From contig JAIEPW010000018.1 of the NCBI GenBank assembly GCA_019748195.1, positions 1-64,000 on the forward strand: DNA of 64,000 nt, given 5' to 3'. Source of the stretch: Bryobacteraceae bacterium. Lineage in GTDB: Bacteria; Acidobacteriota; Terriglobia; Bryobacterales; Bryobacteraceae. Under the pieces are notes generated by a model. The model saw only the letters and a program-made list of their open reading frames with translations. It had not been told where the DNA came from and searched no databases. Made by a program: the position numbers and the translations under genes. Below are positions 1 through 64,000 of the stretch, piece by piece (positions within the stretch are counted from its first letter, which is position 1; every line of letters begins with the position of its first letter).

Positions 1-1446
1 GTGGATTTCTACGAGATCGCGGCGAAGAAAGACGGGACGATTCTGGGATTGAAGGTGAAGATCATCCAGGATCTGGGCGCGTATCACCAGTTGCTGACGC
101 CGGCGATTCCAACGCTGAGCGTGATCATGCTGCCGGGGCTTTACCGTTTCGGCAACGTGAGCGCGGACATCGTGGGCGCGTTCACGAACTGCACGCCGAC
201 GGACGCGTATCGCGGGGCGGGGCGTCCGGAGGCGACGCACGGGATCGAGCGGATCATGGACATGCTGGCGGCGGAGCTGAAGATGGATCCGGCGGAGCTG
301 CGCGTGAAGAACTTCGTGCAGAACGAGGAGTTTCCGTTCCTGACGGCGACGGGGTTGACCTACGATTCGGGCGATTACTCGGCGCCACTGAAGAAGGCTC
401 TGGAGCTGGTGGATTACAACAAGTTCCGTGAGGAGCAGAAGGCGGCGCGCGCGAACGGGAAGCTGCTGGGGCTGGGGATGGCGACGTACGGCGAGATCTG
501 CGCGCTGGGGCCGTCGCCGGCGACGCCGGCGGGAGGCTGGGAATCGGCGACGGTGAAGGTGGAGCCGAGCGGGAAGGTGACGGTGCTTACGGGATCGTCG
601 CCGCACGGGCAGGGCGAGGAGACGACATTCGCGCAGATTGTCGCCGATGAACTGGGCGTGGACATCGACGACATTCTGGTGGTGCACGGGGATACGGCGA
701 TCGTGCAGTACGGGATCGGGACCTTCGGATCGCGCAACACGGCGGTGGGGGGCACGGCGTTGTATTTTGCCTGCCAGGATCTGAAGAACAAGATCAAGCG
801 CTACGGGGCGATGCTGCTGGAGACGGATGATGTGAGTTTTTCGAGCGGCTATTGCACCGACAACAAGAGCGGGAAGAGCGTCACGCTGGCGGAGATCGCG
901 GGGGCGTCCTACAGGGCGATGAAGCTGCCGCCGAACACGGAGCCCGGGCTGGTGTCGACGCACTTCTGGGAGCCCCCGAACTTCACGTTCCCATTCGGGG
1001 CGCACATCTGCATCACGGAAGTGGATCGCGAGACGGGGCACGTGGAACTGAAGCGCTATATCGCGGTGGACGATTGCGGCAATATCATCAACCCGCTGCT
1101 GGTGGCGGGGCAGGTGCATGGGGGCGTCGCGCAGGGGCTGGGTCAGGCGCTGTGGGAACACGCTGTTTACGATGATTCCGGTCAACTGATCTCGGGCGAG
1201 CTGATGGATTACGCGGTCCCGAAGGCGTCGATGATGCCGTGGATCGAGTCCTCGCACACGGTGACGCCGTCGCCGGTGAATCCGCTAGGGGTGAAGGGCG
1301 TGGGCGAGGCGGGTACGATCGGCTGCTCGCCCGCGGTGGTGAATTCGGTGGTGGACGCGCTGAGCCCGCTGGGGGTAAAGCATCTGGATATGCCGCTGAC
1401 GCCGGAGAAGCTGTGGCGGGAGATCCGCAAAGGAGCGAATGCATGA
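1..1446 (+). CDS. Molybdenum hydroxylase (xanthine dehydrogenase / form II CO dehydrogenase family) large subunit, 5' truncated
   Basis: C-terminal 481 residues of a molybdopterin-cytosine-dinucleotide-binding large subunit; the reading frame enters from outside the window, so the GTG at base 1 is probably an internal valine. The active-site loop reads AYRGAGR at residues 69-75 of the visible part. That motif marks the form II/CoxL-like group rather than true form I CO dehydrogenase, which carries AYRCSFR. The conserved glutamate of the Mo site is visible near the C-terminus in GVKGVGEAG. The protein would oxidise a small carbonyl or heterocyclic substrate in the cytoplasm as a complex with the FAD subunit that follows and a 2Fe-2S subunit not seen here. 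The stop codon overlaps the next start as ATGA, so the two are translationally coupled. Family is clear; substrate is unknown. Confidence 0.93.
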   Translation: MDFYEIAAKKDGTILGLKVKIIQDLGAYHQLLTPAIPTLSVIMLPGLYRFGNVSADIVGAFTNCTPTDAYRGAGRPEATHGIERIMDMLAAELKMDPAELRVKNFVQNEEFPFLTATGLTYDSGDYSAPLKKALELVDYNKFREEQKAARANGKLLGLGMATYGEICALGPSPATPAGGWESATVKVEPSGKVTVLTGSSPHGQGEETTFAQIVADELGVDIDDILVVHGDTAIVQYGIGTFGSRNTAVGGTALYFACQDLKNKIKRYGAMLLETDDVSFSSGYCTDNKSGKSVTLAEIAGASYRAMKLPPNTEPGLVSTHFWEPPNFTFPFGAHICITEVDRETGHVELKRYIAVDDCGNIINPLLVAGQVHGGVAQGLGQALWEHAVYDDSGQLISGELMDYAVPKASMMPWIESSHTVTPSPVNPLGVKGVGEAGTIGCSPAVVNSVVDALSPLGVKHLDMPLTPEKLWREIRKGANA

Positions 1447-2300
1447 TCCCGGTGAATTTCGATTACGTATCGCCCTCCACGCTGGATGACGCGCTGGGGA
1501 TGCTGGCGGACGGCAGCGCGAAGGCGCTGGCCGGGGGGATGAGCCTGATCCCGTCGATGAAGCTGCGCCTGTCGGCGCCGGAGAAGATCATCGACCTGGG
1601 CCGGATTACCGGCTTGAACTCGATCACGGAGGCGGAAGGCGGCATCCGGATCGGGGCGATGGCGACGCATCACGAGGTGGAATCCTCGCGGTTGCTGCGG
1701 GAGAAGTGCCCGCTGCTGGCGGAGGCGGCGTCGAACATCGGCGACGTGCAGGTGCGCAACATGGGGACCATCGGCGGCAGCGCGGCGCACGCGGATCCGG
1801 CGGCGGATTATCCGGCGTCGCTGCTCGCGCTGGAGGTGAAATTGCGGATTCGCAGCGCATCGGGCGAACGGGTGGTGGACGCGGCCGATTTCTTCGTGGA
1901 CACGTTCACAACGGCGCTGGAGCCGGGCGAGTTGATCACCGAGATCCACGCGCCGGTGGAAGAGCCGGGCACCGGCGTGAACTACCAGAAGATGGTGCAG
2001 CCGGCGTCCGGATACGCGATGGTCGGCGTGGCGGTGCGCATCCGGCGGGCCGGTGGCAAGATTACGTTCGCGCGCGTGGGAGTGACCGGGTTGTCGGGCA
2101 AGGCGTACCGCGCCGTGCATGTAGAGAATGCGATCACCGGGCGCGCGGGGAATCCGGCGGAGATCCAGGCAGCGGCGGCGCTGGTGGGCCAGGATGTGGA
2201 GAGCAACTCCGATATCTTCGCGTCGGCGGAGTATCGCATGGAGATGGCGCGGATCTACACGGCACGGGCGATCGCGACCGCGCTGGCGAGGACTGCTTGA
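1443..2300 (+). CDS. Molybdenum hydroxylase FAD-binding middle subunit (CoxM-like)
   Basis: A 285-residue protein of the CoxM/xanthine dehydrogenase FAD-subunit family, near the usual 280-300 residues. The two FAD-contacting segments are visible: AGGMSLIPSMKLRL near residue 28 and TIGGSAAHADPAADYP near residue 105. The C-terminal CO_deh_flav_C region follows. It should pass electrons between the 2Fe-2S subunit and an acceptor. The ATG overlaps the large-subunit stop (ATGA), and its own stop overlaps the TTG of the CoxG-like gene, giving an L-M-G order. A gene for the small 2Fe-2S subunit is not between them and may lie upstream of the window. Confidence 0.93.
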   Translation: MIPVNFDYVSPSTLDDALGMLADGSAKALAGGMSLIPSMKLRLSAPEKIIDLGRITGLNSITEAEGGIRIGAMATHHEVESSRLLREKCPLLAEAASNIGDVQVRNMGTIGGSAAHADPAADYPASLLALEVKLRIRSASGERVVDAADFFVDTFTTALEPGELITEIHAPVEEPGTGVNYQKMVQPASGYAMVGVAVRIRRAGGKITFARVGVTGLSGKAYRAVHVENAITGRAGNPAEIQAAAALVGQDVESNSDIFASAEYRMEMARIYTARAIATALARTA

Positions 2301-2737
2301 AGATCGCGGGAACCTACACACTCCCGTTCGAGCAGGAGAAGGCGTATCGTTCGCTGCAGGATCCGGCGCTGCTGGCCAAGTGCATGCCCGGAGTCGAGTC
2401 GCTGGAGCAGGTGGGCGACGCGCAGTACGCGATGAAGATGAAGATGGTGATGGCCACCGTGTCGGGCTCTTTCGACGGCAAGGTGACGGTGGCCGATCCG
2501 CATCCGTTCACTGAGTTCCGGCTGATCGTCGAGGGCAGCGGCAAGATCGGCTTCATGAAGGGCGACGGGCGGCTGCATTTGAAGCCGGCGGCGGACGGAA
2601 CGGAGGTCGCCTATGAGGGCGACGTGAATGTCGGGGGCACGATCGCGGCGGTGGGGCAGAGGCTGATCGACACCACCGCGAAGATGATTATCAAGAAGTT
2701 TTTCGAGAAGCTGGTGAAGGAAGTGCGGGCGGCCTAG
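2297..2737 (+). CDS. coxG: CoxG-like SRPBCC family protein
   Basis: A 146-residue protein of the CO dehydrogenase subunit G (SRPBCC/START-like) family. It opens MKIAGTYTLPFEQEKAYRSL, the usual start of this family, and ends in a helix rich in lysine (IIKKFFEKLVKEV), typical of CoxG proteins proposed to help anchor the hydroxylase at the membrane. The start is a TTG at 2297 that overlaps the TGA of the FAD subunit; the next in-frame ATG would remove the first beta-strand. Its TAG overlaps, tail to tail, the stop of the opposing gene by four bases (CTAG). The membrane-anchoring role is known for CoxG in CO oxidisers and is inferred here. Confidence 0.85.
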   Translation: MKIAGTYTLPFEQEKAYRSLQDPALLAKCMPGVESLEQVGDAQYAMKMKMVMATVSGSFDGKVTVADPHPFTEFRLIVEGSGKIGFMKGDGRLHLKPAADGTEVAYEGDVNVGGTIAAVGQRLIDTTAKMIIKKFFEKLVKEVRAA

Positions 2738-3554
2738 TCGAGCTTCAGCTTCCTGGGCTTGGGAGTGCGCTGCTTCCAGTAATCCTGGTCGAGCTTTTTG
2801 GCAATTTCGTTGCCCCAGAAACCAGCGCCTCGGAACATTTTGCGATACTCCTCTTCGAACCGCAGGTAGGATCGCTCTTCCATGCCCTCGGGCAGCTGGA
2901 AGTACTTGGGGTCGGGCTCGCCTTCCACCAGGGATTCGACGATGTACTCGGTCCTCGCTCCCCCACGAACGAGTGGAAACCCTCTGTACGGGGAAGCAGG
3001 CAAGCTCGCGGATTACCCAGTCTTCGCTTCGGATCTCAGGCTGACCCCTCGGGTGGACAACCTCACGCCGGACCATAAGCGTGCGAGCCTGAATCGCCGG
3101 GAAGGCAACCCACGGGTGATTGGGGAGCGGCTCGCCGGTTTTTTCTTCACCCGTGCATTTCTCGACATCGAGATGAAGGAACGGCTCGTCAGTTTCCTGG
3201 CTGCTGCGGTAGAAGCGCACAACCGACTTCGTTCCCATTTCGATAAAGGATGAACTCGTTGCGCGCAGTATCGGTGATTTCCATGGTCATCTGCGACACT
3301 CGATCCGGACCTGTTCCGAAGATTGTCCGTGAAAAGGACCGGTCAGACCGGCGCGCGTACACTTCTCTTGAAATGGTGGCGACTTTGTCGTCCGGAGAGC
3401 TGAACATCCGGCAGGTAAGATGAGCGACGAAAGGAACGCCGCGCCACTGCCTGTCGGTCTGGGGCTGCTGCGAATGAAGGGCAGTTCCTATCCAGCACAC
3501 GAGGGCTGCGAACACGAATCGCAGCCATCTGGATCTTATAGCGCTTCCGCTCAT
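2734..3554 (-). pseudogene. Frame-broken secreted protein of an Acidobacteria-abundant family
   Basis: Three minus-strand reading frames together spell one secreted protein. The first (from ATG at 3554) has a signal peptide, LRFVFAALVCWIGTALHSQQ, and runs to a stop at 3189. The second carries a middle segment containing QPEIRSEDWVIRELACFPVQ (about 3060-2990). The third, to the stop at 2734, ends with EPDPKYFQLPEGMEERS. The middle and end have the layout of secreted proteins common in Solibacter-like genomes: a short beta segment, then a charged xxSExW strand, then EPDPxxFxxPxxY. At least two frameshifts, near 3190-3235 and near 2960-3000, both in the same direction, are needed to join them. 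It could be a decayed gene or two sequencing errors. Function of the family is unknown to me. Confidence 0.6.
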
Positions 3555-3607
3555 TTCAGTTCGCCGCTTAACTGGAAAATAGCTTAGAAAGCGGCGGTGA
3601 GCAAGGT

Positions 3608-5050
3608 CTAGTCCTTCTCGGCGACCGCTTTTTGCCCCGGGTCCGGCAGCCAGAAGCTGGCGATGATCCCGATCACGTACACGGCGGTGCCCACGACCGC
3701 GGCGGCCATTGCCAGCCGCGCCGGGCCGGTGCCGGTAAACGTTTCCGCCAGGCTGGTAGTCACCAGCGCCGCGGCGGTGCCGATCATGCGTCCGCCGATG
3801 TTCGCCGCGAAGCTTTCACCAGTGCCGCGCAAGTGCAAGGGGTAAACCAGCGGCAGGTAGTTGCCCCAGAAGCTGAACTGAGCGACGGTGACGAATCCGG
3901 CAATTGCCGCGCCCCACTTGAGCATGTCGACGGATTGAGTGGCCGCGTAGGCAAACACGAAGGGCATGACGATCAGGCCGGGGATCTGGAAAATGCGCAG
4001 CAATTTCACGCGACTTACGATGCGAATGGCCAGAAATGCGAGCATCAGGCGTCCGAGCAGTCCGCCGACTTCCTGGAAGGTCTGCACCAGGGAGATCGAT
4101 TGCTGCACCTGCCGCTGCGCGTCGCGCTGTTGCTGCGTCGGTTTCGGTTTGGCGGGGGCGGGCGTGCCGGGGGCGGACTGCTGCGCCGGTATGGGAGCTG
4201 GAGCGGGCTCCGCCGCGCGGGTGATGGCGACCATATCCGGCAGGCCGGGAACGATGCCGGGCAACTGCTGGATGGCGCCGAAGGCGGCGGCGTAACTTGC
4301 GGCGAACATGACGGTGGTGACGATGGTGGTGCGCCGGAATTCGGGGGCGAAGAGCTCGCCGAGGCTGGGGCGTTTCAGTGTGCCGGCTTCCTTGCGCTCG
4401 CGCCACTGCGGCGATTCCGGAAGGAACGGGCGGATCACGATCAGCGGGATCGCCGGGATCACGCCGGACATCACGGTGTAGCGCCAGGCTTCGTGGCCGC
4501 CGTAGATGGCGGGGAAGCTGTCGGCGTAGCGCACGGCCAGGGCGTAAGCGCCGGTGACCATCAGCCCGCCGATGGAGGAGAAGGCCTGCGTGTAGCCGAT
4601 CACGGCCTCACGCTGTCTAGGCTCGGGGAACAGCTCGGCGAGCCAGGCCACGGCGGCCACGAACTCCACACAGACACCGATGAACACCAGGCAGCGGAAG
4701 AAGAGAAGCTGTTCGAGGGAAGTGGAATAGCCGGCCGCGAGCGCGGCGAAGGCGTACAGCAGGATGCTCCAGACCAGGACGCGACGGCGCCCGTAGCGGT
4801 CGGTGAGATACCCGCCGAGCAAGCCGAAGAGGCCGCCGGCCATGGCGGGGATGTAGAACAGGCGTCCGCGCCAGGCGAGGGCGAAGCTGGTGAACTCAGG
4901 CGAATCGGGACGAACGCCGCCGAGTTCGGTGATCGCCGGCTGCGCGATGAGCGGGAGCACCAGAAGTTCGTAGATGTCGAAGGCGAATCCGATGGCGGCA
5001 ACGATGCAGACGGCCCATTGGACGGGTGTGAGTCGGCTGGAGGTGCTCAT
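3608..5050 (-). CDS. MFS transporter
   Basis: A 480-residue major facilitator superfamily permease of the inner membrane with about 12 hydrophobic segments. The signature loop between helices 2 and 3 is seen as GGYLTDRYGRRRVL, and helix 4 has an FRCLVFIGVCVEFVAAVAW arrangement typical of sugar/organic-acid MFS porters. It has an unusual insertion of roughly 50 residues rich in Pro, Ala and Gln between helices 7 and 8, which should face the periplasm. ATG at 5050 is preceded by an extended -10 element 12 nt away and no clear Shine-Dalgarno. The substrate cannot be deduced; nearest resemblance is to the aromatic/organic-acid and sialate porter branch. Confidence 0.9.
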   Translation of the reverse strand: MSTSSRLTPVQWAVCIVAAIGFAFDIYELLVLPLIAQPAITELGGVRPDSPEFTSFALAWRGRLFYIPAMAGGLFGLLGGYLTDRYGRRRVLVWSILLYAFAALAAGYSTSLEQLLFFRCLVFIGVCVEFVAAVAWLAELFPEPRQREAVIGYTQAFSSIGGLMVTGAYALAVRYADSFPAIYGGHEAWRYTVMSGVIPAIPLIVIRPFLPESPQWRERKEAGTLKRPSLGELFAPEFRRTTIVTTVMFAASYAAAFGAIQQLPGIVPGLPDMVAITRAAEPAPAPIPAQQSAPGTPAPAKPKPTQQQRDAQRQVQQSISLVQTFQEVGGLLGRLMLAFLAIRIVSRVKLLRIFQIPGLIVMPFVFAYAATQSVDMLKWGAAIAGFVTVAQFSFWGNYLPLVYPLHLRGTGESFAANIGGRMIGTAAALVTTSLAETFTGTGPARLAMAAAVVGTAVYVIGIIASFWLPDPGQKAVAEKD

Positions 5051-5062
5051 GGGGCAATGAGA

Positions 5063-5071
5063 ATGATAGCA
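5063..5071 (-). promoter_or_regulatory. Extended -10 promoter of the MFS gene
   Basis: On the minus strand TGCTATCAT (extended -10, TGn plus TATCAT) ends 12 nt before the ATG at 5050. The transcript would have a leader of only about five bases. No -35 was recognised. Confidence 0.45.
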
Positions 5072-5135
5072 CCGGGTTCTGGTTCGCCCCGCGGGGAGCG
5101 ATGGTTCGTGGCGAGCCTGATAACCGGGGTAGGGA

Positions 5136-6004
5136 TCACGGGGCTAACGAAGGTGCGAGTTTCCTAAGGTCGAAGTCCATGTGATGGATCACGCCGCGCT
5201 GGGTGAACAAGAGGTACTTGCCGTCGGGGGAGAGACATGGCGTCAAGGCCCACTCCGGCAGGTCGAGAGCGGGCACGGCCACGGGCTGGGACCATGCATC
5301 GCGCTGTTTGCGGCTGATGAAGACGCGAATTTTGCGGGTATCGTCGTAGTAGCGATTCAGGATCATCAAGCGGTCCTTCGGATCCACCCAGACATCGTTT
5401 TCCTGATCCGCACTGCTGACTTCGGCACGAGCACGGGCTTGGTATAGCGGCCGTTCTTCCAGGTTGAGCGGTAGATGTCGTTGCGGCCCATGCCTCCCGG
5501 ACGCTCGGAGCTGAAATAGAGGTTGCCGTTGGACGCGGGGGCGGCGTAGCCGTCAAACACCGGAGAGTTCAGCTCGGCCGCGTACACCGGCGGTCCCCAA
5601 CCATCGCCCTTGCGATCCGCGTACCAAAGATTCTGGCGGACCTCTTCCGTTGTTCCAGGAAGGGGCCGGGTGGAATTGAAGAGCAGGCGCTTGCCATCGG
5701 GGGAGAGCACGGGCTGGTAGTCGGTGTACTGGCTGCCGAAAGAAGGGGTGGAGGGCCGCGACCAGCCGTCTCCCCGGCGGCGCAGTTCAAAGATCCGCAG
5801 GCGGCGGCGCCCTGCGGGGTCGCGATCCTCAACCCACCTGGCGACGTAAAGGACGCCGCCATCGCGGGAGAAGGCGATCCCATTGACGGTACGCATGGAT
5901 TCGCCGCCGAGGGGCACGGGATCAGGGACCGGGATGGAAGAGGCCCACGGAGGCACGGCCGCCGCCGCCAGAAGGGTTGCGAACGCGAGCGGGATGAGTC
6001 TCAT
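5136..6004 (-). pseudogene. PD40/TolB-like beta-propeller secreted protein, single frameshift
   Basis: The 5' part (ATG at 6004) encodes a signal peptide and then WD40-like PD40 repeats: GIAFSRDGGVLYVA, PVLSPDGKRLLFNSTR, YAAPASNGNLYFSSERPGG. After VLVPKS the first frame degenerates and stops at 5366. The adjacent frame continues sensibly with ADQENDVWVDPKDRLMILN, then LTPCLSPDGKYLLFTQRG, and stops at 5136. One missing base between about 5408 and 5422 explains the break. Intact, the protein would be about 290 residues, a four- to five-bladed fragment of a propeller of the kind found in periplasmic TolB-like and OmpA-associated proteins. Either a recent pseudogene or an assembly indel; if the indel is an error this is an ordinary secreted propeller protein. 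Confidence 0.75.
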
Positions 6005-6099
6005 GAGCGGGTTGGACGGAGTACCAAGGGAAGAGTAACGGGGAGCGGGCCGGCGGCAACAGCGGGGGATCCGTCCTGAACAGATCGTCCCGCCGAGAT

Positions 6100-6543
6100 C
6101 TAGCCGACGAACAGGAACATTTTCACGTCCGATTCCCTGCCGCCGATCGCGCGGTAAAAGTCGACAGCATCCGTGTCCTCGGGTTCCACCGGGATCAAAG
6201 CCGTTCGGATCTCCTCGGCTCGGGCGGCGTGAACAAGGCTGGTGACGAGGGCGCGGCCGATGCCCTTCCGCCGGAGGTCGGCACGAACGGCGAGATCGTA
6301 GATGAACAGCTCACTTTCCTGGGATCGGGTCATTGGAAGGGTATGGGCGGTGATGCCGCCGGCGATCTGGTCGCCGGCAAGAGCCGCCAACACCCACAGG
6401 TCGTCGCGCCGCAACAGTCCTGCCACGTACTCCGGCGGCAGCTCTTCATGGTCCGTCTCGAAGACGTCGGCAAAGACCTGGAACAGCTTCCGCGCGAGTT
6501 CTTCTTCTCCGGCACGCAGCCGGCGAATCTCAAGGCCGTGCAT
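6100..6543 (-). CDS. GNAT acetyltransferase, AAC(3)-I-like
   Basis: A 147-residue single-domain GNAT enzyme transferring acetyl from acetyl-CoA. The CoA-binding motif A is IYDLAVRADLRRKGIGRALV (Q/RxxGxG/A form RRKGIG), preceded by the motif D/C region VFETDHEELPPEYVAGLL. The order of elements (VFxD, then AGGITAHTLP, then ELFIYDLAV, then a C-terminal DFYRAIGGRE) matches AAC(3)-I type aminoglycoside N3-acetyltransferases and their many chromosomal relatives of unknown substrate. The long upstream extension to 6753 is rejected: ATG 6543 has a TACACT box just 5 nt upstream and starts the fold. Divergent from the Oar-like receptor gene. GNAT assignment is firm; aminoglycoside activity is only a possibility. 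Confidence 0.85.
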   Translation of the reverse strand: MHGLEIRRLRAGEEELARKLFQVFADVFETDHEELPPEYVAGLLRRDDLWVLAALAGDQIAGGITAHTLPMTRSQESELFIYDLAVRADLRRKGIGRALVTSLVHAARAEEIRTALIPVEPEDTDAVDFYRAIGGRESDVKMFLFVG

Positions 6544-6548
6544 GGTCC

Positions 6549-6554
6549 AGTGTA
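6549..6554 (-). promoter_or_regulatory. -10 box, leaderless type, GNAT gene
   Basis: TACACT on the minus strand, 5 nt before the ATG at 6543; supports that ATG over upstream in-frame starts. Confidence 0.5.
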
Positions 6555-6600
6555 CCCGCACCTTCGCGGGGCTGTAACGCGTTGTTTCGGCGATATCCCA

Positions 6601-6629
6601 TTGACAACCACTTACAAAGCCCGTAAGAT
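6601..6629 (+). promoter_or_regulatory. Sigma-70 promoter of the Oar-like receptor
   Basis: A perfect -35 TTGACA (6601-6606), a 17-nt spacer and TAAGAT (6624-6629). The predicted start near 6636 leaves a leader of about 35 nt. The leader contains a GGGC-TTCG-GCCC hairpin followed by TTTT (6642-6657) and then the Shine-Dalgarno AGGAGG at 6659-6664, 6 nt before the ATG. This is the only classical -35/-10/SD arrangement I see in the window. Confidence 0.75.
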
Positions 6630-6670
6630 TGCCGGAACTTGGGGCTTCGGCCCTTTTCAGGAGGCGGTTC

Positions 6671-9600
6671 ATGTTTCGCTGGTTAGTTTGCGTTCTTGGT
6701 TTGCTCTTTTTCAGTCTTCCTGTGTATTCACAATCCGCGACCCTCCGGGGCACGGTTACCGATCAATCCGGCGCGGTGATCGCACAAGCGAAGGTGACAC
6801 TGCGCAGCGTGGCGAAGGGCTGGATCCGCACGGTGACCACGAACGACCAGGGCGACTACGTGCTGACGCAAATTCCGCCCGATACCTACAACCTGGCGGT
6901 GGAGTCCGCCGGATTCGTCGGCGAGGAGCGGCAAGGCCTGCTCATGCAAGTGAATCAGGAAACGCGCATGGACCTGTCGCTGAAAGTGGGCGCGACGCAG
7001 GAGAAGGTGGTGGTGCAGGCGGAGGCGCCGCTTGTCCAATCGGAGAACGCCACCACCGGGGCTGTGGTTGAGGAGCAGAAGATCAAGGAGCTACCGCTGA
7101 ACGGCCGCGAGTTCTGGCAACTGGCGCAGCTCTCGCCGATGGTGATGACCCCCACGCAGAATTCGAGCCTCGGCTTCCGGGGCGGGTTCAACGTGGCGGG
7201 ATCGGCCGAGCTGAACAACGCGTTCATCATGGACGGTGTCGACAACAACGACCAGACCACCGGCCAGCCGACGCACCGTCCGAGCGTGGACGGCATCCAG
7301 GAATTCAAGGTTCTGACGGGCATCTACCCGGCCGAATTCGGACGCCAGTCCGGCGGGCAGATCGTGATCACGACCAAGTCCGGATCGAACAGCCTCCACG
7401 GCACGGCGTACTACTTTCATCGCAACGACAATCTGGACGCGCGCAACTTTTTCAATCCGGGCGCGCTGCCGGAACTGAAGCGGCATCAGTACGGCGGGTC
7501 AGTGGGCGGCCCGATATTCAAGAACCGGACGTTCTACTTCGGGACTTATGAGGCGCTGCGGCTGGGCGAAGGCGTGGCGCAACTGCGCACGGTACCGACG
7601 GATCGCATGTGGACGGGCGACCTTTCCGAACTGAACAAGGTAATCCGCGATCCGCGGGGCGGCAACTTCCCGAACGCGCGCATCCCGTCGGACCGGCTGG
7701 ATGCGACCAGCTTGAGGTTCCGCCCGTTCTGGCCGAAGCCGAACCTTCCCGGCGTTCTGAACAACTACGCGTTTGTGGGAACGCGGACTTCGGACGTGGA
7801 TCAGTTCTCGGGCCGCGTGGACCATCGCTTTTCCGAACGGGATTCTCTATACGGGAGCTACCAGTTCAGCCAGCGCGAGAACGTGGAGCCGTCGAACGCC
7901 TTGTGCAGCAATCGCGGCCTGCCGTTGTTTTCCTGCACGGAGCCGGAGCGGACGCAGATCCTGTCCCTGGTGCACATTCACTCGTTCACGCCGGGCCTGC
8001 TGAACGAGTTTCGCGCGGGATTCAATCGCATCCGGACGAACCGGTTTCAGGATGACCGGGAACTGGGGGATATTGTGCGGCAGATCGGCCTGCCGGGGCT
8101 GCCCAGTACAGACTTCGAAAACGGCGGCGTGCCGCAGGTGTCGGTAACCGGGTTCGCCACCATCGGCGGGCCGACCAACCTGCCGCAGGGCCGCCACGTG
8201 ACCAATTACAACATCGTCAACGGGACCACGTGGGTAAAGGGACGCCACACGATGAAGGGCGGCTTCGACTACAAGAAGTATTTGTTCAACAGCTTTTTCA
8301 CGCAGTTCGGACGCGGGGCGTTCTCCTTCAACGGGCAGTTCACGGGCGATGGGCTGGCCGATTTCCTGATCGGCGGGTTGCGGCAGACGCAGCGCCAGCC
8401 GGGAGAGCCGTTCAACAACATCTACAACTTCTCACTGGGCGCGTACTTTCAGGACGACTGGCAGGTGTCGCGCAAGCTGACCTTGAACCTGGGGCTCCGC
8501 TACGACTACAACCAGCCGATTCTGGAGCGCGTGGACAAGAATGCGAGCTACGATCCGGCGACGGGGAACATCGTGGTCGCGGACGGGCGGCTGATAAACA
8601 CCAGCGGCGCACAGTTGACGACGGTTGGCCGGTCGTCGCTGGGGCGGCAGATGTGGCGTCCGGATCGCAACAATTTGGCGCCGAGATTCGGCATCGCATA
8701 CCGGCCGTTCGGAGACAACAACACGGTGATCCGCGCCGGTTACGGCTGGTTCTACAACCTGATCGTCTCGGCAAACGGTTTATCGACGATGTATCGCGGG
8801 CTTCCGTTCCGGCGCGCGGAAACGTTCATCAACACCACCACGAACGTGATCGCGACGTGGGCCAATCCGTTTCCGGCGAACGTGTCGGGAGGGGGCCTGA
8901 ATCCGCAGGGGATGAACGCCGACTTCAAGGATGCCTACGTGCAGCAGTGGACGTTCGGCGTGCAGCGGCAGATCACCCGGGACATGGTGCTTGAGGTGAC
9001 CTATTTCGGCTCCAAGGGTACGCGGCTGCCCTTGAACTTCGACATCAACCAGCCGGAGCCGGGGCCGGGCTCGATCGCGGCGCGGCGGCCGTTCCCACAG
9101 TGGGGCGCGGTGAACTGGCGCGAGTCTGTGGGAAATTCCAGCTTCAATGCCCTGACGACGCGGCTGGAGCATCGCTTCTCCCGCGGGCTGACTTTCCTGG
9201 CGAGCTACACGTATTCGCACTCGATCGATTTCGGCAACCAGCCCGCCGGTTCGGGAGACGGCGAATCGGGCATTTTGAATCCGCGCAATTTGCGCGCCGA
9301 GCGCGGCCACTCCGAGTTCGACACGCGCCACCGGATGATCACATCGTTCGTGTATGACCTTCCGATGGGCAAAGGCCGCGGCCTGTTCGGCAATGCCTCC
9401 GGCCTGCTTCAGCAACTGCTGGGCGGGTGGCAGACCACCGGCATATTCCTGGCGCAAACGGGGCGGCCGTTCACGATCATTACCGCGAATGACATTTCCA
9501 ACACCGGCAACACCGCCAACCGGCCGTTCCTGGTGGGCGATCCCAATGAAGGCGATCCCAGACCCGAGCGGTGGTTCAATACGCAGGCGTTCAGCGATCG

Positions 9601-9871
9601 CCTTCCGGCCGGCGTGTTCCGCTTCGGCGATGTCGGGACGAATACGATGTTCTCCGATGGAGTCGTGAACGTGGATGCGACTCTGTTTAAGAACTTCACG
9701 GCTTTCAACGAGCGGCTGCGCATGCAGTTCCGGAGCGAGTTCTTCAACATCTTCAATCACGCCAACTTCGGGATTCCGGATCGCAATCTGGCGTCGGGAA
9801 CGTTCGGGCGTGTGTCGCAGACCTCGACGTTGAATCGGCAGATTCAGTTCGGGATGAAATTTATCTGGTAG
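6671..9871 (+). CDS. Oar-like TonB-dependent outer-membrane receptor with carboxypeptidase-regulatory domain
   Basis: A 1066-residue outer-membrane protein. Signal peptide at residues 1-21 (FRWLVCVLGLLFFSLPVYSQ), then a CarboxypepD_reg-like domain starting ATLRGTVTDQSGAVIAQAKV (about 22-105), a TonB plug (about 115-220, with ELPLNGREFWQLAQLSP and the plug motif FIMDGVDNNDQ), and a long beta-barrel ending in the aromatic residue of KFIW. This architecture is very expanded in Acidobacteriota, where such proteins are thought to take up large polymers or glycans. Start chosen at ATG 6671 because AGGAGG lies 6 nt upstream; 14 residues of upstream open frame are not part of it. It stands alone, without a SusD-like partner, which is normal for this phylum. 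Confidence 0.93.
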   Translation: MFRWLVCVLGLLFFSLPVYSQSATLRGTVTDQSGAVIAQAKVTLRSVAKGWIRTVTTNDQGDYVLTQIPPDTYNLAVESAGFVGEERQGLLMQVNQETRMDLSLKVGATQEKVVVQAEAPLVQSENATTGAVVEEQKIKELPLNGREFWQLAQLSPMVMTPTQNSSLGFRGGFNVAGSAELNNAFIMDGVDNNDQTTGQPTHRPSVDGIQEFKVLTGIYPAEFGRQSGGQIVITTKSGSNSLHGTAYYFHRNDNLDARNFFNPGALPELKRHQYGGSVGGPIFKNRTFYFGTYEALRLGEGVAQLRTVPTDRMWTGDLSELNKVIRDPRGGNFPNARIPSDRLDATSLRFRPFWPKPNLPGVLNNYAFVGTRTSDVDQFSGRVDHRFSERDSLYGSYQFSQRENVEPSNALCSNRGLPLFSCTEPERTQILSLVHIHSFTPGLLNEFRAGFNRIRTNRFQDDRELGDIVRQIGLPGLPSTDFENGGVPQVSVTGFATIGGPTNLPQGRHVTNYNIVNGTTWVKGRHTMKGGFDYKKYLFNSFFTQFGRGAFSFNGQFTGDGLADFLIGGLRQTQRQPGEPFNNIYNFSLGAYFQDDWQVSRKLTLNLGLRYDYNQPILERVDKNASYDPATGNIVVADGRLINTSGAQLTTVGRSSLGRQMWRPDRNNLAPRFGIAYRPFGDNNTVIRAGYGWFYNLIVSANGLSTMYRGLPFRRAETFINTTTNVIATWANPFPANVSGGGLNPQGMNADFKDAYVQQWTFGVQRQITRDMVLEVTYFGSKGTRLPLNFDINQPEPGPGSIAARRPFPQWGAVNWRESVGNSSFNALTTRLEHRFSRGLTFLASYTYSHSIDFGNQPAGSGDGESGILNPRNLRAERGHSEFDTRHRMITSFVYDLPMGKGRGLFGNASGLLQQLLGGWQTTGIFLAQTGRPFTIITANDISNTGNTANRPFLVGDPNEGDPRPERWFNTQAFSDRLPAGVFRFGDVGTNTMFSDGVVNVDATLFKNFTAFNERLRMQFRSEFFNIFNHANFGIPDRNLASGTFGRVSQTSTLNRQIQFGMKFIW

Positions 9872-9901
9872 ATCGCGCGCTGGGTTACGCGGCGAAGTCC
9901 C

Positions 9902-9922
9902 GGGGGCCGCTTCGGCGCCCCC
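9902..9922. other. GC-rich hairpin between convergent genes
   Basis: GGGGGC (9902-9907) pairs with GCCCCC (9917-9922) around a short loop containing TTCGG, in the 79-nt gap between the Oar-like gene and the deacylase gene. No T-run follows on either strand, so if it ends transcription it does so weakly. Confidence 0.3.
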
Positions 9923-9950
9923 ATGCGCCGCATGTCACGCGGGCGGGCTG

Positions 9951-11507
9951 TTAACGGGAGCGCAGAATGCGCCCGCCGAGGCGGTCCGTCAGCTTGCCTT
10001 GATCGACGGTAACGACGCCGTTCACCAGAACGAAGTCAAACCCCTCGCTGAACTGGTGCGGCTGCTGGAAAGTGCCTGTGTCCGCGACGCGGGCGGGGTC
10101 GAGCACGAGGAGGTCGGCGGCCATGCCCTCGCGGATGAGCCCGCGGTCGCGCAATCCGAAGGTGCGCGCGGGAAGCGAGGTCATGCGGCGGATGGCGTCT
10201 TCCAGGGTGAGGACGCCGCGATTGCGGACGTATTCGCCGAGCACGCGGGCGTTGGTTCCGTAGCTGCGGGGATGGGGCACGCCTACGCCGAACTCCTGGA
10301 TGCCGCCGTCGCTGGCGATGGCGGTCCAGGGGTAGCGCATGATGCGCTCCACGTCCTGCCCGCCCATGGAGTGGTAGATCATCTGCGCGCGGCCCATTTG
10401 CATCATGTCGAGGATGGTTTCAGCCTCGTTGTCGACGGTTTTGTCGCGGCCCATCAGCAGGTTAATTTCGGAAATGGTCTTACCTTCGAACTCCGGGCGA
10501 GGGCGGAAGCGGCCGACCAGGCAGAAAGAATAGTCGGGCTGCCCGAGGTCGGCGAGGAGCTTGAGCATGCCTTGCTTGATTTCGCTTCGCGTCTGCCTGT
10601 CGGCAAGGCGGGCGCGCACCTTGTCGTCGCCGTCGGCGAGGGCCCAACTGGGCAGGCGAATGCCGAGATTGGTGCTGGAGCGGTCATAGGGATACTGGTC
10701 GATCACTACGTCGACTCCCTCGCGGCGGTACTTCTCGATCAGGGCGAGCGATTGGTCGGAGGCGCCCCAGAGCCGGCGGTTGTCGATCTTGAAATGGGAT
10801 AACTGGACGCGCATGCCGGCTTCCCTGCCCACGCGCACGGCCTCGTTGATCGCGTCCGTGATCTTTTCGCCCTCGTCGCGCATGTGGCTGGCGTAGACGC
10901 CGCCGTGCGCGGAAGCAGCCTTGGCCAGCGCCACAACTTCATCGGGGTTGGAGTAAGTGCCGGGAATGTAGATCAGGCCGGTGGAGAATCCCACGGCGCC
11001 TTCGTTCATCGCTTTGTCCACCAGCGCCTGCATCCTGGCGATTTCATCCGGGGTCGCCAGGCGATTGGCGCGTCCCACCACTTCGGCGCGCAGGGTGTTG
11101 TGGCCGATGAGCGACGCGATGTTGAGGCCGATGCCGGCTTTCTCCAACCGCTGGAACCAGGCTGCGAGGTTGAGTTCCGAACTGCCGCAGTTGCCGGTGA
11201 TCACGGTGGTGACCCCGTCCATCAGGAAGTTGTCCCCGCGGGGCGTTTTCTCCACGCCGCCTTCGATGTGGGTGTGAACGTCGATGAATCCGGGCGCGAT
11301 GACGCGGCCGGCGGCATCGATGACGCGATCGGCGCTCTTGCCGATCAGCGCGCCGACGGCGGCGATACGGCCGTCCTTGACGCCGACATCGGCGCGGAAC
11401 CAGGGATTGCCGGAGCCGTCCACGACGCGCCCGTTCCGGATCACTAGGTCGAAGTCGGCGGCGGCCAGGGACGCGGCGAGCGTCAGGAGAAGAAGCGAAT
11501 TACGCAT
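9951..11507 (-). CDS. Secreted N-acyl-D-amino-acid deacylase (D-aminoacylase family amidohydrolase)
   Basis: A 518-residue amidohydrolase-superfamily enzyme that removes acyl groups from N-acyl-D-amino acids. Signal peptide at residues 1-17 (MRNSLLLLTLAASLAAA), so it probably acts in the periplasm. The metal-binding HTH is at residues 78-80 (FIDVHTH), and the family-specific ITGNCGSS follows near residue 108, where cysteine replaces a usual ligand in D-aminoacylases. A C-terminal beta-sandwich segment (GMAADLLVLDP) closes the fold. Last gene of the long minus-strand run. Start: a GTG at 11519 overlaps the accD stop (GTGA), but the ATG at 11507 gives the clean signal peptide; both are possible. 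Likely role: salvage of D-amino-acid conjugates from peptidoglycan or soil organic matter (inference). Confidence 0.9.
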   Translation of the reverse strand: MRNSLLLLTLAASLAAADFDLVIRNGRVVDGSGNPWFRADVGVKDGRIAAVGALIGKSADRVIDAAGRVIAPGFIDVHTHIEGGVEKTPRGDNFLMDGVTTVITGNCGSSELNLAAWFQRLEKAGIGLNIASLIGHNTLRAEVVGRANRLATPDEIARMQALVDKAMNEGAVGFSTGLIYIPGTYSNPDEVVALAKAASAHGGVYASHMRDEGEKITDAINEAVRVGREAGMRVQLSHFKIDNRRLWGASDQSLALIEKYRREGVDVVIDQYPYDRSSTNLGIRLPSWALADGDDKVRARLADRQTRSEIKQGMLKLLADLGQPDYSFCLVGRFRPRPEFEGKTISEINLLMGRDKTVDNEAETILDMMQMGRAQMIYHSMGGQDVERIMRYPWTAIASDGGIQEFGVGVPHPRSYGTNARVLGEYVRNRGVLTLEDAIRRMTSLPARTFGLRDRGLIREGMAADLLVLDPARVADTGTFQQPHQFSEGFDFVLVNGVVTVDQGKLTDRLGGRILRSR

Positions 11508-11515
11508 GGAGGAAC

Positions 11516-12364
11516 TCACCCCAGGAAGAATCGGAAGGACTCGGACAAGTACGATTTCATTTCGCTGCGCTTGACGACGGCGTCCAGGAAGCCGTGCTGC
11601 AGAAGGAATTCGCTGCGCTGGAATCCGGCGGGCAGTTTTTGGCGGATGGTCTGCTCGATGACCCGCGGTCCGGCAAAACCGATGAGCGCGCCCGGTTCGG
11701 CGATGTTGAGATCGCCCAGCATGGCGAAGCTGGCGGTAACGCCGCCGGTGGTGGGATCCGTAAGGACGCTGATGAAGGGCACCTTGGCCTCATCCAGGCG
11801 CATGAGGGCGGCGGAGATCTTGGCGAGCTGCATCAGGCTAATGGCGCCCTCCTGCATGCGCGCCCCGCCGGAAGCGGACACGATCACCAGCGGGACGCGC
11901 TTTTCGAGGGAACGTTCAATGGCGCGGGTGATTTTCTCGCCGACGACAGCGCCCATGGAGCCGCCGATAAACTTCAGCTCCATCGCGCAGATGTGGACGA
12001 ACCGGCCATCCAGCGCGCCGCCGGCCGAGATCAGAGCGTCGGACATGGCGGTATCGCGTTGCATGCCGGCAAGGCGGTCGCGATAGCTTTTGGAGTCAAC
12101 AAACGCCAACGGGTCAGTGGAGGACATTCCCGCGTCGTATTCCTCGTACTTGCCTTCGTCGAAGAGGATCGCCAGGCGGCCACGAGCGTCCAGCCGGAAG
12201 TGATGCCCGCACTTGGGGCATACCTGGTTGGTTTCCTCCAGGTTCTTCTTCCAGATGATCTGGCCGCAGCCGTCGCACTTCAGCCACAGACCTTCGGTGC
12301 GAACGCGATGTTCGCCCTCCTTGCCGGAATCGACCCCGGATTTCTGCCGACTGAACCAAGCCAT
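11516..12364 (-). CDS. accD: Acetyl-CoA carboxylase carboxyltransferase subunit beta
   Basis: A 282-residue AccD of normal length, catalysing with AccA the transfer of carboxyl from biotin to acetyl-CoA to make malonyl-CoA for fatty-acid synthesis. The N-terminal zinc ribbon is intact (Cys30, Cys33, Cys49, Cys52). The crotonase-fold carboxyltransferase motifs SASGGARMQEG and TDPTTGGVTASFAMLGD follow. It has its own TACAAT box 8 nt before the ATG, so it can be transcribed independently of the upstream rlmH (15-nt gap). Its TGA overlaps a possible GTG start of the deacylase. accA is not in the window. Confidence 0.97.
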   Translation of the reverse strand: MAWFSRQKSGVDSGKEGEHRVRTEGLWLKCDGCGQIIWKKNLEETNQVCPKCGHHFRLDARGRLAILFDEGKYEEYDAGMSSTDPLAFVDSKSYRDRLAGMQRDTAMSDALISAGGALDGRFVHICAMELKFIGGSMGAVVGEKITRAIERSLEKRVPLVIVSASGGARMQEGAISLMQLAKISAALMRLDEAKVPFISVLTDPTTGGVTASFAMLGDLNIAEPGALIGFAGPRVIEQTIRQKLPAGFQRSEFLLQHGFLDAVVKRSEMKSYLSESFRFFLG

Positions 12365-12372
12365 GAATTCTT

Positions 12373-12378
12373 ATTGTA
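12373..12378 (-). promoter_or_regulatory. -10 box, leaderless type, accD
   Basis: TACAAT on the minus strand, 8 nt before the accD ATG and lying at the end of rlmH. A CGGACA (four of six matches to TTGACA) sits 17 nt further upstream. Confidence 0.55.
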
Positions 12379-12379
12379 A

Positions 12380-12799
12380 CTATCGCGGGTAGGGGTGTCC
12401 GCGAAGGGTGGTAAACGCGCGATAGATCTGCTCGGCGAGCATGGCGCGCGCGAGCTCATGGGGGAAGGTCATCGCGGAGAGCGAAAGCAGCAGTCCGGCT
12501 TTGGGTTTCCATTCGGGGGGCAGGCCGTCATGACCGCCCAGGATGAAGACGATATCGCGGGCTTCCTGTTCCAGGCGGGAGATGAGGGCGATAAAACGTT
12601 GGGAATCGAGGGTGGACCCGGCGGGGTCCAGCAGGATCTTCTCCGCCGACGGATGCTTTGCGAAGGGGTCGAAGCGGCCGGGGTGGATTTCGCGCATTTC
12701 GACGGCGGCGTAGCGCGACGTCCGTTTCACGAATTCCTGGGCAATGGCGTTGGCATGGAGGTCGCGCGGCTTACCGATGAAGTAAACGTAGAGTTTCAC
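12380..12799 (-). CDS. rlmH: 23S rRNA (pseudouridine1915-N3)-methyltransferase RlmH
   Basis: A 139-residue SPOUT methyltransferase that methylates pseudouridine 1915 of 23S rRNA at N3, acting on the 70S ribosome. The SAM-binding trefoil-knot motif is seen as VFILGGHDGLPPEW, followed by LSLSAMTFPHELARAMLAEQIYRA and the C-terminal GHPYPR, all diagnostic. The start is GTG at 12799, which overlaps the TGA of the upstream hydrolase as GTGA and gives the family's usual length and N-terminus (MKLYVYFIGK). In many bacteria rlmH is linked to rsfS/ybeB; here it sits inside a run of acyl-CoA genes. Confidence 0.95.
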   Translation of the reverse strand: MKLYVYFIGKPRDLHANAIAQEFVKRTSRYAAVEMREIHPGRFDPFAKHPSAEKILLDPAGSTLDSQRFIALISRLEQEARDIVFILGGHDGLPPEWKPKAGLLLSLSAMTFPHELARAMLAEQIYRAFTTLRGHPYPR

Positions 12800-13644
12800 T
12801 TCGCGGCCAGCATCGCGGCGATGGCCTGCTTCACGGCGTTGTAGGCAGGTTTGGAGGGGACAATAAGCTCGAAATGCCCGGCTTCGGGGAGCTGGGTGAG
12901 GGTGACGTTGTCGCCGGACTTGCGGGCGGCGGCGCGGTATCGATCGCCCCACTTGGGGACGACGATCGAATCGCGTACGCCGTCCACCAGGTGCTGCGGA
13001 ACTCCCAACGGCAGCATTTCGAGGGGCGAGGTTTCGGCAAAGCGGCCGGAATCGCCTCCCACCAGGTCGATGATGGCGTTACCGCAGACCTTCTCCGCGG
13101 CGGCGGCTCGCAGATCCGGAACGCCGGCAAGGGAGACGACGCCCTTGGGGATCAGCGGGTCCGCCCGGTACAGGGGGGATTCCGGTTTCAGCTTGCCCCG
13201 CGCCGCGGCCCACAATGCCAGGTGCCCGCCGGCGGAGTGTCCGGCGATGGCCACCCGATTCAGATCGAGTGGGTGGCGCTTGGCCGTGGCGCGGAGGGAG
13301 TCGACCGCGGCGGCGACGTCGCGGAACGTATCGGGCCACCTGGAATCGCCGACGCGGCGATATTCGATGCTGTAGGTCGCGATCCCATCCCGCGCCAGCG
13401 CGAAGGCCAGCATCGCAATGTTGTCCAGGTTGATGGAGGACTGCCAGCAACCGCCGTGAATCAGAATCACGACCGGGTGTGGTCCGGCTCCAGCGGGAAG
13501 CCGCAGGTCCGCATACTGCAGCGGATGATTGCCGTACAGGATGCGGAAATCGGCCGCGGGCGGCGGCATGGCGCGGACATCATGGAAGGTCAACAGTTGC
13601 GCGGCCAGCGGGAGACCCGCGAGCAGGCCCGGTGCGAGTTTCAC
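12796..13644 (-). CDS. Secreted alpha/beta hydrolase (esterase/lipase, BD-FAE/COesterase-like)
   Basis: A 282-residue alpha/beta hydrolase. Start is GTG at 13644, overlapping the ligase TGA as GTGA; a signal-like segment (KLAPGLLAGLPLAAQLL) follows. The oxyanion-hole motif is VILIHGGCWQ, the nucleophile elbow GHSAGGHLALW, and the catalytic histidine is likely in LPEAGHFELI near the C-terminus. This HGG-type arrangement matches kynurenine-formamidase/carboxylesterase-like hydrolases that cleave small esters or amides. Being embedded in the acyl-CoA ligase/AMACR/MaoC run suggests it frees the acid that the ligase then activates; that link is inference. Confidence 0.9.
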   Translation of the reverse strand: MKLAPGLLAGLPLAAQLLTFHDVRAMPPPAADFRILYGNHPLQYADLRLPAGAGPHPVVILIHGGCWQSSINLDNIAMLAFALARDGIATYSIEYRRVGDSRWPDTFRDVAAAVDSLRATAKRHPLDLNRVAIAGHSAGGHLALWAAARGKLKPESPLYRADPLIPKGVVSLAGVPDLRAAAAEKVCGNAIIDLVGGDSGRFAETSPLEMLPLGVPQHLVDGVRDSIVVPKWGDRYRAAARKSGDNVTLTQLPEAGHFELIVPSKPAYNAVKQAIAAMLAAK

Positions 13645-15203
13645 GTGTGAGCTCCCCCGGCCAACTGACCGTACTTCTCGCGGAGCACGGTTTTTTGCAC
13701 CTTGCCGGTGCCGCCCTTGGGGAGGGTATCGAGAAACACGGCCGAGGAGGGGCACTTGAAGTGGGTCAGCCGCTCGCGGGACCAGGCGACGAGCTCGCTT
13801 TCGGAGAGCTGCATCCCGGGCCGGAGAGCGACGATCGCGCGGATGGTCTCGCCCCACTTGGGATGCGCGACGCCGATCACCGCCGCCTCCAGCACGGCGG
13901 GGTGTGACATCAGCATCGACTCGACTTCCGGGGAGTAGACGTTCTCGCCTCCGGACTTGATCATGTCCTTCTTGCGATCCAGGATGTAGACGAATCCTTC
14001 GGCATCGAAGGCGCCGATGTCGCCCGTGTGCATCCAGCCGCCGCGAAGCACCTCTTCGGAGATTTCCGGACGCTTCCAATAGCCCTTCATCACGGCCGCG
14101 CCGCGGACAATGATTTCGCCGCTGTGGCCCACGGGCACGTCGCGGTCGTGCTCGTCGACGATGCGCACTTCAACGCCGATGGCGGGCCGGCCTGCGGACT
14201 TGATGGGGGTAAACTTTTCGTCGAGGCGTTCCAGGCGGTGATCCTCGGGCTGCAGGCAGAGGAGCATGGGGCCGGCTTCCGTCATTCCGTAGCCCTGGCG
14301 GAAGCGCGCATGCGGGAATTTCTCCATCGCCTTTTGCAGTACAGGCAGGGGCATCGGCGATGCTCCATACAGCATGTTCTTCATACTGGAAAGATCGTAG
14401 CGATCCACCGCCGGATGGTTCACGACCATGTTCAGCATTGTGGGGACGAGCACGGTCTCCGTGACCCGATGCCGCTCCACGGCGGCGCAGAACGCCTCCG
14501 GGTCGAACGCGGGCAGGTAGGCGTGGGTGCAGCCGAGCATCGTCACGGAATGGATGGCGCCAGCGTCGGCCAGGTGAAACATCGGCGCGGCGTGCAGCCA
14601 GGTCCCGTCCGAAACCATCTGCGTGGACAGCGTGGAATGGACAGCGTGCGAGTAGCAATGGCGGTGGGTGAGCATGGCGCCCTTGGGACCGCCGGTGGTG
14701 CCGCTGGTGTAAAAGATGCCGACGACGTCCATTTCATCGGGTTCGGGAAACTCGCGCGGGTCCGTGGCGGAGACGCCGGCGTTCCAGTCCATCATTCCGG
14801 CGGGGTGCTCGCCCGTTCCGGCGAAGATCCAGTGGCGGACTCCGGGGCATCTGTCCTTCAGACCCGGCAGAAGCGGCGCAAAGCGATCATCCAGCACGAA
14901 GGCGGTGCTTTCCGAATCGTTGACGGCGAAGGCGAAGTCGTCCAGGTTCCAGCGGATGTTGAGCGGCACGATGATCGCGCCGCGGATCATGGTGGCATGG
15001 TAGAGCTCGAGATATTCGTGGGAGTTGAGCATCAGCGCCGCGACCCGGTCGCCGGAGTGGATGCCGACCTGATCCAGGAACGCGGCGGCGCGATGGGCGC
15101 GCTGAAAGTACGCCTCCCAGGTGATGGGACCGGTAGAGGTGACGGATGCGGCGCGGCGGCCGAAGAAGCGGTTCGCGCGGCGCAAGGTAAACATCAGGTT
15201 CAT
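13641..15203 (-). CDS. AMP-forming acyl-CoA synthetase (long-chain/aromatic acid CoA ligase family)
   Basis: A 520-residue adenylate-forming enzyme converting a carboxylic acid, ATP and CoA to acyl-CoA. The P-loop-like motif is YTSGTTGGPKG at residues 165-175, the A5 motif is QGYGMTEAG near residue 305, the hinge is ILDRKKDMIKSGGENVYSPEVE, and the C-terminal catalytic lysine lies in PKGGTGKVQK. The length and motifs fit the class I ligases for fatty or aryl acids. ATG at 15203 overlaps the TGA of the CaiB/AMACR gene (ATGA). With that gene and the MaoC hydratase it forms the activation, epimerisation and hydration steps expected of degradation of a methyl-branched or otherwise unusual acid. 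Exact substrate cannot be read. Confidence 0.93.
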   Translation of the reverse strand: MNLMFTLRRANRFFGRRAASVTSTGPITWEAYFQRAHRAAAFLDQVGIHSGDRVAALMLNSHEYLELYHATMIRGAIIVPLNIRWNLDDFAFAVNDSESTAFVLDDRFAPLLPGLKDRCPGVRHWIFAGTGEHPAGMMDWNAGVSATDPREFPEPDEMDVVGIFYTSGTTGGPKGAMLTHRHCYSHAVHSTLSTQMVSDGTWLHAAPMFHLADAGAIHSVTMLGCTHAYLPAFDPEAFCAAVERHRVTETVLVPTMLNMVVNHPAVDRYDLSSMKNMLYGASPMPLPVLQKAMEKFPHARFRQGYGMTEAGPMLLCLQPEDHRLERLDEKFTPIKSAGRPAIGVEVRIVDEHDRDVPVGHSGEIIVRGAAVMKGYWKRPEISEEVLRGGWMHTGDIGAFDAEGFVYILDRKKDMIKSGGENVYSPEVESMLMSHPAVLEAAVIGVAHPKWGETIRAIVALRPGMQLSESELVAWSRERLTHFKCPSSAVFLDTLPKGGTGKVQKTVLREKYGQLAGGAHT

Positions 15204-16327
15204 GCAATCGCCCCCTGCTGCCGGAGTTGCTCTACCTCGTCCGCGTCGAATCCGAACCGCAGAAGCACCTCATCCGTATTTTCGCCCAGCGCCGGAGGTC
15301 GGCCCGCGGGCTGGGCCGGGGTGGCGGAAAGGCGCGGGATCGCGCCGATTTCTCCGCGCTGGAAGTGTGGATCCGCGGCGGCCTCGGCGACGGTCCGAAC
15401 CGGCGTGACGCAACATTCCTTATCGCCGAGAAGCTGGAACCACTCTTCGGCGGTCTTCTCGCGAAACCGGGCGGCGAGCACTGCTTTCATCTCGCTTTGG
15501 CGCGGCTGGGGCTTCATCTGATCGTCGATCAGCTCCGGCACGCCGAGCTCGCGGCAGAGGGTGGCCCAGAACTTCGCTTCCAGAGCGCCGACGCTGATGT
15601 ACGTGCCTCCCGCCGCTTCGTAGACGCAGTAACAGGCAAGCCCGCCGCTGAGCGTTTCCGATCCGCGGCGGGGGACGGATCCGGTGGCCCGGTAGGCGGC
15701 CAGCGGGACGGTCAGCAGGGCGGCCGCGCCGTCGGTCATGGAGATGTCAACGCGCTGGCCCTGCCCGGTTCGCTGCCGCGCCTGCAGCGCCAGCAGCATT
15801 CCGATGACCGCCTGCATCGAACCGCCGGCAAGGTCGGCGATCTGGACGCCGGGCACAACCGGTGCGCCTTGCGCGGGTCCGATCAGGTCCAGGACGCCGG
15901 CCAGCGACAAGTAATTCAGGTCATGTCCCGCCAGCGCCGCGTAGGGCCCGTCCGGACCATAGCCGGTAAGCGAAACGTAGATCAGGGTGGGATACAGCGC
16001 CCGCAGCGTTTCCCAGCCGGCGCCGAGGCGATCCATGACGCCGGGCCGGAAGCCCTCCATCACGATGTCGGCATGGGCGGCCAGGCGCTGGAACGCCTGC
16101 TTGCCGCCAGGAGTTTTCAGATCCAGAGCGATACTGCGCTTGCCCCGGTTGGTGGCCGTGAAGGTGGGGTTTTCGCCTTTCGACAGCAATGTGCGAGCGT
16201 AGTCGCCCACGCCAGGCTGCTCGATCTTGATGACCTCGGCGCCGAACTGGCGCATCCAGCCGGTGGCGACCGCGCCCGGCAGCAGGCGCGTCAGGTCGAG
16301 AATGAGAATGCCGTCGAGGGCGGGCAT
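15200..16327 (-). CDS. CaiB/BaiF family protein, alpha-methylacyl-CoA racemase-like
   Basis: A 375-residue class III CoA-transferase-fold protein. The segment AGHDLNYLSLAG is the histidine-aspartate signature of alpha-methylacyl-CoA racemases (MCR/AMACR), and VQIADLAGGSMQAVIGML carries the conserved Asp of the family. Length matches MCR (about 360). It would invert the 2-methyl stereocentre of an acyl-CoA so that it can enter beta-oxidation. The start codon overlaps the MaoC stop by one base (TGATG) and its stop overlaps the ligase start (ATGA). A true CoA-transferase role is the alternative; the HD motif favours the racemase. Confidence 0.88.
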   Translation of the reverse strand: MPALDGILILDLTRLLPGAVATGWMRQFGAEVIKIEQPGVGDYARTLLSKGENPTFTATNRGKRSIALDLKTPGGKQAFQRLAAHADIVMEGFRPGVMDRLGAGWETLRALYPTLIYVSLTGYGPDGPYAALAGHDLNYLSLAGVLDLIGPAQGAPVVPGVQIADLAGGSMQAVIGMLLALQARQRTGQGQRVDISMTDGAAALLTVPLAAYRATGSVPRRGSETLSGGLACYCVYEAAGGTYISVGALEAKFWATLCRELGVPELIDDQMKPQPRQSEMKAVLAARFREKTAEEWFQLLGDKECCVTPVRTVAEAAADPHFQRGEIGAIPRLSATPAQPAGRPPALGENTDEVLLRFGFDADEVEQLRQQGAIA

Positions 16328-16758
16328 CAGGCGCGTGCCTTCACCAGTACCTTGTCTTCATACACGCAGACAACTTCACCGCGCTGATTCAGCACGGAGG
16401 TTTCCATAGTCACTACGCCACGCCCGGCGCCCTTGGGTTCCTTGCCGGTGACGCGCTTGTTGACCCGGATCGTGTCGCCGATGAAGGTGGGCTTGACGAA
16501 ACGCAGCCGGTCGATTCCATAGAAGGCGAGGATTTCATCCGTATCGCCCATCTGGATGGTGAGCCCGGTGGAGAGGGAGAAGATCAGCGCGCCGTGAGCG
16601 ATGCGGCGGCCGAACGGGCCGCTCCTGGCCCATTCCTCGCTCATGTGGAGCTCGTGGAAGTCGCCGGTTAACCCGGCGAAGTTGACGATATCGGCTTCGG
16701 TTACGGTCCGGGTCCGGGTGGTGAATGTGTGCCCTAGCTCATAATCTTCGAAGTACAT
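16327..16758 (-). CDS. MaoC-like (R)-hydratase
   Basis: A 143-residue single hotdog-fold enoyl-CoA hydratase 2. The hydratase-2 motif is seen as DIVNFAGLTGDFHELHMSEEWA, which holds the catalytic Asp and His (GDFHELH), followed by the GRRIAHG turn. First gene of the seven-gene minus-strand run. It is transcribed divergently from malate dehydrogenase, with an extended -10 in the 79-nt gap. Predicted to hydrate the enoyl-CoA made from the acid activated by the neighbouring ligase. Confidence 0.92.
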   Translation of the reverse strand: MYFEDYELGHTFTTRTRTVTEADIVNFAGLTGDFHELHMSEEWARSGPFGRRIAHGALIFSLSTGLTIQMGDTDEILAFYGIDRLRFVKPTFIGDTIRVNKRVTGKEPKGAGRGVVTMETSVLNQRGEVVCVYEDKVLVKARA

Positions 16759-16779
16759 GAATGCTCCGCGGGAAAGGTG

Positions 16780-16788
16780 AATATATCA
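16780..16788 (-). promoter_or_regulatory. Extended -10 promoter of the MaoC operon
   Basis: TGATATATT on the minus strand (extended -10, TGA plus TATATT), 21 nt before the ATG at 16758, leaving room for the GGAG seen 8 nt before that ATG. Confidence 0.5.
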
Positions 16789-16822
16789 GAAGAATCAGCC
16801 CGGCAGACGAGGGTTGTCACGC

Positions 16823-16828
16823 TATACT
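16823..16828 (+). promoter_or_regulatory. -10 box, leaderless type, mdh
   Basis: TATACT, 9 nt before the ATG at 16838. No -35 and no Shine-Dalgarno can be seen. Confidence 0.5.
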
Positions 16829-16837
16829 AGCCTTTCT

Positions 16838-17773
<936 letters not shown>

Positions 17774-17779
17774 TCCCGC

Positions 17780-18289
17780 ATGGCTCCCAAACCCGCGCCG
17801 GGGCGTCCGAAGGAACCGGAGACGCCCCGCATCGACCCCAAGTTCTGTAATTTCCGCCTGACCCTGGCGCAATCCCAGATTCACCGCTGGGGCATTTACG
17901 CGGCCGAGGATATTCCGAGGTCGCGAAAAATCATCGAGTACACCGGCGAGAGGATCAATCGCAAGGAAACCAAGAAGCGCTCCGAGGAGCGGGAGTTCAA
18001 CTACCTGTTCACGCTGAACAGCTACTGGACCGTGGATGGCAGCGTTGGCGGGTCCGGCGCGGAATTCATCAACCACAGTTGCGAGCCGAACTGCGAGGCG
18101 CGCATTCTGCGGGATCACATCCTCTACTTCGCCAAGCGCGACATCCGCGAGGGCGAGGAACTCACCGTGGATTACAACTTCGGCGAGGACGAGGAGATCA
18201 CCCTATGCAAATGCGGCGCGCCGGGCTGCCGCGGCACGATCAACCAGCGAAAGAAATCCAGGCACAAGGCTTCGCGGCACGCGGGTTAA
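17780..18289 (+). CDS. SET-domain lysine methyltransferase with post-SET zinc motif
   Basis: A 169-residue stand-alone SET-domain protein. It has the N-terminal turn HRWGIYAAEDIPRS (residues 35-48), the pseudoknot motif NHSCEPNC (98-105), EELTVDYNF (126-134) and a post-SET cysteine cluster CKCGAPGC (143-150) whose three cysteines would bind zinc with Cys101 or Cys105. These are the SAM- and lysine-binding features of histone-type protein lysine methyltransferases. The two termini are strongly basic, which could mediate nucleic-acid or ribosome contact. It begins 7 nt after mdh and is probably co-transcribed. The substrate in a bacterium is unknown; chromatin-like or ribosomal proteins are guesses. 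Confidence 0.92.
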   Translation: MAPKPAPGRPKEPETPRIDPKFCNFRLTLAQSQIHRWGIYAAEDIPRSRKIIEYTGERINRKETKKRSEEREFNYLFTLNSYWTVDGSVGGSGAEFINHSCEPNCEARILRDHILYFAKRDIREGEELTVDYNFGEDEEITLCKCGAPGCRGTINQRKKSRHKASRHAG

Positions 18290-18352
18290 CTGCTCCCGCG
18301 TCCGCAACCTCCGGCCCTTCCTCCGCATCCAAAGGGATAGAGGAAAACGGAT

Positions 18353-18886
18353 ATGAAAAAGCTAGTGTCCTTTGCCGCCGCCGCCGTGTTGTCCGCGGCG
18401 CTGGCGCTGCCGGCCGCGGTGGACCGGACGGATCCCTCGCGGGACCCGCTGGCGCGGAAGGTCCGGCATGAACTGGTAATGCTTCCCTGGTACAGCATCT
18501 GGGACAACCTGAAGTTCCGGGTGGACGAGGGAGGCCGGGTCACGCTGATGGGGCAGACGGTGCGGCCGGTGCTGAAGAGCGACGCCGAGAACGTGGTGAA
18601 GCGAATCGAGGGCGTCACCAGCGTGCGGAACGAGATCGAAGTGCTCCCGCTATCGCCCAACGATGACCGCATCCGGCGAGCAGCCTACCGGGCAATCTAC
18701 GGGCATGCGGCGCTGAATCGCTATCAGTTCCAGGCCGTGGGTCCGATCCATATCATCGTGAAGAACGGCCACATCACGCTGGAAGGAGCGGTGGGCAGCG
18801 AGTTCGAGCGCAACATCGCGAACGTGCAGGCGCACGGCGTCAGCGGCGCGTTCTCCGTCACCAATAACCTGATGGTCGCGCCGTAA
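18353..18886 (+). CDS. Secreted BON-domain protein
   Basis: A 177-residue periplasmic protein with a signal peptide (MKKLVSFAAAAVLSAALALP) and two BON (OsmY/nodulation) domains of about 65 residues. The first is NLKFRVDEGGRVTLMGQTV...VKRIEGVTSVRNEI and the second IHIIVKNGHITLEGAV...NIANVQAHGVSGAFSVTNNL. BON domains bind phospholipid and typically act in envelope stress protection. It is followed 27 nt later by a strong terminator, which closes the mdh-SET-BON group. Confidence 0.9.
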   Translation: MKKLVSFAAAAVLSAALALPAAVDRTDPSRDPLARKVRHELVMLPWYSIWDNLKFRVDEGGRVTLMGQTVRPVLKSDAENVVKRIEGVTSVRNEIEVLPLSPNDDRIRRAAYRAIYGHAALNRYQFQAVGPIHIIVKNGHITLEGAVGSEFERNIANVQAHGVSGAFSVTNNLMVAP

Positions 18887-18912
18887 GCGGCGGCCACCGA
18901 GAATCGTTACAG

Positions 18913-18947
18913 AGCCGGCAGGGTCTCAGACCCGCCGGCTTTCTTTT
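18913..18947 (+). terminator. Rho-independent terminator after the BON gene
   Basis: AGCCGGC (18913-18919) pairs with GCCGGCT (18934-18940); the inner GGGTC/GACCC extends the stem past a single bulged A. It is followed by TTCTTTT. Confidence 0.85.
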
Positions 18948-18964
18948 CGCGTCCCGGCCTGACA

Positions 18965-18970
18965 TACAAT
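18965..18970 (+). promoter_or_regulatory. -10 box, leaderless type, M20 peptidase operon
   Basis: TACAAT, 6 nt before the ATG at 18977. The CCGGAG between them is too close to the ATG to serve as a Shine-Dalgarno. Confidence 0.6.
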
Positions 18971-18976
18971 CCGGAG

Positions 18977-20215
18977 ATGGCGCGACTACTTACCGGGTTG
19001 ATCATCGTGGCCTCTCTGGCCGCGCAGGATGCCGTCCCCGCCCGATCCGGCGTGAAGCAGGCACTTGCTTATATCGAAGCGAATCACGACCGCCACGTGG
19101 AGAAGCAGATCCAGATCAGCGAAATTCCGGCCCCGACCTTCGCGGAGAAAGCTCGCGGCGAGTTTATGGCCAGCGAGTTCCGGCGAGTGGGACTGAAAGA
19201 GGTTTCCATCGACCCCCGGGGCAACGTGCTGGGCTGGCGGCACGGAACCTCGCCCCGCGCCATCGCCCTTGCCGCGCATCTGGACACTGTCTTCCCGGCG
19301 GAGACCGATGTGAAGGTGCGGCGCGAAGGCAAGCGACTGGTCGGCCCGGGAATCGGCGACGACGCGCGCGGCCTCACCACCATTCTGGCGATCGCGGAAG
19401 CGCTGGAGCATGGGAACGTAAAGACCGGCAAAAGCATCCTGTTCGTCGCCAATTGCTGTGAGGAGGGACTGGGCAATCTTCTGGGAGTCAAGTATCTTCT
19501 CCAGGAAGGGCAGTATAAGGACCGCATTGATGCTTTCATTTCCGTCGACGGGTCGAGCCAGGCCCGGATCGTGAACGGCGCGCTGGGCAGCAAGCGGTAT
19601 CGCGTAACCATCAAGGGCCCGGGCGGCCATAGTTACGGCAACTTCGGACGCGCCAATCCCGCGCACGCCCTGGGCCGTGCGATCGCCTACTTCAGCGAGT
19701 ATCAGCCGCCCGCGAAGCCGAAAACCACATTCAACGTCGGCAAGATCGGCGGCGGCACCTCCGTCAACGCGATCTCGTTCGAAATGTGGATGGAAGTGGA
19801 CATGCGTTCGGAGAGCGAAGCCGAGCTGGACAAGATCGAACAGCACCTGCTCGCTTCCATTCGCCGCGCCGTTGAGGACGAAAACAAAGTGGCCAAGTTC
19901 AACACGAAAGTGGAGGCGGAGAACAAGATCCTCGGCGTCCGCTACACCGGGTTTACTCCCGAGGACTCGGCGCTGGTTCGAGCCGCGCAATGGGCGGCAA
20001 AACAGATGGGGATCACCGCCAGCCTCACGATCGGCTCCACGGACTCTAACATCCCGATCAACATGAAGATGCCGGCGGTGACGCTGGGCGGCGGAGGCCG
20101 GGGCGATTCCGCTCATTCCCTCGAGGAGTGGTACGAACCCGAGGGCGGCTGGCGGGGGATTCAGCAGGTGATGCTCACCGTACTTGCCTGGGACGAACTG
20201 GCTCAAACCAAATGA
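18977..20215 (+). CDS. Secreted M20-family zinc peptidase
   Basis: A 412-residue metallopeptidase of the PepT/M20 group with a short signal peptide (MARLLTGLIIVASLAAQ). Metal ligands are visible: His101/Asp103 in LAAHLDTVFP, the bridging Asp in GPGIGDDARG (about 128), the general-base Glu pair in NCCEEGLG (162-163), and a C-terminal His in RGDSAHSLEEW. A lid/dimerisation domain (about 195-310) interrupts the catalytic domain, as usual. It likely trims peptides or acyl-amino acids in the periplasm. First of four coupled genes; its TGA overlaps the next ATG (ATGA). Confidence 0.92.
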   Translation: MARLLTGLIIVASLAAQDAVPARSGVKQALAYIEANHDRHVEKQIQISEIPAPTFAEKARGEFMASEFRRVGLKEVSIDPRGNVLGWRHGTSPRAIALAAHLDTVFPAETDVKVRREGKRLVGPGIGDDARGLTTILAIAEALEHGNVKTGKSILFVANCCEEGLGNLLGVKYLLQEGQYKDRIDAFISVDGSSQARIVNGALGSKRYRVTIKGPGGHSYGNFGRANPAHALGRAIAYFSEYQPPAKPKTTFNVGKIGGGTSVNAISFEMWMEVDMRSESEAELDKIEQHLLASIRRAVEDENKVAKFNTKVEAENKILGVRYTGFTPEDSALVRAAQWAAKQMGITASLTIGSTDSNIPINMKMPAVTLGGGGRGDSAHSLEEWYEPEGGWRGIQQVMLTVLAWDELAQTK

Positions 20216-21390
20216 AACTGGATCGCGAGCATCTGTTCCGGACGTTGTCAGAGCTGGTCCGGATCAACTCCATTAACCCTACGCTGGTTGCGGGCGGAGC
20301 GGGCGAACGGGAGATCGGCACGTACATCGCGGGCTGGATGAAGTCCCTGCCGGTCCGCGTGGAGACGTTCGAGCCGGAGCCGGGGCGAGTGTCGGTGCTC
20401 GCGACGCTGCCCGGTTCGGGCCAGGGTCCCGCGTTGATGCTGAACGCCCACGTGGACACGGTGGGAGTGGAGGGGATGCCGGAACCGTTTTCCGGGGCCA
20501 TCCGCGACGGCCGCCTATACGGAAGGGGCGCCTACGACATGAAGGGGTCGCTGGCGGCGTGTATGGCGGCCTTGAAGACGATCGCGGACGCGGGCGTGAA
20601 GCTCGGTGGGGACCTGATGGTCGCGGCCGTGGCCGACGAGGAATACGGGTCGCTCGGCACCGCCGACTTGGTGACGCGTGTGAAGCCGGACGCCGCCATC
20701 GTCACCGAACCCACCGCTAATCGCGTTTGCCTGGCGCACAAGGGTTATGCGTGGATCGAGGTGGAGACGCACGGCCGCGCCGCGCATGGATCCAAGTTCG
20801 AGCTCGGCATTGACGCCAACATGCGCATGGGCCGCTTTCTGGCGCGGTTGGATCAACTGGAGCAGGAGCTGCGATCGCGGACGCCGCATGCGCTGGTGGG
20901 TCCGCCGTCACTGCATGCGGCGATGCTGCAGGGTGGGGAAGGGCTCAGCACTTACTCGCCCGGCTGTGTGCTGAAAATCGAGCGGCGGACGATCCCCGGC
21001 GAAGGCGAAGCGCAGGTGATGACGGAGATCCAGGCGATCCTGGACCGCCTTTCGGCCGCCGATCCCACTTTCCACGCCTCTGCGCGGTGCTTCTTTTTCC
21101 GGGACGCCTTCGAGGTGTCGCGCGAAGCGGGTATTGTGCGGACGCTGGCCGGATGCGCCGCGTCCCGGCTGGGCCGCGAACCCGAATACTTCGGCGATAC
21201 GCCGTGGATGGACTCGGCGTTGACCTCTGGGGCGGGTATCGAGACGGTCGTGTTCGGACCCGGAGGCGCGGGTGCGCACGCCATCGAGGAATGGGTGGAC
21301 CTGGAATCGGTCGCGGCCACGGCGGAGATCCTGGCGGCGACCGCGATGGAATACTGTGGAGTTCGCGGGCATCCGGCCCACGGAGCCTGA
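20212..21390 (+). CDS. M20 family ArgE/DapE-like deacylase
   Basis: A 392-residue cytoplasmic metallohydrolase. His80/Asp82 (LNAHVDTV), Asp109 (GRGAYDMKG) and the Glu pair 143-144 (VADEEYGS) are the expected binuclear-zinc and catalytic residues, with the C-terminal His in GAGAHAIEEWV. ArgE/DapE/ACY1 relatives hydrolyse N-acyl amino acids; no feature separates acetylornithine from other substrates. The start is fixed by ATGA overlap with the preceding peptidase gene, and its own TGA is overlapped by the next gene. Together with the EutB- and EutC-like genes this suggests release of an amino acid that is then degraded. Confidence 0.92.
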   Translation: MKLDREHLFRTLSELVRINSINPTLVAGGAGEREIGTYIAGWMKSLPVRVETFEPEPGRVSVLATLPGSGQGPALMLNAHVDTVGVEGMPEPFSGAIRDGRLYGRGAYDMKGSLAACMAALKTIADAGVKLGGDLMVAAVADEEYGSLGTADLVTRVKPDAAIVTEPTANRVCLAHKGYAWIEVETHGRAAHGSKFELGIDANMRMGRFLARLDQLEQELRSRTPHALVGPPSLHAAMLQGGEGLSTYSPGCVLKIERRTIPGEGEAQVMTEIQAILDRLSAADPTFHASARCFFFRDAFEVSREAGIVRTLAGCAASRLGREPEYFGDTPWMDSALTSGAGIETVVFGPGGAGAHAIEEWVDLESVAATAEILAATAMEYCGVRGHPAHGA

Positions 21391-22322
21391 GCATCGAGAA
21401 CCTGATCACAGAGGCGGCCGCATTCCTGCGCGACCGCATCCGCCGAACCCCGGTGGAACCGTCGCCGGGACTTTCCGCGTTGCTCGGCGTGCCCGTCTGG
21501 CTGAAGCTCGAGAACCTCCAGCTTACTGGATCGTTCAAGATCCGCGGCGCCTGGTTCCGGATCTCCCGGCTTACCCCGCAGGAGCGGCGTAGCGGCGTCC
21601 TCACCTGTTCGGCGGGCAATCACGGGAAGGGCGTCGCGTACGCGGCGGCGAAGGAGGGCGTTCCCGCGATCGTGTGCGTGCCCCGCTCCGTCGATCCGGT
21701 GAAGCTCGAGGGCATCCGCTCCCATGGCGCCGAGGTCCGGATTTCGGAGTTCGCCGGGTACGATGAAACGGAAGCCTGGGCAAAAGGGATGGCCGCCGCG
21801 GAGGGCCTGCCGTTTCTGTCGGCTTTCGACGACGAAGCGGTGATGGCGGGCAACGGCGGCACGCTGGCGCGCGAGTTTCTGGAGCAAGTGCCGCGGCTCC
21901 AGTCGCTGTTACTCCCCGTGGGCGGCGGGGGCATGGGAGCGGGAGCCTCTTTCTCGCCCCTGAGGTTACACGCCGCGCAGCATGCGCTTTCGCCTGCTCT
22001 TCGCTTGTCCCTGGACCGCGGGGAGGCGGTAACGGCATTGCCCGCCGTGGACACCGCGGCGGGCGGAATCGAAGGCGGTATCGGGCGCTTCACCTTCGAA
22101 ATCCTGAGAACCCGGATCGCCTCTGTTTCGTTACTGTCGGAAGAGGAGATCTGGGAAGGCGTGCGCTGGATGCTGGCCCATCACCAGTATCTGGTGGAAC
22201 CGTCCGCCGCGGCCGTGGTCGCGGCGATTTTGTGCGGCCGGCTGACCCAACCGGAGGGCCCGATCGGAGTTATTATTTCAGGCAGAAACGTCAGCCTGGA
22301 AGTCTTGAAGAGGCATTTGTGA
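21387..22322 (+). CDS. Threonine dehydratase-like PLP enzyme (EutB-like), probable CTG start
   Basis: A 311-residue fold-type II PLP enzyme. The PLP lysine is Lys51 in LTGSFKIRGAW, the asparagine loop is CSAGNHGKGVAYAA, and the phosphate-binding glycine loop is PVGGGGMGAG, all as in threonine/serine dehydratases and the ectoine-utilisation protein EutB. No ATG, GTG or TTG lies between the M20 stop and residue 34 of the fold; the frame begins properly only at CTG 21387, which overlaps the M20 stop as CTGA, mirroring the ATGA/GTGA couplings nearby. An ATG further upstream (about 21292) would give a 32-residue extension inside the M20 gene. Its stop overlaps the next ATG by one base. Confidence 0.88.
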   Translation: MSIENLITEAAAFLRDRIRRTPVEPSPGLSALLGVPVWLKLENLQLTGSFKIRGAWFRISRLTPQERRSGVLTCSAGNHGKGVAYAAAKEGVPAIVCVPRSVDPVKLEGIRSHGAEVRISEFAGYDETEAWAKGMAAAEGLPFLSAFDDEAVMAGNGGTLAREFLEQVPRLQSLLLPVGGGGMGAGASFSPLRLHAAQHALSPALRLSLDRGEAVTALPAVDTAAGGIEGGIGRFTFEILRTRIASVSLLSEEEIWEGVRWMLAHHQYLVEPSAAAVVAAILCGRLTQPEGPIGVIISGRNVSLEVLKRHL

Positions 22323-23263
22323 TGGCGCCGGCGCAGGGTCGGGCAACCATGGCGGAATCGATCAGCGGCTCACGGATACGGGAGGCAGTGGATCCGCGCG
22401 CCGTGATACCCCTGATGCGGGACGCGTTGATGGCGCATTCGCGCGGGGAGTCGGTCACTCCCATGCCCATGCACCTGGACATGCCGCCGGCGGAAGTCCA
22501 TATCAAGTGCGGGTACCGGCGCGGCGGCGGCTACTTCGTGCTGAAGGCGGCGGGTTCGTTTGCCTCCGGGTGCAACGGCGCGATGTTGCTATTCTCCGCC
22601 GCCACCGGCGATCTGGTCGCCGTGCTCCAGGACAACGGGTACCTTACGGATCTCCGGACCGCCGCGGCGGCGGCGATGACGACCCGGGAACTGGGGCGTA
22701 CCGATCGCACGCTGGGCATCCTGGGAACGGGCGTACAGGCGCGATTGACGGCGCTGATGCACGCGCAGGTGCTGGAACTCGACCAGATTTTGATCTGGGG
22801 CCGGAATCCCGAGCGGCTGCGCGAAGCTCGCCGCGACATCCATGCGCTGGCGCCGGGCGTGCTGGTATCGGCGGCGGACTCCGCCGCGCAGGTGGCCGCG
22901 AATGCGCGATTGCTGGTGACGTGCACCGCGTCGCGGGCGCCTCTGCTGCGCGCCGCGGACCTGCAGCCGGGGACGCATATCCATGCGGTGGGCGCCGATT
23001 CGCCGGGCAAGCAGGAGCTCGATCCGCAGATCCTGCAAGCTGCTCCGCTGTTGCTGGCCGATTCCCTTTCGCAGTGCGCCCGGCTGGGCGAGTTGCAGCA
23101 TTGCGCCGCACATCAGCAGCGGGCGGTCGAGATCGGGGAGTTCTGCGCCAGGCCGATGGAAACCGGACCCGACGACTGGACGGTGGCGGACTTTACGGGT
23201 TTGGGAATCGAAGATCTGTTCGTCGCGGCGCACGCCTACGAGCGCATCACTCAGGGGGCGTGA
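22322..23263 (+). CDS. Ornithine cyclodeaminase / mu-crystallin family protein (EutC-like)
   Basis: A 313-residue NAD(P)-dependent protein of the OCD/mu-crystallin family. The dinucleotide-binding loop is ILGTGVQARL (133-142), preceded by DNGYLTDLRTAAAAA, the catalytic-region signature of the family. Members convert ornithine to proline, reduce cyclic imines, or act in (hydroxy)ectoine breakdown (EutC). Pairing directly after a EutB-like gene (TGATG overlap) favours the eutBC type, but the partner genes for ectoine ring opening are absent. Its 3' end overlaps the end of rnc on the other strand by 17 bases. Confidence 0.9.
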   Translation: MAPAQGRATMAESISGSRIREAVDPRAVIPLMRDALMAHSRGESVTPMPMHLDMPPAEVHIKCGYRRGGGYFVLKAAGSFASGCNGAMLLFSAATGDLVAVLQDNGYLTDLRTAAAAAMTTRELGRTDRTLGILGTGVQARLTALMHAQVLELDQILIWGRNPERLREARRDIHALAPGVLVSAADSAAQVAANARLLVTCTASRAPLLRAADLQPGTHIHAVGADSPGKQELDPQILQAAPLLLADSLSQCARLGELQHCAAHQQRAVEIGEFCARPMETGPDDWTVADFTGLGIEDLFVAAHAYERITQGA

Positions 23264-23957
23264 GCTCCAGAGCTTCGAGAATCTGCCGCGCGGCTTCCTG
23301 CCCGGCGCTTTTCTTCGACAGCCCCTTCGCCTGCCCCATGTACTCCCGGCCCAGCCGCGCCTCCACGGTGAAGATTTTGTGGTGCTCGGGACCTTCCTCG
23401 CGAACGATGACGTAGCGCGGGGGCGGCAGCCCCATGGACTGCGCCCGTTCCTGCAGCGCGCTCTTGTAGTCCGTCATGGAGGCGCTTTCGTTCTCATCCG
23501 GGAAGGCGAAGTCGCCGATGACGCGATGCTCCACCAGGGCGCGCGCGGGTTCCATGCCGCCGTCGAGGTAGACGGCGGCGATCACAGCTTCCACCGCGTT
23601 CGCCAGCAAGGCTTTCTTGGCGCGCCCGCCGCTGAGTTCTTCCCCCTTGCCGAGAAACAGGCAATCGCCGAGTTGCAGGTTCTTCGCCACCTCATAGAGG
23701 CGCGCCGCGCTGACCAGGTGAGCCTTCAGCTTGGAGAGCTTGCCTTCGGGGTAACTGGGGTAGCGGCGCACCAGGCAATCGCTGATCACGAAGCCCAGGA
23801 TGGAGTCTCCCAAGAACTCGAGCTGTTCGTTATCGCGGAAATCGCCGGTGGAGCGGTCCGCGGTGAGGGACTTGTGAGTGAGAGCGCGGACCAGGAGTTC
23901 GCGGGTTCCGAAGCGGTGCCCGATGCGAGCCTCGAGGGCCTCCAGGTCCGCGCTCAT
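23247..23957 (-). CDS. rnc: Ribonuclease III
   Basis: A 236-residue RNase III. The catalytic signature NEQLEFLGDSIL is at residues 43-54, the second acidic cluster is NAVEAVIAAVYLDGG, and a dsRNA-binding domain fills about residues 165-232 (DYKSALQERAQ ... SKKSAGQEAARQIL). It processes rRNA precursors and structured mRNAs. It starts 4 nt after the TPR gene stop, so it is co-transcribed with the two upstream helical-repeat genes. Tail-to-tail overlap with the OCD-like gene means their mRNAs share a short antisense stretch, a natural double-strand substrate. Confidence 0.97.
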   Translation of the reverse strand: MSADLEALEARIGHRFGTRELLVRALTHKSLTADRSTGDFRDNEQLEFLGDSILGFVISDCLVRRYPSYPEGKLSKLKAHLVSAARLYEVAKNLQLGDCLFLGKGEELSGGRAKKALLANAVEAVIAAVYLDGGMEPARALVEHRVIGDFAFPDENESASMTDYKSALQERAQSMGLPPPRYVIVREEGPEHHKIFTVEARLGREYMGQAKGLSKKSAGQEAARQILEALELTPPE

Positions 23958-23961
23958 TCCT

Positions 23962-24714
23962 TTACTGCTTCTTGGCAGCCTTCAGCCGGGTTGCGTTGGC
24001 CTTGACGTTCTCGGCCACCTGCTTCACCTGGGCGTTCAGGTCAGGCATCACCAGCACCTTCTCGATGGTGGCGAGCGCATCGTCGAACTTGCCCGCTTGC
24101 GTCTGCGCGTCCGCCAGGCGGACGTACGTTGCCGGATCCGGAGGATTGGCCAGGGTGGCGGCGAGCCCGAATTCCGCGATGGCCGCATCGAACTTCTTGC
24201 GCGCCATCGCCGCGAAGCCCAGCGCCTGATGCGCCTGCGCGTTCAAGTCGCTTTTGGCGGCGGTCCACTGCTCGTCGGTGATATCGGGCCGCGGCTTCTG
24301 CGCCGTCTGCAGCAGATCCATGGCGCCCCTGGCGTATTTCTCGGCGCGGCCGAGCTTATCCTCGCGATCCAGGTCATGCTCGCGCGTGCGCTGCGCGATG
24401 GTGTTGGCCAGCATCACCATGGCGGTGTAGTTCTTGGGGTCCGCCTCCAGGGTGCGCTCTCCCCAAATGATGGTCTGTTCGTAGTCGCCCTTCTGCTGCA
24501 CCAGGCTGGTGGCCATCTGCAGCAGCACCGGCTTGAATTCGGTATCGGCGAACTTGGTCAGCATGCTTTCGATCGCCGCCAGGCGGGAGTCTACGTCGGC
24601 CGCGTTCTGGATCGCCTGAATCGCTTCCGCCTCGGCCTTGGACTTCACCTTCGGCTGCGCCATCAGCAAAACGGATGCCGCGGCAAGGCCCACTAACACT
24701 CGGGTCATCTTCAT
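23962..24714 (-). CDS. Secreted TPR-repeat protein
   Basis: A 250-residue protein with a signal peptide (MKMTRVLVGLAAASVLLMA) followed by degenerate tetratricopeptide helices: YEQTIIWGERTLEADPKNYTAM, AHQALGFAAMARKKFDAAIAEF and ATYVRLADAQTQAGKFDDAL are recognisable pairs. It is probably a periplasmic scaffold. It sits between the larger repeat protein (4-nt gap) and rnc (4-nt gap). No enzymatic motif. Confidence 0.85.
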   Translation of the reverse strand: MKMTRVLVGLAAASVLLMAQPKVKSKAEAEAIQAIQNAADVDSRLAAIESMLTKFADTEFKPVLLQMATSLVQQKGDYEQTIIWGERTLEADPKNYTAMVMLANTIAQRTREHDLDREDKLGRAEKYARGAMDLLQTAQKPRPDITDEQWTAAKSDLNAQAHQALGFAAMARKKFDAAIAEFGLAATLANPPDPATYVRLADAQTQAGKFDDALATIEKVLVMPDLNAQVKQVAENVKANATRLKAAKKQ

Positions 24715-24718
24715 CTGT

Positions 24719-26389
24719 CTACTCCTGTTTCCTCATTTCTTCCAGGCCCTTTGCGGCCAGATTCCGTACCTGATCGGGCAGGCCCGGCACGCCGAGCGCT
24801 GATTCGAAAAACGCGGCTGCCTGCACGCGATCCCCGCGCGCCCCAGCCAGCCGTCCGAGATACAACAGCGACCACGATTTCACAGCCGCGTCGGGATTCA
24901 GATCCAGCGCTTTCTGGAATAATCGCTCGGACAGCTCGGGATCCTTCTCCAGGGCGGCGATGCGCGCCAAACCATAATACGCCCTGGCCTGCAGCAGGCG
25001 ATCCGCGGTCTGCTGCACCACGCGCAAATAGCCTTGCTTGGCGCCCGCCAGGTCCCGCGAATCGTATTTCTCCTCGGCCGCCTCCAGCGATTTCGCGGCG
25101 GGGCTCGCCGGCGCTTTCGGCGCGGCTTCCGCCGGCGTCACACGGACTGTCCGGACCGCTTTCTGCTCCGCGAACGTGATCCCCGCCAGCCGCTGCTCTT
25201 CCTTGCGTGCGTCAATGCCCGCTACCATGTCGGGGAAGTAGAGCCGCATGGCCCGCTCCTGCTTCTCGTAGGCGGGAAGCTGCTCGGCGAACGCGGCAGT
25301 CAGTACGAAGCCTTCGCGCATCGCGTCGTCGATGAGCGCCTGCTTGTTGGCCGCGCCCCGCACCAGCCGGCTTTCCACGGCGCGCACCAGGCTCTTGGTC
25401 GCCAGCAGCGTGAAATCATTCTTGTAAGCCGCGTCCAGCGCCGGAGCCCGTTGCGCGAATTGCGCCAGGCTGATCTTCTTGCGTAGCGCCTCGGCATGGC
25501 GCAAGGGCAACGGATCGAGAAGGTAGGTGAGATAGGACTGGCGGATTTCGTTCACCGGGAGTTCCGGCATCGCCGCGCCACCCTCCACGGCCTTGCGGAA
25601 CAACTCCGCGATGGCCGGCGCCTGCCGGGCGGCATCGGGATTCTCGCGCAGCACGTCGCGTAGATAAGCCGTGTAGGGCTCGCGCAGGCTGTTCCACAAC
25701 GGATCGGAAACCGGGGTCACCACGACAAAGTAATCGCCCCCGTAGATGCGCGAGTGGATCTGATTCGGAGGCCCCAACAACTCGACGAAAATCTGAAAGC
25801 GGCGGTCGTTGTACCCGCTGGTCGGCATACGCAGGTAGGCGTTTGACTCCACGATCGCCCTGGTTAACGGTTCTTGATACTGCGCGATCACCTGCTCATA
25901 CAACGGCTGCACGCGGCGCCAGATGCGGGCCAGATTCGCTTCGGCGTAGAACGCGGCCAGCAGGGGTGACAAGCCTCGCAGCTCCGCGACATCCGGCGGC
26001 AGGGACTCGGTCAGGGAGCCCAGCGCGAAGTCCGGGGCGCCGTTCAGCAGCAGCGCGTAGGAAATGTACTGGCTCAGTTCGGAGGCCGCGTCGCGCTGAC
26101 GCTTGCGCCCGAAAAACTCCTTCAACGCCTCCACGCTCTTCAGGTTGGCCGATGCCAGGTGCTCGCGCATGGCGATGCGGAGCGGATGATTGGCCCCAGA
26201 GGCGGTGTCGGCGTCGAAACCGGCGGCTTGAATCGCCGCCAGCACCGTGAACACGGACTCGCTGGCGTCGATCTGGCTCATCGACGGGCGAGGGGAGGGC
26301 GTAGCGGGCGCGGGAGCCTGTGCGGGTGGCGGCGTCTGGGCGAAAGCGAAGGCGCAGGCAAGCGCCAGCACAAAGGGATTGCGAATCAA
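24719..26389 (-). CDS. Secreted TPR-containing protein of unknown function
   Basis: A 556-residue protein, mostly helical. TTG at 26389 is taken as start: it is followed at once by a signal peptide (IRNPFVLALACAFAFA), and an AGGA lies about 12 nt upstream; reading further upstream gives a hydrophilic segment ahead of the signal. A Pro/Ala-rich linker (PPPAQAPAPATPSPRPS) precedes a globular region; TPR-like units occupy the last 120 residues (LLQARAYYGLARIAALEKDPELSERLF and onward). Together with the following TPR gene and rnc it forms a three-gene unit. Such paired secreted repeat proteins are frequent in Acidobacteriota; I do not recognise a function. Confidence 0.8.
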   Translation of the reverse strand: MIRNPFVLALACAFAFAQTPPPAQAPAPATPSPRPSMSQIDASESVFTVLAAIQAAGFDADTASGANHPLRIAMREHLASANLKSVEALKEFFGRKRQRDAASELSQYISYALLLNGAPDFALGSLTESLPPDVAELRGLSPLLAAFYAEANLARIWRRVQPLYEQVIAQYQEPLTRAIVESNAYLRMPTSGYNDRRFQIFVELLGPPNQIHSRIYGGDYFVVVTPVSDPLWNSLREPYTAYLRDVLRENPDAARQAPAIAELFRKAVEGGAAMPELPVNEIRQSYLTYLLDPLPLRHAEALRKKISLAQFAQRAPALDAAYKNDFTLLATKSLVRAVESRLVRGAANKQALIDDAMREGFVLTAAFAEQLPAYEKQERAMRLYFPDMVAGIDARKEEQRLAGITFAEQKAVRTVRVTPAEAAPKAPASPAAKSLEAAEEKYDSRDLAGAKQGYLRVVQQTADRLLQARAYYGLARIAALEKDPELSERLFQKALDLNPDAAVKSWSLLYLGRLAGARGDRVQAAAFFESALGVPGLPDQVRNLAAKGLEEMRKQE

Positions 26390-26454
26390 AAGGGGTCCTG
26401 TCTTCCTGCCTAGTTTATCAGCCGTCGGAAGGCTGCCGCACACCTTTGGATTCC

Positions 26455-27384
26455 TCAATTCGACAATAGGTTACGTGCGACAAACCATACGTTTGCCGGA
26501 CGCTCCGCAAGGCGTCGCATGAACCATGGAAACCAGTACGGGCCATAGGCGATGAGGCACTTGGAGACATGGCCCTCCTTGGCCAGCCGTGCCTGCTCAC
26601 CGCGCTGGATTCCGTAGAGCATCGTAAACGCATAATCCTGTTTGGGGATACGCTGCTCCGAGGTCCACTGCTGGATGCGCCGGATGAGGGCGGCGTCGTG
26701 GGTCGCCGCCACATAGCGAGTCCCGAGCTTGCGTGCCTCATCTCCCAGCAGCTTCATGGTTAGTACGAAGAAGTTCTCATCGACATCGGCTTTCTTAGGG
26801 AACGCCAGCTCCGGAGGCTCCCGGTAGGCGCCCTTTACCAGCCGGATCGCCGGAGCCATGGGCAATAGCTTGGCGATGTCGTCGTCCGTGCGGTACAAAT
26901 AGGCCTGCAGGCAGAGGCCGACGTTCGAATGCTTGCGCAGCGCCCTGCGGTACAGGTCGAGCGTGATGTCGGTGTACTGTGTAGACTCCATGTCGATCCA
27001 GACCGTGCTGCCGGTCGGCGCCGCCAGGATCAGGCGCTCCACCTGCCCGTAACAGAAGTCCGGATCGATGTCGAGTCCCAGTTGGGTAAGTTTCACCGAG
27101 ACTTCGGTTTGGAGATGCCATTGCGAAAGCTTCTCGAACACGCCGAGGTAGTGGTCGGTAACCGATTCCGCTTCATGGCGTTCGTTGATGTTCTCGCCGA
27201 GCTTGGTGAAGAGCGTGCCGATGCCCTGCTCTTCCAGGGCGCGGGCCGCGCGCAGGGCGTCCTCCAGTTCCTCGCCAGGCATGAACCGCTGCACGGAGCG
27301 GCGGACGAATCCGTACCGCGTTGCCTGTTCCTTCAACCACTGGCTTTGGGAGCCGGCAAGCAGCAGGCTGCGCATCACACTCAT
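26455..27384 (-). CDS. Proline dehydrogenase
   Basis: A 309-residue stand-alone, FAD-dependent proline dehydrogenase (monofunctional PutB type) that oxidises proline to pyrroline-5-carboxylate. The TIM-barrel motifs are visible: VSVKLTQLGLDID, WIDMESTQYTD, LQAYLYRTDDD, AIRLVKGAYREP and YVAATHD, with the C-terminal YGPYWFPWFMRRLAERP holding substrate-carboxylate arginines (RRLAERP). ATG 27384 has a TACAAT box 8 nt upstream. The P5C dehydrogenase is not nearby. Confidence 0.93.
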   Translation of the reverse strand: MSVMRSLLLAGSQSQWLKEQATRYGFVRRSVQRFMPGEELEDALRAARALEEQGIGTLFTKLGENINERHEAESVTDHYLGVFEKLSQWHLQTEVSVKLTQLGLDIDPDFCYGQVERLILAAPTGSTVWIDMESTQYTDITLDLYRRALRKHSNVGLCLQAYLYRTDDDIAKLLPMAPAIRLVKGAYREPPELAFPKKADVDENFFVLTMKLLGDEARKLGTRYVAATHDAALIRRIQQWTSEQRIPKQDYAFTMLYGIQRGEQARLAKEGHVSKCLIAYGPYWFPWFMRRLAERPANVWFVARNLLSN

Positions 27385-27390
27385 GGGTGA

Positions 27391-28734
27391 TCATTGTACC
27401 GGAGGGCGGGGGCGGGCCATCTCGTTTTTCGAGCAATCCAGCAATTCCGCGGCCAGGTTGCGCAGTATCGCCGCTCGCTCGTCCCAGCTTTCCCGGCGCG
27501 CGATCTCGATCCGGCGGCGCTCCCGTTCCCGGTCGGCTTCCGCGGCGGCCTCACCAAGTTGTTCCCCGAAATCGCCGCCCCCGTAAACCAGATCCCCATA
27601 TTGCAGCACTTCGGGCAGCGCCGAGCTGACTACCGGAAGGCCGCAGGCGAAATACTCGTACAGCTTGATGGGATTCGTCGCGCGGGTGAGCTCATTCACA
27701 CGAAAAGGAATCAGCCCGACATCGAACTCCGCCATCTGCCTGGGCAAATCCTCGTAGGCGACCTCGCCAGTCAGCTCGATGTTCGGAAGCGCGCGCAGCG
27801 CGTCCACTCCCGGGTTCTCCACGCGGCCGATCAGACGGAACGTCCACCGCGGATAGCGGAGCGCCGCGGCACGTATGACATCGGTGTCGAACCAGCTTTC
27901 GAGCGCGCCCACGTACCCGATCACCTTGCGGGGGCCGGAACCGCCACGGCGGGACTCGCGCGCCGCCCAGGCCAGGGAAAACGCCTCGGCGTCCACCGCG
28001 TTAGGCAAAAGGTGGGATTTCGCCGCGATCCCGGACCCCTGGCGGACGCCTTGCTCCCAGAGACTCCGCGCCGAAAAGAGCACCGCGTCCGCGTCGCGCA
28101 TCGCCTCCGGCTCGAAGCCGGCCACCTCGGAGGCCATATTCGGAAACCCGCGCAGAGCGTCGTGGCAGTCGTAAACAATAGGCCAACCGAAGCGGGATCG
28201 GAGCACTCTCGCCAGCGGTGTCCACACCGGCAGGGAAACGATCTGCAACGCCGCGCCGCCCAGGTGCTCCGCCAGTGGGTTCAGTTGCCGGGCCAGGTCG
28301 GTGGTTTCGGCCGTTGCAAGCAACCTGTGATGATACACAGGCTCCCGGGGCAGGCGCGGATGCAACTCCGCCACTCCCGGTTCCAGGCGGGAGAAGCGCG
28401 CCGATCCGGCTCCTTTCCGCAGGCCGGAAAACTGCCGGCCCAGGTGCGGGTTCAACAAGAAGGAACTCGCTCCGGATCGCGCGAGTGCCGACGCGAAATG
28501 CTGGGTTCGCTGCCGGCGAAAATGCCAATCGCTGAGCGGAAGGAAAATGAACGCCGGCTTGCGGCCGAATTCCAACTCGCGCTGCACGGCGGAGAGCGTC
28601 AGATCCCAATTCGGATAGTTCCAACAATCCTGGAAATACCGCGGACGCGCCTCAGGCCATAACGGGAAATACACCCATCGTAAATAATACGGGCGAATTG
28701 TTTCCTTCAGCGATCCTAACAACCGGAACGGCAA
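27391..28734 (-). CDS. Glycosyltransferase family 4-like protein
   Basis: A 447-residue GT-B glycosyltransferase. The C-terminal nucleotide-sugar domain is clear: VIGYVGALESWFDTDVI opens it, and TNPIKLYEYFACGLPVVSS is the GT4 donor-binding signature. The N-terminal acceptor domain has PIVYDCHDALRGFP. Start is TTG at 28734, supported by a TAGAAT box 6 nt before it and by lack of other starts before the conserved region. It probably adds a sugar to a surface polysaccharide or glycolipid; no other polysaccharide biosynthesis gene adjoins it, but the methyltransferase/sulfatase cassette is 3 kb upstream on the same strand. Confidence 0.9.
   Translation of the reverse strand: MPFRLLGSLKETIRPYYLRWVYFPLWPEARPRYFQDCWNYPNWDLTLSAVQRELEFGRKPAFIFLPLSDWHFRRQRTQHFASALARSGASSFLLNPHLGRQFSGLRKGAGSARFSRLEPGVAELHPRLPREPVYHHRLLATAETTDLARQLNPLAEHLGGAALQIVSLPVWTPLARVLRSRFGWPIVYDCHDALRGFPNMASEVAGFEPEAMRDADAVLFSARSLWEQGVRQGSGIAAKSHLLPNAVDAEAFSLAWAARESRRGGSGPRKVIGYVGALESWFDTDVIRAAALRYPRWTFRLIGRVENPGVDALRALPNIELTGEVAYEDLPRQMAEFDVGLIPFRVNELTRATNPIKLYEYFACGLPVVSSALPEVLQYGDLVYGGGDFGEQLGEAAAEADRERERRRIEIARRESWDERAAILRNLAAELLDCSKNEMARPRPPVQ
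27393..27398 (-). promoter_or_regulatory. -10 box, leaderless type, proline dehydrogenase
   Basis: TACAAT on the minus strand, 8 nt before the ATG at 27384, within the last codons of the upstream glycosyltransferase gene. Confidence 0.55.
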
Positions 28735-28740
28735 AGGTCG

Positions 28741-28746
28741 ATTCTA
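28741..28746 (-). promoter_or_regulatory. -10 box, leaderless type, glycosyltransferase
   Basis: TAGAAT on the minus strand, 6 nt before a TTG start at 28734. Confidence 0.55.
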
Positions 28747-28767
28747 ACACCGCACGGATGAAGCGCC

Positions 28768-29544
28768 TCAGGCAGCCTTGCGAATTTGCTTCAGCACGAT
28801 GTCCCCGTTAACGGTCTCCATCTTCAACTGCCCCCCGCCGGAGGAGCCGATGCTTCCGTTCAGCTTCCGCTTACCGTACTTGCCGCGGACTGTGATCGCC
28901 TGATCGGCTTCGATTTGGCCGTTGACGGTCTCAGCTTCCAGCGAAGCGCTCGCGCCGGCCGGCAGGCTGATCTCGATATCTCCATTCACGGTTTCGAAGG
29001 ACCGGACGCCCGTCCAGGTTGGCGCGCCCATGGCCGCGACGATCTTGCCGTTTACCGTTTCCGCTGTCGCGCTGCCCGAGGTGGAGAGAACAATCGAGCC
29101 GTTCACCGTATCGGCGTCGATGTCGGATCTCAGATTGGTCGCCGTGATGTCGCCGTTTACGTTGTTCGCCACCAGCGTAACGCCGGCGGGAACCTGCACC
29201 GTGAACTCCACCTTCACGTCGTTGTCGCGCACGCTGCTGCGGCCGCCGCTGCCGGGCTCGCACGTGTTGGCCCGGCCCAACCAATCCGACGACGGGTAAA
29301 CCGCGCAAATCGTGACGCCATTGGCGTGCTCGAGCTTCACGATTTCCACCTTGCCCGGGTCGCTCTTCTTGGCGCGCTTCACCACCGAAACCATCGCCTC
29401 TCCGGCGGCGGCGGGGGTGGCCACAATCGAGCCGTTAATCCCCTTGATTTCCAGGCGCTTGCCGGAGGCCAGCGAGCCTTTCCAGTCAAAATCGGCGGAC
29501 AGCGCCAGAACCGGCGCGAGGCATGCGGCAAGCAGGTGTCTCAT
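28768..29544 (-). CDS. Secreted DUF4097 repeat (bactofilin/adhesin-like) protein
   Basis: A 258-residue secreted protein with a signal peptide (MRHLLAACLAPVLALS). The body is a beta-solenoid: at least eight copies of a (V/I/L)NG(S/D/K/Q)I core recur every 18-30 residues (INGSIVA, VNGDITA, VNGSIVL, VNGKIVA, VNGDIEI, VNGQIEA, LNGSIGS, VNGDIVL). This is the DUF4097 pattern, seen in secreted or membrane-linked proteins of unknown function. ATG 29544 has TAGAAG, a near -10, 6 nt upstream; a GTG three bases earlier is also possible. Confidence 0.85.
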   Translation of the reverse strand: MRHLLAACLAPVLALSADFDWKGSLASGKRLEIKGINGSIVATPAAAGEAMVSVVKRAKKSDPGKVEIVKLEHANGVTICAVYPSSDWLGRANTCEPGSGGRSSVRDNDVKVEFTVQVPAGVTLVANNVNGDITATNLRSDIDADTVNGSIVLSTSGSATAETVNGKIVAAMGAPTWTGVRSFETVNGDIEISLPAGASASLEAETVNGQIEADQAITVRGKYGKRKLNGSIGSSGGGQLKMETVNGDIVLKQIRKAA

Positions 29545-29586
29545 CACGAACTTCTACGCACCAACTCACGGAAAGGTTCGCGAAAA

Positions 29587-31608
29587 TTACTGGCCGCCTC
29601 CCGTTCGCTGTCCAGCCGGCCGCGAGAAGTACTTGTTATACCAGGCGATGGAGCGGTCGATCGAGTCGATCTGGTGCTTGGTTTCGCGCAGCCCGTGGCC
29701 CTCGCGGGGATAGCGGACCATCACCGTCTCCACGCCGACATCCTTCAGCGCGATGTAAAACTGCTCCACCTCGGCGATCGGCACGTCGTTGTCGTTTTCG
29801 CCATGCAGGATCAGTGTAGGCGTCTTGGCTTTCCCCACATGCTTCAGCGCGGACCGCTCCCACAACAAATCCATCAGGTTGCCCTGATGCGGCCGCGCCC
29901 CCCACTCCATCTCCTCATACTGGTTGTAGTAGGTCATGTAGTTGTAGCTGATCAGATTGGTAATCGCCGCGAAGGGGATCGCCGCCTTGAAGATGTGCGT
30001 CTGCGTGATCAGCCAACAGGTGAGCTGCCCGCCGTAGCTGCCGCCCTCGACACCCAGTCGCTCGCGATCGATCCAGCCGTAACGGCGCAGGGCCGCGCTC
30101 ACCCCGTAGAGAACGTCCATCCCCTCGTCGCCATTCTGATCCCGGAACACGGCGTCGGCGAACTTCTGGCCGTACCCCGTCGATCCGCGGAAGTTCACCT
30201 GCAACACGCCGAAGCCCTGCGCCGCATATACCTGGTTCTTATGCTGGAAGCCCGGTCCGCGCTGCCCGTGCGGCCCCCCGTGAATGCTCACGATCAACGG
30301 ATGCCTCGAGGCCGCTGTCATCCCCAGCGGCTTGGTAAGGAACGCCTCCACCTCCCACTTGTTGTCATTGGAGACGAAGGTGAATGACTCGACTTCAGCC
30401 ATCTGCTTGCCGGAGAGCACAGCGGCGTTCAGGTCGGTCAGCTTGCGCGCGGCTTTGCCGGGTTCGAGCACGTATACCTGCGCCAGGTCTCCAGGGCTAG
30501 TGAACGTGTACGCGATGGTTCCGTTTCGTGCCACGGAATAAGACGACACCGCGCCGCGATCCTTCACCACTGCTTCCGGCGCCCCACCGCCGACGGGCAT
30601 CCGATATAGATTCACGCTCCCGCGCTCCTGCAGCGTGAAGTAGACATGACGCCCGTCCGGAGACCAGGAATGCGCGTCCTGGCGGTTGTCCACTGCGGCG
30701 CCGATCTCCCGCCTCTCACGCCCGTCGGCGGAGACCACCCACAGGTGCGTGTCTTCCATGGTCGTCTCCAGATCCGTCAGACCCCGGCGCGTCCCCAGGT
30801 ACAGCAGCGACTTCCCGTCCGGCGACCAGCGCGGGATGTACTCGCAGCTTTCGGTCGCGGTGATGCGGCGCGTGCTTCCGTCGCTGAGCTTCCAGGCGAA
30901 AAGATCGTAGTTGTGAAAGATATCCTGGTCAGGCTCGCGATTCGAGACGAAGACGATCTCGTCGCCCGAAGGCGACCAGTCCACCGAGTGCTCGTACGTC
31001 GCGCCGGTGGTCAACTGCTTCACCGTTCCAGAGGCAATTTCCACCGTGTATAGCTTGGGACGCCGGTTGTCGTTGAACCGGGTGTTGCCTTCGTCCAGGT
31101 CCGGCTTGTACAAGTACCGGGTAATCACCACAGGATCGCCGGTGGCATCCGCGGTCTCCGGCCCTGGGATCGAGGAAACGAAAGCGATGCTCTTCGAATC
31201 GGGCGACCACGTGTAGCGCTTGCCGGTCTCGGGAAGCGGGCTGTTGGTCCATTGCAGTTCATGCAGGAACTTTGCCCCCGTGCCGTCCGGCCTGGCGATC
31301 ACCAGCCCGGACTTGTCTCCCACCTTGCCGGAGTAGGCGATCCATTGCCCATCGGGCGACCATAGCGGTCCCGACGATGCTTCGCCCGGCCCCCCGAATC
31401 GCGTCTCCCGCCCGCCGGCGAGCTCGCGCACCCAGATCTGCGAGTATGGCCGTCCCGGCTTCTCGTTGTTGTTGACCGTATAGGCGAGCCTGGCGCCGTC
31501 CGGCGAGAAGCTGACGTTACCGGCGGAGCGGAGCCGGTACAAATCGTTGGAGGTGAGTTGCGCGAACAGTAAGGGGCCGAACAGAAAGGGAAGGCATCGA
31601 AACAACAT
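29587..31608 (-). CDS. Secreted S9-family prolyl oligopeptidase / acylaminoacyl-peptidase
   Basis: A 673-residue serine peptidase. Signal peptide (MLFRCLPFLFGPLLFAQ), a PD40-type seven-bladed propeller (about 20-400, with SFSPDGARLAYT, LWSPDGQWIAYS, TWSPDSKSIAFV, RWSPDGKSLLYL, SWSPDGRHVYFT) and an alpha/beta hydrolase domain. The nucleophile is Ser524 in GGSYGG, the likely catalytic Asp is 606 in HGENDNDVP, and the His is 638 in REGHGL. HGGPHGQRG forms the oxyanion region. It degrades short peptides in the periplasm. ATG 31608 carries a TATACT box 7 nt upstream. Confidence 0.95.
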   Translation of the reverse strand: MLFRCLPFLFGPLLFAQLTSNDLYRLRSAGNVSFSPDGARLAYTVNNNEKPGRPYSQIWVRELAGGRETRFGGPGEASSGPLWSPDGQWIAYSGKVGDKSGLVIARPDGTGAKFLHELQWTNSPLPETGKRYTWSPDSKSIAFVSSIPGPETADATGDPVVITRYLYKPDLDEGNTRFNDNRRPKLYTVEIASGTVKQLTTGATYEHSVDWSPSGDEIVFVSNREPDQDIFHNYDLFAWKLSDGSTRRITATESCEYIPRWSPDGKSLLYLGTRRGLTDLETTMEDTHLWVVSADGRERREIGAAVDNRQDAHSWSPDGRHVYFTLQERGSVNLYRMPVGGGAPEAVVKDRGAVSSYSVARNGTIAYTFTSPGDLAQVYVLEPGKAARKLTDLNAAVLSGKQMAEVESFTFVSNDNKWEVEAFLTKPLGMTAASRHPLIVSIHGGPHGQRGPGFQHKNQVYAAQGFGVLQVNFRGSTGYGQKFADAVFRDQNGDEGMDVLYGVSAALRRYGWIDRERLGVEGGSYGGQLTCWLITQTHIFKAAIPFAAITNLISYNYMTYYNQYEEMEWGARPHQGNLMDLLWERSALKHVGKAKTPTLILHGENDNDVPIAEVEQFYIALKDVGVETVMVRYPREGHGLRETKHQIDSIDRSIAWYNKYFSRPAGQRTGGGQ

Positions 31609-31615
31609 GTAGGGC

Positions 31616-31621
31616 AGTATA
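31616..31621 (-). promoter_or_regulatory. -10 box, leaderless type, S9 peptidase
   Basis: TATACT on the minus strand, 7 nt before the ATG at 31608, in the 30-nt gap after the sulfatase-like gene. Confidence 0.6.
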
Positions 31622-31638
31622 CGTGAACTCGCGAAGAG

Positions 31639-33285
31639 CTAACGCCGGTGCTCGGAACGAAGCTCGGCCGCGCCCGCGCGCCGCGCGGCGATCCACTTTG
31701 CAACGCCGCCCGCATCGCGAATTTCGCCGCCCAGCAGTGCGAGCGTCAGGTCCTTCAACAGGATCGCCGGAAACGGGTTGTTCTCGACAAAAGGCTGTGC
31801 CGCACCCGGCATTTTCACGATCAGCGGCACGGTGGTGGATTCGCCTTTCGCGGCCAATGCCCGTAGCTCCGGGCTCGCGCCCGGCATGTGCGCCCACTCG
31901 GCGGGCCGGTATCCATGATCCGCGGTTACGATCAGCACCGTGGATTCCCACAACCCGCGAGCCTCCAGTTCCCGCCGGACCTCGCCCACCGTGCGGTCCA
32001 CCAGGTCGAGGTTGTCCAGGTAATCGGAGTCCGGCGAGTTGCTGAATTCCTTCCTGCGGCGATCCCAGATCCCGGGGGGATGCGGAACGGGCCAATGGGT
32101 GTACACGAAATCGAGTTTCGGATTCGATATCAGCGGCAGCGCACGCTCGCGCACCTGCCGGTAGAGCTTGAGGTAAGCCGCCTGCTCGCGGTGGTATTGC
32201 ACGCCCAGGGCGGCCAGCCAGGCGTCCTCGGCGGGCGCGCCGCGCAGCCGGGAAGAAAGCATTCCCCACTGCATCCGGAACAGTAGCGGGATCGCCGCCG
32301 CCAAGCCGCTCTTGGCAACCATCCGTTCCTTGCGCAAAACCAGGATTGCCTCGCCATGCAAGGCGCTCGAGCAATCCGCCAGGCTGTCGCCGAAAACGCG
32401 GCAATAAGGGTGATACCAGCCGGCGATCGCGGCGTTCCAACCTCGTGCTCGCGTCTGCTGGAACAGGTGGGGACTTCCCCGCCAGTCGACGCCGTCCGGA
32501 GCCTTGCTGGTAAACAGACGCAGCCGGTCCGGACCTTCGCCAAGCGCCGCCGCCACATGCTGTCCAGTCGTTAGCCCGGGGATCGCCACGTCGGTGGTTC
32601 CTCCGGCCCGCTGTGCTTTCGCCGCGGAAAACGACTGCGCCCGCAGCCGGTCCAGCTCCGGGAGCTCCAGGCTGGCGGGCCGTTCCTCGAACGCCATCCG
32701 CTGATCGAATTCATCGAATAACAACCACACCACGCGCGTGGATGGCGCCGCCGCGCGGACTGCGCCCCCCGTCCGCGCCTCAAACGCCGTCGCGGACGGT
32801 CCGGCGAAAATTCGCCGCGCGAAATCCGCGCCCATTACGGGAAAGATCAGGAACATCGCCGCCGAGACGTTGCGGGCGGCGATCACGATCCGCGGGTTGC
32901 CGCGCCACAACTGCAGGATGCCCCACGCCAGTCCGGTCTCGGTCAGAAGAGCGCCCGCATTGAATAGCGCGCCCGCGTTCACCTGACGTTCGTTCAGAAA
33001 GCTTCGTACGAGCTCAAGCGAGACTATCAGCACCGCGGTGAACGCCGTCTGCGCGACCCGCCGCATTACCAGCCTGCCGCTCCGCACCGCCGCTTTCCAG
33101 GCGATCCAATAAGCTGCCGAAATCAGCAGCGAGCAGATCAGCGTCGCGTACAGATACGTGCGGTCCGCCGCCGATTCGCGGTAGTAGTCCAGCATCGGAA
33201 CGTTCAGACCCTGCTGGTCATACCAGAACAGAATGAAGCTCAGGCATCCCGCGGTCAGGCAGGCGAAAAGGTTGCGATGCTTCAT
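31639..33285 (-). CDS. Membrane-anchored sulfatase/phosphoethanolamine-transferase-like protein
   Basis: A 548-residue protein with about four to five N-terminal membrane helices (residues roughly 5-25, 45-66, 80-95, 100-125, 138-155) and a periplasmic alkaline-phosphatase-fold domain. Metal-binding features are WLLFDEFDQR near residue 187 in place of the usual DExR strand, TTDVAIPGLTTGQ (nucleophile-loop position), DFVYTHWPVPH, and VLIVTADHGYRP (Asp-His of the second metal). The fold is that of arylsulfatases, LTA synthase and lipid A phosphoethanolamine transferases. It overlaps the methyltransferase stop by ATGA. Likely it modifies or cleaves a surface polymer; the exact reaction is not decidable. 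Confidence 0.88.
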   Translation of the reverse strand: MKHRNLFACLTAGCLSFILFWYDQQGLNVPMLDYYRESAADRTYLYATLICSLLISAAYWIAWKAAVRSGRLVMRRVAQTAFTAVLIVSLELVRSFLNERQVNAGALFNAGALLTETGLAWGILQLWRGNPRIVIAARNVSAAMFLIFPVMGADFARRIFAGPSATAFEARTGGAVRAAAPSTRVVWLLFDEFDQRMAFEERPASLELPELDRLRAQSFSAAKAQRAGGTTDVAIPGLTTGQHVAAALGEGPDRLRLFTSKAPDGVDWRGSPHLFQQTRARGWNAAIAGWYHPYCRVFGDSLADCSSALHGEAILVLRKERMVAKSGLAAAIPLLFRMQWGMLSSRLRGAPAEDAWLAALGVQYHREQAAYLKLYRQVRERALPLISNPKLDFVYTHWPVPHPPGIWDRRRKEFSNSPDSDYLDNLDLVDRTVGEVRRELEARGLWESTVLIVTADHGYRPAEWAHMPGASPELRALAAKGESTTVPLIVKMPGAAQPFVENNPFPAILLKDLTLALLGGEIRDAGGVAKWIAARRAGAAELRSEHRR

Positions 33286-34721
33286 GAGGTCTTCTTGCGC
33301 AGCAGATACAACCAGCGCTCCATTCCCTGGACCCGCTCCGCGCGGACCACATCGAAGTGCTCGCCGGCTGCGCGTTCAAAAGCCTCCGCGCTGAGCCCCT
33401 CGTGCAGAGACTCGCGCCCCCGCACGATGCGCTGGAACATCGGATCTCCCGGTCCGACAAATTCGATCAGCGCGTATTCGCGGGTCAGGTCGAAGGCCAG
33501 CCGCAGGATCTCCGGCAGAGGTACGCGCTCGGTCACCAGCATGTGATGGATTACCGCCAGCATCAGCACCAGGTCGAAACGGCCGCGCGCCCGGTCCAGG
33601 AACGAATCCGCCTCGCGGTTCCGCCATCCTACGCCGGGAGTCGGGCGGGTGATGTCTACAACCAGGGGGAGAATATCCAGGTCGCGTGCCCGCGCCAGCC
33701 TCCAGATCCTTCCGGCAACCACCGCGTCGCTGTCGATCGCCACCACGGAAGCACCCTCCGATGCCGCCAAGGCGCTGAAGTGACCCTCGTTTGCGCCTAC
33801 GTCCAACACCCTGGAAGGCGTGGCCAAGGCCATCGCTTGGCGAACGAATCTCTCTTTCTGGTCGAATTGCGCGGCATCGTAGAGCGCGGTGCTGCCCAGA
33901 TATCCGGTCCACACCGACTCGGCGGACTTGGGCGTCAGTCGCGACAACTGTCGTCGAAGCCCTTTCAGGATGCCTTCCACGACAAATCGCGCCTGATCGG
34001 CGCTGGGCAGCGGCTTCTTCCGGTACACCGCCGGATTCCGGGCGCCGCCGCCCAGCCACTTTGGCAGCGTTACCAGACTGAGAAATGGTGGCCGCAGCCT
34101 GTCCAAGGGACCCGCCCACGCATATACCTGCTCCGGCTCCAACCCGTCCCGCTGCGCGAGCATCATCCCGGACAACGGAATCCCCAACTCACGATTCGCC
34201 AGCAGCGGCAGCAGAAAGTTGCGGATGAACTGCGCATACGGAACCCACCTCCCGTCCAGGGGGTCCCGCTTCTCGAACGACAGCAGATCGACGAATACCG
34301 GATGGGGGCCGCGAAACAGCACGTTGGAGGGCGCTGCGTCCTTCAGACCATAACCCTGCTCGATCGCCGCCAGCGCCAACTCCAGCGTCAAATCGCCGGC
34401 CGCATGCAGCATCTCCGGCGGCCATTCGTAGGCGTAGCTGGGGAAGACGACGCGCTCGTGCTCGAACAGGACTTCGCCGGGCGCGACTTCACGTCCCAGC
34501 GCGGCCGCCAAGTGCACCAGGTCCGCGGTCTCGGTGGCGACAAGCTTGCGCTCTTCGAGCAGCCGCAGCGCGAACGGCGTCTTCAACAGCTCCGTCAGCT
34601 CGCGGGCCGACCCCGCGTTCACCAGCCGCAGAATGCGGTCGCCCTGGCGGATCACCACTCCCGCGGGATCACGGAAGGAGCAAACCGCGTCGGAGGTGTG
34701 CGTTACTTGCGCTTGCGCCAC
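33282..34721 (-). CDS. NoeA-like SAM-dependent methyltransferase with kinase-like N-terminal half
   Basis: A 479-residue two-part protein. Residues 1-250 match the N-terminal module of nodulation-protein-NoeA-type methyltransferases: FRDPAGVVIRQGDRILRLVN, YEWPPEMLHAAGDLTLELALA, and YGLKDAAPSNVLFRGPHPVFVDLLSF, the last resembling the HxDxxxxN catalytic loop of aminoglycoside/choline kinases but with KDAAPSN. Residues 285-479 hold a class I methyltransferase with SAM motif VLDVGANEGHFSALAA and acidic motif VVAIDSDA. GTG start at 34721 overlaps the small membrane protein gene by 19 nt. In other bacteria this family lies in polysaccharide or glycolipid decoration clusters. Role here: methylation of a surface glycan (inference). 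Confidence 0.87.
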   Translation of the reverse strand: MAQAQVTHTSDAVCSFRDPAGVVIRQGDRILRLVNAGSARELTELLKTPFALRLLEERKLVATETADLVHLAAALGREVAPGEVLFEHERVVFPSYAYEWPPEMLHAAGDLTLELALAAIEQGYGLKDAAPSNVLFRGPHPVFVDLLSFEKRDPLDGRWVPYAQFIRNFLLPLLANRELGIPLSGMMLAQRDGLEPEQVYAWAGPLDRLRPPFLSLVTLPKWLGGGARNPAVYRKKPLPSADQARFVVEGILKGLRRQLSRLTPKSAESVWTGYLGSTALYDAAQFDQKERFVRQAMALATPSRVLDVGANEGHFSALAASEGASVVAIDSDAVVAGRIWRLARARDLDILPLVVDITRPTPGVGWRNREADSFLDRARGRFDLVLMLAVIHHMLVTERVPLPEILRLAFDLTREYALIEFVGPGDPMFQRIVRGRESLHEGLSAEAFERAAGEHFDVVRAERVQGMERWLYLLRKKTS

Positions 34722-34894
34722 AGTTTCTCGAAGAACCGGCGGAAGTAAAAGCTGGCGCCCAGGAACGCCGCCACCAAAGCCTGATAGATCAGCGCGCCCG
34801 AGCCCGGGTCCGCGTATCCCAAGGCCGAATCAGCCGTAAACAGAAGCAGCATCAGCAATAAAGCCATCACTGGCGGTTGCGATTGGGACTGCAT
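34703..34894 (-). CDS. Small YADPGSG membrane protein
   Basis: A 63-residue protein: an N-terminal signal-like helix (MALLLMLLLFTADSALG from residue 10), a conserved YADPGSGALIYQ turn, a second helix (ALVAAFLGASFYF) and a very basic end (RRFFEKLWRKRK). Proteins with this Y-x-DPG-(S/T)G turn between two helices recur, as far as I recall, next to surface-glycan genes in Acidobacteriota and relatives; function unknown. A GAGG sits 4 nt before ATG 34894. It overlaps the methyltransferase gene by 19 nt, so the three genes downstream are one unit. Confidence 0.75.
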   Translation of the reverse strand: MQSQSQPPVMALLLMLLLFTADSALGYADPGSGALIYQALVAAFLGASFYFRRFFEKLWRKRK

Positions 34895-35533
34895 GGCGCC
34901 TCATTCCGGGAAGCTTGGCCGACTGCTCCCCTTTGGGGCTATCGGCTTGAAGGGGCAGGGAGTTTAGACTGCGGGATTCACTGCAAGGTCGCCCGGTTGA
35001 AGCTCGCTACGAAGCTTCCTGGTGGCCCGGTTTGCAAGCAGCGGCCGGAAACTCAGAAGCCGTCCGGGAACCGGCGATCCCACCAGTCCGAAGTTGCGGG
35101 CGCAGTCGTTCGTCGTCAGAACAACTGCATTCAGGTCCAAACGCGAGCCGGCAACCGGTGCTGCGTTCAGCCACCAGCGCAAACGCATCGGACGGGCGAA
35201 CACAGCCAGGTTTTTCCAGCTATGAACACATCCCGGTCCAGCCCGCCCGCGCAGAGACAGCCGAAATTCGGCCCTTTAGTCGGCCGCATTCCGAACCTGC
35301 GGCTACTTGGTGGACCCTCATCACCCTCCAGTGAACACATGGTAGCCCCACGGAAAGCGTCCAACAGCATCGTTTCACCGCGGCAAGCGACGACGGATTT
35401 GGAATCAATGGCGTCGAAAACCGGATCATGCCCTTGAGATACCATGGCCTCCCATAGTTCCGCCTCCTCCACAGCGCCTCTTCGCCCAACCTTCGCCACC
35501 CCCGCTCCAGACACGCGTCCCGGCCCGATAGCG
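34895..35533. other. Gene-poor intergenic region, about 640 nt
   Basis: Divergent gap between the small membrane protein (-) and the ECF sigma factor (+). No frame here looks like a real protein: a + strand frame (34877-35437) has random composition, and minus-strand frames such as LVGSPVPGRLLSFRPLLANR are unlinked fragments. Base composition is closer to even than in the flanking genes. Near the small gene a hairpin is seen: GCCGA (34918-34922) with TCGGC (34942-34946), enclosing CCCC-TTT-GGGG, in its 5' leader. It may hold a decayed gene or a long regulatory leader. Confidence 0.5.
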
Positions 35534-35539
35534 TATAGT
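35534..35539 (+). promoter_or_regulatory. -10 box, leaderless type, ECF sigma gene
   Basis: TATAGT, 6 nt (GAGGGC) before the ATG at 35546; selects this start over an in-frame ATG at 35444. Confidence 0.6.
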
Positions 35540-35545
35540 GAGGGC

Positions 35546-36163
35546 ATGGCACAGGCGACCGCGGTCTTCGACGAGGCGCCCCTGCTCGAGCGTGCGCGGG
35601 CAGGCGACGCCGAGGCTTTCACCGAACTCGTCCAGCATTACGAACGCCGGATCTACCGGCTGGCCAAACACATTACCCAGAACGACGAGGATGCCGAGGA
35701 CGTCCTACAGGAGACGTTCCTCAAAGCCTTCGAGCATCTTCCCGGCTTCCAGGGCAACTCCAAGTTCTACACCTGGGTCACCCGCATCGCCGTGAATGAA
35801 GCGCTGATGAAGCTTCGCAAGCGCAAGAGCGACAAAACCGTGCCCTTGGACGAGCCGGTCGACACCGGCGATGAGCTGATGGTCCGCGAAATCGCCGTGT
35901 GGGAGGAGAACGCCGAGGAAAAGTACTCCCGTCAGGAAATGAACGACATTCTGCAGAAGGCGGTCGACGGCCTCAAGCCAGATTTCCGCACCGTTTTCGT
36001 TTTAAGGGACATCGAAGAACTGAGCACGGAAGAGACCGCCGAAGCTCTGGGGATTTCGGTGCCGGCCGTCAAGAGCCGGCTGCTGCGGGCGCGGCTGCAA
36101 CTGCGCGAGAAGTTGACCAGGCAGTTCAAGCGCAAGGGAGAGAACATCTTTGATTACTTGTAA
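35546..36163 (+). CDS. RNA polymerase ECF sigma factor
   Basis: A 205-residue ECF sigma-70 factor. Region 2 is DEDAEDVLQETFLKAFEHLPGFQG with the -10-recognition helix FYTWVTRIAVNEALMKLRKRK; region 4 is LSTEETAEALGISVPAVKSRLLRARLQLREKL, a helix-turn-helix for the -35 element. An acidic linker (TVPLDEPVDTGDELMVRE) joins them. It overlaps by 14 nt a zinc-finger anti-sigma gene, its presumed regulator. The promoter is a housekeeping-type TATAGT rather than an ECF-type motif, so autoregulation is not suggested. Confidence 0.95.
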   Translation: MAQATAVFDEAPLLERARAGDAEAFTELVQHYERRIYRLAKHITQNDEDAEDVLQETFLKAFEHLPGFQGNSKFYTWVTRIAVNEALMKLRKRKSDKTVPLDEPVDTGDELMVREIAVWEENAEEKYSRQEMNDILQKAVDGLKPDFRTVFVLRDIEELSTEETAEALGISVPAVKSRLLRARLQLREKLTRQFKRKGENIFDYL

Positions 36164-36410
36164 GGACTTCCTTCGAGAGCTGAACGAATATCTCGACGAG
36201 ACCGCGGACGTCTCGATGAAAAAGGAACTCGAACTTCACGTCTCCCAATGTCCCAACTGCTTCGTGGTGGTCGATACGACCAAGCAGACCTTGCGGGTGT
36301 TCAAGGGTATGGAGCCGCAGGAGATCCCCTCCACGGTGCAAACCCGGCTGATGGAAGCGTTGCAGAGAAGGATGAACTCCCGCCGGGCTACCGGAACCGC
36401 TCCTGAATAG
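36150..36410 (+). CDS. Cytoplasmic zinc-binding anti-sigma factor (ZAS)
   Basis: An 86-residue soluble protein with the ZAS signature His-x3-Cys-x2-Cys in LHVSQCPNC (residues 29-37) and the preceding FLRELNEYLDETAD helix typical of anti-sigma zinc domains. No membrane segment, so signal input must be cytoplasmic. Start is TTG at 36150 inside the end of the sigma gene, with GGGAG 9-10 nt upstream. Overlapping the sigma gene ensures matched synthesis. Its 3' end overlaps the end of addA on the other strand by 23 nt. Confidence 0.9.
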   Translation: MITCKDFLRELNEYLDETADVSMKKELELHVSQCPNCFVVVDTTKQTLRVFKGMEPQEIPSTVQTRLMEALQRRMNSRRATGTAPE

Positions 36411-39400
36411 CTTTCCATTCGCGCACCGCATCCAGGGCGTGCCGGCGATCTTCCTCGCTCATGCCGACCTCAATGGTCCGATCCTCCCGCAGCCGGTAAA
36501 TCAGCACGCGATCCGGCATCCGTCCCGCGAACTTCTCCAAAGCCATGGCATAAAGCCGCAGTTGGATCTGGTGGACTTCGTGCCGCTCGCGACCGGGGTG
36601 TCCTGTCTTGTAATCGATCAGAATCAGTTCCCCGCCTTCCTCGAACCACAGGTCAATCTGCCCTTTTAGAACCACGTCTTCGATCGCCAGCAGGAAATCG
36701 AATTCGCGTTCCAGCCGGGAAGCGCGGGCGGCGCGCCGCCCCCATTCGCTCGCGGGGAAGCGGGCAGCCAGTTCCCGGGCTTCCGGGCCGGCGTGGGGCA
36801 CTTCGTTTCCGGCCAGAAGCTCATGCACCTGTGTTCCGAGTTCGCCCGCGTCGAGCTCGCCCCAGTCCATCTCTTCACCCTGGGCTTCCCAATCGGGCTG
36901 CGTCGCCTTCAAGCCCCGGAGCCGATGGAGAAGATAAGCGGGGCGATCGGCGGCCGCAAGCGCCACCGTGGTGACTGGAACGGCCGAATCATACTGTCCG
37001 TGGACCTCGGGCTTCTCCACAATTGTGACCGCCGCCGGACCTCCGGGTGGGGCGCCCACCGCGGCCGGACCGGCCGGGATCAGAGCGGACGTTCGAGGCG
37101 TCACCCAGCCGACCTTGCCTCGCGCCCGCTCGCGCCACGGCGAGCGTCCCCGGGTGGCGGCCCAGCATAACGCAAGGTGTTCCCGCGCGCGGGTCATGGC
37201 GACATAGAGCAGACGGCTTTCCTCGGACTCCTCGCGTTCTTTCAATTCGTCCTTGGAAGCGGTGCGAATCGGATCGCTGACCGAGTTCGAGCCGAAAGGA
37301 TTCCGCCACTTCACGCCCAGTCCGAAGCGCGGCGAAAACACCAGCGCCCCGGCGCGGGAATCGCCGGAGCGGTTCATCGCCGCCAGGAAAACGACCGGAA
37401 ACTCCAGTCCCTTGGACTGGTGGATGGTCATCAACTGGACGACGTTGCCGGGGTCCGATGGGGGCGCCTCGGCTTCGACGCCGGCCGCCCGCAGCCGCCG
37501 CAGCCGATCGAGAACCGCTCCCGGCGGCTCCGCGGCGGCACTGTGCCACTGCCGCAGCAGGCTCAACAGCTTGTCAACGTTCGCCCGCTGCCGCTCTCCC
37601 AGGCCGCCTTCGTAATCGCTCGCGTCCAGAAAAGGCCGCAGCAGGCGGTCCGGCGACACCGCCTCCGCATACGGGCGCCACCTGGAAAGCAGCGCCCGAA
37701 ACTGGTCCAGCCGGAAGCGATCCTCGGGGTCCACCAGAGGCTTGCGTTGCACGTGGCGCAGCAGGGATTCATCGCCGATCCCCACCAGCGGAGATCGCAA
37801 CACCCCCGCCATGGCGATCTCATCCAGGCTGTTCGCCAGCACCGCCAGAAGGTTGATCACGTCCCGGACCTCGCGGGTTTCCAGGAAGGTGCGGCCGCCC
37901 GTGATGATCCAGGGAATCCCCGCGCGATCCAGCGCCGCGCGAATGGGGTCGAGCGCATTCAGCGTGCGCGCGAGCACCGCGCAGTCGCGATAACGCGCGA
38001 CGCCGCTTTCCAATTCCATCCCGCCCGCCAGCTCGCCGATCCGCGCGGCGATCAGCGCTGCCTCGGCTTCCTGCTCGTCATCTCCTTCGCCCACCAGGAT
38101 TTCGACGCTGGGTCCGGGCTTGTGCGCGTACTCATGCCGCGCCTCGAGAGGGCGCGACTCGATGCCGCGCAGGCCGTGACAAACCGCTTCCACCGCCTGC
38201 AGAACACCCGCCCGGCTGCGATGATTGTCGCGAAGATCGTCCACCGGTCTCCCGCTATTCTCAAGAGAAGCGCGGTACTCCGCGAACAGGCGCGGCTCGG
38301 CATGGCGGAAACCGTAAATTGACTGGTTGATGTCGCCGACGGCGAAAAACCGGTCCGGACGCCGCAGCAGGTCGAGCAGCGCCCATTGCCTCGGATTGGT
38401 GTCCTGCACCTCGTCCATCAGGATCTGATCGAAGCGGAGCCGCACCTGCTCGCGAATGTTGTCGTGCGTTTCCAGCAGCCGCACCGCGGCCTCCTCCAGG
38501 TCATCGAAATCCAGCGCGCTCAGCCCGCGCTTGCGATCCTGATACTCGGCCGCGTACCCGTCGATCAGGGACTCCAACGTGGCTCGCAGGGGCGCATGGA
38601 GAGCATCCAGGCATTCGCCCATCAGCGGCTCCATGCGCTTTTCGGTCTTGAGAAACCTGTTGAAGTCCGCGCCCGCCGTGTTGCGGCCGAGCTTGGCGCC
38701 ATTGAAGTCATATTCATGCAACAGCCGGACGTGCGCCAGGGTTGGGGACTCGCCGGCCGCGAGAAACCGGCCGATCCATTCCCGCTGCGCCGCGCTCTGC
38801 TCCTTGTCGTCGCGCGCGCGATGGGCTGCAAACGCGCGTTCCCGCGTGTCCGCCAGCAGGGTGCGCGGGACCTCCCGGCGCGGCAGCTTGGGCGCCGCGC
38901 GCATCGTATCCCACAGCTCGATCAGGCTGCCGGCCAGATCCGCCTGCCGCATATCGTCGCGCGTCGTGAGTTCCAGCGCGTCCAGCAGATCGCGCAGCCG
39001 CCTGGGATCGCGGGCGAACAACTCTTCCAGCACCGTCTCCGCGGCTTCCCGCCGCAGGCGGTCCGCGCCCGGCGGATCCAGAACCAGGAAGCGGGGGTCC
39101 ACGCCGGCCTCGGTGGCGTATTCGCGCAACATCCGGGCGCAAAAGCCGTGGATGGTGGACACCCAGGCGCGCTCCAGCGCCTGCCTCCGCTCCGGAGATC
39201 CCTCGAACCGCCGTACCAGGCGATCCTTGATTTCGGCGGCGGCTTTCTCGGTAAACGTGATCGCCAGCAGGCGCGCGGGATCCACCCCGCGCTCCTCCAC
39301 CAGCCAGGCGAATCGCTCCGTCAGGACACGTGTCTTGCCGCTGCCGGGTCCCGCCACCACGCAAACATCCTGATCCCAGCGCTCGACGGCGCGGCGTTGT

Positions 39401-39417
39401 TCAGCCGAAAGCATCAT
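36388..39417 (-). CDS. addA: AddA-like helicase-nuclease (UvrD/RecB superfamily)
   Basis: A 1009-residue SF1 DNA helicase with C-terminal nuclease. Walker A is VVAGPGSGKTR (residues 20-30), motif Ia AITFTEKAAAEIKDR, motif II ILMDEVQDTNPRQW, motif III FFAVGDINQSIYGFR, motif V VVQLMTIHQSKGLEFPVVF, and motif VI RLLYVAMTRAREHL. The C-terminal PD-(D/E)xK nuclease has LKGQIDLWFEEGGELILIDYKTG with the catalytic Asp, Asp and Lys. With AddB it unwinds and resects double-strand breaks for RecA. ATG 39417 overlaps the addB TGA. Length is shorter than B. subtilis AddA (about 1230) but all motifs are intact. Confidence 0.93.
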   Translation of the reverse strand: MMLSAEQRRAVERWDQDVCVVAGPGSGKTRVLTERFAWLVEERGVDPARLLAITFTEKAAAEIKDRLVRRFEGSPERRQALERAWVSTIHGFCARMLREYATEAGVDPRFLVLDPPGADRLRREAAETVLEELFARDPRRLRDLLDALELTTRDDMRQADLAGSLIELWDTMRAAPKLPRREVPRTLLADTRERAFAAHRARDDKEQSAAQREWIGRFLAAGESPTLAHVRLLHEYDFNGAKLGRNTAGADFNRFLKTEKRMEPLMGECLDALHAPLRATLESLIDGYAAEYQDRKRGLSALDFDDLEEAAVRLLETHDNIREQVRLRFDQILMDEVQDTNPRQWALLDLLRRPDRFFAVGDINQSIYGFRHAEPRLFAEYRASLENSGRPVDDLRDNHRSRAGVLQAVEAVCHGLRGIESRPLEARHEYAHKPGPSVEILVGEGDDEQEAEAALIAARIGELAGGMELESGVARYRDCAVLARTLNALDPIRAALDRAGIPWIITGGRTFLETREVRDVINLLAVLANSLDEIAMAGVLRSPLVGIGDESLLRHVQRKPLVDPEDRFRLDQFRALLSRWRPYAEAVSPDRLLRPFLDASDYEGGLGERQRANVDKLLSLLRQWHSAAAEPPGAVLDRLRRLRAAGVEAEAPPSDPGNVVQLMTIHQSKGLEFPVVFLAAMNRSGDSRAGALVFSPRFGLGVKWRNPFGSNSVSDPIRTASKDELKEREESEESRLLYVAMTRAREHLALCWAATRGRSPWRERARGKVGWVTPRTSALIPAGPAAVGAPPGGPAAVTIVEKPEVHGQYDSAVPVTTVALAAADRPAYLLHRLRGLKATQPDWEAQGEEMDWGELDAGELGTQVHELLAGNEVPHAGPEARELAARFPASEWGRRAARASRLEREFDFLLAIEDVVLKGQIDLWFEEGGELILIDYKTGHPGRERHEVHQIQLRLYAMALEKFAGRMPDRVLIYRLREDRTIEVGMSEEDRRHALDAVREWKAIQERFR

Positions 39418-42080
39418 GGCGCGGCGTCCTCCGCCCGCGGAGCGGCGGCCTCCTCGATGCGGCAGATATCGGCGAAGTCGCACCACTGGCATTTTGCGGT
39501 GTCCGCCGGCCGCGGCGCGATTTCGCCCCAAGCCACGGCGTCCCTCGTCTCGAGCGTGCGCCGCAAAGCCTCGTCCATCATTTCCCGCAGCACTTCCGGC
39601 TGCACGGACTCGCCCAGGTTTTCGAACCCGGCAAGGGGGATGTGCCACCCGTGCCATTCGATTTCGCCGCGCAGGCCGACATAGAACACGCCGGCGGGCT
39701 GGTACCCCAGCGTCTTCTCCGCCGCCAGCAGATACAAGCCGGCTTGTACGCGAGTCCCGTCGTGGTGCTCCCGCACGGTTTTCTTCGATTGCTTGCTGTA
39801 TTTGTAGTCGATGACCACGGCGTGATTGCCGGGTCCCGTTTCCAGGCGATCCATCCGGCCGCGGACGGCAAGCTTCTCATCCACCGCCATGACAAAAGGC
39901 TGTTCGGCGCGGCGGCTCCATCCGGCCGGGAACGAATGGTCCTGCATCAGCCGCTCCAGTTCTCGGCGCATCTGGATTCGAACCGCCTCCGTGCGATATC
40001 CGGAGATGACGTGGGCGCGGCGGCATTCCTCCTCGAACACCACCTCGAACCAATCGAATCCGAGCAGCGGCCGTTCCGTGAGCTCACGCAGAACACGATG
40101 GACAATCGAGCCTTGCAGCAGCACATCCAGGCGGTCGCGGGGGGCGGGCGGTACCGGCTTCAGCTTCAGCGTGGAGGCGCCGAAGAATTGGAACGGGCAC
40201 TGCAGGAACCTCTCCACCCCGGAGGGCGACATCGTGTGATGCTGGTCCGCGATGGAGGCCAGCAGCGCGGGTTCGGCGATCCGCGCGGGCCGCGGAGACG
40301 CCCGCGGCCGTTCCGGCCTCGGGCGCACGCGATCCGGAGCCGGGGTCCCCGCTTCCTCCAGGTAAAACGAGCGCAACTGCGGCGCCCCCTTGTCGTCATA
40401 CCGCGGATAACTCAATACGGTCCTGTGAGTAGCCCGGCTGCGAGCCAGTTCGAACAGAAACCGCTCGCTTCTCTCGCGCTCCCGGGCTACTGGCAAGGAA
40501 ACGCCCGCACGCGCAAGCTCGGTCCGGAAGGAGTCCGGCAGCAGCGGATCGGGAGCCGTGTAGCGCGGGAAATTCCGTTCGATCAACCCGCAAACGAAAA
40601 CTACCGGAAGCTCCCATTGGCGGGCTTCGTACACGTCCAGGAGGTGCACTACATTGCGCCGCAAGTCGGGAACGCGGACGGGCTCCAGCGCCGCGGCGGC
40701 GCTTGCCTTGGTCCAGAATTCCGCCAGCGTCAGGCGATCTTCTTCCGGCAGCCTGTCCGCCGTGGCGTCCAGAAGCGCCTCAAAAACGCTCGCGGCCGCC
40801 AGGCGGGATCGCCAGAGCGGCGCTTGCCGCTGACCCGCGTCGTTCAGGGTTTCCGGAACAGCCATCAGGGACCGCAGCTTGCGAAGCTCCCGAGCCCAGT
40901 TCCGCGGCACACGCGGCGATCGCCGCCACGCGTCCAGCTCCGCGATTTGCCCCAGCAGCCGATGCGCCCGGCCGGCGCCGGCGAGCGGAAAGAGTTTCTC
41001 GATTCCTTGCGCCGGCAGGATTTCGCGGCATCGATACTCGAGAACGTCTCCGGCGGCGGTTCCGCCCACTCCCGAAACCGGGGATGCCATGGCGCTGACC
41101 AGCGGATCCAGATCCCAGCCCGCGACCATCGATTCGACGATCCGGGAAAAGTAAGTCCACACCGCATGTCGGCTCAAGGGCTCCGCGAAATACGATCGCG
41201 CCGGGACGCCGAATCGCTCGAGCGCCGCCTCCAGCGCGGGAACGTACGGATCGCGGCTGCGAACCACCACTCCGATTTCGCGGAACAGACGCCCGGCTCC
41301 GGCCTCGTTCAAAATCTGCCTGGCGATCTCGTCGACTTCCTCCGCCATCGTGCGAGCTTCAAACACCGCCACCTCAGCCGCCCTTCGCGAGGGTTCACAC
41401 GCCTCCTCCACGAAGCCGGCGTTCCGGAACGCGGCGAGCGCTGGCGCGGCATCGGCGGAATCGGGCAGCGTGACCGTGAGGCTCGCGTGGGACGCCGCCG
41501 CGAGCAGCACTTGCAGCTCGGGCTGGGAGAATGCGAAGAATCCGTCCAGGAAAATGCGCCGCGGGACTACCGCTCCCTGACGCAGCGCGTCCGCGGCGGC
41601 GGCGAGCTGCCGGTGCCGCGGCGGGACATCCCGCGCGGCCAGGGAGCGATCCACTTCCAGGTAGACCTCGGCCAGGGAGCACGGTACGGGTCCCCGCGCC
41701 AGTGTAGCGAAGCGAGCCGCGCTGCAGCCCGCGCTCGACAGCTCGCTAATCGCCGAGGCGGCCTGCTCCACGAATCCCGGGAAGTCGCGAACCGCTTCAA
41801 AGGCGGGAAGGCGAAGTTCCGCGAGCGCGGCGGAGACGGCCGCGGCGATGTCCGCCGGCGTGGCGGCCGGAGTTCGCGCATGGGTGGCCACGAATTGCGA
41901 CAAAGTTTGGATCTGGGAAGGCCGGATCGCGTCTCCGGCCCGCGCCAGTTCATGGCGAAAATGTACCGCCATGGTGGCCGTGGGGACCAGGAGGAGCGCA
42001 TCCGCCTGACCGCGAAATCGCTTCAGCAGCGCAGTGGACTTTCCGGAGCCAGGTGGGCCCGTGAGCAACAGCTTGTCCAA
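39414..42080 (-). CDS. addB: AddB-like nuclease subunit with Fe-S cluster
   Basis: An 888-residue partner of AddA. Walker A is near the very N-terminus (LLTGPPGSGKSTALLKRF, residues 5-22). The C-terminal PD-(D/E)xK nuclease has AVRGRMDRLE and VVIDYKYSKQSKK. Three cysteines, CQWCDFADIC, close the protein and with an upstream Cys would hold the 4Fe-4S cluster described for AddB. The start is TTG at 42080: TATACT lies 6 nt before it and the Walker strand begins at once. In the upstream extension to 42152 nothing is conserved. Confidence 0.9.
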   Translation of the reverse strand: MDKLLLTGPPGSGKSTALLKRFRGQADALLLVPTATMAVHFRHELARAGDAIRPSQIQTLSQFVATHARTPAATPADIAAAVSAALAELRLPAFEAVRDFPGFVEQAASAISELSSAGCSAARFATLARGPVPCSLAEVYLEVDRSLAARDVPPRHRQLAAAADALRQGAVVPRRIFLDGFFAFSQPELQVLLAAASHASLTVTLPDSADAAPALAAFRNAGFVEEACEPSRRAAEVAVFEARTMAEEVDEIARQILNEAGAGRLFREIGVVVRSRDPYVPALEAALERFGVPARSYFAEPLSRHAVWTYFSRIVESMVAGWDLDPLVSAMASPVSGVGGTAAGDVLEYRCREILPAQGIEKLFPLAGAGRAHRLLGQIAELDAWRRSPRVPRNWARELRKLRSLMAVPETLNDAGQRQAPLWRSRLAAASVFEALLDATADRLPEEDRLTLAEFWTKASAAAALEPVRVPDLRRNVVHLLDVYEARQWELPVVFVCGLIERNFPRYTAPDPLLPDSFRTELARAGVSLPVARERERSERFLFELARSRATHRTVLSYPRYDDKGAPQLRSFYLEEAGTPAPDRVRPRPERPRASPRPARIAEPALLASIADQHHTMSPSGVERFLQCPFQFFGASTLKLKPVPPAPRDRLDVLLQGSIVHRVLRELTERPLLGFDWFEVVFEEECRRAHVISGYRTEAVRIQMRRELERLMQDHSFPAGWSRRAEQPFVMAVDEKLAVRGRMDRLETGPGNHAVVIDYKYSKQSKKTVREHHDGTRVQAGLYLLAAEKTLGYQPAGVFYVGLRGEIEWHGWHIPLAGFENLGESVQPEVLREMMDEALRRTLETRDAVAWGEIAPRPADTAKCQWCDFADICRIEEAAAPRAEDAAP

Positions 42081-42086
42081 GCAGCC

Positions 42087-42092
42087 AGTATA
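42087..42092 (-). promoter_or_regulatory. -10 box, leaderless type, addBA
   Basis: TATACT on the minus strand, 6 nt (GGCTGC) before the TTG start at 42080 and just past the stop of the 92-aa gene. Confidence 0.6.
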
Positions 42093-42094
42093 GA

Positions 42095-42373
42095 TCAGAG
42101 CATATCGCTGAGCACGGCGCGGATGCGCAGGCGCTCCGCGGGTATGCCGCATCGTCCCAGGGCGCGGGCGACCTCACTCAGCCGGGCTGAAAACGCCGGG
42201 AATTGGACGCGGGTGCCGGGTTGCCCGTGGTAGATCTCGGGGTTAATCGGGAAAGACAGCTCTGCCAGACTGTCCAGCAAGTCCTCGAGGTCGCGGGCGG
42301 GAACCTCGACGGACAACAGAAGCAACTCGCCTTCTGAGCTGCTGAGAACCGAATCCAGGGCGGCAACACTCAT
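42095..42373 (-). CDS. Conserved-looking small protein, 92 aa
   Basis: A 92-residue soluble, acidic protein with alternating strands and helices (SEGELLLLSVEVPARDLEDLLDSL ... TRVQFPAFSARLSEVARALGRCG). ATG 42373 has a textbook TAGGAGGTT Shine-Dalgarno 4-8 nt upstream, which is rare in this window. It lies immediately upstream of addB and downstream of a structured RNA with a terminator. I do not recognise the family; the beta-alpha-beta look could be a small ACT-like or ferredoxin-like fold (guess). Confidence 0.7.
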   Translation of the reverse strand: MSVAALDSVLSSSEGELLLLSVEVPARDLEDLLDSLAELSFPINPEIYHGQPGTRVQFPAFSARLSEVARALGRCGIPAERLRIRAVLSDML

Positions 42374-42421
42374 CCGAACCTCCTAAACCGTGGGGAAACA
42401 TCCGCCGGCGGCATCGGACAG

Positions 42422-42451
42422 AAAAAAACCCTGAGGTAGATCACCTCAGGG
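42422..42451 (-). terminator. Rho-independent terminator / attenuator hairpin
   Basis: Minus strand: CCCTGAGGT (42451-42443) pairs with ACCTCAGGG (42437-42429) in a 9-bp perfect stem with a 5-nt loop, followed by seven T (42428-42422). It lies 49 nt before the ATG of the 92-aa gene. It can end either the upstream sigma/Spy operon or a short leader RNA. Confidence 0.85.
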
Positions 42452-42551
42452 CTTTCAAACTTTGAAGACCGATCCACCTTTAGCACTTTTTATCGTGGTT
42501 GCAAGTAGCTGATTCCGCTGAACAAACTCGGAATCTAAATCACTCCACGTC
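42422..42551 (-). ncRNA. Candidate structured small RNA or attenuator leader, about 130 nt
   Basis: The 226-nt gap between two minus-strand genes is A+T-rich for this genome and full of inverted repeats. Predicted RNA (start about 42551) contains GATTCCG/CGGAATC, a 7-bp stem with an 11-nt loop (42511-42535), a CCAC/GTGG pair (about 42474-42499), a CTTCAAA/TTTGAAG-like palindrome (42452-42467) and the terminator hairpin. No tRNA-, T-box-, 6S- or SRP-like core sequence is seen. Either a free-standing sRNA or a terminator-based riboswitch/attenuator for the 92-aa gene and perhaps addBA. Confidence 0.5.
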
Positions 42552-42557
42552 AGTCTT

Positions 42558-42587
42558 AGTCTAACATTGGCCCGGACAGGAAAGCAA
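42558..42587 (-). promoter_or_regulatory. Candidate promoter of the structured RNA
   Basis: Minus strand: TTGCTT (42587-42582), 18-nt spacer, TAGACT (42563-42558). The predicted start falls near 42551. Confidence 0.4.
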
Positions 42588-42599
42588 TAGGACGATTGC

Positions 42600-42980
42600 C
42601 TACCGGACCTTCATGTCGGCCAGCATACGCTCGAATTTCTTCTTCTGTTCCGCGTCCAGGATCTCCAGGATGCGAGTCTTCCCGGAGGCTCGAACATCCG
42701 CAAGCTGATCCTCTAAGCTCTTGTAATACATGGTGTAATCTTCGAGCACCGCCGTCAGTTGTCCAGCCTGTTCCGGCGACAGGTTCAACTCCGACTTGAA
42801 CTTCTGAAGAAAAATCTGCTTATTGTCTTCCGTCCAGGCCGGACCGGCCGGGGCAACACGCACCTTGGATTGCAACCCCAGCCGCATGGTCAGCGCCCCG
42901 GCGATGGCGCCGGAGGCGAAGACGAGCAGCAAGGTAGTGAGAACTCTGGGGTTCTGCCAGGGCGAGCGGTCTGGCTGCAT
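42600..42980 (-). CDS. Spy/CpxP-like periplasmic protein
   Basis: A 126-residue protein with one N-terminal membrane/signal helix (VLTTLLLVFASGAIAGALTM, about 13-32) followed by a helical periplasmic region. LNLSPEQAGQLTAVLEDY and ILEILDAEQKKKFERML are the paired LTxxQ-like helices of the Spy/CpxP/CnrX (heavy-metal sensor) family. Third gene after an ECF sigma factor and its anti-sigma partner (7-nt gap). In CnrX/ZraP-type systems such proteins sense envelope stress or metals for the anti-sigma factor; that is the likely role here. Confidence 0.85.
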   Translation of the reverse strand: MQPDRSPWQNPRVLTTLLLVFASGAIAGALTMRLGLQSKVRVAPAGPAWTEDNKQIFLQKFKSELNLSPEQAGQLTAVLEDYTMYYKSLEDQLADVRASGKTRILEILDAEQKKKFERMLADMKVR

Positions 42981-42987
42981 CTTCAGA

Positions 42988-43458
42988 TTACTGCTCCTGA
43001 TACGATGCCAGGTTCACGAGAACCGCATCCCGGTTTCGCGGACGGATATCGCCCAACACCGGCGCGGGGCCGTCTTCTCCCAGCAAATCAATCGTTTCCG
43101 GAACGCTAAGCGTCAACTCGTCGCCGGGTTCATTGGAGATCATCCACCCGCCCATCAGCAGCACCAGCGCGAACGAGGCCAGCGCCAGGCGCTGCGCGAA
43201 ACCCGATTCCAGGAACGAATACCAGACGGAAGTGCCTTGCGCTTCGATGCGATCCATCACCCGCGCGTAAAACCCGGGGGTCGGCTCCACGCCTTCGGCC
43301 TTCAAGGACTTCAGCGACTGGCCGAGCATTCGCATCTGCCCGACCTGTTTTGCCGCCGAGGCGTCCGCCGAGAGCCGCGTCTCGATTTCGTGCTTCAGAT
43401 CGCGGCTAGCGGACCCGCTCAAATACTGCTCGAGATGGTCCTTGACAAACTCATCCAT
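42988..43458 (-). CDS. Membrane anti-sigma factor
   Basis: A 156-residue single-pass inner-membrane protein. Cytoplasmic N-terminus of about 85 residues (MDEFVKDHLEQYLSGS...), one transmembrane helix (RLALASFALVLLMGGWMI, about 89-106) and a short periplasmic tail. This is the layout of ECF anti-sigma factors, though without a ZAS zinc motif. It lies between the sigma gene (126-nt gap) and the Spy-like gene, which supports the role. The function is inferred from topology and position. Confidence 0.8.
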   Translation of the reverse strand: MDEFVKDHLEQYLSGSASRDLKHEIETRLSADASAAKQVGQMRMLGQSLKSLKAEGVEPTPGFYARVMDRIEAQGTSVWYSFLESGFAQRLALASFALVLLMGGWMISNEPGDELTLSVPETIDLLGEDGPAPVLGDIRPRNRDAVLVNLASYQEQ

Positions 43459-43584
43459 AGCTTCCTTCCCTCAAACCACACTCAATCGCCGGTAAGCGAT
43501 TGTCTTAGCGTCCACGGATCTTTCCGCTGAACTCTCTCGAAAGAGCCGGCGCTGTCCGTTGTGACTCATCATGCTATCAAACCT

Positions 43585-44241
43585 TCAGGCGCGGCCGATG
43601 CCCAGGCGCTGTGCCGCCTTCAACAGCTTCTGCCGCGTCCGGAACAGCTTCACTTTAATCGTATTCTCATTCATTCCCGTCATGGCGGACAACTCCTCCA
43701 CGGAGTGCCCTTCCACTTCCTTCAGCAGGATCAGGTTGCGATCCTCCTCGGAAAGTTTCGACAAAAGCTTCATCAGCAGATCCCGGTCCGCCAGCGACAC
43801 GTCCGCCGGACGGGCCTGATCCACGGCCGGCTCCGACGCTTCCATCCGCTGCGCATCTTCCACCGAGAAATCGCTCTCGTAAACCAGCTTCCGCACCCGC
43901 TTCTTGCGCAGATAGTCGTAGCACTCATTTACCGTGATCTTGTAGATCCAGGTGAGCAGGCTGCTGCGGAAGTCGAAGTTCTTAATCGAAAAGTAGATCT
44001 TCGAGAACACCTGCTGCGCGATGTCCTCCGCGTCGTTGTGGTTGCGGAGGATGCCGTAGATGATCGAATACACCTTGGACTGATAGCGTTCGACAATTTC
44101 TCGGAACGCCAGTTCGTCGCGGGCTTGTACGCGCCGGACGAGGGCCGCCTCCTCAGTGTTCTTGTAGTCCACCTTGGGTGATTTAGTCCGGGTCCCGTCA
44201 CCCGCCGCCGGGAATGGTAATGATCCGCTCCAGCCGTTCAT
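43585..44241 (-). CDS. RNA polymerase ECF sigma factor
   Basis: A 218-residue ECF sigma factor. Region 2: FREIVERYQSKVYSIIYGIL, then HNDAEDIAQQVFSKIYFSI, then FRSSLLTWIYKITVNECYDYLRK. Region 4: KEVEGHSVEELSAMTGMNENTIKVKLFRTRQKLLKA. It heads a sigma, anti-sigma, Spy-like operon. The ATG at 44241 lies shortly after an ECF-type promoter motif, suggesting autoregulation. The N-terminal 20 residues are hydrophilic and may not be structured; a later start cannot be excluded. Confidence 0.94.
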   Translation of the reverse strand: MNGWSGSLPFPAAGDGTRTKSPKVDYKNTEEAALVRRVQARDELAFREIVERYQSKVYSIIYGILRNHNDAEDIAQQVFSKIYFSIKNFDFRSSLLTWIYKITVNECYDYLRKKRVRKLVYESDFSVEDAQRMEASEPAVDQARPADVSLADRDLLMKLLSKLSEEDRNLILLKEVEGHSVEELSAMTGMNENTIKVKLFRTRQKLLKAAQRLGIGRA

Positions 44242-44253
44242 CGCGTACTAGTT

Positions 44254-44280
44254 GACGCATTGATTTTCCCAGGGGTTTCA
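44254..44280 (-). promoter_or_regulatory. Candidate ECF-type promoter (autoregulatory)
   Basis: Minus strand: TGAAAC (44280-44275), 17-nt spacer, CGTC (44257-44254), 12 nt before the sigma-factor ATG. The spacing and both elements resemble general ECF promoters (AAC in the -35, CGT in the -10). Confidence 0.5.
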
Positions 44281-44454
44281 AGTGTTTCGGAACCGTACCC
44301 TTGACCATACCAGATCGCCGGGCGGGCTCCGGAATGCCCCATTTCCAACCCGGGTCCCGGGGCGATCCGCATGATGTGCTGCAACCACTTAGCTTTCCTG
44401 TTGTGACCGCCGGCCAACCCCGCGCATCTATAGCGTTAGCGGGAGTGGTTGCGC

Positions 44455-44460
44455 TAGAAT
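44455..44460 (+). promoter_or_regulatory. -10 box of the A-type carrier gene
   Basis: TAGAAT, 25 nt before the ATG at 44486; AGGAG at about 44469-44473 serves as Shine-Dalgarno, so this gene has an ordinary leader. Confidence 0.4.
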
Positions 44461-44485
44461 TTAGGGACAGGAGTTCATCAACGAA

Positions 44486-44809
44486 ATGGTAGCCTTGACC
44501 GAAATCGCCGTTGGCAAAGTAAGAGAGATCCTGGACGCCCAGGAACCGAAACCGGCCGGGTTGCGCATCTCCGTCGTGGGCGGAGGCTGCTCCGGATTCA
44601 GCTATTCGATGAATTTCGAAAACGCCCCCGGGATGCTCGACAAGACCTACAACTTCGACGGGTTGAAGGTGTTCGTCGACCAGGCCAGCCTGCTGTACCT
44701 GGACGGCGCCGAGGTGGACTACGTGGAGTCTCTCGAAGGCTCGGGCTTTAAGTTCAACAATCCGAACGTGAAGTCGACCTGCGGCTGCGGCAGCTCCTTC
44801 AACGTCTGA
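44486..44809 (+). CDS. A-type iron-sulfur carrier (ErpA/IscA/SufA family)
   Basis: A 107-residue Fe-S assembly carrier. The three conserved cysteines are Cys35 (GGGCSGF), Cys99 and Cys101 (STCGCGSSF). It passes clusters to apo-proteins such as the Fe-S enzymes needed for respiration. It stands alone without suf or isc genes. A strong terminator begins 24 nt after the stop and reaches to 8 nt before murQ. Confidence 0.95.
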   Translation: MVALTEIAVGKVREILDAQEPKPAGLRISVVGGGCSGFSYSMNFENAPGMLDKTYNFDGLKVFVDQASLLYLDGAEVDYVESLEGSGFKFNNPNVKSTCGCGSSFNV

Positions 44810-44833
44810 TCGCGGGCGAACTGACGAAAACGG

Positions 44834-44869
44834 GAAGCCGGTGGCGGGAGCGCCATCGGCTTCTTCCCT
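44834..44869 (+). terminator. Terminator hairpin between the A-type carrier and murQ
   Basis: GAAGCCG-GTGGCG (44834-44846) pairs with CGCCAT-CGGCTTC (44851-44863) in a 13-bp stem with one G-T wobble and a GGAG loop, followed by TTCCCTT. The murQ ATG is at 44872, so the hairpin also covers the region where its ribosome site would be. Confidence 0.75.
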
Positions 44870-44871
44870 TT

Positions 44872-45774
44872 ATGAGCGATCTCGACAAGCTACTCACGGA
44901 ACAGGCCAACCCGGCGAGCGAAGGCATCGACCGTAAGAGCACGGTGGAGATGCTGGAGATCATCAACGCCGCGGACGCGGAGATCGCGGCCGCGGTGCGC
45001 GCCGAGATACCCGCCATCGCGCGGGCGGTGGATGCCGTCGCGGACGCCATGCGGCGCGGCGGCCGGCTGTTTTACATCGGGGCGGGGACCAGCGGGCGGC
45101 TGGGCGTTCTGGATGCTTCCGAGTGCCCGCCCACGTTCAACGTCCCTCCCAGCCTGGTGCAGGGCATCATCGCGGGCGGCGAACCGGCGTTGTCCCGCGC
45201 GGTGGAAGCATCCGAGGATGACCCGGAACTCGGCGCGGCGGATCTGATCGCGCGCGGCTTCGAGCGGTCTGACGTGCTGGTGGGTATCGCCGCCAGCGGG
45301 CGCACTCCCTACGTGCTCGGCGCGATCGCCCGGGCGCGCGCCATGGGCGCCCTCACCATCGGCGTCAGTTGTACCGCGCGCTCGGCTTTGTCGCGGGCCG
45401 TCGAGATCGCAATCGAGCCGAAACCGGGCGCCGAAGTAATCGCCGGTTCCACGCGAATGCGGGCGGGTACGGCGACAAAACTCGTCCTGAACATGCTTTC
45501 CACGGGCGTCATGATCCGGCTGGGCCACGTGTTCGGGAATCGCATGGTGAACGTGCAGCCCAGCAACGAGAAACTGGCGGATCGCGCCCGGCGCATCATC
45601 ATGGACGCCGCCGGCGTCGATTACTCTCGCGCATCGGAGCTGCTGGAGGCATCCGGCCGTAACGTGAAAACGGCCGTTCTGATGCATAAGCTCGGTCTGA
45701 ATCGCCAAGCCGCGGCGGAAAAGCTGGAGGCCGTACAGGGCCGCATTCACGATGCTTTGGAGATCGAGAACTAA
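44872..45774 (+). CDS. murQ: N-acetylmuramic acid 6-phosphate etherase
   Basis: A 300-residue SIS-domain enzyme that cleaves the lactyl ether of MurNAc-6-phosphate to GlcNAc-6-phosphate and lactate in peptidoglycan recycling. YIGAGTSGRLGVLDASECPPTF (residues 69-90) is diagnostic and includes the catalytic Glu84. TEQANPASEGID at the N-terminus, GIAASGRTPYVLGAI and NMLSTGVMIRLG match the family. No murP, anmK or nagZ adjoins. No Shine-Dalgarno is visible; the preceding hairpin ends 8 nt before the ATG. Confidence 0.97.
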   Translation: MSDLDKLLTEQANPASEGIDRKSTVEMLEIINAADAEIAAAVRAEIPAIARAVDAVADAMRRGGRLFYIGAGTSGRLGVLDASECPPTFNVPPSLVQGIIAGGEPALSRAVEASEDDPELGAADLIARGFERSDVLVGIAASGRTPYVLGAIARARAMGALTIGVSCTARSALSRAVEIAIEPKPGAEVIAGSTRMRAGTATKLVLNMLSTGVMIRLGHVFGNRMVNVQPSNEKLADRARRIIMDAAGVDYSRASELLEASGRNVKTAVLMHKLGLNRQAAAEKLEAVQGRIHDALEIEN

Positions 45775-45826
45775 GTGCTTTCCCGCATTGTCGCGTCCCG
45801 CCGCCCGAGCCTAGGCTGGAAGCAGA

Positions 45827-46430
45827 ATGCGCCCCGCGCCAGTCAACTTCTACGATCTGCTGCAAATCAATCCGCAAGCCGGACAGGAGACCATCGACCG
45901 TGTGTACAAGCTGCTGGTGAGCCGCTACCACCCCGATAACGCGCAAACGGGTGATGCCGAACGGTTCCGGCTGATCGGCGAGGCTTATGACACGCTGAGA
46001 GATCCGCAACGCCGCGCCGATTACGACCGGCAGTTCGAGGTGAACGGAGCGCAGCCGCTTACCATTTTTCTGTCCAAGGAATTCACCGACGGGATCGAGG
46101 CGGAAGCCAAGATCCGCATCGGCCTGCTGTGCCTGCTCTACTCCAAGCGGCGGGCCAATCCGGATTTCGCGGCGCTTTCGCTGCTGGATCTGGAGAACCT
46201 GATGTCGTTCCCCCGCGAGCACCTGCTGTTCGCGGTCTGGTATCTGCGCGCGAAGCGTTACATCGTGCAGCGACCGCTCCAGCTTCATCATCAGCGCCGA
46301 AGGCGTCGATTTCCTGGAGGAACAGTTGCCGCACAATGAGGTGCTGTACAAGATTTTCCGCGCCTCCGAGGCGGGCCTGATGGTCTATCCCAAGGCGCTG
46401 CTGTCCAGCTCCGGCGCCTCGCGGCCCTAA
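45827..46430 (+). pseudogene. DnaJ-domain protein gene interrupted by a frameshift
   Basis: The first frame encodes a J domain: NFYDLLQINPQAGQETIDRVYKLLVSRYHPDN with the HPD motif, then FRLIGEAYDTLRDPQRRADYDRQ. A helical region follows up to AVWYLRAKRYIVQR (about 46270). The frame then turns into basic nonsense and stops at 46339. The neighbouring frame continues as RSSFIISAEGVDFLEEQL, PHNEVLYKIFRASEAG and stops at 46430. One extra base at 46271-46275 accounts for this. Intact length would be about 200 residues with a winged-helix-like C-terminal half. Either a pseudogene or a sequencing error; the rest of both frames is well preserved. It overlaps the opposing dehydrogenase stop by 4 nt. Confidence 0.82.
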
Positions 46431-47596
46431 TTCGGATGCATCACCACCTTGACGCAGCCGTCCTGCTTGTTCGAAAAGATGTCGTAGCCCGCCGCCGCGT
46501 CGTCCAGGCTCAAGTGATGCGTAATCAGGAACGACGGGTCGATGTCGCCATCCTCGATGTGCTTCAGCAGGGGCTGTACGTAGCGATGGACATGCGTCTG
46601 TCCGGTGCGAATCGCTAGCGAGCGGTTCATCACCGAACCGAACGGAATCTTGTCCAGGAAGCCCGCATACACGCCGGGGACGGACACGATCCCGCCATTG
46701 CGGCAGCACAGGATCGCCTCCCGCAAGGCGATGGGCCGGTCGGTTTCCATCGACAGCGCCTGCTTGGCGCGGTCGTAGGCGTATTGAATGCTGTCGCCGT
46801 GAGCTTCCAGCCCGACGGCATCGATACAGGCGTCCGGTCCCCGCCCGGCGGTCAGATAGTCCAGCCCCTCCCGGATGTCGCACTCTTCGTAGTTCAGCGT
46901 TTCCGCTCCCGCCTCGCGCGCCAGGCGCAGGCGTTCGGGGAACCGGTCAATGGCGATCACTCGCTCCGCGCCCAGCAGAAACGCGCTCTTGATGCTGAAT
47001 AACCCCACCGGACCGGCGCCCCACACCGCGATGGTCTGTCCCGCCTTAATGTCGCAATTCTCCGCCGCCATGTAGCCGGTGGGGAAGATGTCGGTGAGAA
47101 ACAGGACCTGATCGTCGCTCAGGCCGTTCTCCACCCGGAACGCACCCACGTCCGCGAACGGCACGCGGACGTATTCCGCCTGCCCCCCGGCGTACCCTCC
47201 GGTCAGGTGAGAGTAACCGAACATCCCGCAGCTCGAATACCCCCACAGCTTCTCCGCCATCCACGCGTTCGGATTGGAGTTTTCGCACAGCGAGAACAAG
47301 CTTTCCTGGCAATTCAGGCAATTGCCGCAGGCGATGGCGAAAGGCACAATCACGCGATCCCCCACCCGAAGGTCGCGAATCCCGCTTCCCACCTCCACCA
47401 CTTCGCCCATGAACTCGTGACCCAGGATGTCGCCCCTCATCATGGCCGGATTGAATCCGTTGTACAGGTGCAGGTCGGAGCCGCAAATGGCCGTGGACGT
47501 CACCCGCACGATGGCGTCCCGCGGGTTCAGGATTCGCGGATCGGGGACTCGCTCCACCGATACTTTCTTCTTGCCTTGCCAGCAGACTGCTTTCAT
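46427..47596 (-). CDS. Zinc-dependent alcohol dehydrogenase (formaldehyde dehydrogenase-like)
   Basis: A 389-residue medium-chain dehydrogenase. Catalytic zinc ligands are Cys38 ([12 protein letters not shown]) and the His of GHEFMGEV; the structural zinc is held by [15 protein letters not shown]. The NAD-binding motif is [11 protein letters not shown], followed by [11 protein letters not shown]. The length and the insertion after the structural zinc loop match the glutathione-independent formaldehyde dehydrogenase branch. A gene for an SRPBCC membrane protein lies 8 nt upstream, a pairing I have often seen. ATG 47596 has AAAGG about 11 nt upstream. Confidence 0.93.
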
Positions 47597-47604
47597 GTTG
47601 ATGT

Positions 47605-48576
47605 TTACCTTTCGTACTTGCGATCGCGGCGCATCATGCTCCGGCCCGAGGGCTGGCCGTCGGTGGTTGGAATCTCGCCGGTTTCCATCAAACGCTTGAA
47701 GCGCCGGAGATCTTCACGCATTTGCTGTTCCGGCTCCTGCCCGATCAGCTTGGCAACCAGCGCGCCGGCGACCCCGGCGGGCGGCCGGTACTCCATACGC
47801 AGCCGGACTTCCGTTCCCTCGCCTCCCGGAGCATCCTCGAACTCCACGGCGCCGCGATTCTCCACCCGCGAGCCGGGAAGAGAACGCCAGGAAATCCGCT
47901 CCCCGGGACGGTCGTCCACGGTTTCCGCGTCCCATTCCAGGCGAACACCCGCCGGACCCTTGGCTACCCAGCGCGAGATCCGCTCGTCCCTGCGGTGCAC
48001 CGACTGAATCTGATTCATGAAGCGCGGCAGATTCTCCAGATCGCGCCAGAAGCGGTACAATTCGGCCCGGTCCCTGTTGATTGTCATCGCGGTGCGCCCG
48101 GCGATCATGCCGTCACGCGTTTTCAGGCCGAGGATCCGCCCGCTTGCCTCGCTGCTCTGGCGGCTGGCCATCCAGTCCAGGGCGGTGACACCCGCGACGC
48201 CCGCGGCGGCCATCAGGACCTTGTTGCGGTTCGACTCATCCGACTTCAGCGCGATCCCGAGTAAAGCCAGATCCATCACGTCCCCAGCCACGCGCGACCA
48301 CAGCCAGTTGGAGGGCTCTTTCTTCGTCAGGATGCCGATGCCGCTCGAAATCTCGCGCATCCCCAGAAACCGCAAAAGGAACGGCTGATCCGGGATTCCG
48401 ATGAAACGCGCCAGTTCCCGAGGGGCCACCAGTTGCGTCAGACCCAGTCCGACCGAGAACCAGCCCAATGCCCGGTTCATCGAGTCGTTTTCCGCCACCG
48501 TGCCGCGGCGCGGCCGGTGCGGCTGGATGTCGAAATCGCGCACACCCGGTTCCAGAACGGCTTCCTGCAGAGCCAT
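47605..48576 (-). CDS. SRPBCC (cyclase/dehydrase) protein with membrane N-terminal half
   Basis: A 323-residue protein. Residues about 30-150 form two or three membrane helices ([49 protein letters not shown]) resembling small integral-membrane cyclase partners. Residues 165-295 are a SRPBCC/polyketide-cyclase domain ([26 protein letters not shown] ... [17 protein letters not shown]). The start at ATG 48576 has GGGAGG about 8 nt upstream. Precedes and probably shares a transcript with the zinc dehydrogenase. Ligand unknown. Confidence 0.87.
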
Positions 48577-48704
48577 GATCGTTACCTCCCGAGATTCGAT
48601 CTCTGGCCGTAGACAGCACCCAGCGGGCGAGCGTTTCCCGGCTCCGCCGCGCGGTGGGGGAAAACATACGCCGAGGCCCTGTTACCATCGGAATTCCCGG
48701 CGCT

Positions 48705-51143
48705 ATGCGGCACGAACTCCGCGGAGGTCTCAGATCGTTTGCCCTGGTTGCGGCCGCGCTGCAGGCGTTCGCCCAGTCCCCGGCGCCGGCTACCCTTTAC
48801 GTCAGCCCGCGAGGGGATGACCGGAATTCCGGCGTTACCCCGGCGCACGCCTGGCGCAGCCTGGATCGCGTTCAGCAGGCCATCGACGGCGGCGTTTTCG
48901 CGTCCGGCGGGTTGGTGCTGCTGGAGCGCGGCGGCGTGTATCCCGGCCGGCTGGCGATTTCCGGCCGTAAAGACTTCGCTCTGTCTTCCTATGGAGCCGG
49001 CGCACTACCGGAGATCACGGGCCTGGCGCGGCTCGCGAACTGGGAGCGGGTGGACGGCCACCGCTGGCGCTCTGTTTGCAATGAATGTGCGCAGGCCCCA
49101 TCCATCCTGATCCGCGACGGGCGAACGCTGCCCCTGGCCCGCTGGCCCAATTCCGATGCTCCGGACGGCGGATATCGCTTCTACCGCTCCGCTTCCGGTT
49201 CGATCAGTATCACTGACCCGCGGCTTCCCTCCGGCATCGATTGGACGGGCGCCGAGGTGGTTCTGCGTACCGCGCCCTGGATTCTGGACCGTCTGCCGGT
49301 GATCAGCCACCGCGGCGCCGTGCTCACGTTCGGCCGGCCGGCCACCTACAGCATTCCGGAAGGCTTCGGATATTTCCTGCAGAACCATCCCGCCGCGCTG
49401 GACCGGGACGGCGAGTGGATCTTTGACCCCGCCACCCGCTCGATAACCGTATTCCTTGCTTCCACCACGCCGGCTGACCACCAGTTCGCTGTCTCGGTCA
49501 TCGACCGCCTGCTTCATATCTCGCGGGCGGACGGGATCGACATCAGCGACATACAGTTGACTGGGTCAAGGATCGCCAACCTGGAAATCCGCGACTCGGC
49601 TCGGGTGCGGATCGCCAATGTTTTCAGCCGGCAGGCGGGCGAGTTGGGGATCGGCTGCATCAAATGCCGCGATTTCCAGATGCGCGACAGTGATATCGAA
49701 GGCGCGCTGAACACGGGGCTGGACGTCTACGAGTGCTCCAATTGCCTGGTGGAGCGCAACCGCGTCCGCGACATCGCGACCATCGCCGGCATGGGACGCG
49801 GCGGTGACGCGCAGTATAACGGCGTAAACTTCGGCGGGCGCAACGCCGTCCTTTCCCGCAACCAGGTGTCGCGAACCGGCTATCTCGGGATTGACGTCCG
49901 CGGCAGCGCCGAGATCATTCAGAACCTGGTCAGCGACTTCAACCTCGTGAAAACCGACGGGGCGGGTATCTACATGTGGCGCAACCGCGATGTCCGCGTC
50001 ACAGGCAACCTGGTGCGCAACGGCGTGGGAGCCAAGGGCGGAGTGCCCTGGACTCAACCCGCCACCCACGGCATCTACATTGACGATCAGTCCGAGAATG
50101 TCGCCATCGCCGGCAACAGCGTCCTGGGGGTGGAGGGGTACGGCATTTTCCTGCACAACACCCGGGGAGTGCGGATTGACCGCAACACCGTCGTGGACGG
50201 CGGACAAGCGCAGGTTTTTTACGACGATTCGGCCCTGGGTAGTTTCGAGGTGACGGGAACGGCGGTGCGTGACAACGTATTTGTGGGTTTGCGCGCCGGG
50301 GCGCTCCAGTCCGGCGCCCGCTCCACCGGCTCGCCGGCCTTCTACCGTTCCTTAGGGTGGATGTCGGGCAATTTGTATTGCGCGCCCTTCGCGGAGGCGG
50401 TTTTCGGAAGTTCGGTTCCGGAGCAGCCGCGGATGCTGCTCGAAACCTGGCAGAGGCTGGTGGGCACCGATAGCGATTCGCGTACTTGCGGGGCGCGCTA
50501 CGAGCTGAATTCCGTCCGCGGGGTAACGGGTCCGGACCGGGTGGCGAACGGGCGGTTTGACGCCGATTTGCAATATTGGTTCGGCTGGCCGATGGAGGCG
50601 CTCAGCGCCGCCTGGGACAGCGGGCGTCTGCGGTTGCGGCATACCGGCGCGGCCCCACTCATCCACTACGACACGTTTACCGGTCCGGTAGAGGCCGGCC
50701 AGTATTACCGGATCCGCTTCGATGCGTTTTCCGATCAGCCCGACCGGATCCTGCATGTTTACCTGCGCAAGGCGGCGGGCGACTTCGGCCCGCTGACGCA
50801 GGCGGCGGACGTCCGTCTGGGTCCGCTGTCCCGGCGATACGAACTGGTGTTCCGCGCGCAGGCGACGGAATCCGGCAGCCTGGCGATTTTCGAATTGCCC
50901 AACGCCAGTCAAGTCGTTTGGCTGGATAACGTACAGGTGGAGCCGGTCGACGTCGCGGCGGCGCCGCCGGAGGCTGCCGTCCGGGTCGAAGTCAACGACA
51001 CGTTCCAACCGAGGATCCTGGCGCCGGGGGAGGAGTTGACGGAGCCGTCGGGCCGCGTTTGGGCGCCCGCGATCGGGATTCCGCTGGATCCGCTGTCGGT
51101 GCGTGTTTTCTTCCGGCGTATCCCCACACAAGCGGTAAATTAA
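48705..51143 (+). CDS. Secreted right-handed parallel beta-helix protein with C-terminal carbohydrate-binding-like domain
   Basis: An 812-residue exported protein. Signal peptide ends at FALVAAALQAFAQ. TLYVSPRGDDRNSGVTPAHAWRSLDRVQQAI is the typical entry of DUF1565/pectate-lyase-like helices; the coils run to about residue 560 with repeated short units such as NCLVERNRVRDIA and RDVRVTGNLVRNG. A jelly-roll domain follows (VANGRFDADLQYWFG ... QYYRIRFDAFSDQPDRI, about 620-750), like CBM4/9-type modules. Probably a polysaccharide lyase or glycan-binding protein; I see no catalytic site that decides. ATG 48705 chosen because the signal peptide begins there. Confidence 0.87.
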   Translation: MRHELRGGLRSFALVAAALQAFAQSPAPATLYVSPRGDDRNSGVTPAHAWRSLDRVQQAIDGGVFASGGLVLLERGGVYPGRLAISGRKDFALSSYGAGALPEITGLARLANWERVDGHRWRSVCNECAQAPSILIRDGRTLPLARWPNSDAPDGGYRFYRSASGSISITDPRLPSGIDWTGAEVVLRTAPWILDRLPVISHRGAVLTFGRPATYSIPEGFGYFLQNHPAALDRDGEWIFDPATRSITVFLASTTPADHQFAVSVIDRLLHISRADGIDISDIQLTGSRIANLEIRDSARVRIANVFSRQAGELGIGCIKCRDFQMRDSDIEGALNTGLDVYECSNCLVERNRVRDIATIAGMGRGGDAQYNGVNFGGRNAVLSRNQVSRTGYLGIDVRGSAEIIQNLVSDFNLVKTDGAGIYMWRNRDVRVTGNLVRNGVGAKGGVPWTQPATHGIYIDDQSENVAIAGNSVLGVEGYGIFLHNTRGVRIDRNTVVDGGQAQVFYDDSALGSFEVTGTAVRDNVFVGLRAGALQSGARSTGSPAFYRSLGWMSGNLYCAPFAEAVFGSSVPEQPRMLLETWQRLVGTDSDSRTCGARYELNSVRGVTGPDRVANGRFDADLQYWFGWPMEALSAAWDSGRLRLRHTGAAPLIHYDTFTGPVEAGQYYRIRFDAFSDQPDRILHVYLRKAAGDFGPLTQAADVRLGPLSRRYELVFRAQATESGSLAIFELPNASQVVWLDNVQVEPVDVAAAPPEAAVRVEVNDTFQPRILAPGEELTEPSGRVWAPAIGIPLDPLSVRVFFRRIPTQAVN

Positions 51144-51258
51144 TCAAACGTTTGGCGTCGCCTAAGGGGTTGCCGGGAAGTAACCAATCCCAAGCGCCGG
51201 ACCTCTATGGGTATGGCCCCGCCGAGGCCCAAACCAATCACCAACGTGGACACCGTGA

Positions 51259-54200
51259 ATGCAAGCTGAAAGCAGCTCCGCCACTCCCGCGTCGCGCGCC
51301 GCACGGTCCGCCTCCGGCGAATGGAGGCTTCTGCGCTCGGTGGGCTTGGCGGTGCTTGCCGTCGGCGTCGTTGCCGTGTCGCGCATCCTTCTGGATTATT
51401 ACTTGAACGAGAGGGCGCCGCTGATCCTGTTCACGCTCGCGGTGATGGTCGCCGCGCGGCATGGGGGATTGTGGGCGGGCCTTCTCGCGACAGCGCTCAG
51501 CATGTTGGTTGGTAACTACCTGCTGATTTATCCGCGCTTCTCCATGGCCATCGACGACGTGGGCGATGTCCTGCAATTGGGTTTGCTGGCGCTGGCGGGG
51601 ATCGGGATCAGCATCTTGAGCGACGATCTGCTGAGATCGAGAGCCGCCGCGGACCGAAGCGAGGCGCGCTACCGGGCCCTCGTCCATCTGTCTCCGCAGG
51701 CGGTCTGGATGGCTCTGCCGGATGGCAGGCTTGAATTCGCAAATCAGTACTTCCTCGATTTCACTGGCCTTACGCTTGACGAAGCGAAAGGCGACGGCTG
51801 GGTGCGAGCACTGCATCCCGAGCACCGCGACCGGGTGTTGTCGGAGTGGCGGCGGGCGCTCGCGACCGGATCGGCGCTACAGCTCGAGCTGCCATTGCGC
51901 CACGGCGCGGGCGGCGAATACCGGTGGCATCAAACCCTGGCGCAGCCGCTCCGTGGCGATCGCGGCCAGATCGCTCGTTGGATCGGCATCGGCCTGGATA
52001 TCCACGATCGAAGGACCGCGGAGGAGGCGCTGCGGGAAAGCCAGGCGCGTCTGGCGGCGATTCTGGAGCAGTTGCCGCTGGGAGTCGGGCTGCTGGATTC
52101 GCGGGGGTGCTGGGTGGCGCGGAACCCCATGCTGGGCGATCTGCTCGGGGATACGATCCCCTCGCAAGGTCCGTCGCAAACCGATCGCTGGATCGCACGG
52201 ACGGCGGATGGGCGAAAGCGGGACGCTGTGGAGTTTCCGGTGACCCGAGCGCTGCGCGGCGAATCCGGACCCGCGGTGGACTACCTGCACGTGACCGGAG
52301 ACACGGAGTCCTGGATGCGGATCGGCGCGGCGCCGTTTCGCGGCGCCGGCGGCGAGATCCAAGGCGCAATCTGCGTCGTGCAGGATATCGATGACCAGAA
52401 GCGGGCCGAAGACGCGGTCCGGGAAAGCGAAGAGCGCTTTCGCAATCTGGCCGACAACGCTCCGGTAATGGTCTGGGTAACGGAACCGGACGGGACGTGC
52501 TCCTTCCTGAGCCGGAGCTGGTACGAATTCACCGGGCAGACCCCGGAAACCGGACTTGGCATCGGCTGGCTCGACGCGGTGCATCCCGGCGATCGCCGGG
52601 AAGCAGAGCGAATTTTCCAGAAGGCGAACGCGGAGCACGGTTCGTTCCGCATGGAATATCGCCTGCGGCGTCACGACGGCGAATGGCGTTGGTCCATCGA
52701 TGCGGCGGCGCCGCGGTTCTCCCCCGACGGCGCTTTCCGCGGGTTTGTCGGCTCCGTGATCGACATCACCGACCGCAAGCGCGACGAGGAGGTCCTGCGG
52801 ACCAGCGAGGCTCGCCTGCAGCTCGCGCAATCCGCGGGGCGGGTGGGCGTGTGGGACTGGGTGGCGGCAAGCGACGAGAGTTACTGGTCCGAGGCCATGT
52901 GGTCCCTTTACGGGCGGGAGCCGCTGGTCGGCGGGAGTATCCAGGAGTTTTGGCGTATGAGCCTGGAGCCGGAGGATCGCGAACGCGTGATGGGGCACAT
53001 CGCGGAATTCTTCGCCGGCTCCGGCACGCACTTCCGGGATGAGTTCCGGATCCGCCGTCCGGACGGAACCACCCGTTGGTTGGAGTGCGTCGCGCGGTTG
53101 GACCGGGACAGCGAGGGCAGGCCGGTGCGGATGTTCGGAGTGAACGTGGACTTGACGGCGCGCCGCCACGCGGAACGGGCGCTGCGGGAAAGCGAAGCCC
53201 GCTTCCGCGGACTGGCGGAGGCGGTGCCCGAGATCCTGTTCACCACGACGGCCGACGGCGGTTGCGACTTCGCCAGCCCCACCTTGCTGAATTACACCGG
53301 GCTCACCGCCGGTCAGTTACTGGGCTTCGGCTGGATGAGTGCGCTGCATCCGGACGACGCGGAGTCCACCGCCAGCCTTTGGGGGCATTCGGTGAATACC
53401 GGCGAGCGCTTTGAAATGGAGTACCGGCTGCGCCGCCGCGACGGCGCGTATCACTGGTTCATCGCCCGAGCAACGCCTTTGCGCGACGAGGCGGGCCGGA
53501 TCGTGAAATGGTTCGGGGCGGCCACCGATATCGAAGAACAGAAGCGCACGGAGCAGGACTTGCGCGTCGCAAACGACGATCTAAGGCAGTTCGCTTGGGC
53601 GGCGAGCCACGATCTTAAGGAGCCTTTGCGCATGGTGGTTACCTTCACCGAGCTTCTGGAGCAGCGCTACGCCGGCAAACTGGATGGTGAGGGCCTGCGC
53701 GCCATCCGTTATGCGGTGGAAGGGGCCAATCGCATGAGCGCTTTGCTGAGCGGCCTCAGCGAATACTGGCGGGCGAAGGAACACACCAGCGCGCCCGGCG
53801 CCTCGACCGGGCTGGAGGACGCGCTGGGCGCGGCGCTTGGCAACCTTCACGCCGCGATCGCGGAAAGCGGCGCGGTGATCACCCACGATCCGTTGCCCCA
53901 GGTGCGGGCCGGCGAATCCCCCATGGTCCAGGTGTTCCAGAATCTGGTGTCCAACGCGATCAAATACCGCGATCCGGAGCGGACCCCCCGCGTCCACATC
54001 GCCGCCGTGCGCGAGCGCGGCTTCTGCCGCGTCTCGGTGGAAGATAACGGGATCGGAATCGCACCCGAGCACCAGGGGCGGATCTTCGCGATCTTCAAGC
54101 GGCTGCACTCCCGCGACCGCTACCCGGGCGCCGGTATCGGACTCGCGCTGTGCCAGACCATCATCGAACGGGAGGGGGGCAGAATCTGGGTGGAATCCAG

Positions 54201-54300
54201 CCCCGGCAAGGGCGCGCGCTTCCACTTCACGCTGCCCGACGCCGCCACTCCATCGGAGCCGGGGCCGCGGGACGCGCAACCGGCCACCCGGAACGCCTAG
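51259..54300 (+). CDS. Multi-PAS sensor histidine kinase with DUF4118-type membrane domain
   Basis: A 1013-residue hybrid-free sensor kinase. Residues about 25-125 form a KdpD-like DUF4118 membrane domain with four helices (ERAPLILFTLAVMVAARHGGLWAG is within it, read as a reentrant pair). Five PAS/PAC units follow, each ending in a PAC motif with I(T/E/H/D)(D/E)xK/R (IHDRRTAEE, IDDQKRAED, ITDRKRDEE, LTARRHAER, IEEQKRTEQ). HisKA has the phosphoacceptor in AASHDLKEPLR (about 785-795), and HATPase has NLVSNAIKY, DNGIGI and GAGIGLALC. The HisKA type is that of bacteriophytochromes. No response regulator is adjacent. Confidence 0.94.
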   Translation: MQAESSSATPASRAARSASGEWRLLRSVGLAVLAVGVVAVSRILLDYYLNERAPLILFTLAVMVAARHGGLWAGLLATALSMLVGNYLLIYPRFSMAIDDVGDVLQLGLLALAGIGISILSDDLLRSRAAADRSEARYRALVHLSPQAVWMALPDGRLEFANQYFLDFTGLTLDEAKGDGWVRALHPEHRDRVLSEWRRALATGSALQLELPLRHGAGGEYRWHQTLAQPLRGDRGQIARWIGIGLDIHDRRTAEEALRESQARLAAILEQLPLGVGLLDSRGCWVARNPMLGDLLGDTIPSQGPSQTDRWIARTADGRKRDAVEFPVTRALRGESGPAVDYLHVTGDTESWMRIGAAPFRGAGGEIQGAICVVQDIDDQKRAEDAVRESEERFRNLADNAPVMVWVTEPDGTCSFLSRSWYEFTGQTPETGLGIGWLDAVHPGDRREAERIFQKANAEHGSFRMEYRLRRHDGEWRWSIDAAAPRFSPDGAFRGFVGSVIDITDRKRDEEVLRTSEARLQLAQSAGRVGVWDWVAASDESYWSEAMWSLYGREPLVGGSIQEFWRMSLEPEDRERVMGHIAEFFAGSGTHFRDEFRIRRPDGTTRWLECVARLDRDSEGRPVRMFGVNVDLTARRHAERALRESEARFRGLAEAVPEILFTTTADGGCDFASPTLLNYTGLTAGQLLGFGWMSALHPDDAESTASLWGHSVNTGERFEMEYRLRRRDGAYHWFIARATPLRDEAGRIVKWFGAATDIEEQKRTEQDLRVANDDLRQFAWAASHDLKEPLRMVVTFTELLEQRYAGKLDGEGLRAIRYAVEGANRMSALLSGLSEYWRAKEHTSAPGASTGLEDALGAALGNLHAAIAESGAVITHDPLPQVRAGESPMVQVFQNLVSNAIKYRDPERTPRVHIAAVRERGFCRVSVEDNGIGIAPEHQGRIFAIFKRLHSRDRYPGAGIGLALCQTIIEREGGRIWVESSPGKGARFHFTLPDAATPSEPGPRDAQPATRNA

Positions 54301-55703
54301 CGTCCCCCGGAAGCCGTTCCCGCGTATTTCTTCGCGGCATCCTCCCAGCGGAAGGGGAGCACGTCCGGCGTTACGCTGACCTCGGTGGTGAGCTTCAGCG
54401 GCGTCCGGCCCGCACCGGGGAAGGTAAGCTCCACGAAGAAGGCGGTAAATCCCTTTGCCGGCTTCTCGACTCTGCCGGCATACTCGCCCTTGCCGGACGG
54501 CGAGAGGGTGGAAGCGGTGTAGGCTTTTCCAATCGTGTCCACGCGAAAATCGCGAGCGTCCGGGTTGGTGGCTTGCCAGAGCTTCACTTCCATCGGCTTA
54601 TCCTTGGTTTGGACCCGGATGGACCCGTCCGCGCCTTTCGACCACGAGAAGCGCGGACGCGGCTTGTCCCGCAGGATCGACTCGTAGAACGCGGTCATCG
54701 TGTCCACCGCGTCTGTTCCGGCAAGGTTGTGCTTGGAGTTGGGCACGTAACGGATGTGCTTCTCCGGCGCCAGATCCTTGAAATAAAACCGCGAATTGTC
54801 CGGCAGGAAGAACTCATCGCCGGATGCGTTGATCAACAGCTTGGGCATCTTCAGCGCCGGGCGATTGCGGTAATTGTAGGGGTCCTCGATGTCGAGCACC
54901 GCCTTGTATTCCGGGGTCCCGATCTTGTGCGGAAACAATCCGTGATTTACGTAATCCTTCAACGCCGGACCGAAGAACCCATAGGCTTCAAACTGGTGCC
55001 GGGTGATCCTCTGGCTGTTGAGCGCATCGATCACGAGGGGCATGATCGCGACCACCCGGCGGTCCACCGCGCCGACCAGCCACGTGGTCCAGCCGCGCTT
55101 GGATCCGCCCGCGACCACGAAGTGGTCCAGGTTCGTTTTGCCGCCCTCTTCCGACGCCAGAAACTCCTGGATCGCGTCCATCGCGCGGACGCCCGATTTC
55201 ACCATCGCCAGCCGGAGCAGCCACGTGTCGTCCTTGGTCTGGAAGTGTTTCACGCGTGTATAGGCGATGGTGTCGTCTTCCGAGCGCGCCTTGTCCGGGG
55301 AATCCGTGAATCGCAGGGGTTGATTGGGCACCATGAACAACTCGGCCACCACGCTCCGGGTTTCCATGGCGATGCGCGCTGTTCGCTCCGAAGGCTTTTG
55401 CGGCGGGGGATCCGTGTTGCGGCCTCCCCCGATGAATAGCAAGCCTTTATTAGTACCCACCTGATCCGGGCGGACCACCGTGATCCAGTGCTTCCACACC
55501 GGACGGTCGACGTCCTTCTCCGTGCGCCAGGTCTGAGAGGTAAGCTCGAGCACGTGGGTTTTGTATCCGTCGCCCGGCAAGCTGTGGACCAGTTTCCAGG
55601 CGTACACGGAGTCCTTCTGGGCCACGTAGCGGTCCAGCGCGGTGGGCTGGGCCAGGCACGCCGCGGCCATCGCTAGGAAAATCACGGAAAGACGTCGGGT
55701 CAT
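54297..55703 (-). CDS. PhoPQ-activated pathogenicity-related (PqaA-type) hydrolase
   Basis: A 468-residue secreted protein with signal peptide (RRLSVIFLAMAAACLAQ). The body is a PF10142-type alpha/beta hydrolase: the likely nucleophile serine is in VVAGGSKRGWTTWL, the segment MPKLLINASGDEFFLPD holds the acidic residue, and the histidine is in YVPNSKHNLAGTD. A C-terminal beta domain follows from about 370. First described as a PhoPQ-regulated protein in Salmonella; its substrate is not known. Its stop overlaps the kinase stop on the other strand by 4 nt (CTAG). Confidence 0.9.
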   Translation of the reverse strand: MTRRLSVIFLAMAAACLAQPTALDRYVAQKDSVYAWKLVHSLPGDGYKTHVLELTSQTWRTEKDVDRPVWKHWITVVRPDQVGTNKGLLFIGGGRNTDPPPQKPSERTARIAMETRSVVAELFMVPNQPLRFTDSPDKARSEDDTIAYTRVKHFQTKDDTWLLRLAMVKSGVRAMDAIQEFLASEEGGKTNLDHFVVAGGSKRGWTTWLVGAVDRRVVAIMPLVIDALNSQRITRHQFEAYGFFGPALKDYVNHGLFPHKIGTPEYKAVLDIEDPYNYRNRPALKMPKLLINASGDEFFLPDNSRFYFKDLAPEKHIRYVPNSKHNLAGTDAVDTMTAFYESILRDKPRPRFSWSKGADGSIRVQTKDKPMEVKLWQATNPDARDFRVDTIGKAYTASTLSPSGKGEYAGRVEKPAKGFTAFFVELTFPGAGRTPLKLTTEVSVTPDVLPFRWEDAAKKYAGTASGGR

Positions 55704-55722
55704 GCGAGAACGCTCCGTCCGA

Positions 55723-55728
55723 AGTATA
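55723..55728 (-). promoter_or_regulatory. -10 box of the PqaA-type gene
   Basis: TATACT on the minus strand, 19 nt before the ATG at 55703; GGACGGAG in the leader can act as ribosome site. Confidence 0.4.
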
Positions 55729-55748
55729 TAACGGAGCGCCGGGGACGC

Positions 55749-56606
55749 TTACCCGCGACGGCGCTTCAGCGCCAGCAATGCCAGTCCCGCGGCCGCGAGA
55801 AAGACTGTGGAAGGCTCGGGCACATCGGCCACGACGAAGGAATAGGCATCCGGCTGCGTGAGCGACACGATGTTGGCGACCGGCGCCGTCACAGGCAGCG
55901 TGATCTGAGGAGGGATCAGGTTCACCTGAAGATCATAGTTGTACATGGACGGAAAGATCGCCGGCGGGCCGGAATAGAAGGGATTCCCGAAGTCCGGAAG
56001 GTATGTCCAACTCCCATAGGGCTGGTCAAAGTCGATTCCATGAAACTCCCGCGCCGGTTCGGACTGGAACTCTGTCACCCAGGGCATCGTCATCGCGGAC
56101 ATTCCCGAGGAGAACGATTGCGAAATCTGGGAGTATGACGCGATCGGATGGTTCGGGTGCTGCAAATGGCCCGAGTGCCCCTGTGAGGGATACTGCGAGT
56201 ACTCTTGCGCGACGTAGGGGTTGACGGTAACCATGGTCGCCACCGTGATCATTACCACGTCAAAACCGAAGCGCGTATCCGTGATCATCGGGCGATCGAT
56301 ATCCGAGTTCATCTCGGCCCAAGGGTTTCGTTGCAGACGCTGCAGTTGAAATGCCGCCGACACATGGTTCGGCAGCCCGGAAACCTGGAGGTCGCCGTTG
56401 CACAGAGAGGGAGCCGCGATCACGATGGAACTCGCGCAGGAAAACATGGGGTCATTCTGCGTGGTCGCCCGGGACGAGAAGGCGGTATCACCGGGCGTCG
56501 CGTGGAGCGTGAGCGGGATCTCATTGACTGACGTGGAGGTTGCGAGCAACGGAACAGACACGCCGATCAAACAAACGGCAATCCTGATCAAAACTGTCCT
56601 CCGCAT
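55749..56606 (-). CDS. PEP-CTERM sorting-domain protein
   Basis: A 285-residue exported protein. Signal peptide (RTVLIRIAVCLIGVSVPLLA), a body rich in Ser, Tyr, Pro and Met without a known domain, and a C-terminal tripartite sorting signal: VPEPST (262-267), a hydrophobic helix (VFLAAAGLALLAL) and the basic end KRRRG. Exosortase (EpsH/XrtA-type) recognises this signal to release or anchor the protein. No exosortase is in the window. A run of short aromatic-rich segments (YSQYPSQGHSGHLQHPNHP) may be surface exposed. Confidence 0.92.
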   Translation of the reverse strand: MRRTVLIRIAVCLIGVSVPLLATSTSVNEIPLTLHATPGDTAFSSRATTQNDPMFSCASSIVIAAPSLCNGDLQVSGLPNHVSAAFQLQRLQRNPWAEMNSDIDRPMITDTRFGFDVVMITVATMVTVNPYVAQEYSQYPSQGHSGHLQHPNHPIASYSQISQSFSSGMSAMTMPWVTEFQSEPAREFHGIDFDQPYGSWTYLPDFGNPFYSGPPAIFPSMYNYDLQVNLIPPQITLPVTAPVANIVSLTQPDAYSFVVADVPEPSTVFLAAAGLALLALKRRRG

Positions 56607-56639
56607 ACGTCTCTTCGACCTTCGCCGCCAGATTTAACC

Positions 56640-56657
56640 CCCGGTTTCAAGACCGGG
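56640..56657 (-). other. 5'-leader hairpin upstream of the PEP-CTERM gene
   Basis: CCCGGT (56640-56645) and ACCGGG (56652-56657) form a 6-bp stem with a 6-nt loop in the predicted leader, between the TATAAT promoter and the ATG at 56606. Confidence 0.4.
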
Positions 56658-56681
56658 ACACCGGCTAAGCTTTCTACCTGA

Positions 56682-56687
56682 ATTATA
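56682..56687 (-). promoter_or_regulatory. Consensus -10 of the PEP-CTERM gene
   Basis: A perfect TATAAT on the minus strand, 75 nt before the ATG at 56606, in a 293-nt A+T-richer divergent gap (56607-56899). No clear -35. The remainder of the gap holds nothing else I can name. Confidence 0.5.
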
Positions 56688-56884
56688 AGGCATCACAGCA
56701 CAGATAAATAGCCTGCAGAATACGGAGAAGTACTAGGATGAACATTCTATTGGTCCTTGGTCCAGGAGAGATAACCGGTTTATTTTGTGGTCATTGGACT
56801 CCCTGAGAGTGAAATCGTACACTCCAAACCCCAGTTTCCCCTACGAATTGCGATTCCTTCTGGCTCCCGGAGACACGGTACGTG

Positions 56885-56890
56885 TACACT
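56885..56890 (+). promoter_or_regulatory. -10 box, leaderless type, secreted hypothetical
   Basis: TACACT, 9 nt before a GTG start at 56900. Confidence 0.45.
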
Positions 56891-56899
56891 GACGGCAAC

Positions 56900-57556
56900 G
56901 TGACCAAGCGACTACCCATCCTGCTGCTGTGCATTCCGATACTGGCGTTGGCCCAAGGCCTTGGCGAAAGCGAGTTGCCGCTTTTTGACGAGCCGCAGGT
57001 TTCCCGGCCGCCGGTTCCGGCGCCGGGACAGGCCCCGTATCAGCCCATTACCGGCAAAGAGCGCTTTCAGTGGTTTGTCAACTCTACCGTCGGTCCGGCA
57101 AGCTTGTTCGGGGCCGGAATCCTCAGTTCGGCGTGGGGAACCATGCTGAACAGTCCGGAAGAGTATGGGGGTACCTGGCGGGGATTCGGCCAGCGCTACG
57201 GGATGCGCCTCACCGGGGTCAGCACCGGGAACGCGATTGAGGCGGCGATGGGGGCCTTGTGGGGTGAAGATCCCCGCTACTTCCGCGCGACCTCCGCCAA
57301 GCCCTTCAAGAGCCGCGTGGGCCGCATCGTGAAATACACGTTCGTTGCTCCCTACCGGGACGGCAAGGAGCGACTGGCGATCGCCCGCATCTCCGGGAAT
57401 GTGGGCAATAACATCCTCTCCCGCTACTGGCGCGTCCCCAGCGAAACCGACTGGTCGAGTACCGGGTCGCGCATCGCGCTCGGATTCCTGGGGCGCATGG
57501 GCAGTAACGCGTTCAATGAATTCTGGCCCGACGTCCGCCGTCTTCTGAAGCGCTAA
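56900..57556 (+). CDS. Exported protein of unknown function
   Basis: A 218-residue exported protein. GTG 56900 is chosen: it begins directly with a signal peptide (TKRLPILLLCIPILALAQG) and has TACACT 9 nt upstream; the GTG at 56882 only adds a polar tail. The mature part has a Pro-rich stretch (VSRPPVPAPGQAPYQP) then an amphipathic region with WFVNSTVGPASLFGAGILSSAWGTM and ISGNVGNNILSRYWRVPSETDW. It resembles a frequent acidobacterial family, possibly outer-membrane associated. Its TAA overlaps the acylase stop by 4 nt (CTAA). Confidence 0.82.
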   Translation: MTKRLPILLLCIPILALAQGLGESELPLFDEPQVSRPPVPAPGQAPYQPITGKERFQWFVNSTVGPASLFGAGILSSAWGTMLNSPEEYGGTWRGFGQRYGMRLTGVSTGNAIEAAMGALWGEDPRYFRATSAKPFKSRVGRIVKYTFVAPYRDGKERLAIARISGNVGNNILSRYWRVPSETDWSSTGSRIALGFLGRMGSNAFNEFWPDVRRLLKR

Positions 57557-59598
57557 AGTCCTGGCCGGTACGAGCGAACGGTATTGGCCTTGATCTCCTC
57601 CAGCGTGTACCAGGCCGGTTTGTAACTCTGCCGGGAATAGAGCTGGGCCTGATCGAAGTAATGCTTCGAACTGGGATCGGCGGAGTTGCCGAAAGTCAGC
57701 AGCGTGCGCGCCCGTACTTTGGGTCCGAACTCGACCACGCCCGCAAAGGAATGCCCGGCAACGCCGTAGCGCATCTTCTGGCCTTCGATGGGCCGCGTGT
57801 AGAAGTTGAAGACAATGCCGACGGTTCCGGGCCCCCCCGCCACCGGGACGCTGGGTTTCTGATCCCCGAACTGCTCCAGTTCTCCCGATGTGTGGATGCG
57901 CTGGGAGCGGTTCACCTCGCCCCACTTCACCCGCCAGGTTCCGAACAGCTTCTCCTGATCCGCTTTCACCTCTTCCAGCATTTCCAGCGGGTCGCGGCGT
58001 GAGTTCGCGAAGTTCTTTTCCGCCCAGCGGACATACAGCGTCATCGCGACGCTGTCCAGCCTTCCGTAGTGATCCCATTCGGCGAGTTCCTCCACCACGG
58101 GGGCGATGGCCGCCGCGCGCACCGGGTCGGACTTGCGGATTTCCGCGAAGCGGGCAGTGACGCGGGGGATATCCGTCTCGGCCAGAATCACATACGTATC
58201 CCAGGATGCTTTCTCGAACTCCTCGTACGTAAATTTCGGCTTGTTCTGCAGAATCCGCCGGGCGATGCGCGCGCGCTCCGTGTCGGGATCGCTCCACATG
58301 TAGCGCGGGTACTTCTCCTCTTGCGGGTTGTCCGGCCCGGTGGTGGTGGTGAACGGCGTCGAATTGCAGTTCTGGACCCAGCCGGAGCTGGGGTTCAGCA
58401 CCTGCGGCAATTCCTCGAACGGATGGTAGCCCTTCCATTCGGCTTCGGGATCGGAGCCGGGCACGGGCTTCGTCCAATCGTACTTCGTATCGCGGCGGGG
58501 AACGGCGCCGTTATGCACGTAGAAAATGTTCCCGTCCCGATCGGCGTACACCGCGTTGAACATTGCCACCGCCGTCCGCTGCATGGCGGCTTTCCATTCG
58601 GCGAAATTGCGAGCCTTGCCCAGCCGGTAGCGCTGCTCCAGTTGCCCCCCTTCCTCCAGCTTGGCGAAGCGAAGGGCCAGCGGCTTGCCGTCGCGTTGCG
58701 AGACGATGGCGCCATGGTGCGTCTTGCGGAACACGTAAGACCTTGGCGTCGTTCCCTGCACCGTCACCGGCTCGCTCCATTGCGCCGCCTGCCGGTGGCC
58801 CGCGCCGTAGCGGTAAGCCAGCGGATCGCCGGGCTTGTCGAACGTCTCCTCCCAGATGTCATACACATCCGGTTTGTTCACGGTGTGAGACCAGCCGAGA
58901 TTCTCGTTGTGGCCCATGGTGGGGAACGGGGAGCCGAAGAAAGAAGCGCCGCTCATGTTCCAGCCCTGGTTGGACCGGACGTGACCCTCATACCACTGGC
59001 CGGGGCCGAAGAACGGCTGATGCGGGTTCATGAACAGCATCGCGTGACCGCTCGCGCTTCTCGCGGGGCGGATGGCCCACATGTTCGAGCCCTGAATCGG
59101 AACGGCCTTGGTGATGTCGGCCGCGCGAAGTCCGGTCTGGCGGAACAGGAAGTTGAAGTACAGCGCGTAGTGGCTGAAGGCGTGGACGTGCCAAGGCTCG
59201 AAGCGCGTGATCAGGCGCGGCTTCACCGCCGGATTCTTCGCCAGAAACCAGTTGAGGCCGTCGGCGAAGGCCGCCGTGACTGCTCTCAGCTCCGGGCTGG
59301 AGCGTTCGAAATCGGCCTTGGCGTGCCGGGGCAGTTCCAGCGCGCGAACAATCAGGTCGTCCGCGAGGGTCTTGTCGCCGTACACCTCCGCGGAGCGGCC
59401 CAGCGCGCGGATGTAGTTGTCCTCCACCTGCCAGAAGTTGTCTTCGGCTTGCGCGTAGGCATAGCCGAAGGCGCACGCCGCATCGGTGGGACCCAGGATG
59501 TGCGGGACGCCCCAGGTGTCGCGGTAGATGGTGATGGAGCGAGCCATGGGCTCACTCGCGCACAGCGAGACGGCGGCAAGCAGCAGGAGAATGCGCAT
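57553..59598 (-). CDS. Penicillin/acyl-homoserine-lactone acylase family amidase (Ntn-hydrolase)
   Basis: A 681-residue periplasmic Ntn-hydrolase. Signal peptide (MRILLLLAAVSLCAS). The autoproteolytic cut is expected at Gly170-Ser171 in VPIQGSNMWAIRP, making Ser171 the N-terminal nucleophile of the beta chain. Family landmarks include the alpha-chain start IYRDTWGVPHILGPTD and AFGYAYAQAEDNFWQ, and beta-chain HNENLGWSHTVN. The oxyanion Asn is likely in WVQNCNSTPF. Substrates in this family are penicillins, N-acyl-homoserine lactones or other N-acyl amides; which is not decidable from sequence. Confidence 0.93.
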   Translation of the reverse strand: MRILLLLAAVSLCASEPMARSITIYRDTWGVPHILGPTDAACAFGYAYAQAEDNFWQVEDNYIRALGRSAEVYGDKTLADDLIVRALELPRHAKADFERSSPELRAVTAAFADGLNWFLAKNPAVKPRLITRFEPWHVHAFSHYALYFNFLFRQTGLRAADITKAVPIQGSNMWAIRPARSASGHAMLFMNPHQPFFGPGQWYEGHVRSNQGWNMSGASFFGSPFPTMGHNENLGWSHTVNKPDVYDIWEETFDKPGDPLAYRYGAGHRQAAQWSEPVTVQGTTPRSYVFRKTHHGAIVSQRDGKPLALRFAKLEEGGQLEQRYRLGKARNFAEWKAAMQRTAVAMFNAVYADRDGNIFYVHNGAVPRRDTKYDWTKPVPGSDPEAEWKGYHPFEELPQVLNPSSGWVQNCNSTPFTTTTGPDNPQEEKYPRYMWSDPDTERARIARRILQNKPKFTYEEFEKASWDTYVILAETDIPRVTARFAEIRKSDPVRAAAIAPVVEELAEWDHYGRLDSVAMTLYVRWAEKNFANSRRDPLEMLEEVKADQEKLFGTWRVKWGEVNRSQRIHTSGELEQFGDQKPSVPVAGGPGTVGIVFNFYTRPIEGQKMRYGVAGHSFAGVVEFGPKVRARTLLTFGNSADPSSKHYFDQAQLYSRQSYKPAWYTLEEIKANTVRSYRPGL

Positions 59599-59624
59599 GC
59601 CGGTATTTTGTCACGCGCGGGCGA

Positions 59625-61184
59625 TCAGCGCTTTCGCAGCAGGACGGTGAGCTCCTCGATGAAGTCCAACTGGCGGGGACGGACCCTGGCTCCTTCCTTG
59701 ATCTCGTCACCGAACTCGAGATAGGCTTCCTTCCTCGCGTCGAACGCGGGCCAGCGCGGCAGGGCCCCGCCGTTCGGGTCACCGGTGCGGGCAAATCGCA
59801 CCCAGGCTTCCGACATCATCTTCGCCAGCGTCGAGTCCCAGGGCTCGGGCTTGGGTTGAGGTCCCATGAGGCCGTTGCCCTCCAGACTGTCGAACGCATA
59901 CGGAATCTCGGCCGAGTGATAGGCGCCGAGGCGCATCGTCTTGCCCAGGCCCTTGGGAGCAACACGGGTGAAGAAGTACTGGAATGTCTTTTTCTGCCTC
60001 GTGGAGGACGCCCGCGCCACCAGCCGGGAGGTGACCTGGAAGCTGGAATCGTTGATGTAGGCCGACATCGCCCCGGCCACATCCTTGTCCGCCGGAGCGG
60101 GATAGGTGCTCAGAATCCGCTGCGCGATGCCGGTGTAATTCTTCTCCAGGAACTCGCTGTACTGGGCGGCGGTGCGGATCTTCGAAGTCATGGCGAACAG
60201 CGAGCCTTCGTCCGCGTTGGAGCCGATCACCAGGGGGACCTTGTGAAACTGCCCCGCGCGGAACAGGTCCGCCGGATGTTCCGGCATCAGCCAGCCGTCC
60301 ACCACCGGGCGGCCGATTTTAGCTTCGATGGTGAACAGGTGATCCGTATTGGCGCCGGCCGAATTGTCGACGAAATCGGAGAAAGGCTTCCGGCGAAGCT
60401 CGGCGAGCGATCCAAGTTTGGCTCCCGTGTCCTGAACGGGCCCGAAGCCGTCGGCGGAGCGCGTGGCGTGGCCGATCGCCGTGTCCACGAACGCGGCGCT
60501 CTGCGAAATCGCCTTGTGAAACAGGCCCTTGGCAAGCGGCGAGGTCATCAGCCAGCAGACGCTGGCGGCCCCGGCGGACTCGCCGAAGATGGTGACGTTC
60601 CTGGGGTTACCGCCGAACGCGGCGATGTTGTCCCGCACCCAGGCCAAGGCCAGAATCTGGTCGTGAAGACCCTGATTGCCGGAAGTCCTGCGCGGCGACT
60701 CCGCGGTAAGCTCCGGATGGGAAAGGAACCCGAGCGGTCCCAGGCGATAGTTGATGGTGACCACCACCACGCCCTTGCGGGCCAGGGCCTCGCCGTCGTA
60801 GGTGGACCCGGTGCCGCCGAAGAAGCCGCCGCCGTGAATCCAAAACATTACGGGGAGTTTGGCTCCGCGATTCGGCGCGGGAGTCCAGACGTTCAGGTTC
60901 AGACAGTCTTCGCTCACTTCGCCTGCGCCGCGCAGGGGGCCGGGGGGTTGCGGACAGACGGGTCCGAAGCGGCTGGCGTCGCGCGTTCCGGACCACGGCT
61001 GAGCGGGCCGCGGCAGCGCGAAGCGCAGCGGTCCGGCCGGCGCCGCCGCGTAGGGAATCCCCTTGAAAACAACCACCCCCGAGCCGCCAGGGGCCATCGC
61101 TCCCGAAACCAGCCCGCCGGTCGTCTTCACGGGACGGTCCGAGGCAGCGAGGATCAGGGGCAAGAGCAGAAGAGCGGAGCGCAT
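59625..61184 (-). CDS. Type-B carboxylesterase, secreted
   Basis: A 519-residue alpha/beta hydrolase of the COesterase family. Signal peptide (RSALLLLPLILAAS). SEDCLNLNVW and WIHGGGFFGG are the type-B signatures; the nucleophile is Ser203 in FGESAGAAS, the acidic residue is probably in NADEGSLF, and the histidine in LGAYHSAEIPY. It cleaves carboxylic esters outside the cytoplasm. ATG 61184 has TATGCT 6 nt upstream and starts the signal peptide; an earlier start at 61217 is less likely. Confidence 0.94.
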   Translation of the reverse strand: MRSALLLLPLILAASDRPVKTTGGLVSGAMAPGGSGVVVFKGIPYAAAPAGPLRFALPRPAQPWSGTRDASRFGPVCPQPPGPLRGAGEVSEDCLNLNVWTPAPNRGAKLPVMFWIHGGGFFGGTGSTYDGEALARKGVVVVTINYRLGPLGFLSHPELTAESPRRTSGNQGLHDQILALAWVRDNIAAFGGNPRNVTIFGESAGAASVCWLMTSPLAKGLFHKAISQSAAFVDTAIGHATRSADGFGPVQDTGAKLGSLAELRRKPFSDFVDNSAGANTDHLFTIEAKIGRPVVDGWLMPEHPADLFRAGQFHKVPLVIGSNADEGSLFAMTSKIRTAAQYSEFLEKNYTGIAQRILSTYPAPADKDVAGAMSAYINDSSFQVTSRLVARASSTRQKKTFQYFFTRVAPKGLGKTMRLGAYHSAEIPYAFDSLEGNGLMGPQPKPEPWDSTLAKMMSEAWVRFARTGDPNGGALPRWPAFDARKEAYLEFGDEIKEGARVRPRQLDFIEELTVLLRKR

Positions 61185-61190
61185 TCTTAC

Positions 61191-61196
61191 AGCATA
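61191..61196 (-). promoter_or_regulatory. -10 box, leaderless type, carboxylesterase
   Basis: TATGCT on the minus strand, 6 nt before the ATG at 61184. Confidence 0.5.
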
Positions 61197-61231
61197 AATG
61201 CACGCCGCTCGGCTCACGCGCAGGCAGGGGT

Positions 61232-61732
61232 TTACTTCAGCGCGACCGCGGCTTCCGTCGACTCCCAGGACATCACCAATTGGTTATCGCGGATGGCAAT
61301 CGTAAACTGCTCCACCGGAGAATTCAGGGCGCGGACCTTCATCGGCGTGCGGCCGAGATCGTCCGCCTGTTTATACTCGAATGCGCCCCACTGCTTGGCT
61401 TTCTTGTTGACGATCAGCGTCCACTCCTTTTCGCCGGGAATGGTGAAGAGGGCGTAGGAGCCCTTCGGCACGCTCAGCGCGCCAACCTGGAGGTCGGCGT
61501 CGGTGGTCAGCACCGTGGCCTCGTCGGCGCCCGTGCGCCACACCTGACCAAAGGGCGCCAGCGTCCCACCCACGGCTTTTCGACCTTTCAGGGACGGCCG
61601 GCCGTACGTGATGGTGACGGTCTTGCCATTCACCTTGCCGGAGATGGACTCATGCGGGGAAGCGCGCTTGTCCTGGGCCGGGATCTGAGGCGCCAGTAAC
61701 GACACTGCGAGGGAAAGGGTAAACAATCTCAT
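61232..61732 (-). CDS. DUF2911 secreted protein
   Basis: A 166-residue exported protein with signal peptide (RLFTLSLAVSLLAPQIPAQ) and one DUF2911 domain: VTITYGRPSLKGRKAVGG, FGQVWRTGADEATVLTTDAD and PKGSYALFTIPGEKEWTLI are its recognisable strands. Function unknown. Start chosen at ATG 61732, which has TAAGAT 6 nt upstream, rather than the GTG at 61738. Confidence 0.92.
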   Translation of the reverse strand: MRLFTLSLAVSLLAPQIPAQDKRASPHESISGKVNGKTVTITYGRPSLKGRKAVGGTLAPFGQVWRTGADEATVLTTDADLQVGALSVPKGSYALFTIPGEKEWTLIVNKKAKQWGAFEYKQADDLGRTPMKVRALNSPVEQFTIAIRDNQLVMSWESTEAAVALK

Positions 61733-61738
61733 TCCCAC

Positions 61739-61744
61739 ATCTTA
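61739..61744 (-). promoter_or_regulatory. -10 box, leaderless type, DUF2911 gene
   Basis: TAAGAT on the minus strand, 6 nt (GTGGGA) before the ATG at 61732. Confidence 0.5.
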
Positions 61745-61793
61745 CGTCCACGGCTGCAACGCGGGGTTGGTCTTGTGGCGAACCGGATCAGAG

Positions 61794-61799
61794 TAGAAT
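61794..61799 (+). promoter_or_regulatory. -10 box of the TIM-barrel isomerase gene
   Basis: TAGAAT, 11 nt before the ATG at 61811; a leader of only a few bases is implied. Confidence 0.4.
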
Positions 61800-61810
61800 G
61801 TAATCCGATC

Positions 61811-62671
61811 ATGAAGCCGAAGTTCCCGCTATCCGCCGTCACGGACGAGTTCTCGCAGAATCTCGATATCGCGCTTCCGGCCATGAAGGAGATCGGCTTC
61901 ACCGGCGCGGACCTTCGCCTGGTGGGCGCCAAGAACATCCTGGACCTGAGCGATGAAGAGGTTGCGCGCGTCCGCACGCAACTGGAGACCTACGGCATCC
62001 AGGCGGTTTCCATTGCTTCGCCGATCATGAAATGCGTCCTGCCGGGCGGCCCGGAAGTGGATCCGCGGGCCGACATCGACACCATTAACTTTCCGTACCG
62101 GCTGGAGGATCAGCCGCGGCTGACGCGCCGCGCCTTTGAGATCGCCAGGCGGTTGGGCGCGAGCTTCATCCGGGTGTTTTCGTTCTGGCGGAGCGTGGAC
62201 CCGCTCGCGGCCCACCCCATGATCCAGAAAATGCTGGCGGGGCTGGCGGCGAAGGCGGCGCAGGAGAATCTGGTGATCGCCGTGGAGAACGACCCCAACT
62301 GCAACGCGGCGCGCACGGTGGAACTGGTGCAGATCCTGAACGCGGTGAATCACCCGAACCTCAAGGTCTTGTGGAATCCGGCCAACGCCTTGATGTCCGG
62401 GGACAAGCCGTTTCCGGACGCGTATGTGATGCTGCCCCGGAACCGTATTGGGCACGTCGTGGTGAAGGACTGCCGGCTGGAGAATCATTCCCCGTCCTAC
62501 GTGCCGGTGGGGACAGGGGCAGTGGACTGGCGCGGACAGATCGCGGCGCTGCAGGGGGACGGCTACCGCGGCTATCTCAGCCTGGACACGCACTGGGCCG
62601 GACCGCAAGGCGACAAGCTGATGGCCAGCCGGGTCTGCGGCTGGAATCTGAAGAGTCTGGCATCCCACTAA
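61811..62671 (+). CDS. Sugar phosphate isomerase/epimerase-like TIM-barrel protein
   Basis: A 286-residue xylose-isomerase-like TIM barrel (AP_endonuc_2 family). Likely metal and active-site residues: Glu in FPLSAVTDEFSQNL, Glu in NLVIAVENDPNCN, Asn/Asp in LWNPANALMSGD, His in IGHVVVKDCRLEN, and the C-terminal SLDTHW where Glu is usual. It probably isomerises or epimerises a free or phosphorylated sugar, inositol derivative or keto-sugar. No signal peptide, so cytoplasmic. ATG 61811 chosen over the upstream in-frame ATG-like codon at 61775 because the barrel starts there. Confidence 0.9.
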   Translation: MKPKFPLSAVTDEFSQNLDIALPAMKEIGFTGADLRLVGAKNILDLSDEEVARVRTQLETYGIQAVSIASPIMKCVLPGGPEVDPRADIDTINFPYRLEDQPRLTRRAFEIARRLGASFIRVFSFWRSVDPLAAHPMIQKMLAGLAAKAAQENLVIAVENDPNCNAARTVELVQILNAVNHPNLKVLWNPANALMSGDKPFPDAYVMLPRNRIGHVVVKDCRLENHSPSYVPVGTGAVDWRGQIAALQGDGYRGYLSLDTHWAGPQGDKLMASRVCGWNLKSLASH

Positions 62672-62722
62672 ACTTCGAGCAAGTAGCGGCCGATAGTACC
62701 TGCTGAGGGAGGGGACTATCGC

Positions 62723-63247
62723 ATGAACCCACGCTTACTGATCCTGACCGCGGCAGCGGCGGCTATCGTTTTCGGAGCAACCGGGGACCCGGTGGCTTAT
62801 CGCGAAGGCACCATCCAGGGCATTCCCGCGAACGCCGGGGGGAAGCTGGAACTGGACGGGAAGAGTGTCATTTTCCATTACGGCAACAATCACTTGGCGA
62901 TCCCGTACCAGAACATCACGGCGGTGGAGCTGAGCGGTCCGCCGGAGTGGAAAGAGCCGGCCTACAAATTCTGGAAAAAGTTCCCCGCCGCCACCGACAA
63001 GGATCGCCGCCTGACCTTGCGCTTCAATGCGGAGCCTAACGTGAACAAAATGCTGGTATTCACGGTGAGTCCGCTGGTCGGCGAAAACATCCGCCGGTCA
63101 ATCGATTCGGTTACCGGAAAGAGCTTCGGCGATAAGCCGGCTCCGGGAACTGTTTCCACCACCTGGCGCGAAGACTGGTGGGGCGATCGCATTTGGAAGA
63201 CCAGCCGGAATTCCGGGCAGTGGTCGCGAACTTCGGGCAACGAATAG
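62723..63247 (+). CDS. Exported protein of unknown function
   Basis: A 174-residue exported protein with signal peptide (NPRLLILTAAAAAIVFG). The mature part is a small beta-rich domain: GTIQGIPANAGGKLELDGKS, VIFHYGNNHLAIPYQNITAVEL, RRLTLRFNAEPNVNKMLVF; it resembles a PH-like or AMIN-like barrel used for surface contact (fold guess only). A GAGGGAGGGG Shine-Dalgarno lies 8-17 nt before ATG 62723. 51 nt after the TIM-barrel gene. Confidence 0.82.
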   Translation: MNPRLLILTAAAAAIVFGATGDPVAYREGTIQGIPANAGGKLELDGKSVIFHYGNNHLAIPYQNITAVELSGPPEWKEPAYKFWKKFPAATDKDRRLTLRFNAEPNVNKMLVFTVSPLVGENIRRSIDSVTGKSFGDKPAPGTVSTTWREDWWGDRIWKTSRNSGQWSRTSGNE

Positions 63248-63272
63248 TCCGTCCCAATCCCGAAAGCCTTGC

Positions 63273-63304
63273 GGGCGGGGTGGCGCTGCGGCGCTGCCCC
63301 GCCC
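63273..63304 (+). terminator. GC-rich hairpin after the exported-protein gene
   Basis: GGGCGGGG (63273-63280) pairs with CCCCGCCC (63297-63304). There is no T-run, so termination strength is uncertain. Confidence 0.4.
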
Positions 63305-63334
63305 GTAGGCGTTTATGCGACAGTAAGAGCGAGT

Positions 63335-64000
63335 GTGAACCGCCAGCGTCTCACCATCTGGTTCTTGTCCGTCCTGACGGCCGTCGCGCTGGCCCTTTGT
63401 GTTTGGATCGGGGAGCCGTTTCTGCGGCCGATCCTGGTGGCGTTCCTGATGGCCGTGATATTCCATCCGGTGCACGCGCGGATCGAGAGCCGGCTGCGCC
63501 GCCCGTCCTTGGCCGCGGGACTTTCGGTGCTGGTGGTGATCGCGCTGATCGCCGCGCCGAGCGCGCTGCTGGGCACATCGCTGGGCAAGGAACTGATTCA
63601 CCTGCGCGATTCCGTACGCAGTTCCGGTACCGGCCTGGACGATGTGTTCGCGTGGATTGACCGGGGCGTCGCGTGGGTAGGCCAGTACATGGACGTCTCC
63701 GGTTTTGATGCGCGGGCGCAGATCTCGGAACGGCTGGGCAGCTTCAGCGGATCGCTGGTAAGCGGCGCGGGCCGCGTGTTGGGCAACATCGGATCGTTCC
63801 TGATGAACCTGACCATTGCGCTGTTTACACTGTTTTTCCTGCTGCGTGACGGCGTTCGGGCGAAGAACGTGCTGATCCGCGCGATGCCCCTGGAACCACA
63901 ACGCTCCGAGGCGCTGCTGAACGGCATCGGGGAGACGGTGACGGCGTCGATGTTCGGAACGGTGGCCGTCGCCGCCGCCCAGGGTTTTCTCACTGGAGTG
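63335..64000 (+). CDS. AI-2E family (PerM) transporter, 3' truncated by the window end
   Basis: N-terminal 222 residues of an AI-2E/PerM permease, open to the last base. GTG 63335 starts RQRLTIWFLSVLTAVALALC; helices follow at about 8-25, 30-47 (FLRPILVAFLMAVIFHPVH), 58-78 (SLAAGLSVLVVIALIAAPSA) and 146-168 (IGSFLMNLTIALFTLFFLLR), then the family's MFGTVAVAAAQGFLTG segment. The family moves small solutes or ions and is wrongly equated with AI-2 export in many annotations. The other half lies outside. Confidence 0.88.
   Translation, partial: MNRQRLTIWFLSVLTAVALALCVWIGEPFLRPILVAFLMAVIFHPVHARIESRLRRPSLAAGLSVLVVIALIAAPSALLGTSLGKELIHLRDSVRSSGTGLDDVFAWIDRGVAWVGQYMDVSGFDARAQISERLGSFSGSLVSGAGRVLGNIGSFLMNLTIALFTLFFLLRDGVRAKNVLIRAMPLEPQRSEALLNGIGETVTASMFGTVAVAAAQGFLTGV

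Follow-up and report, generated by a model that had tools for sequence, protein, structure and literature searches.

A putative SAM-II long-loop riboswitch upstream of a small gene family with a predicted PII-like fold in Bryobacteraceae

Leader layout and identity of the RNA core

The window analysed here is a 64,000-nucleotide stretch of the genome of a Bryobacteraceae bacterium. On its minus strand, a gap lies between a Spy-like gene (126 aa, end at 42600) and an open reading frame of 92 aa (42373–42095). With high confidence in the explanation as a whole, the gap is read here as the 5′ leader of the 92-aa gene. A candidate promoter (42558–42587, minus strand) consists of a −35 element TTGCTT (42587–42582), an 18-nt spacer and an extended −10 element TGT TAGACT (hexamer 42563–42558), and would start transcription near 42551. 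At the other end of the gap, a putative intrinsic terminator (42422–42455, minus strand) has a perfect 9-bp stem formed by CCCTGAGGT (42451–42443) and ACCTCAGGG (42437–42429), with lower A-T pairs reaching 42455, and is followed by seven T (42428–42422). The T run is separated by 48 nt from the ATG (42373) of the 92-aa frame, whose Shine-Dalgarno sequence, AGGAGG (42379–42384), reads as a strong one. Direct reading thus bears out the minus-strand promoter, the 7-bp perfect stem and the perfect 9-bp terminator with seven T described in an earlier note on this DNA, as well as the position of the terminator shortly before a gene with a strong Shine-Dalgarno sequence. A generic promoter and terminator pattern scan of 42000–43100 listed neither element of the leader; the terminator may have been missed because its stem continues into the T tract. 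Folded alone, the 178-nt leader gave a z value of −2.04, with 7 of 200 shuffles folding equally well, a modest result that is unconvincing by itself. The observation was confirmed by sequence comparison, namely the Rfam model RF01726, a custom covariance model and a conserved promoter-like block, and not by single-sequence folding.

At Rfam gathering cut-offs, the whole window gave no match. When the gap (247 nt) was searched against Rfam with lenient settings, one clear match emerged, RF01726 (SAM-II long loop), which spans 42470–42554 on the minus strand with 39.9 bits and an E-value of 1.6e-6 and covers the full length of the model (1–60 of 60); the next match had an E-value of 0.98. The aptamer is missed at default settings because its score lies below the curated Rfam cut-off of 44 bits. 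The syntenic gaps of three relatives scored 43.7 (G017), 42.4 (G002) and 40.7 bits (G019), and that of G018 (L019), in which the aptamer is degenerate, gave no RF01726 match. A custom covariance model, R1, built from 44 relatives with the window excluded, matched the 64-kb window at 42551–42470 with 82.0 bits and an E-value of 9.5e-23, the sole match at E ≤ 10. Together, the RF01726 and R1 matches support the earlier proposal of a riboswitch or attenuator and supersede the accompanying statement that no known RNA core was recognised: by sequence and structure, the core is a SAM-II (long loop) aptamer, and the window RNA presumably binds SAM.

At E ≤ 0.1, RF01726 matched 50 of 121 genomes, of which 11 (11/121) scored above the cut-off; 4 of 14 control genomes matched as well, one of them above the cut-off. 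With only 11 of the 50 carriers above it, the Rfam cut-off hides most SAM-II long loops in this Bryobacterales family. A class-wide search at E ≤ 0.001 matched 30 of 299 genomes, that is, 29 of the window’s family and G058, together with 1 of 14 control genomes, a Bacteroides. SAM-I was found in 2 of 41 genomes; RF00521 gave no match in 41 genomes, which is uninformative since all 14 control genomes were likewise silent. The RNA shares with SAM-II long loops the core, P1, the long loop and the 3′ TGCTAAA strand, along the full-length model. Table 1 of Weinberg et al. 2010 (PMC2864571) gives the taxa of that class as Bacteroidetes and marine, whereas the RNA is common here in a Bryobacterales family (Acidobacteriota), mostly below the Rfam cut-off, and has a covarying hairpin in its long loop and an undescribed target gene.

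The structure was assessed in an alignment (A4) of 44 of the 52 RF01726 hits; the window, L113, L065, L051, L037, L055 and the weak hits L114 and L115 were left out. Stem P1 (42494–42549, minus strand), formed by CGTGG (42549–42545) and CCACG (42498–42494), is paired in 99.5% of cells in the 44 rows, and four of its five pairs are invariant. The two strands of the putative H-type pseudoknot (42477–42504, minus strand) are TTGCAA (42504–42499) and TGCTAAAGG (42485–42477); in A4, the GCA/UGC pairs of P2 are formed in 99.2% and the P2a-like GC/GGC pairs in 96.6% of cells, and they are mostly invariant. Since the pairs of P1 and the pseudoknot hardly vary, they support the structure by their presence and contribute little covariation. 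The covariation is found in the long-loop hairpin (42511–42535, minus strand), a 7-bp stem of GATTCCG (42535–42529) and CGGAATC (42517–42511) with an 11-nt loop. A pattern parse, which handled 46 of 50 RNAs and left 4 unparsed, found this hairpin in 44 of the 46 (window and L055 counted among those parsed), L055 and L065 having short loops. All six tested pairs of the hairpin change on both sides in A4, with 86.4% of cells paired. The structure as a whole shows 57 cells with two-sided changes, all in the hairpin, against 20.3 in shuffles (0/500 reach this value); its covariation score is 0.281, compared with 0.153 in shuffles (0/500) and at most 0.119 in slid controls. A simple count of the pairs that change on both sides, 6 against 5.6, shows no excess (325/500 shuffles reach it). 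Of the checks that the earlier note had named, an Rfam/Infernal search thus recovers RF01726 in its lenient form and below the cut-off, and a covariance analysis of relatives yields a conserved core with more two-sided changes in the hairpin than any shuffle. The lack of conservation and covariation that the note would have taken as a refutation is not what the relatives show.

According to PMC6061858, third-strand U residues of the SAM-V pocket face the sulfonium of SAM, and the pocket further comprises two U:A.U triples, a U that lies at the adenine end and, at the aminoacyl end, an A:A pair; binding by SAM-II is called virtually identical to that by SAM-V. In the window, GATTTA (42536–42541, minus strand) matches the third strand of the pocket triplex and, as mapped by sequence, would take its role; its TTTA is invariant in the 44 rows of A4. 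By the same mapping, the RNA has the pocket letters of SAM-V, from the third-strand U residues and the U:A.U triples to the A at the aminoacyl end; apart from position 18, none of these letters (UUU; UU; U and AAA) varies in A4. SAM-V is described as translational and as having a P3 stem, whereas most leaders here carry a terminator and have A or C at position 18. This position corresponds to the leading A of the A:A pair; among 49 RNAs it holds A 28 times, C 20 times and T once, and the window has C.

The A-to-C change might mean that the pocket has shifted to another ligand, e.g., SAH or another adenosyl compound, a reading that draws on the C found in 20 of the 49 RNAs, the window included, and in 7 of the 8 with a G two bases after P1. 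Such a shift is nevertheless quite unlikely: neither the U residues facing the sulfonium nor the paired A residues vary, and relatives with A and relatives with C would control the same gene family. As a separate observation, a G two bases after P1 (window position 42543, A4 column 9) is accompanied by C at the pocket position before UUGCAA (42505, column 53) in 7 of 8 RNAs, window included, and RNAs with another base at the former position have this C in 10 of 38 cases. This co-occurrence may reflect a tertiary G-C pair or a tuned pocket. The 5′ halves of the aptamers of L037 and L113 are deviant.

Association of the RNA with one gene family

A first protein search found homologues of the 92-aa gene (42095–42373, minus strand; family A1, with a predicted PII-like ferredoxin fold) in 22 of 61 genomes, own genome counted, and RF01726 gave the same 22 plus G058. 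A homologue follows 49 of the 52 RF01726 hits (the window being one of the 49) on the same strand, the exceptions being L055, from G058 of another family, and the weak L114 and L115. Likewise, the same gene lies downstream in 10 of the 11 genomes scoring above the Rfam cut-off, G058 being the other. The locus in G058 (L055/L085; G058:C280:14234-14294) belongs to another family of the class; its SAM-II match of 48.6 bits adjoins a 1059-aa TonB/carboxypeptidase-like frame, named by eye, and not the small gene.

The association was then scored in 200 genomes drawn from the window’s family, its own genome counted, with R1 for the RNA and a protein profile for the gene. Each matched 118 of the 200 genomes; both were present in 114 and neither in 78, with 4 genomes having the RNA only and 4 the protein only (Fisher p 3.8e-45, kinship ignored). 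The gene lies directly downstream of the RNA, on the same strand and within 400 nt, for 115 of 124 hits. For strong copies the figure is 115 of 116, and the remaining one (G713) is 56 nt from a contig end. The nine hits lacking the gene are that of G713, three degenerate ones from one genus (g19) and five weak ones at E 0.006–0.0095. The RNA is thus shown to be tied near-exclusively to one gene family. In a draw of 396 genomes of the phylum, which held few of the family and for which 12 candidates per genome were scored, only the window’s own genome matched family A1 among the matches listed.

The protein also occurs without the RNA. In G774 (C381; L191) and G780 (C417; L192), the promoter-like block and the gene are kept and no aptamer is seen; judged from their sequences, these are seemingly natural riboswitch-free versions from which the aptamer was deleted. 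The gene of G597 lies directly after a Spy-like reading frame, no RNA was seen at the small-gene locus of G773, and G087 has a second paralogue without the RNA. G740 (C65 and C67) carries two copies of the riboswitch and small gene in one genome. One stop falls inside the matched stretch in 19 of 120 protein matches; the gene of the window has none.

The three g19 loci (L186–L188; G018:C382:11688-11764, G735:C223:8619-8695 and G748:C251:2197-2273) hold degenerate SAM-II aptamers that keep the promoter-like block and the terminator, with no gene of the family downstream and a converging radical-SAM-like frame, so named for its CxxxCxxC motif. Across these genomes, 76 of 77 columns of the aptamer part are identical, as are 74 of 108 in the stretch after the terminator. 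By these features, the RNA of g19 is perhaps a riboswitch turned sRNA.

The genes beyond the small gene are not part of this association. In the window, an addB-like frame (39414–42152 as listed, minus strand; the true start is uncertain, probably near 42082) and then an addA-like frame (36388–39657, minus strand) follow. Among the loci listed, the same pair recurs only in G002 (L099), after a Memo-like frame (named by eye); the following genes differ in the other relatives, which makes addBA look like a passenger. Of the two parts of the earlier note’s placement, upstream of a 92-aa gene and addBA, it is the small gene that is the conserved partner; addBA is probably just co-transcribed.

On the other side, an ECF sigma – possible anti-sigma – Spy-like operon occupies 42600–44241 of the window, with an LTXXQ match just below the cut-off; Spy-like relatives occur in 58 of 61 genomes, own genome counted. 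The hairpin could in principle be nothing other than the 3′ terminator of this operon, the rest of the gap being spacer, given that the Spy-like gene shares the strand, with its end at 42600, and that a Spy-like neighbour is also found in G017, G019, G002 and G018 (a comparison drawing on the plus-strand loci L004, L006, L009 and L019). As a full account, this highly improbable reading is refuted by the aptamer, which is kept nearly base by base in relatives, including several with other upstream genes (among the loci listed), and by the small gene downstream in relatives; some Spy transcripts may still end here. The leader reading also fits the promoter-like block, which stays with the aptamer across the relatives whose upstream sequences were compared: counting the window, 43 of 49 loci have a TTG-N19..22-TAnnnT block at a matching distance, whereas shuffles give 1.0 on average and 5 at most.

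Expression platform

A simple terminator lies between aptamer and gene in 39 of 49 leaders, window counted, and four further leaders (L067, L077, L033 and L112) have a long-loop terminator set by hand. Three leaders (L054, L063 and L045) have no terminator by the rule applied, although the gene is distant, and in L064, L110 and L111 the gene starts right at the 3′ end of the aptamer. In the larger set, 16 of 115 copies have a gene profile match that starts no more than about 30 nt from the aptamer, which leaves little room for a terminator. These short-spaced copies are apparently a translational form, in which UAAAGG would be able to act as the Shine-Dalgarno sequence. One aptamer would thus serve transcriptional and, apparently, translational platforms inside one clade.

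A proposed antiterminator (42434–42479, minus strand) would pair AGGTGGATC (42479–42471) with GATCTACCT (42442–42434) over 9 bp, including one G-U. The duplex has a predicted energy of −15.7 kcal/mol, equalled by 1.7% of 300 hairpin shuffles that keep the stem (p 0.017). Complementarity between the 3′ strand of the aptamer and the terminator hairpin was tested in 44 of the 49 leaders, L054, L045, L064, L110 and L111 having no hairpin by rule; the hairpins of L067, L077, L033, L112 and L063 were set by hand, that of L063 being without a T run. The summed duplex energy is −614.8 kcal/mol, against −487.4 (sd 18.2) in shuffles, none of 300 reaching it. CCUUU occurs in 19 of the 44 hairpins, whereas stem-preserving shuffles average 1.8, and a GCCUUU..GC-like complement of GCUAAAGGC is present in 16 of 44; the hairpin of the window instead sets GAUCUACCU against AGGUGGAUC. 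Taken singly, 13 of 44 leaders are significant at p ≤ 0.05. Swapping hairpins between leaders gave an equally good result in 126 of 5000 permutations, a weak signal from related leaders that are not independent, and the test is less decisive because one of the strands is nearly invariant.

The arrangement suggests a SAM-OFF attenuator. Transcription from near 42551 would first produce the SAM-II long-loop aptamer. At high SAM, its 3′ strand (UGCUAAAGG) would be held in the pseudoknot, the hairpin would fold into an intrinsic terminator, releasing a transcript of roughly 130 nt. At low SAM, the free 3′ strand would pair with the terminator hairpin, and read-through would allow the small PII-like protein to be made. 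Because the 3′ strand cannot be in the pseudoknot and the antiterminator simultaneously, SAM binding should favour termination; the OFF direction and the antiterminator are to this extent inferred. The α-proteobacterial SAM-II RNAs of Agrobacterium tumefaciens metA and Sinorhizobium meliloti metZ offer a precedent, since the accounts in PMC1273637 and PMC9373788 report terminators behind the aptamers, report or propose OFF logic, and give the same order of a promoter a few nucleotides before P1, aptamer and terminator. Those RNAs precede methionine genes in these accounts, whereas the SAM-II RNA of the window precedes the gene of a small, predicted PII-like protein, and this gene is not among the known methionine or SAM genes.

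The terminated leader could itself be the main product, a trans-acting sRNA in which the aptamer is a SAM-sensitive or vestigial module. The promoter-like block and terminator that bracket the RNA would suit such a role, as would the g19 aptamers, which keep both elements without the gene and are better conserved than the stretch after the terminator; moreover, PMC9373788 discusses SAM-II sRNAs of S. meliloti as possibly trans-acting. Against it stands the placement of one gene family directly after 115 of 116 strong copies, with the remaining one at a contig end, and the copies with a gene within 30 nt have little room for a terminator. This reading is considered unlikely. Very probably, then, the RNA is a terminator-controlled SAM-II riboswitch in the leader of the small gene, which high SAM would turn off.

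The small protein and its possible role

Alignment A1 contains 48 of the 49 small-gene loci (L051 has no start by rule), and a further alignment, A5, contains 47, L065 also being out. The 48 sequences are 31–49% identical to the window protein, and LE..L, FP.NP...H (FPxNPxxxH) and V.FPA (VxFPA) are invariant or nearly so. Neither Pfam nor NCBIfam gave a match to the window protein at E ≤ 1, the best match among solved structures searched by sequence has an E-value of 0.13, and a viral fold library gave no match at E ≤ 0.001. Scattered weak matches to 19 Pfam families were obtained for the 48 members, the most frequent being Pro-kuma_activ with 5 members, and NCBIfam and PHROGs searches of A1 relatives gave scattered weak matches only. 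The Pro-kumamolisin activation domain (PF09286) was rejected as an assignment: for the 5 matching members (of 48), E-values range up to 1, the best being 4.4e-5, hhalign gives 0.8%, and ten members scanned singly yielded one match, just above the cut-off (24.2 vs 23.5). For these comparisons, 14 of 15 PII loci (A2) and 5 of 7 prodomains (A3) were aligned.

AlphaFold2 models of two A1 members, the window protein (pLDDT 88.8) and a second one (87.1), have a β-α-β-β-α-β order. The best PDB match in Foldseek is a PII protein for both models (E 9.3e-4, TM 0.55; and 1.8e-3, TM 0.49), with aspartokinase ACT domains also among the matches. In VIA-align, 47 of 50 and 42 of 50 rows listed are PII, CPII, PstA, DUF3240 or PotN, the best being 1gnk_B (Z 10.3, rmsd 3.2 over 73 residues; second model Z 9.1, rmsd 4.5 over 76). 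Further rows with a ferredoxin-like fold, a NIF3-family protein at 9.4 for the first model and a V/A-ATPase subunit (8.6) and spliceosome chains (8.5) for the second, are within 1 Z of the best and hence tied with it. The models thus firmly predict a ferredoxin-like fold, which is likely PII-like. As in PII and PII-like proteins (GlnK, CPII, PstA, DUF3240, PotN), a variable insert between strands 2 and 3 occupies the place of the T-loop, but A1 has no P-II Pfam match and has FPxNPxxxH and VxFPA motifs of its own. P-II, DUF190 and DUF3240 are absent from the 19 Pfam families with matches in the 48 members, and hhalign of A1 against the PII of relatives gives 7.3%, so that sequence profiles do not support membership and an assignment as canonical PII was dropped. 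Canonical P-II (PF00543) was matched in 24 of 26 genomes, with none in the window’s genome (99.67% complete) or in G010. One group of A1 members, for example L056, L066 and L068, has a longer insert at the T-loop position and a C-terminal tail (PAPAGAPYVSR-like), and may be a second functional class.

Some proteins that bind or cleave SAM compounds have the PII fold, as PMC12255297 sets out for SAM lyase and SAM-AMP lyase; with these, A1 shares the predicted fold and a SAM connection. The catalytic Glu that this source places at the T-loop end of SAM lyase has no invariant counterpart by sequence in A1, where the window has Gln and some members have D, T, A or R; an assignment as SAM lyase was rejected accordingly. 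With its predicted PII-like fold, the protein is more suggestive of a regulator than of an enzyme. The small protein would be a product of SAM shortage, and its likeliest role, by inference, would be that of a regulator or sensor in the SAM or methionine economy.

The riboswitch class is known; its lineage, its target family, the hairpin-extended loop and the two platforms are new. The literature on SAM-II long loops, with subscription journals mostly outside the scope of the search, yielded no description of this RNA in Acidobacteriota or of the small-gene family. Nothing was found that joins PII-like proteins, S-adenosylmethionine and a riboswitch, or a PII-like protein, adenine nucleotide, SbtB and SAM. 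These results extend SAM-II long loops to Acidobacteriota. Riboswitches are strong hints to gene function, and the near one-to-one link therefore ties an orphan gene family to SAM. A more speculative picture, rather less likely than not, is that of a two-layer SAM-starvation circuit across the family, in which the SAM-II RNA sensor would set the level of a new PII-like protein sensor. This protein would itself bind SAM or another adenosyl ligand and adjust methylation or the supply of methionine; in one genus, the switch without its gene would have become a constitutively terminated sRNA. If this is true, a whole bacterial family would use its SAM-II riboswitch almost solely for one new PII-like signalling family.
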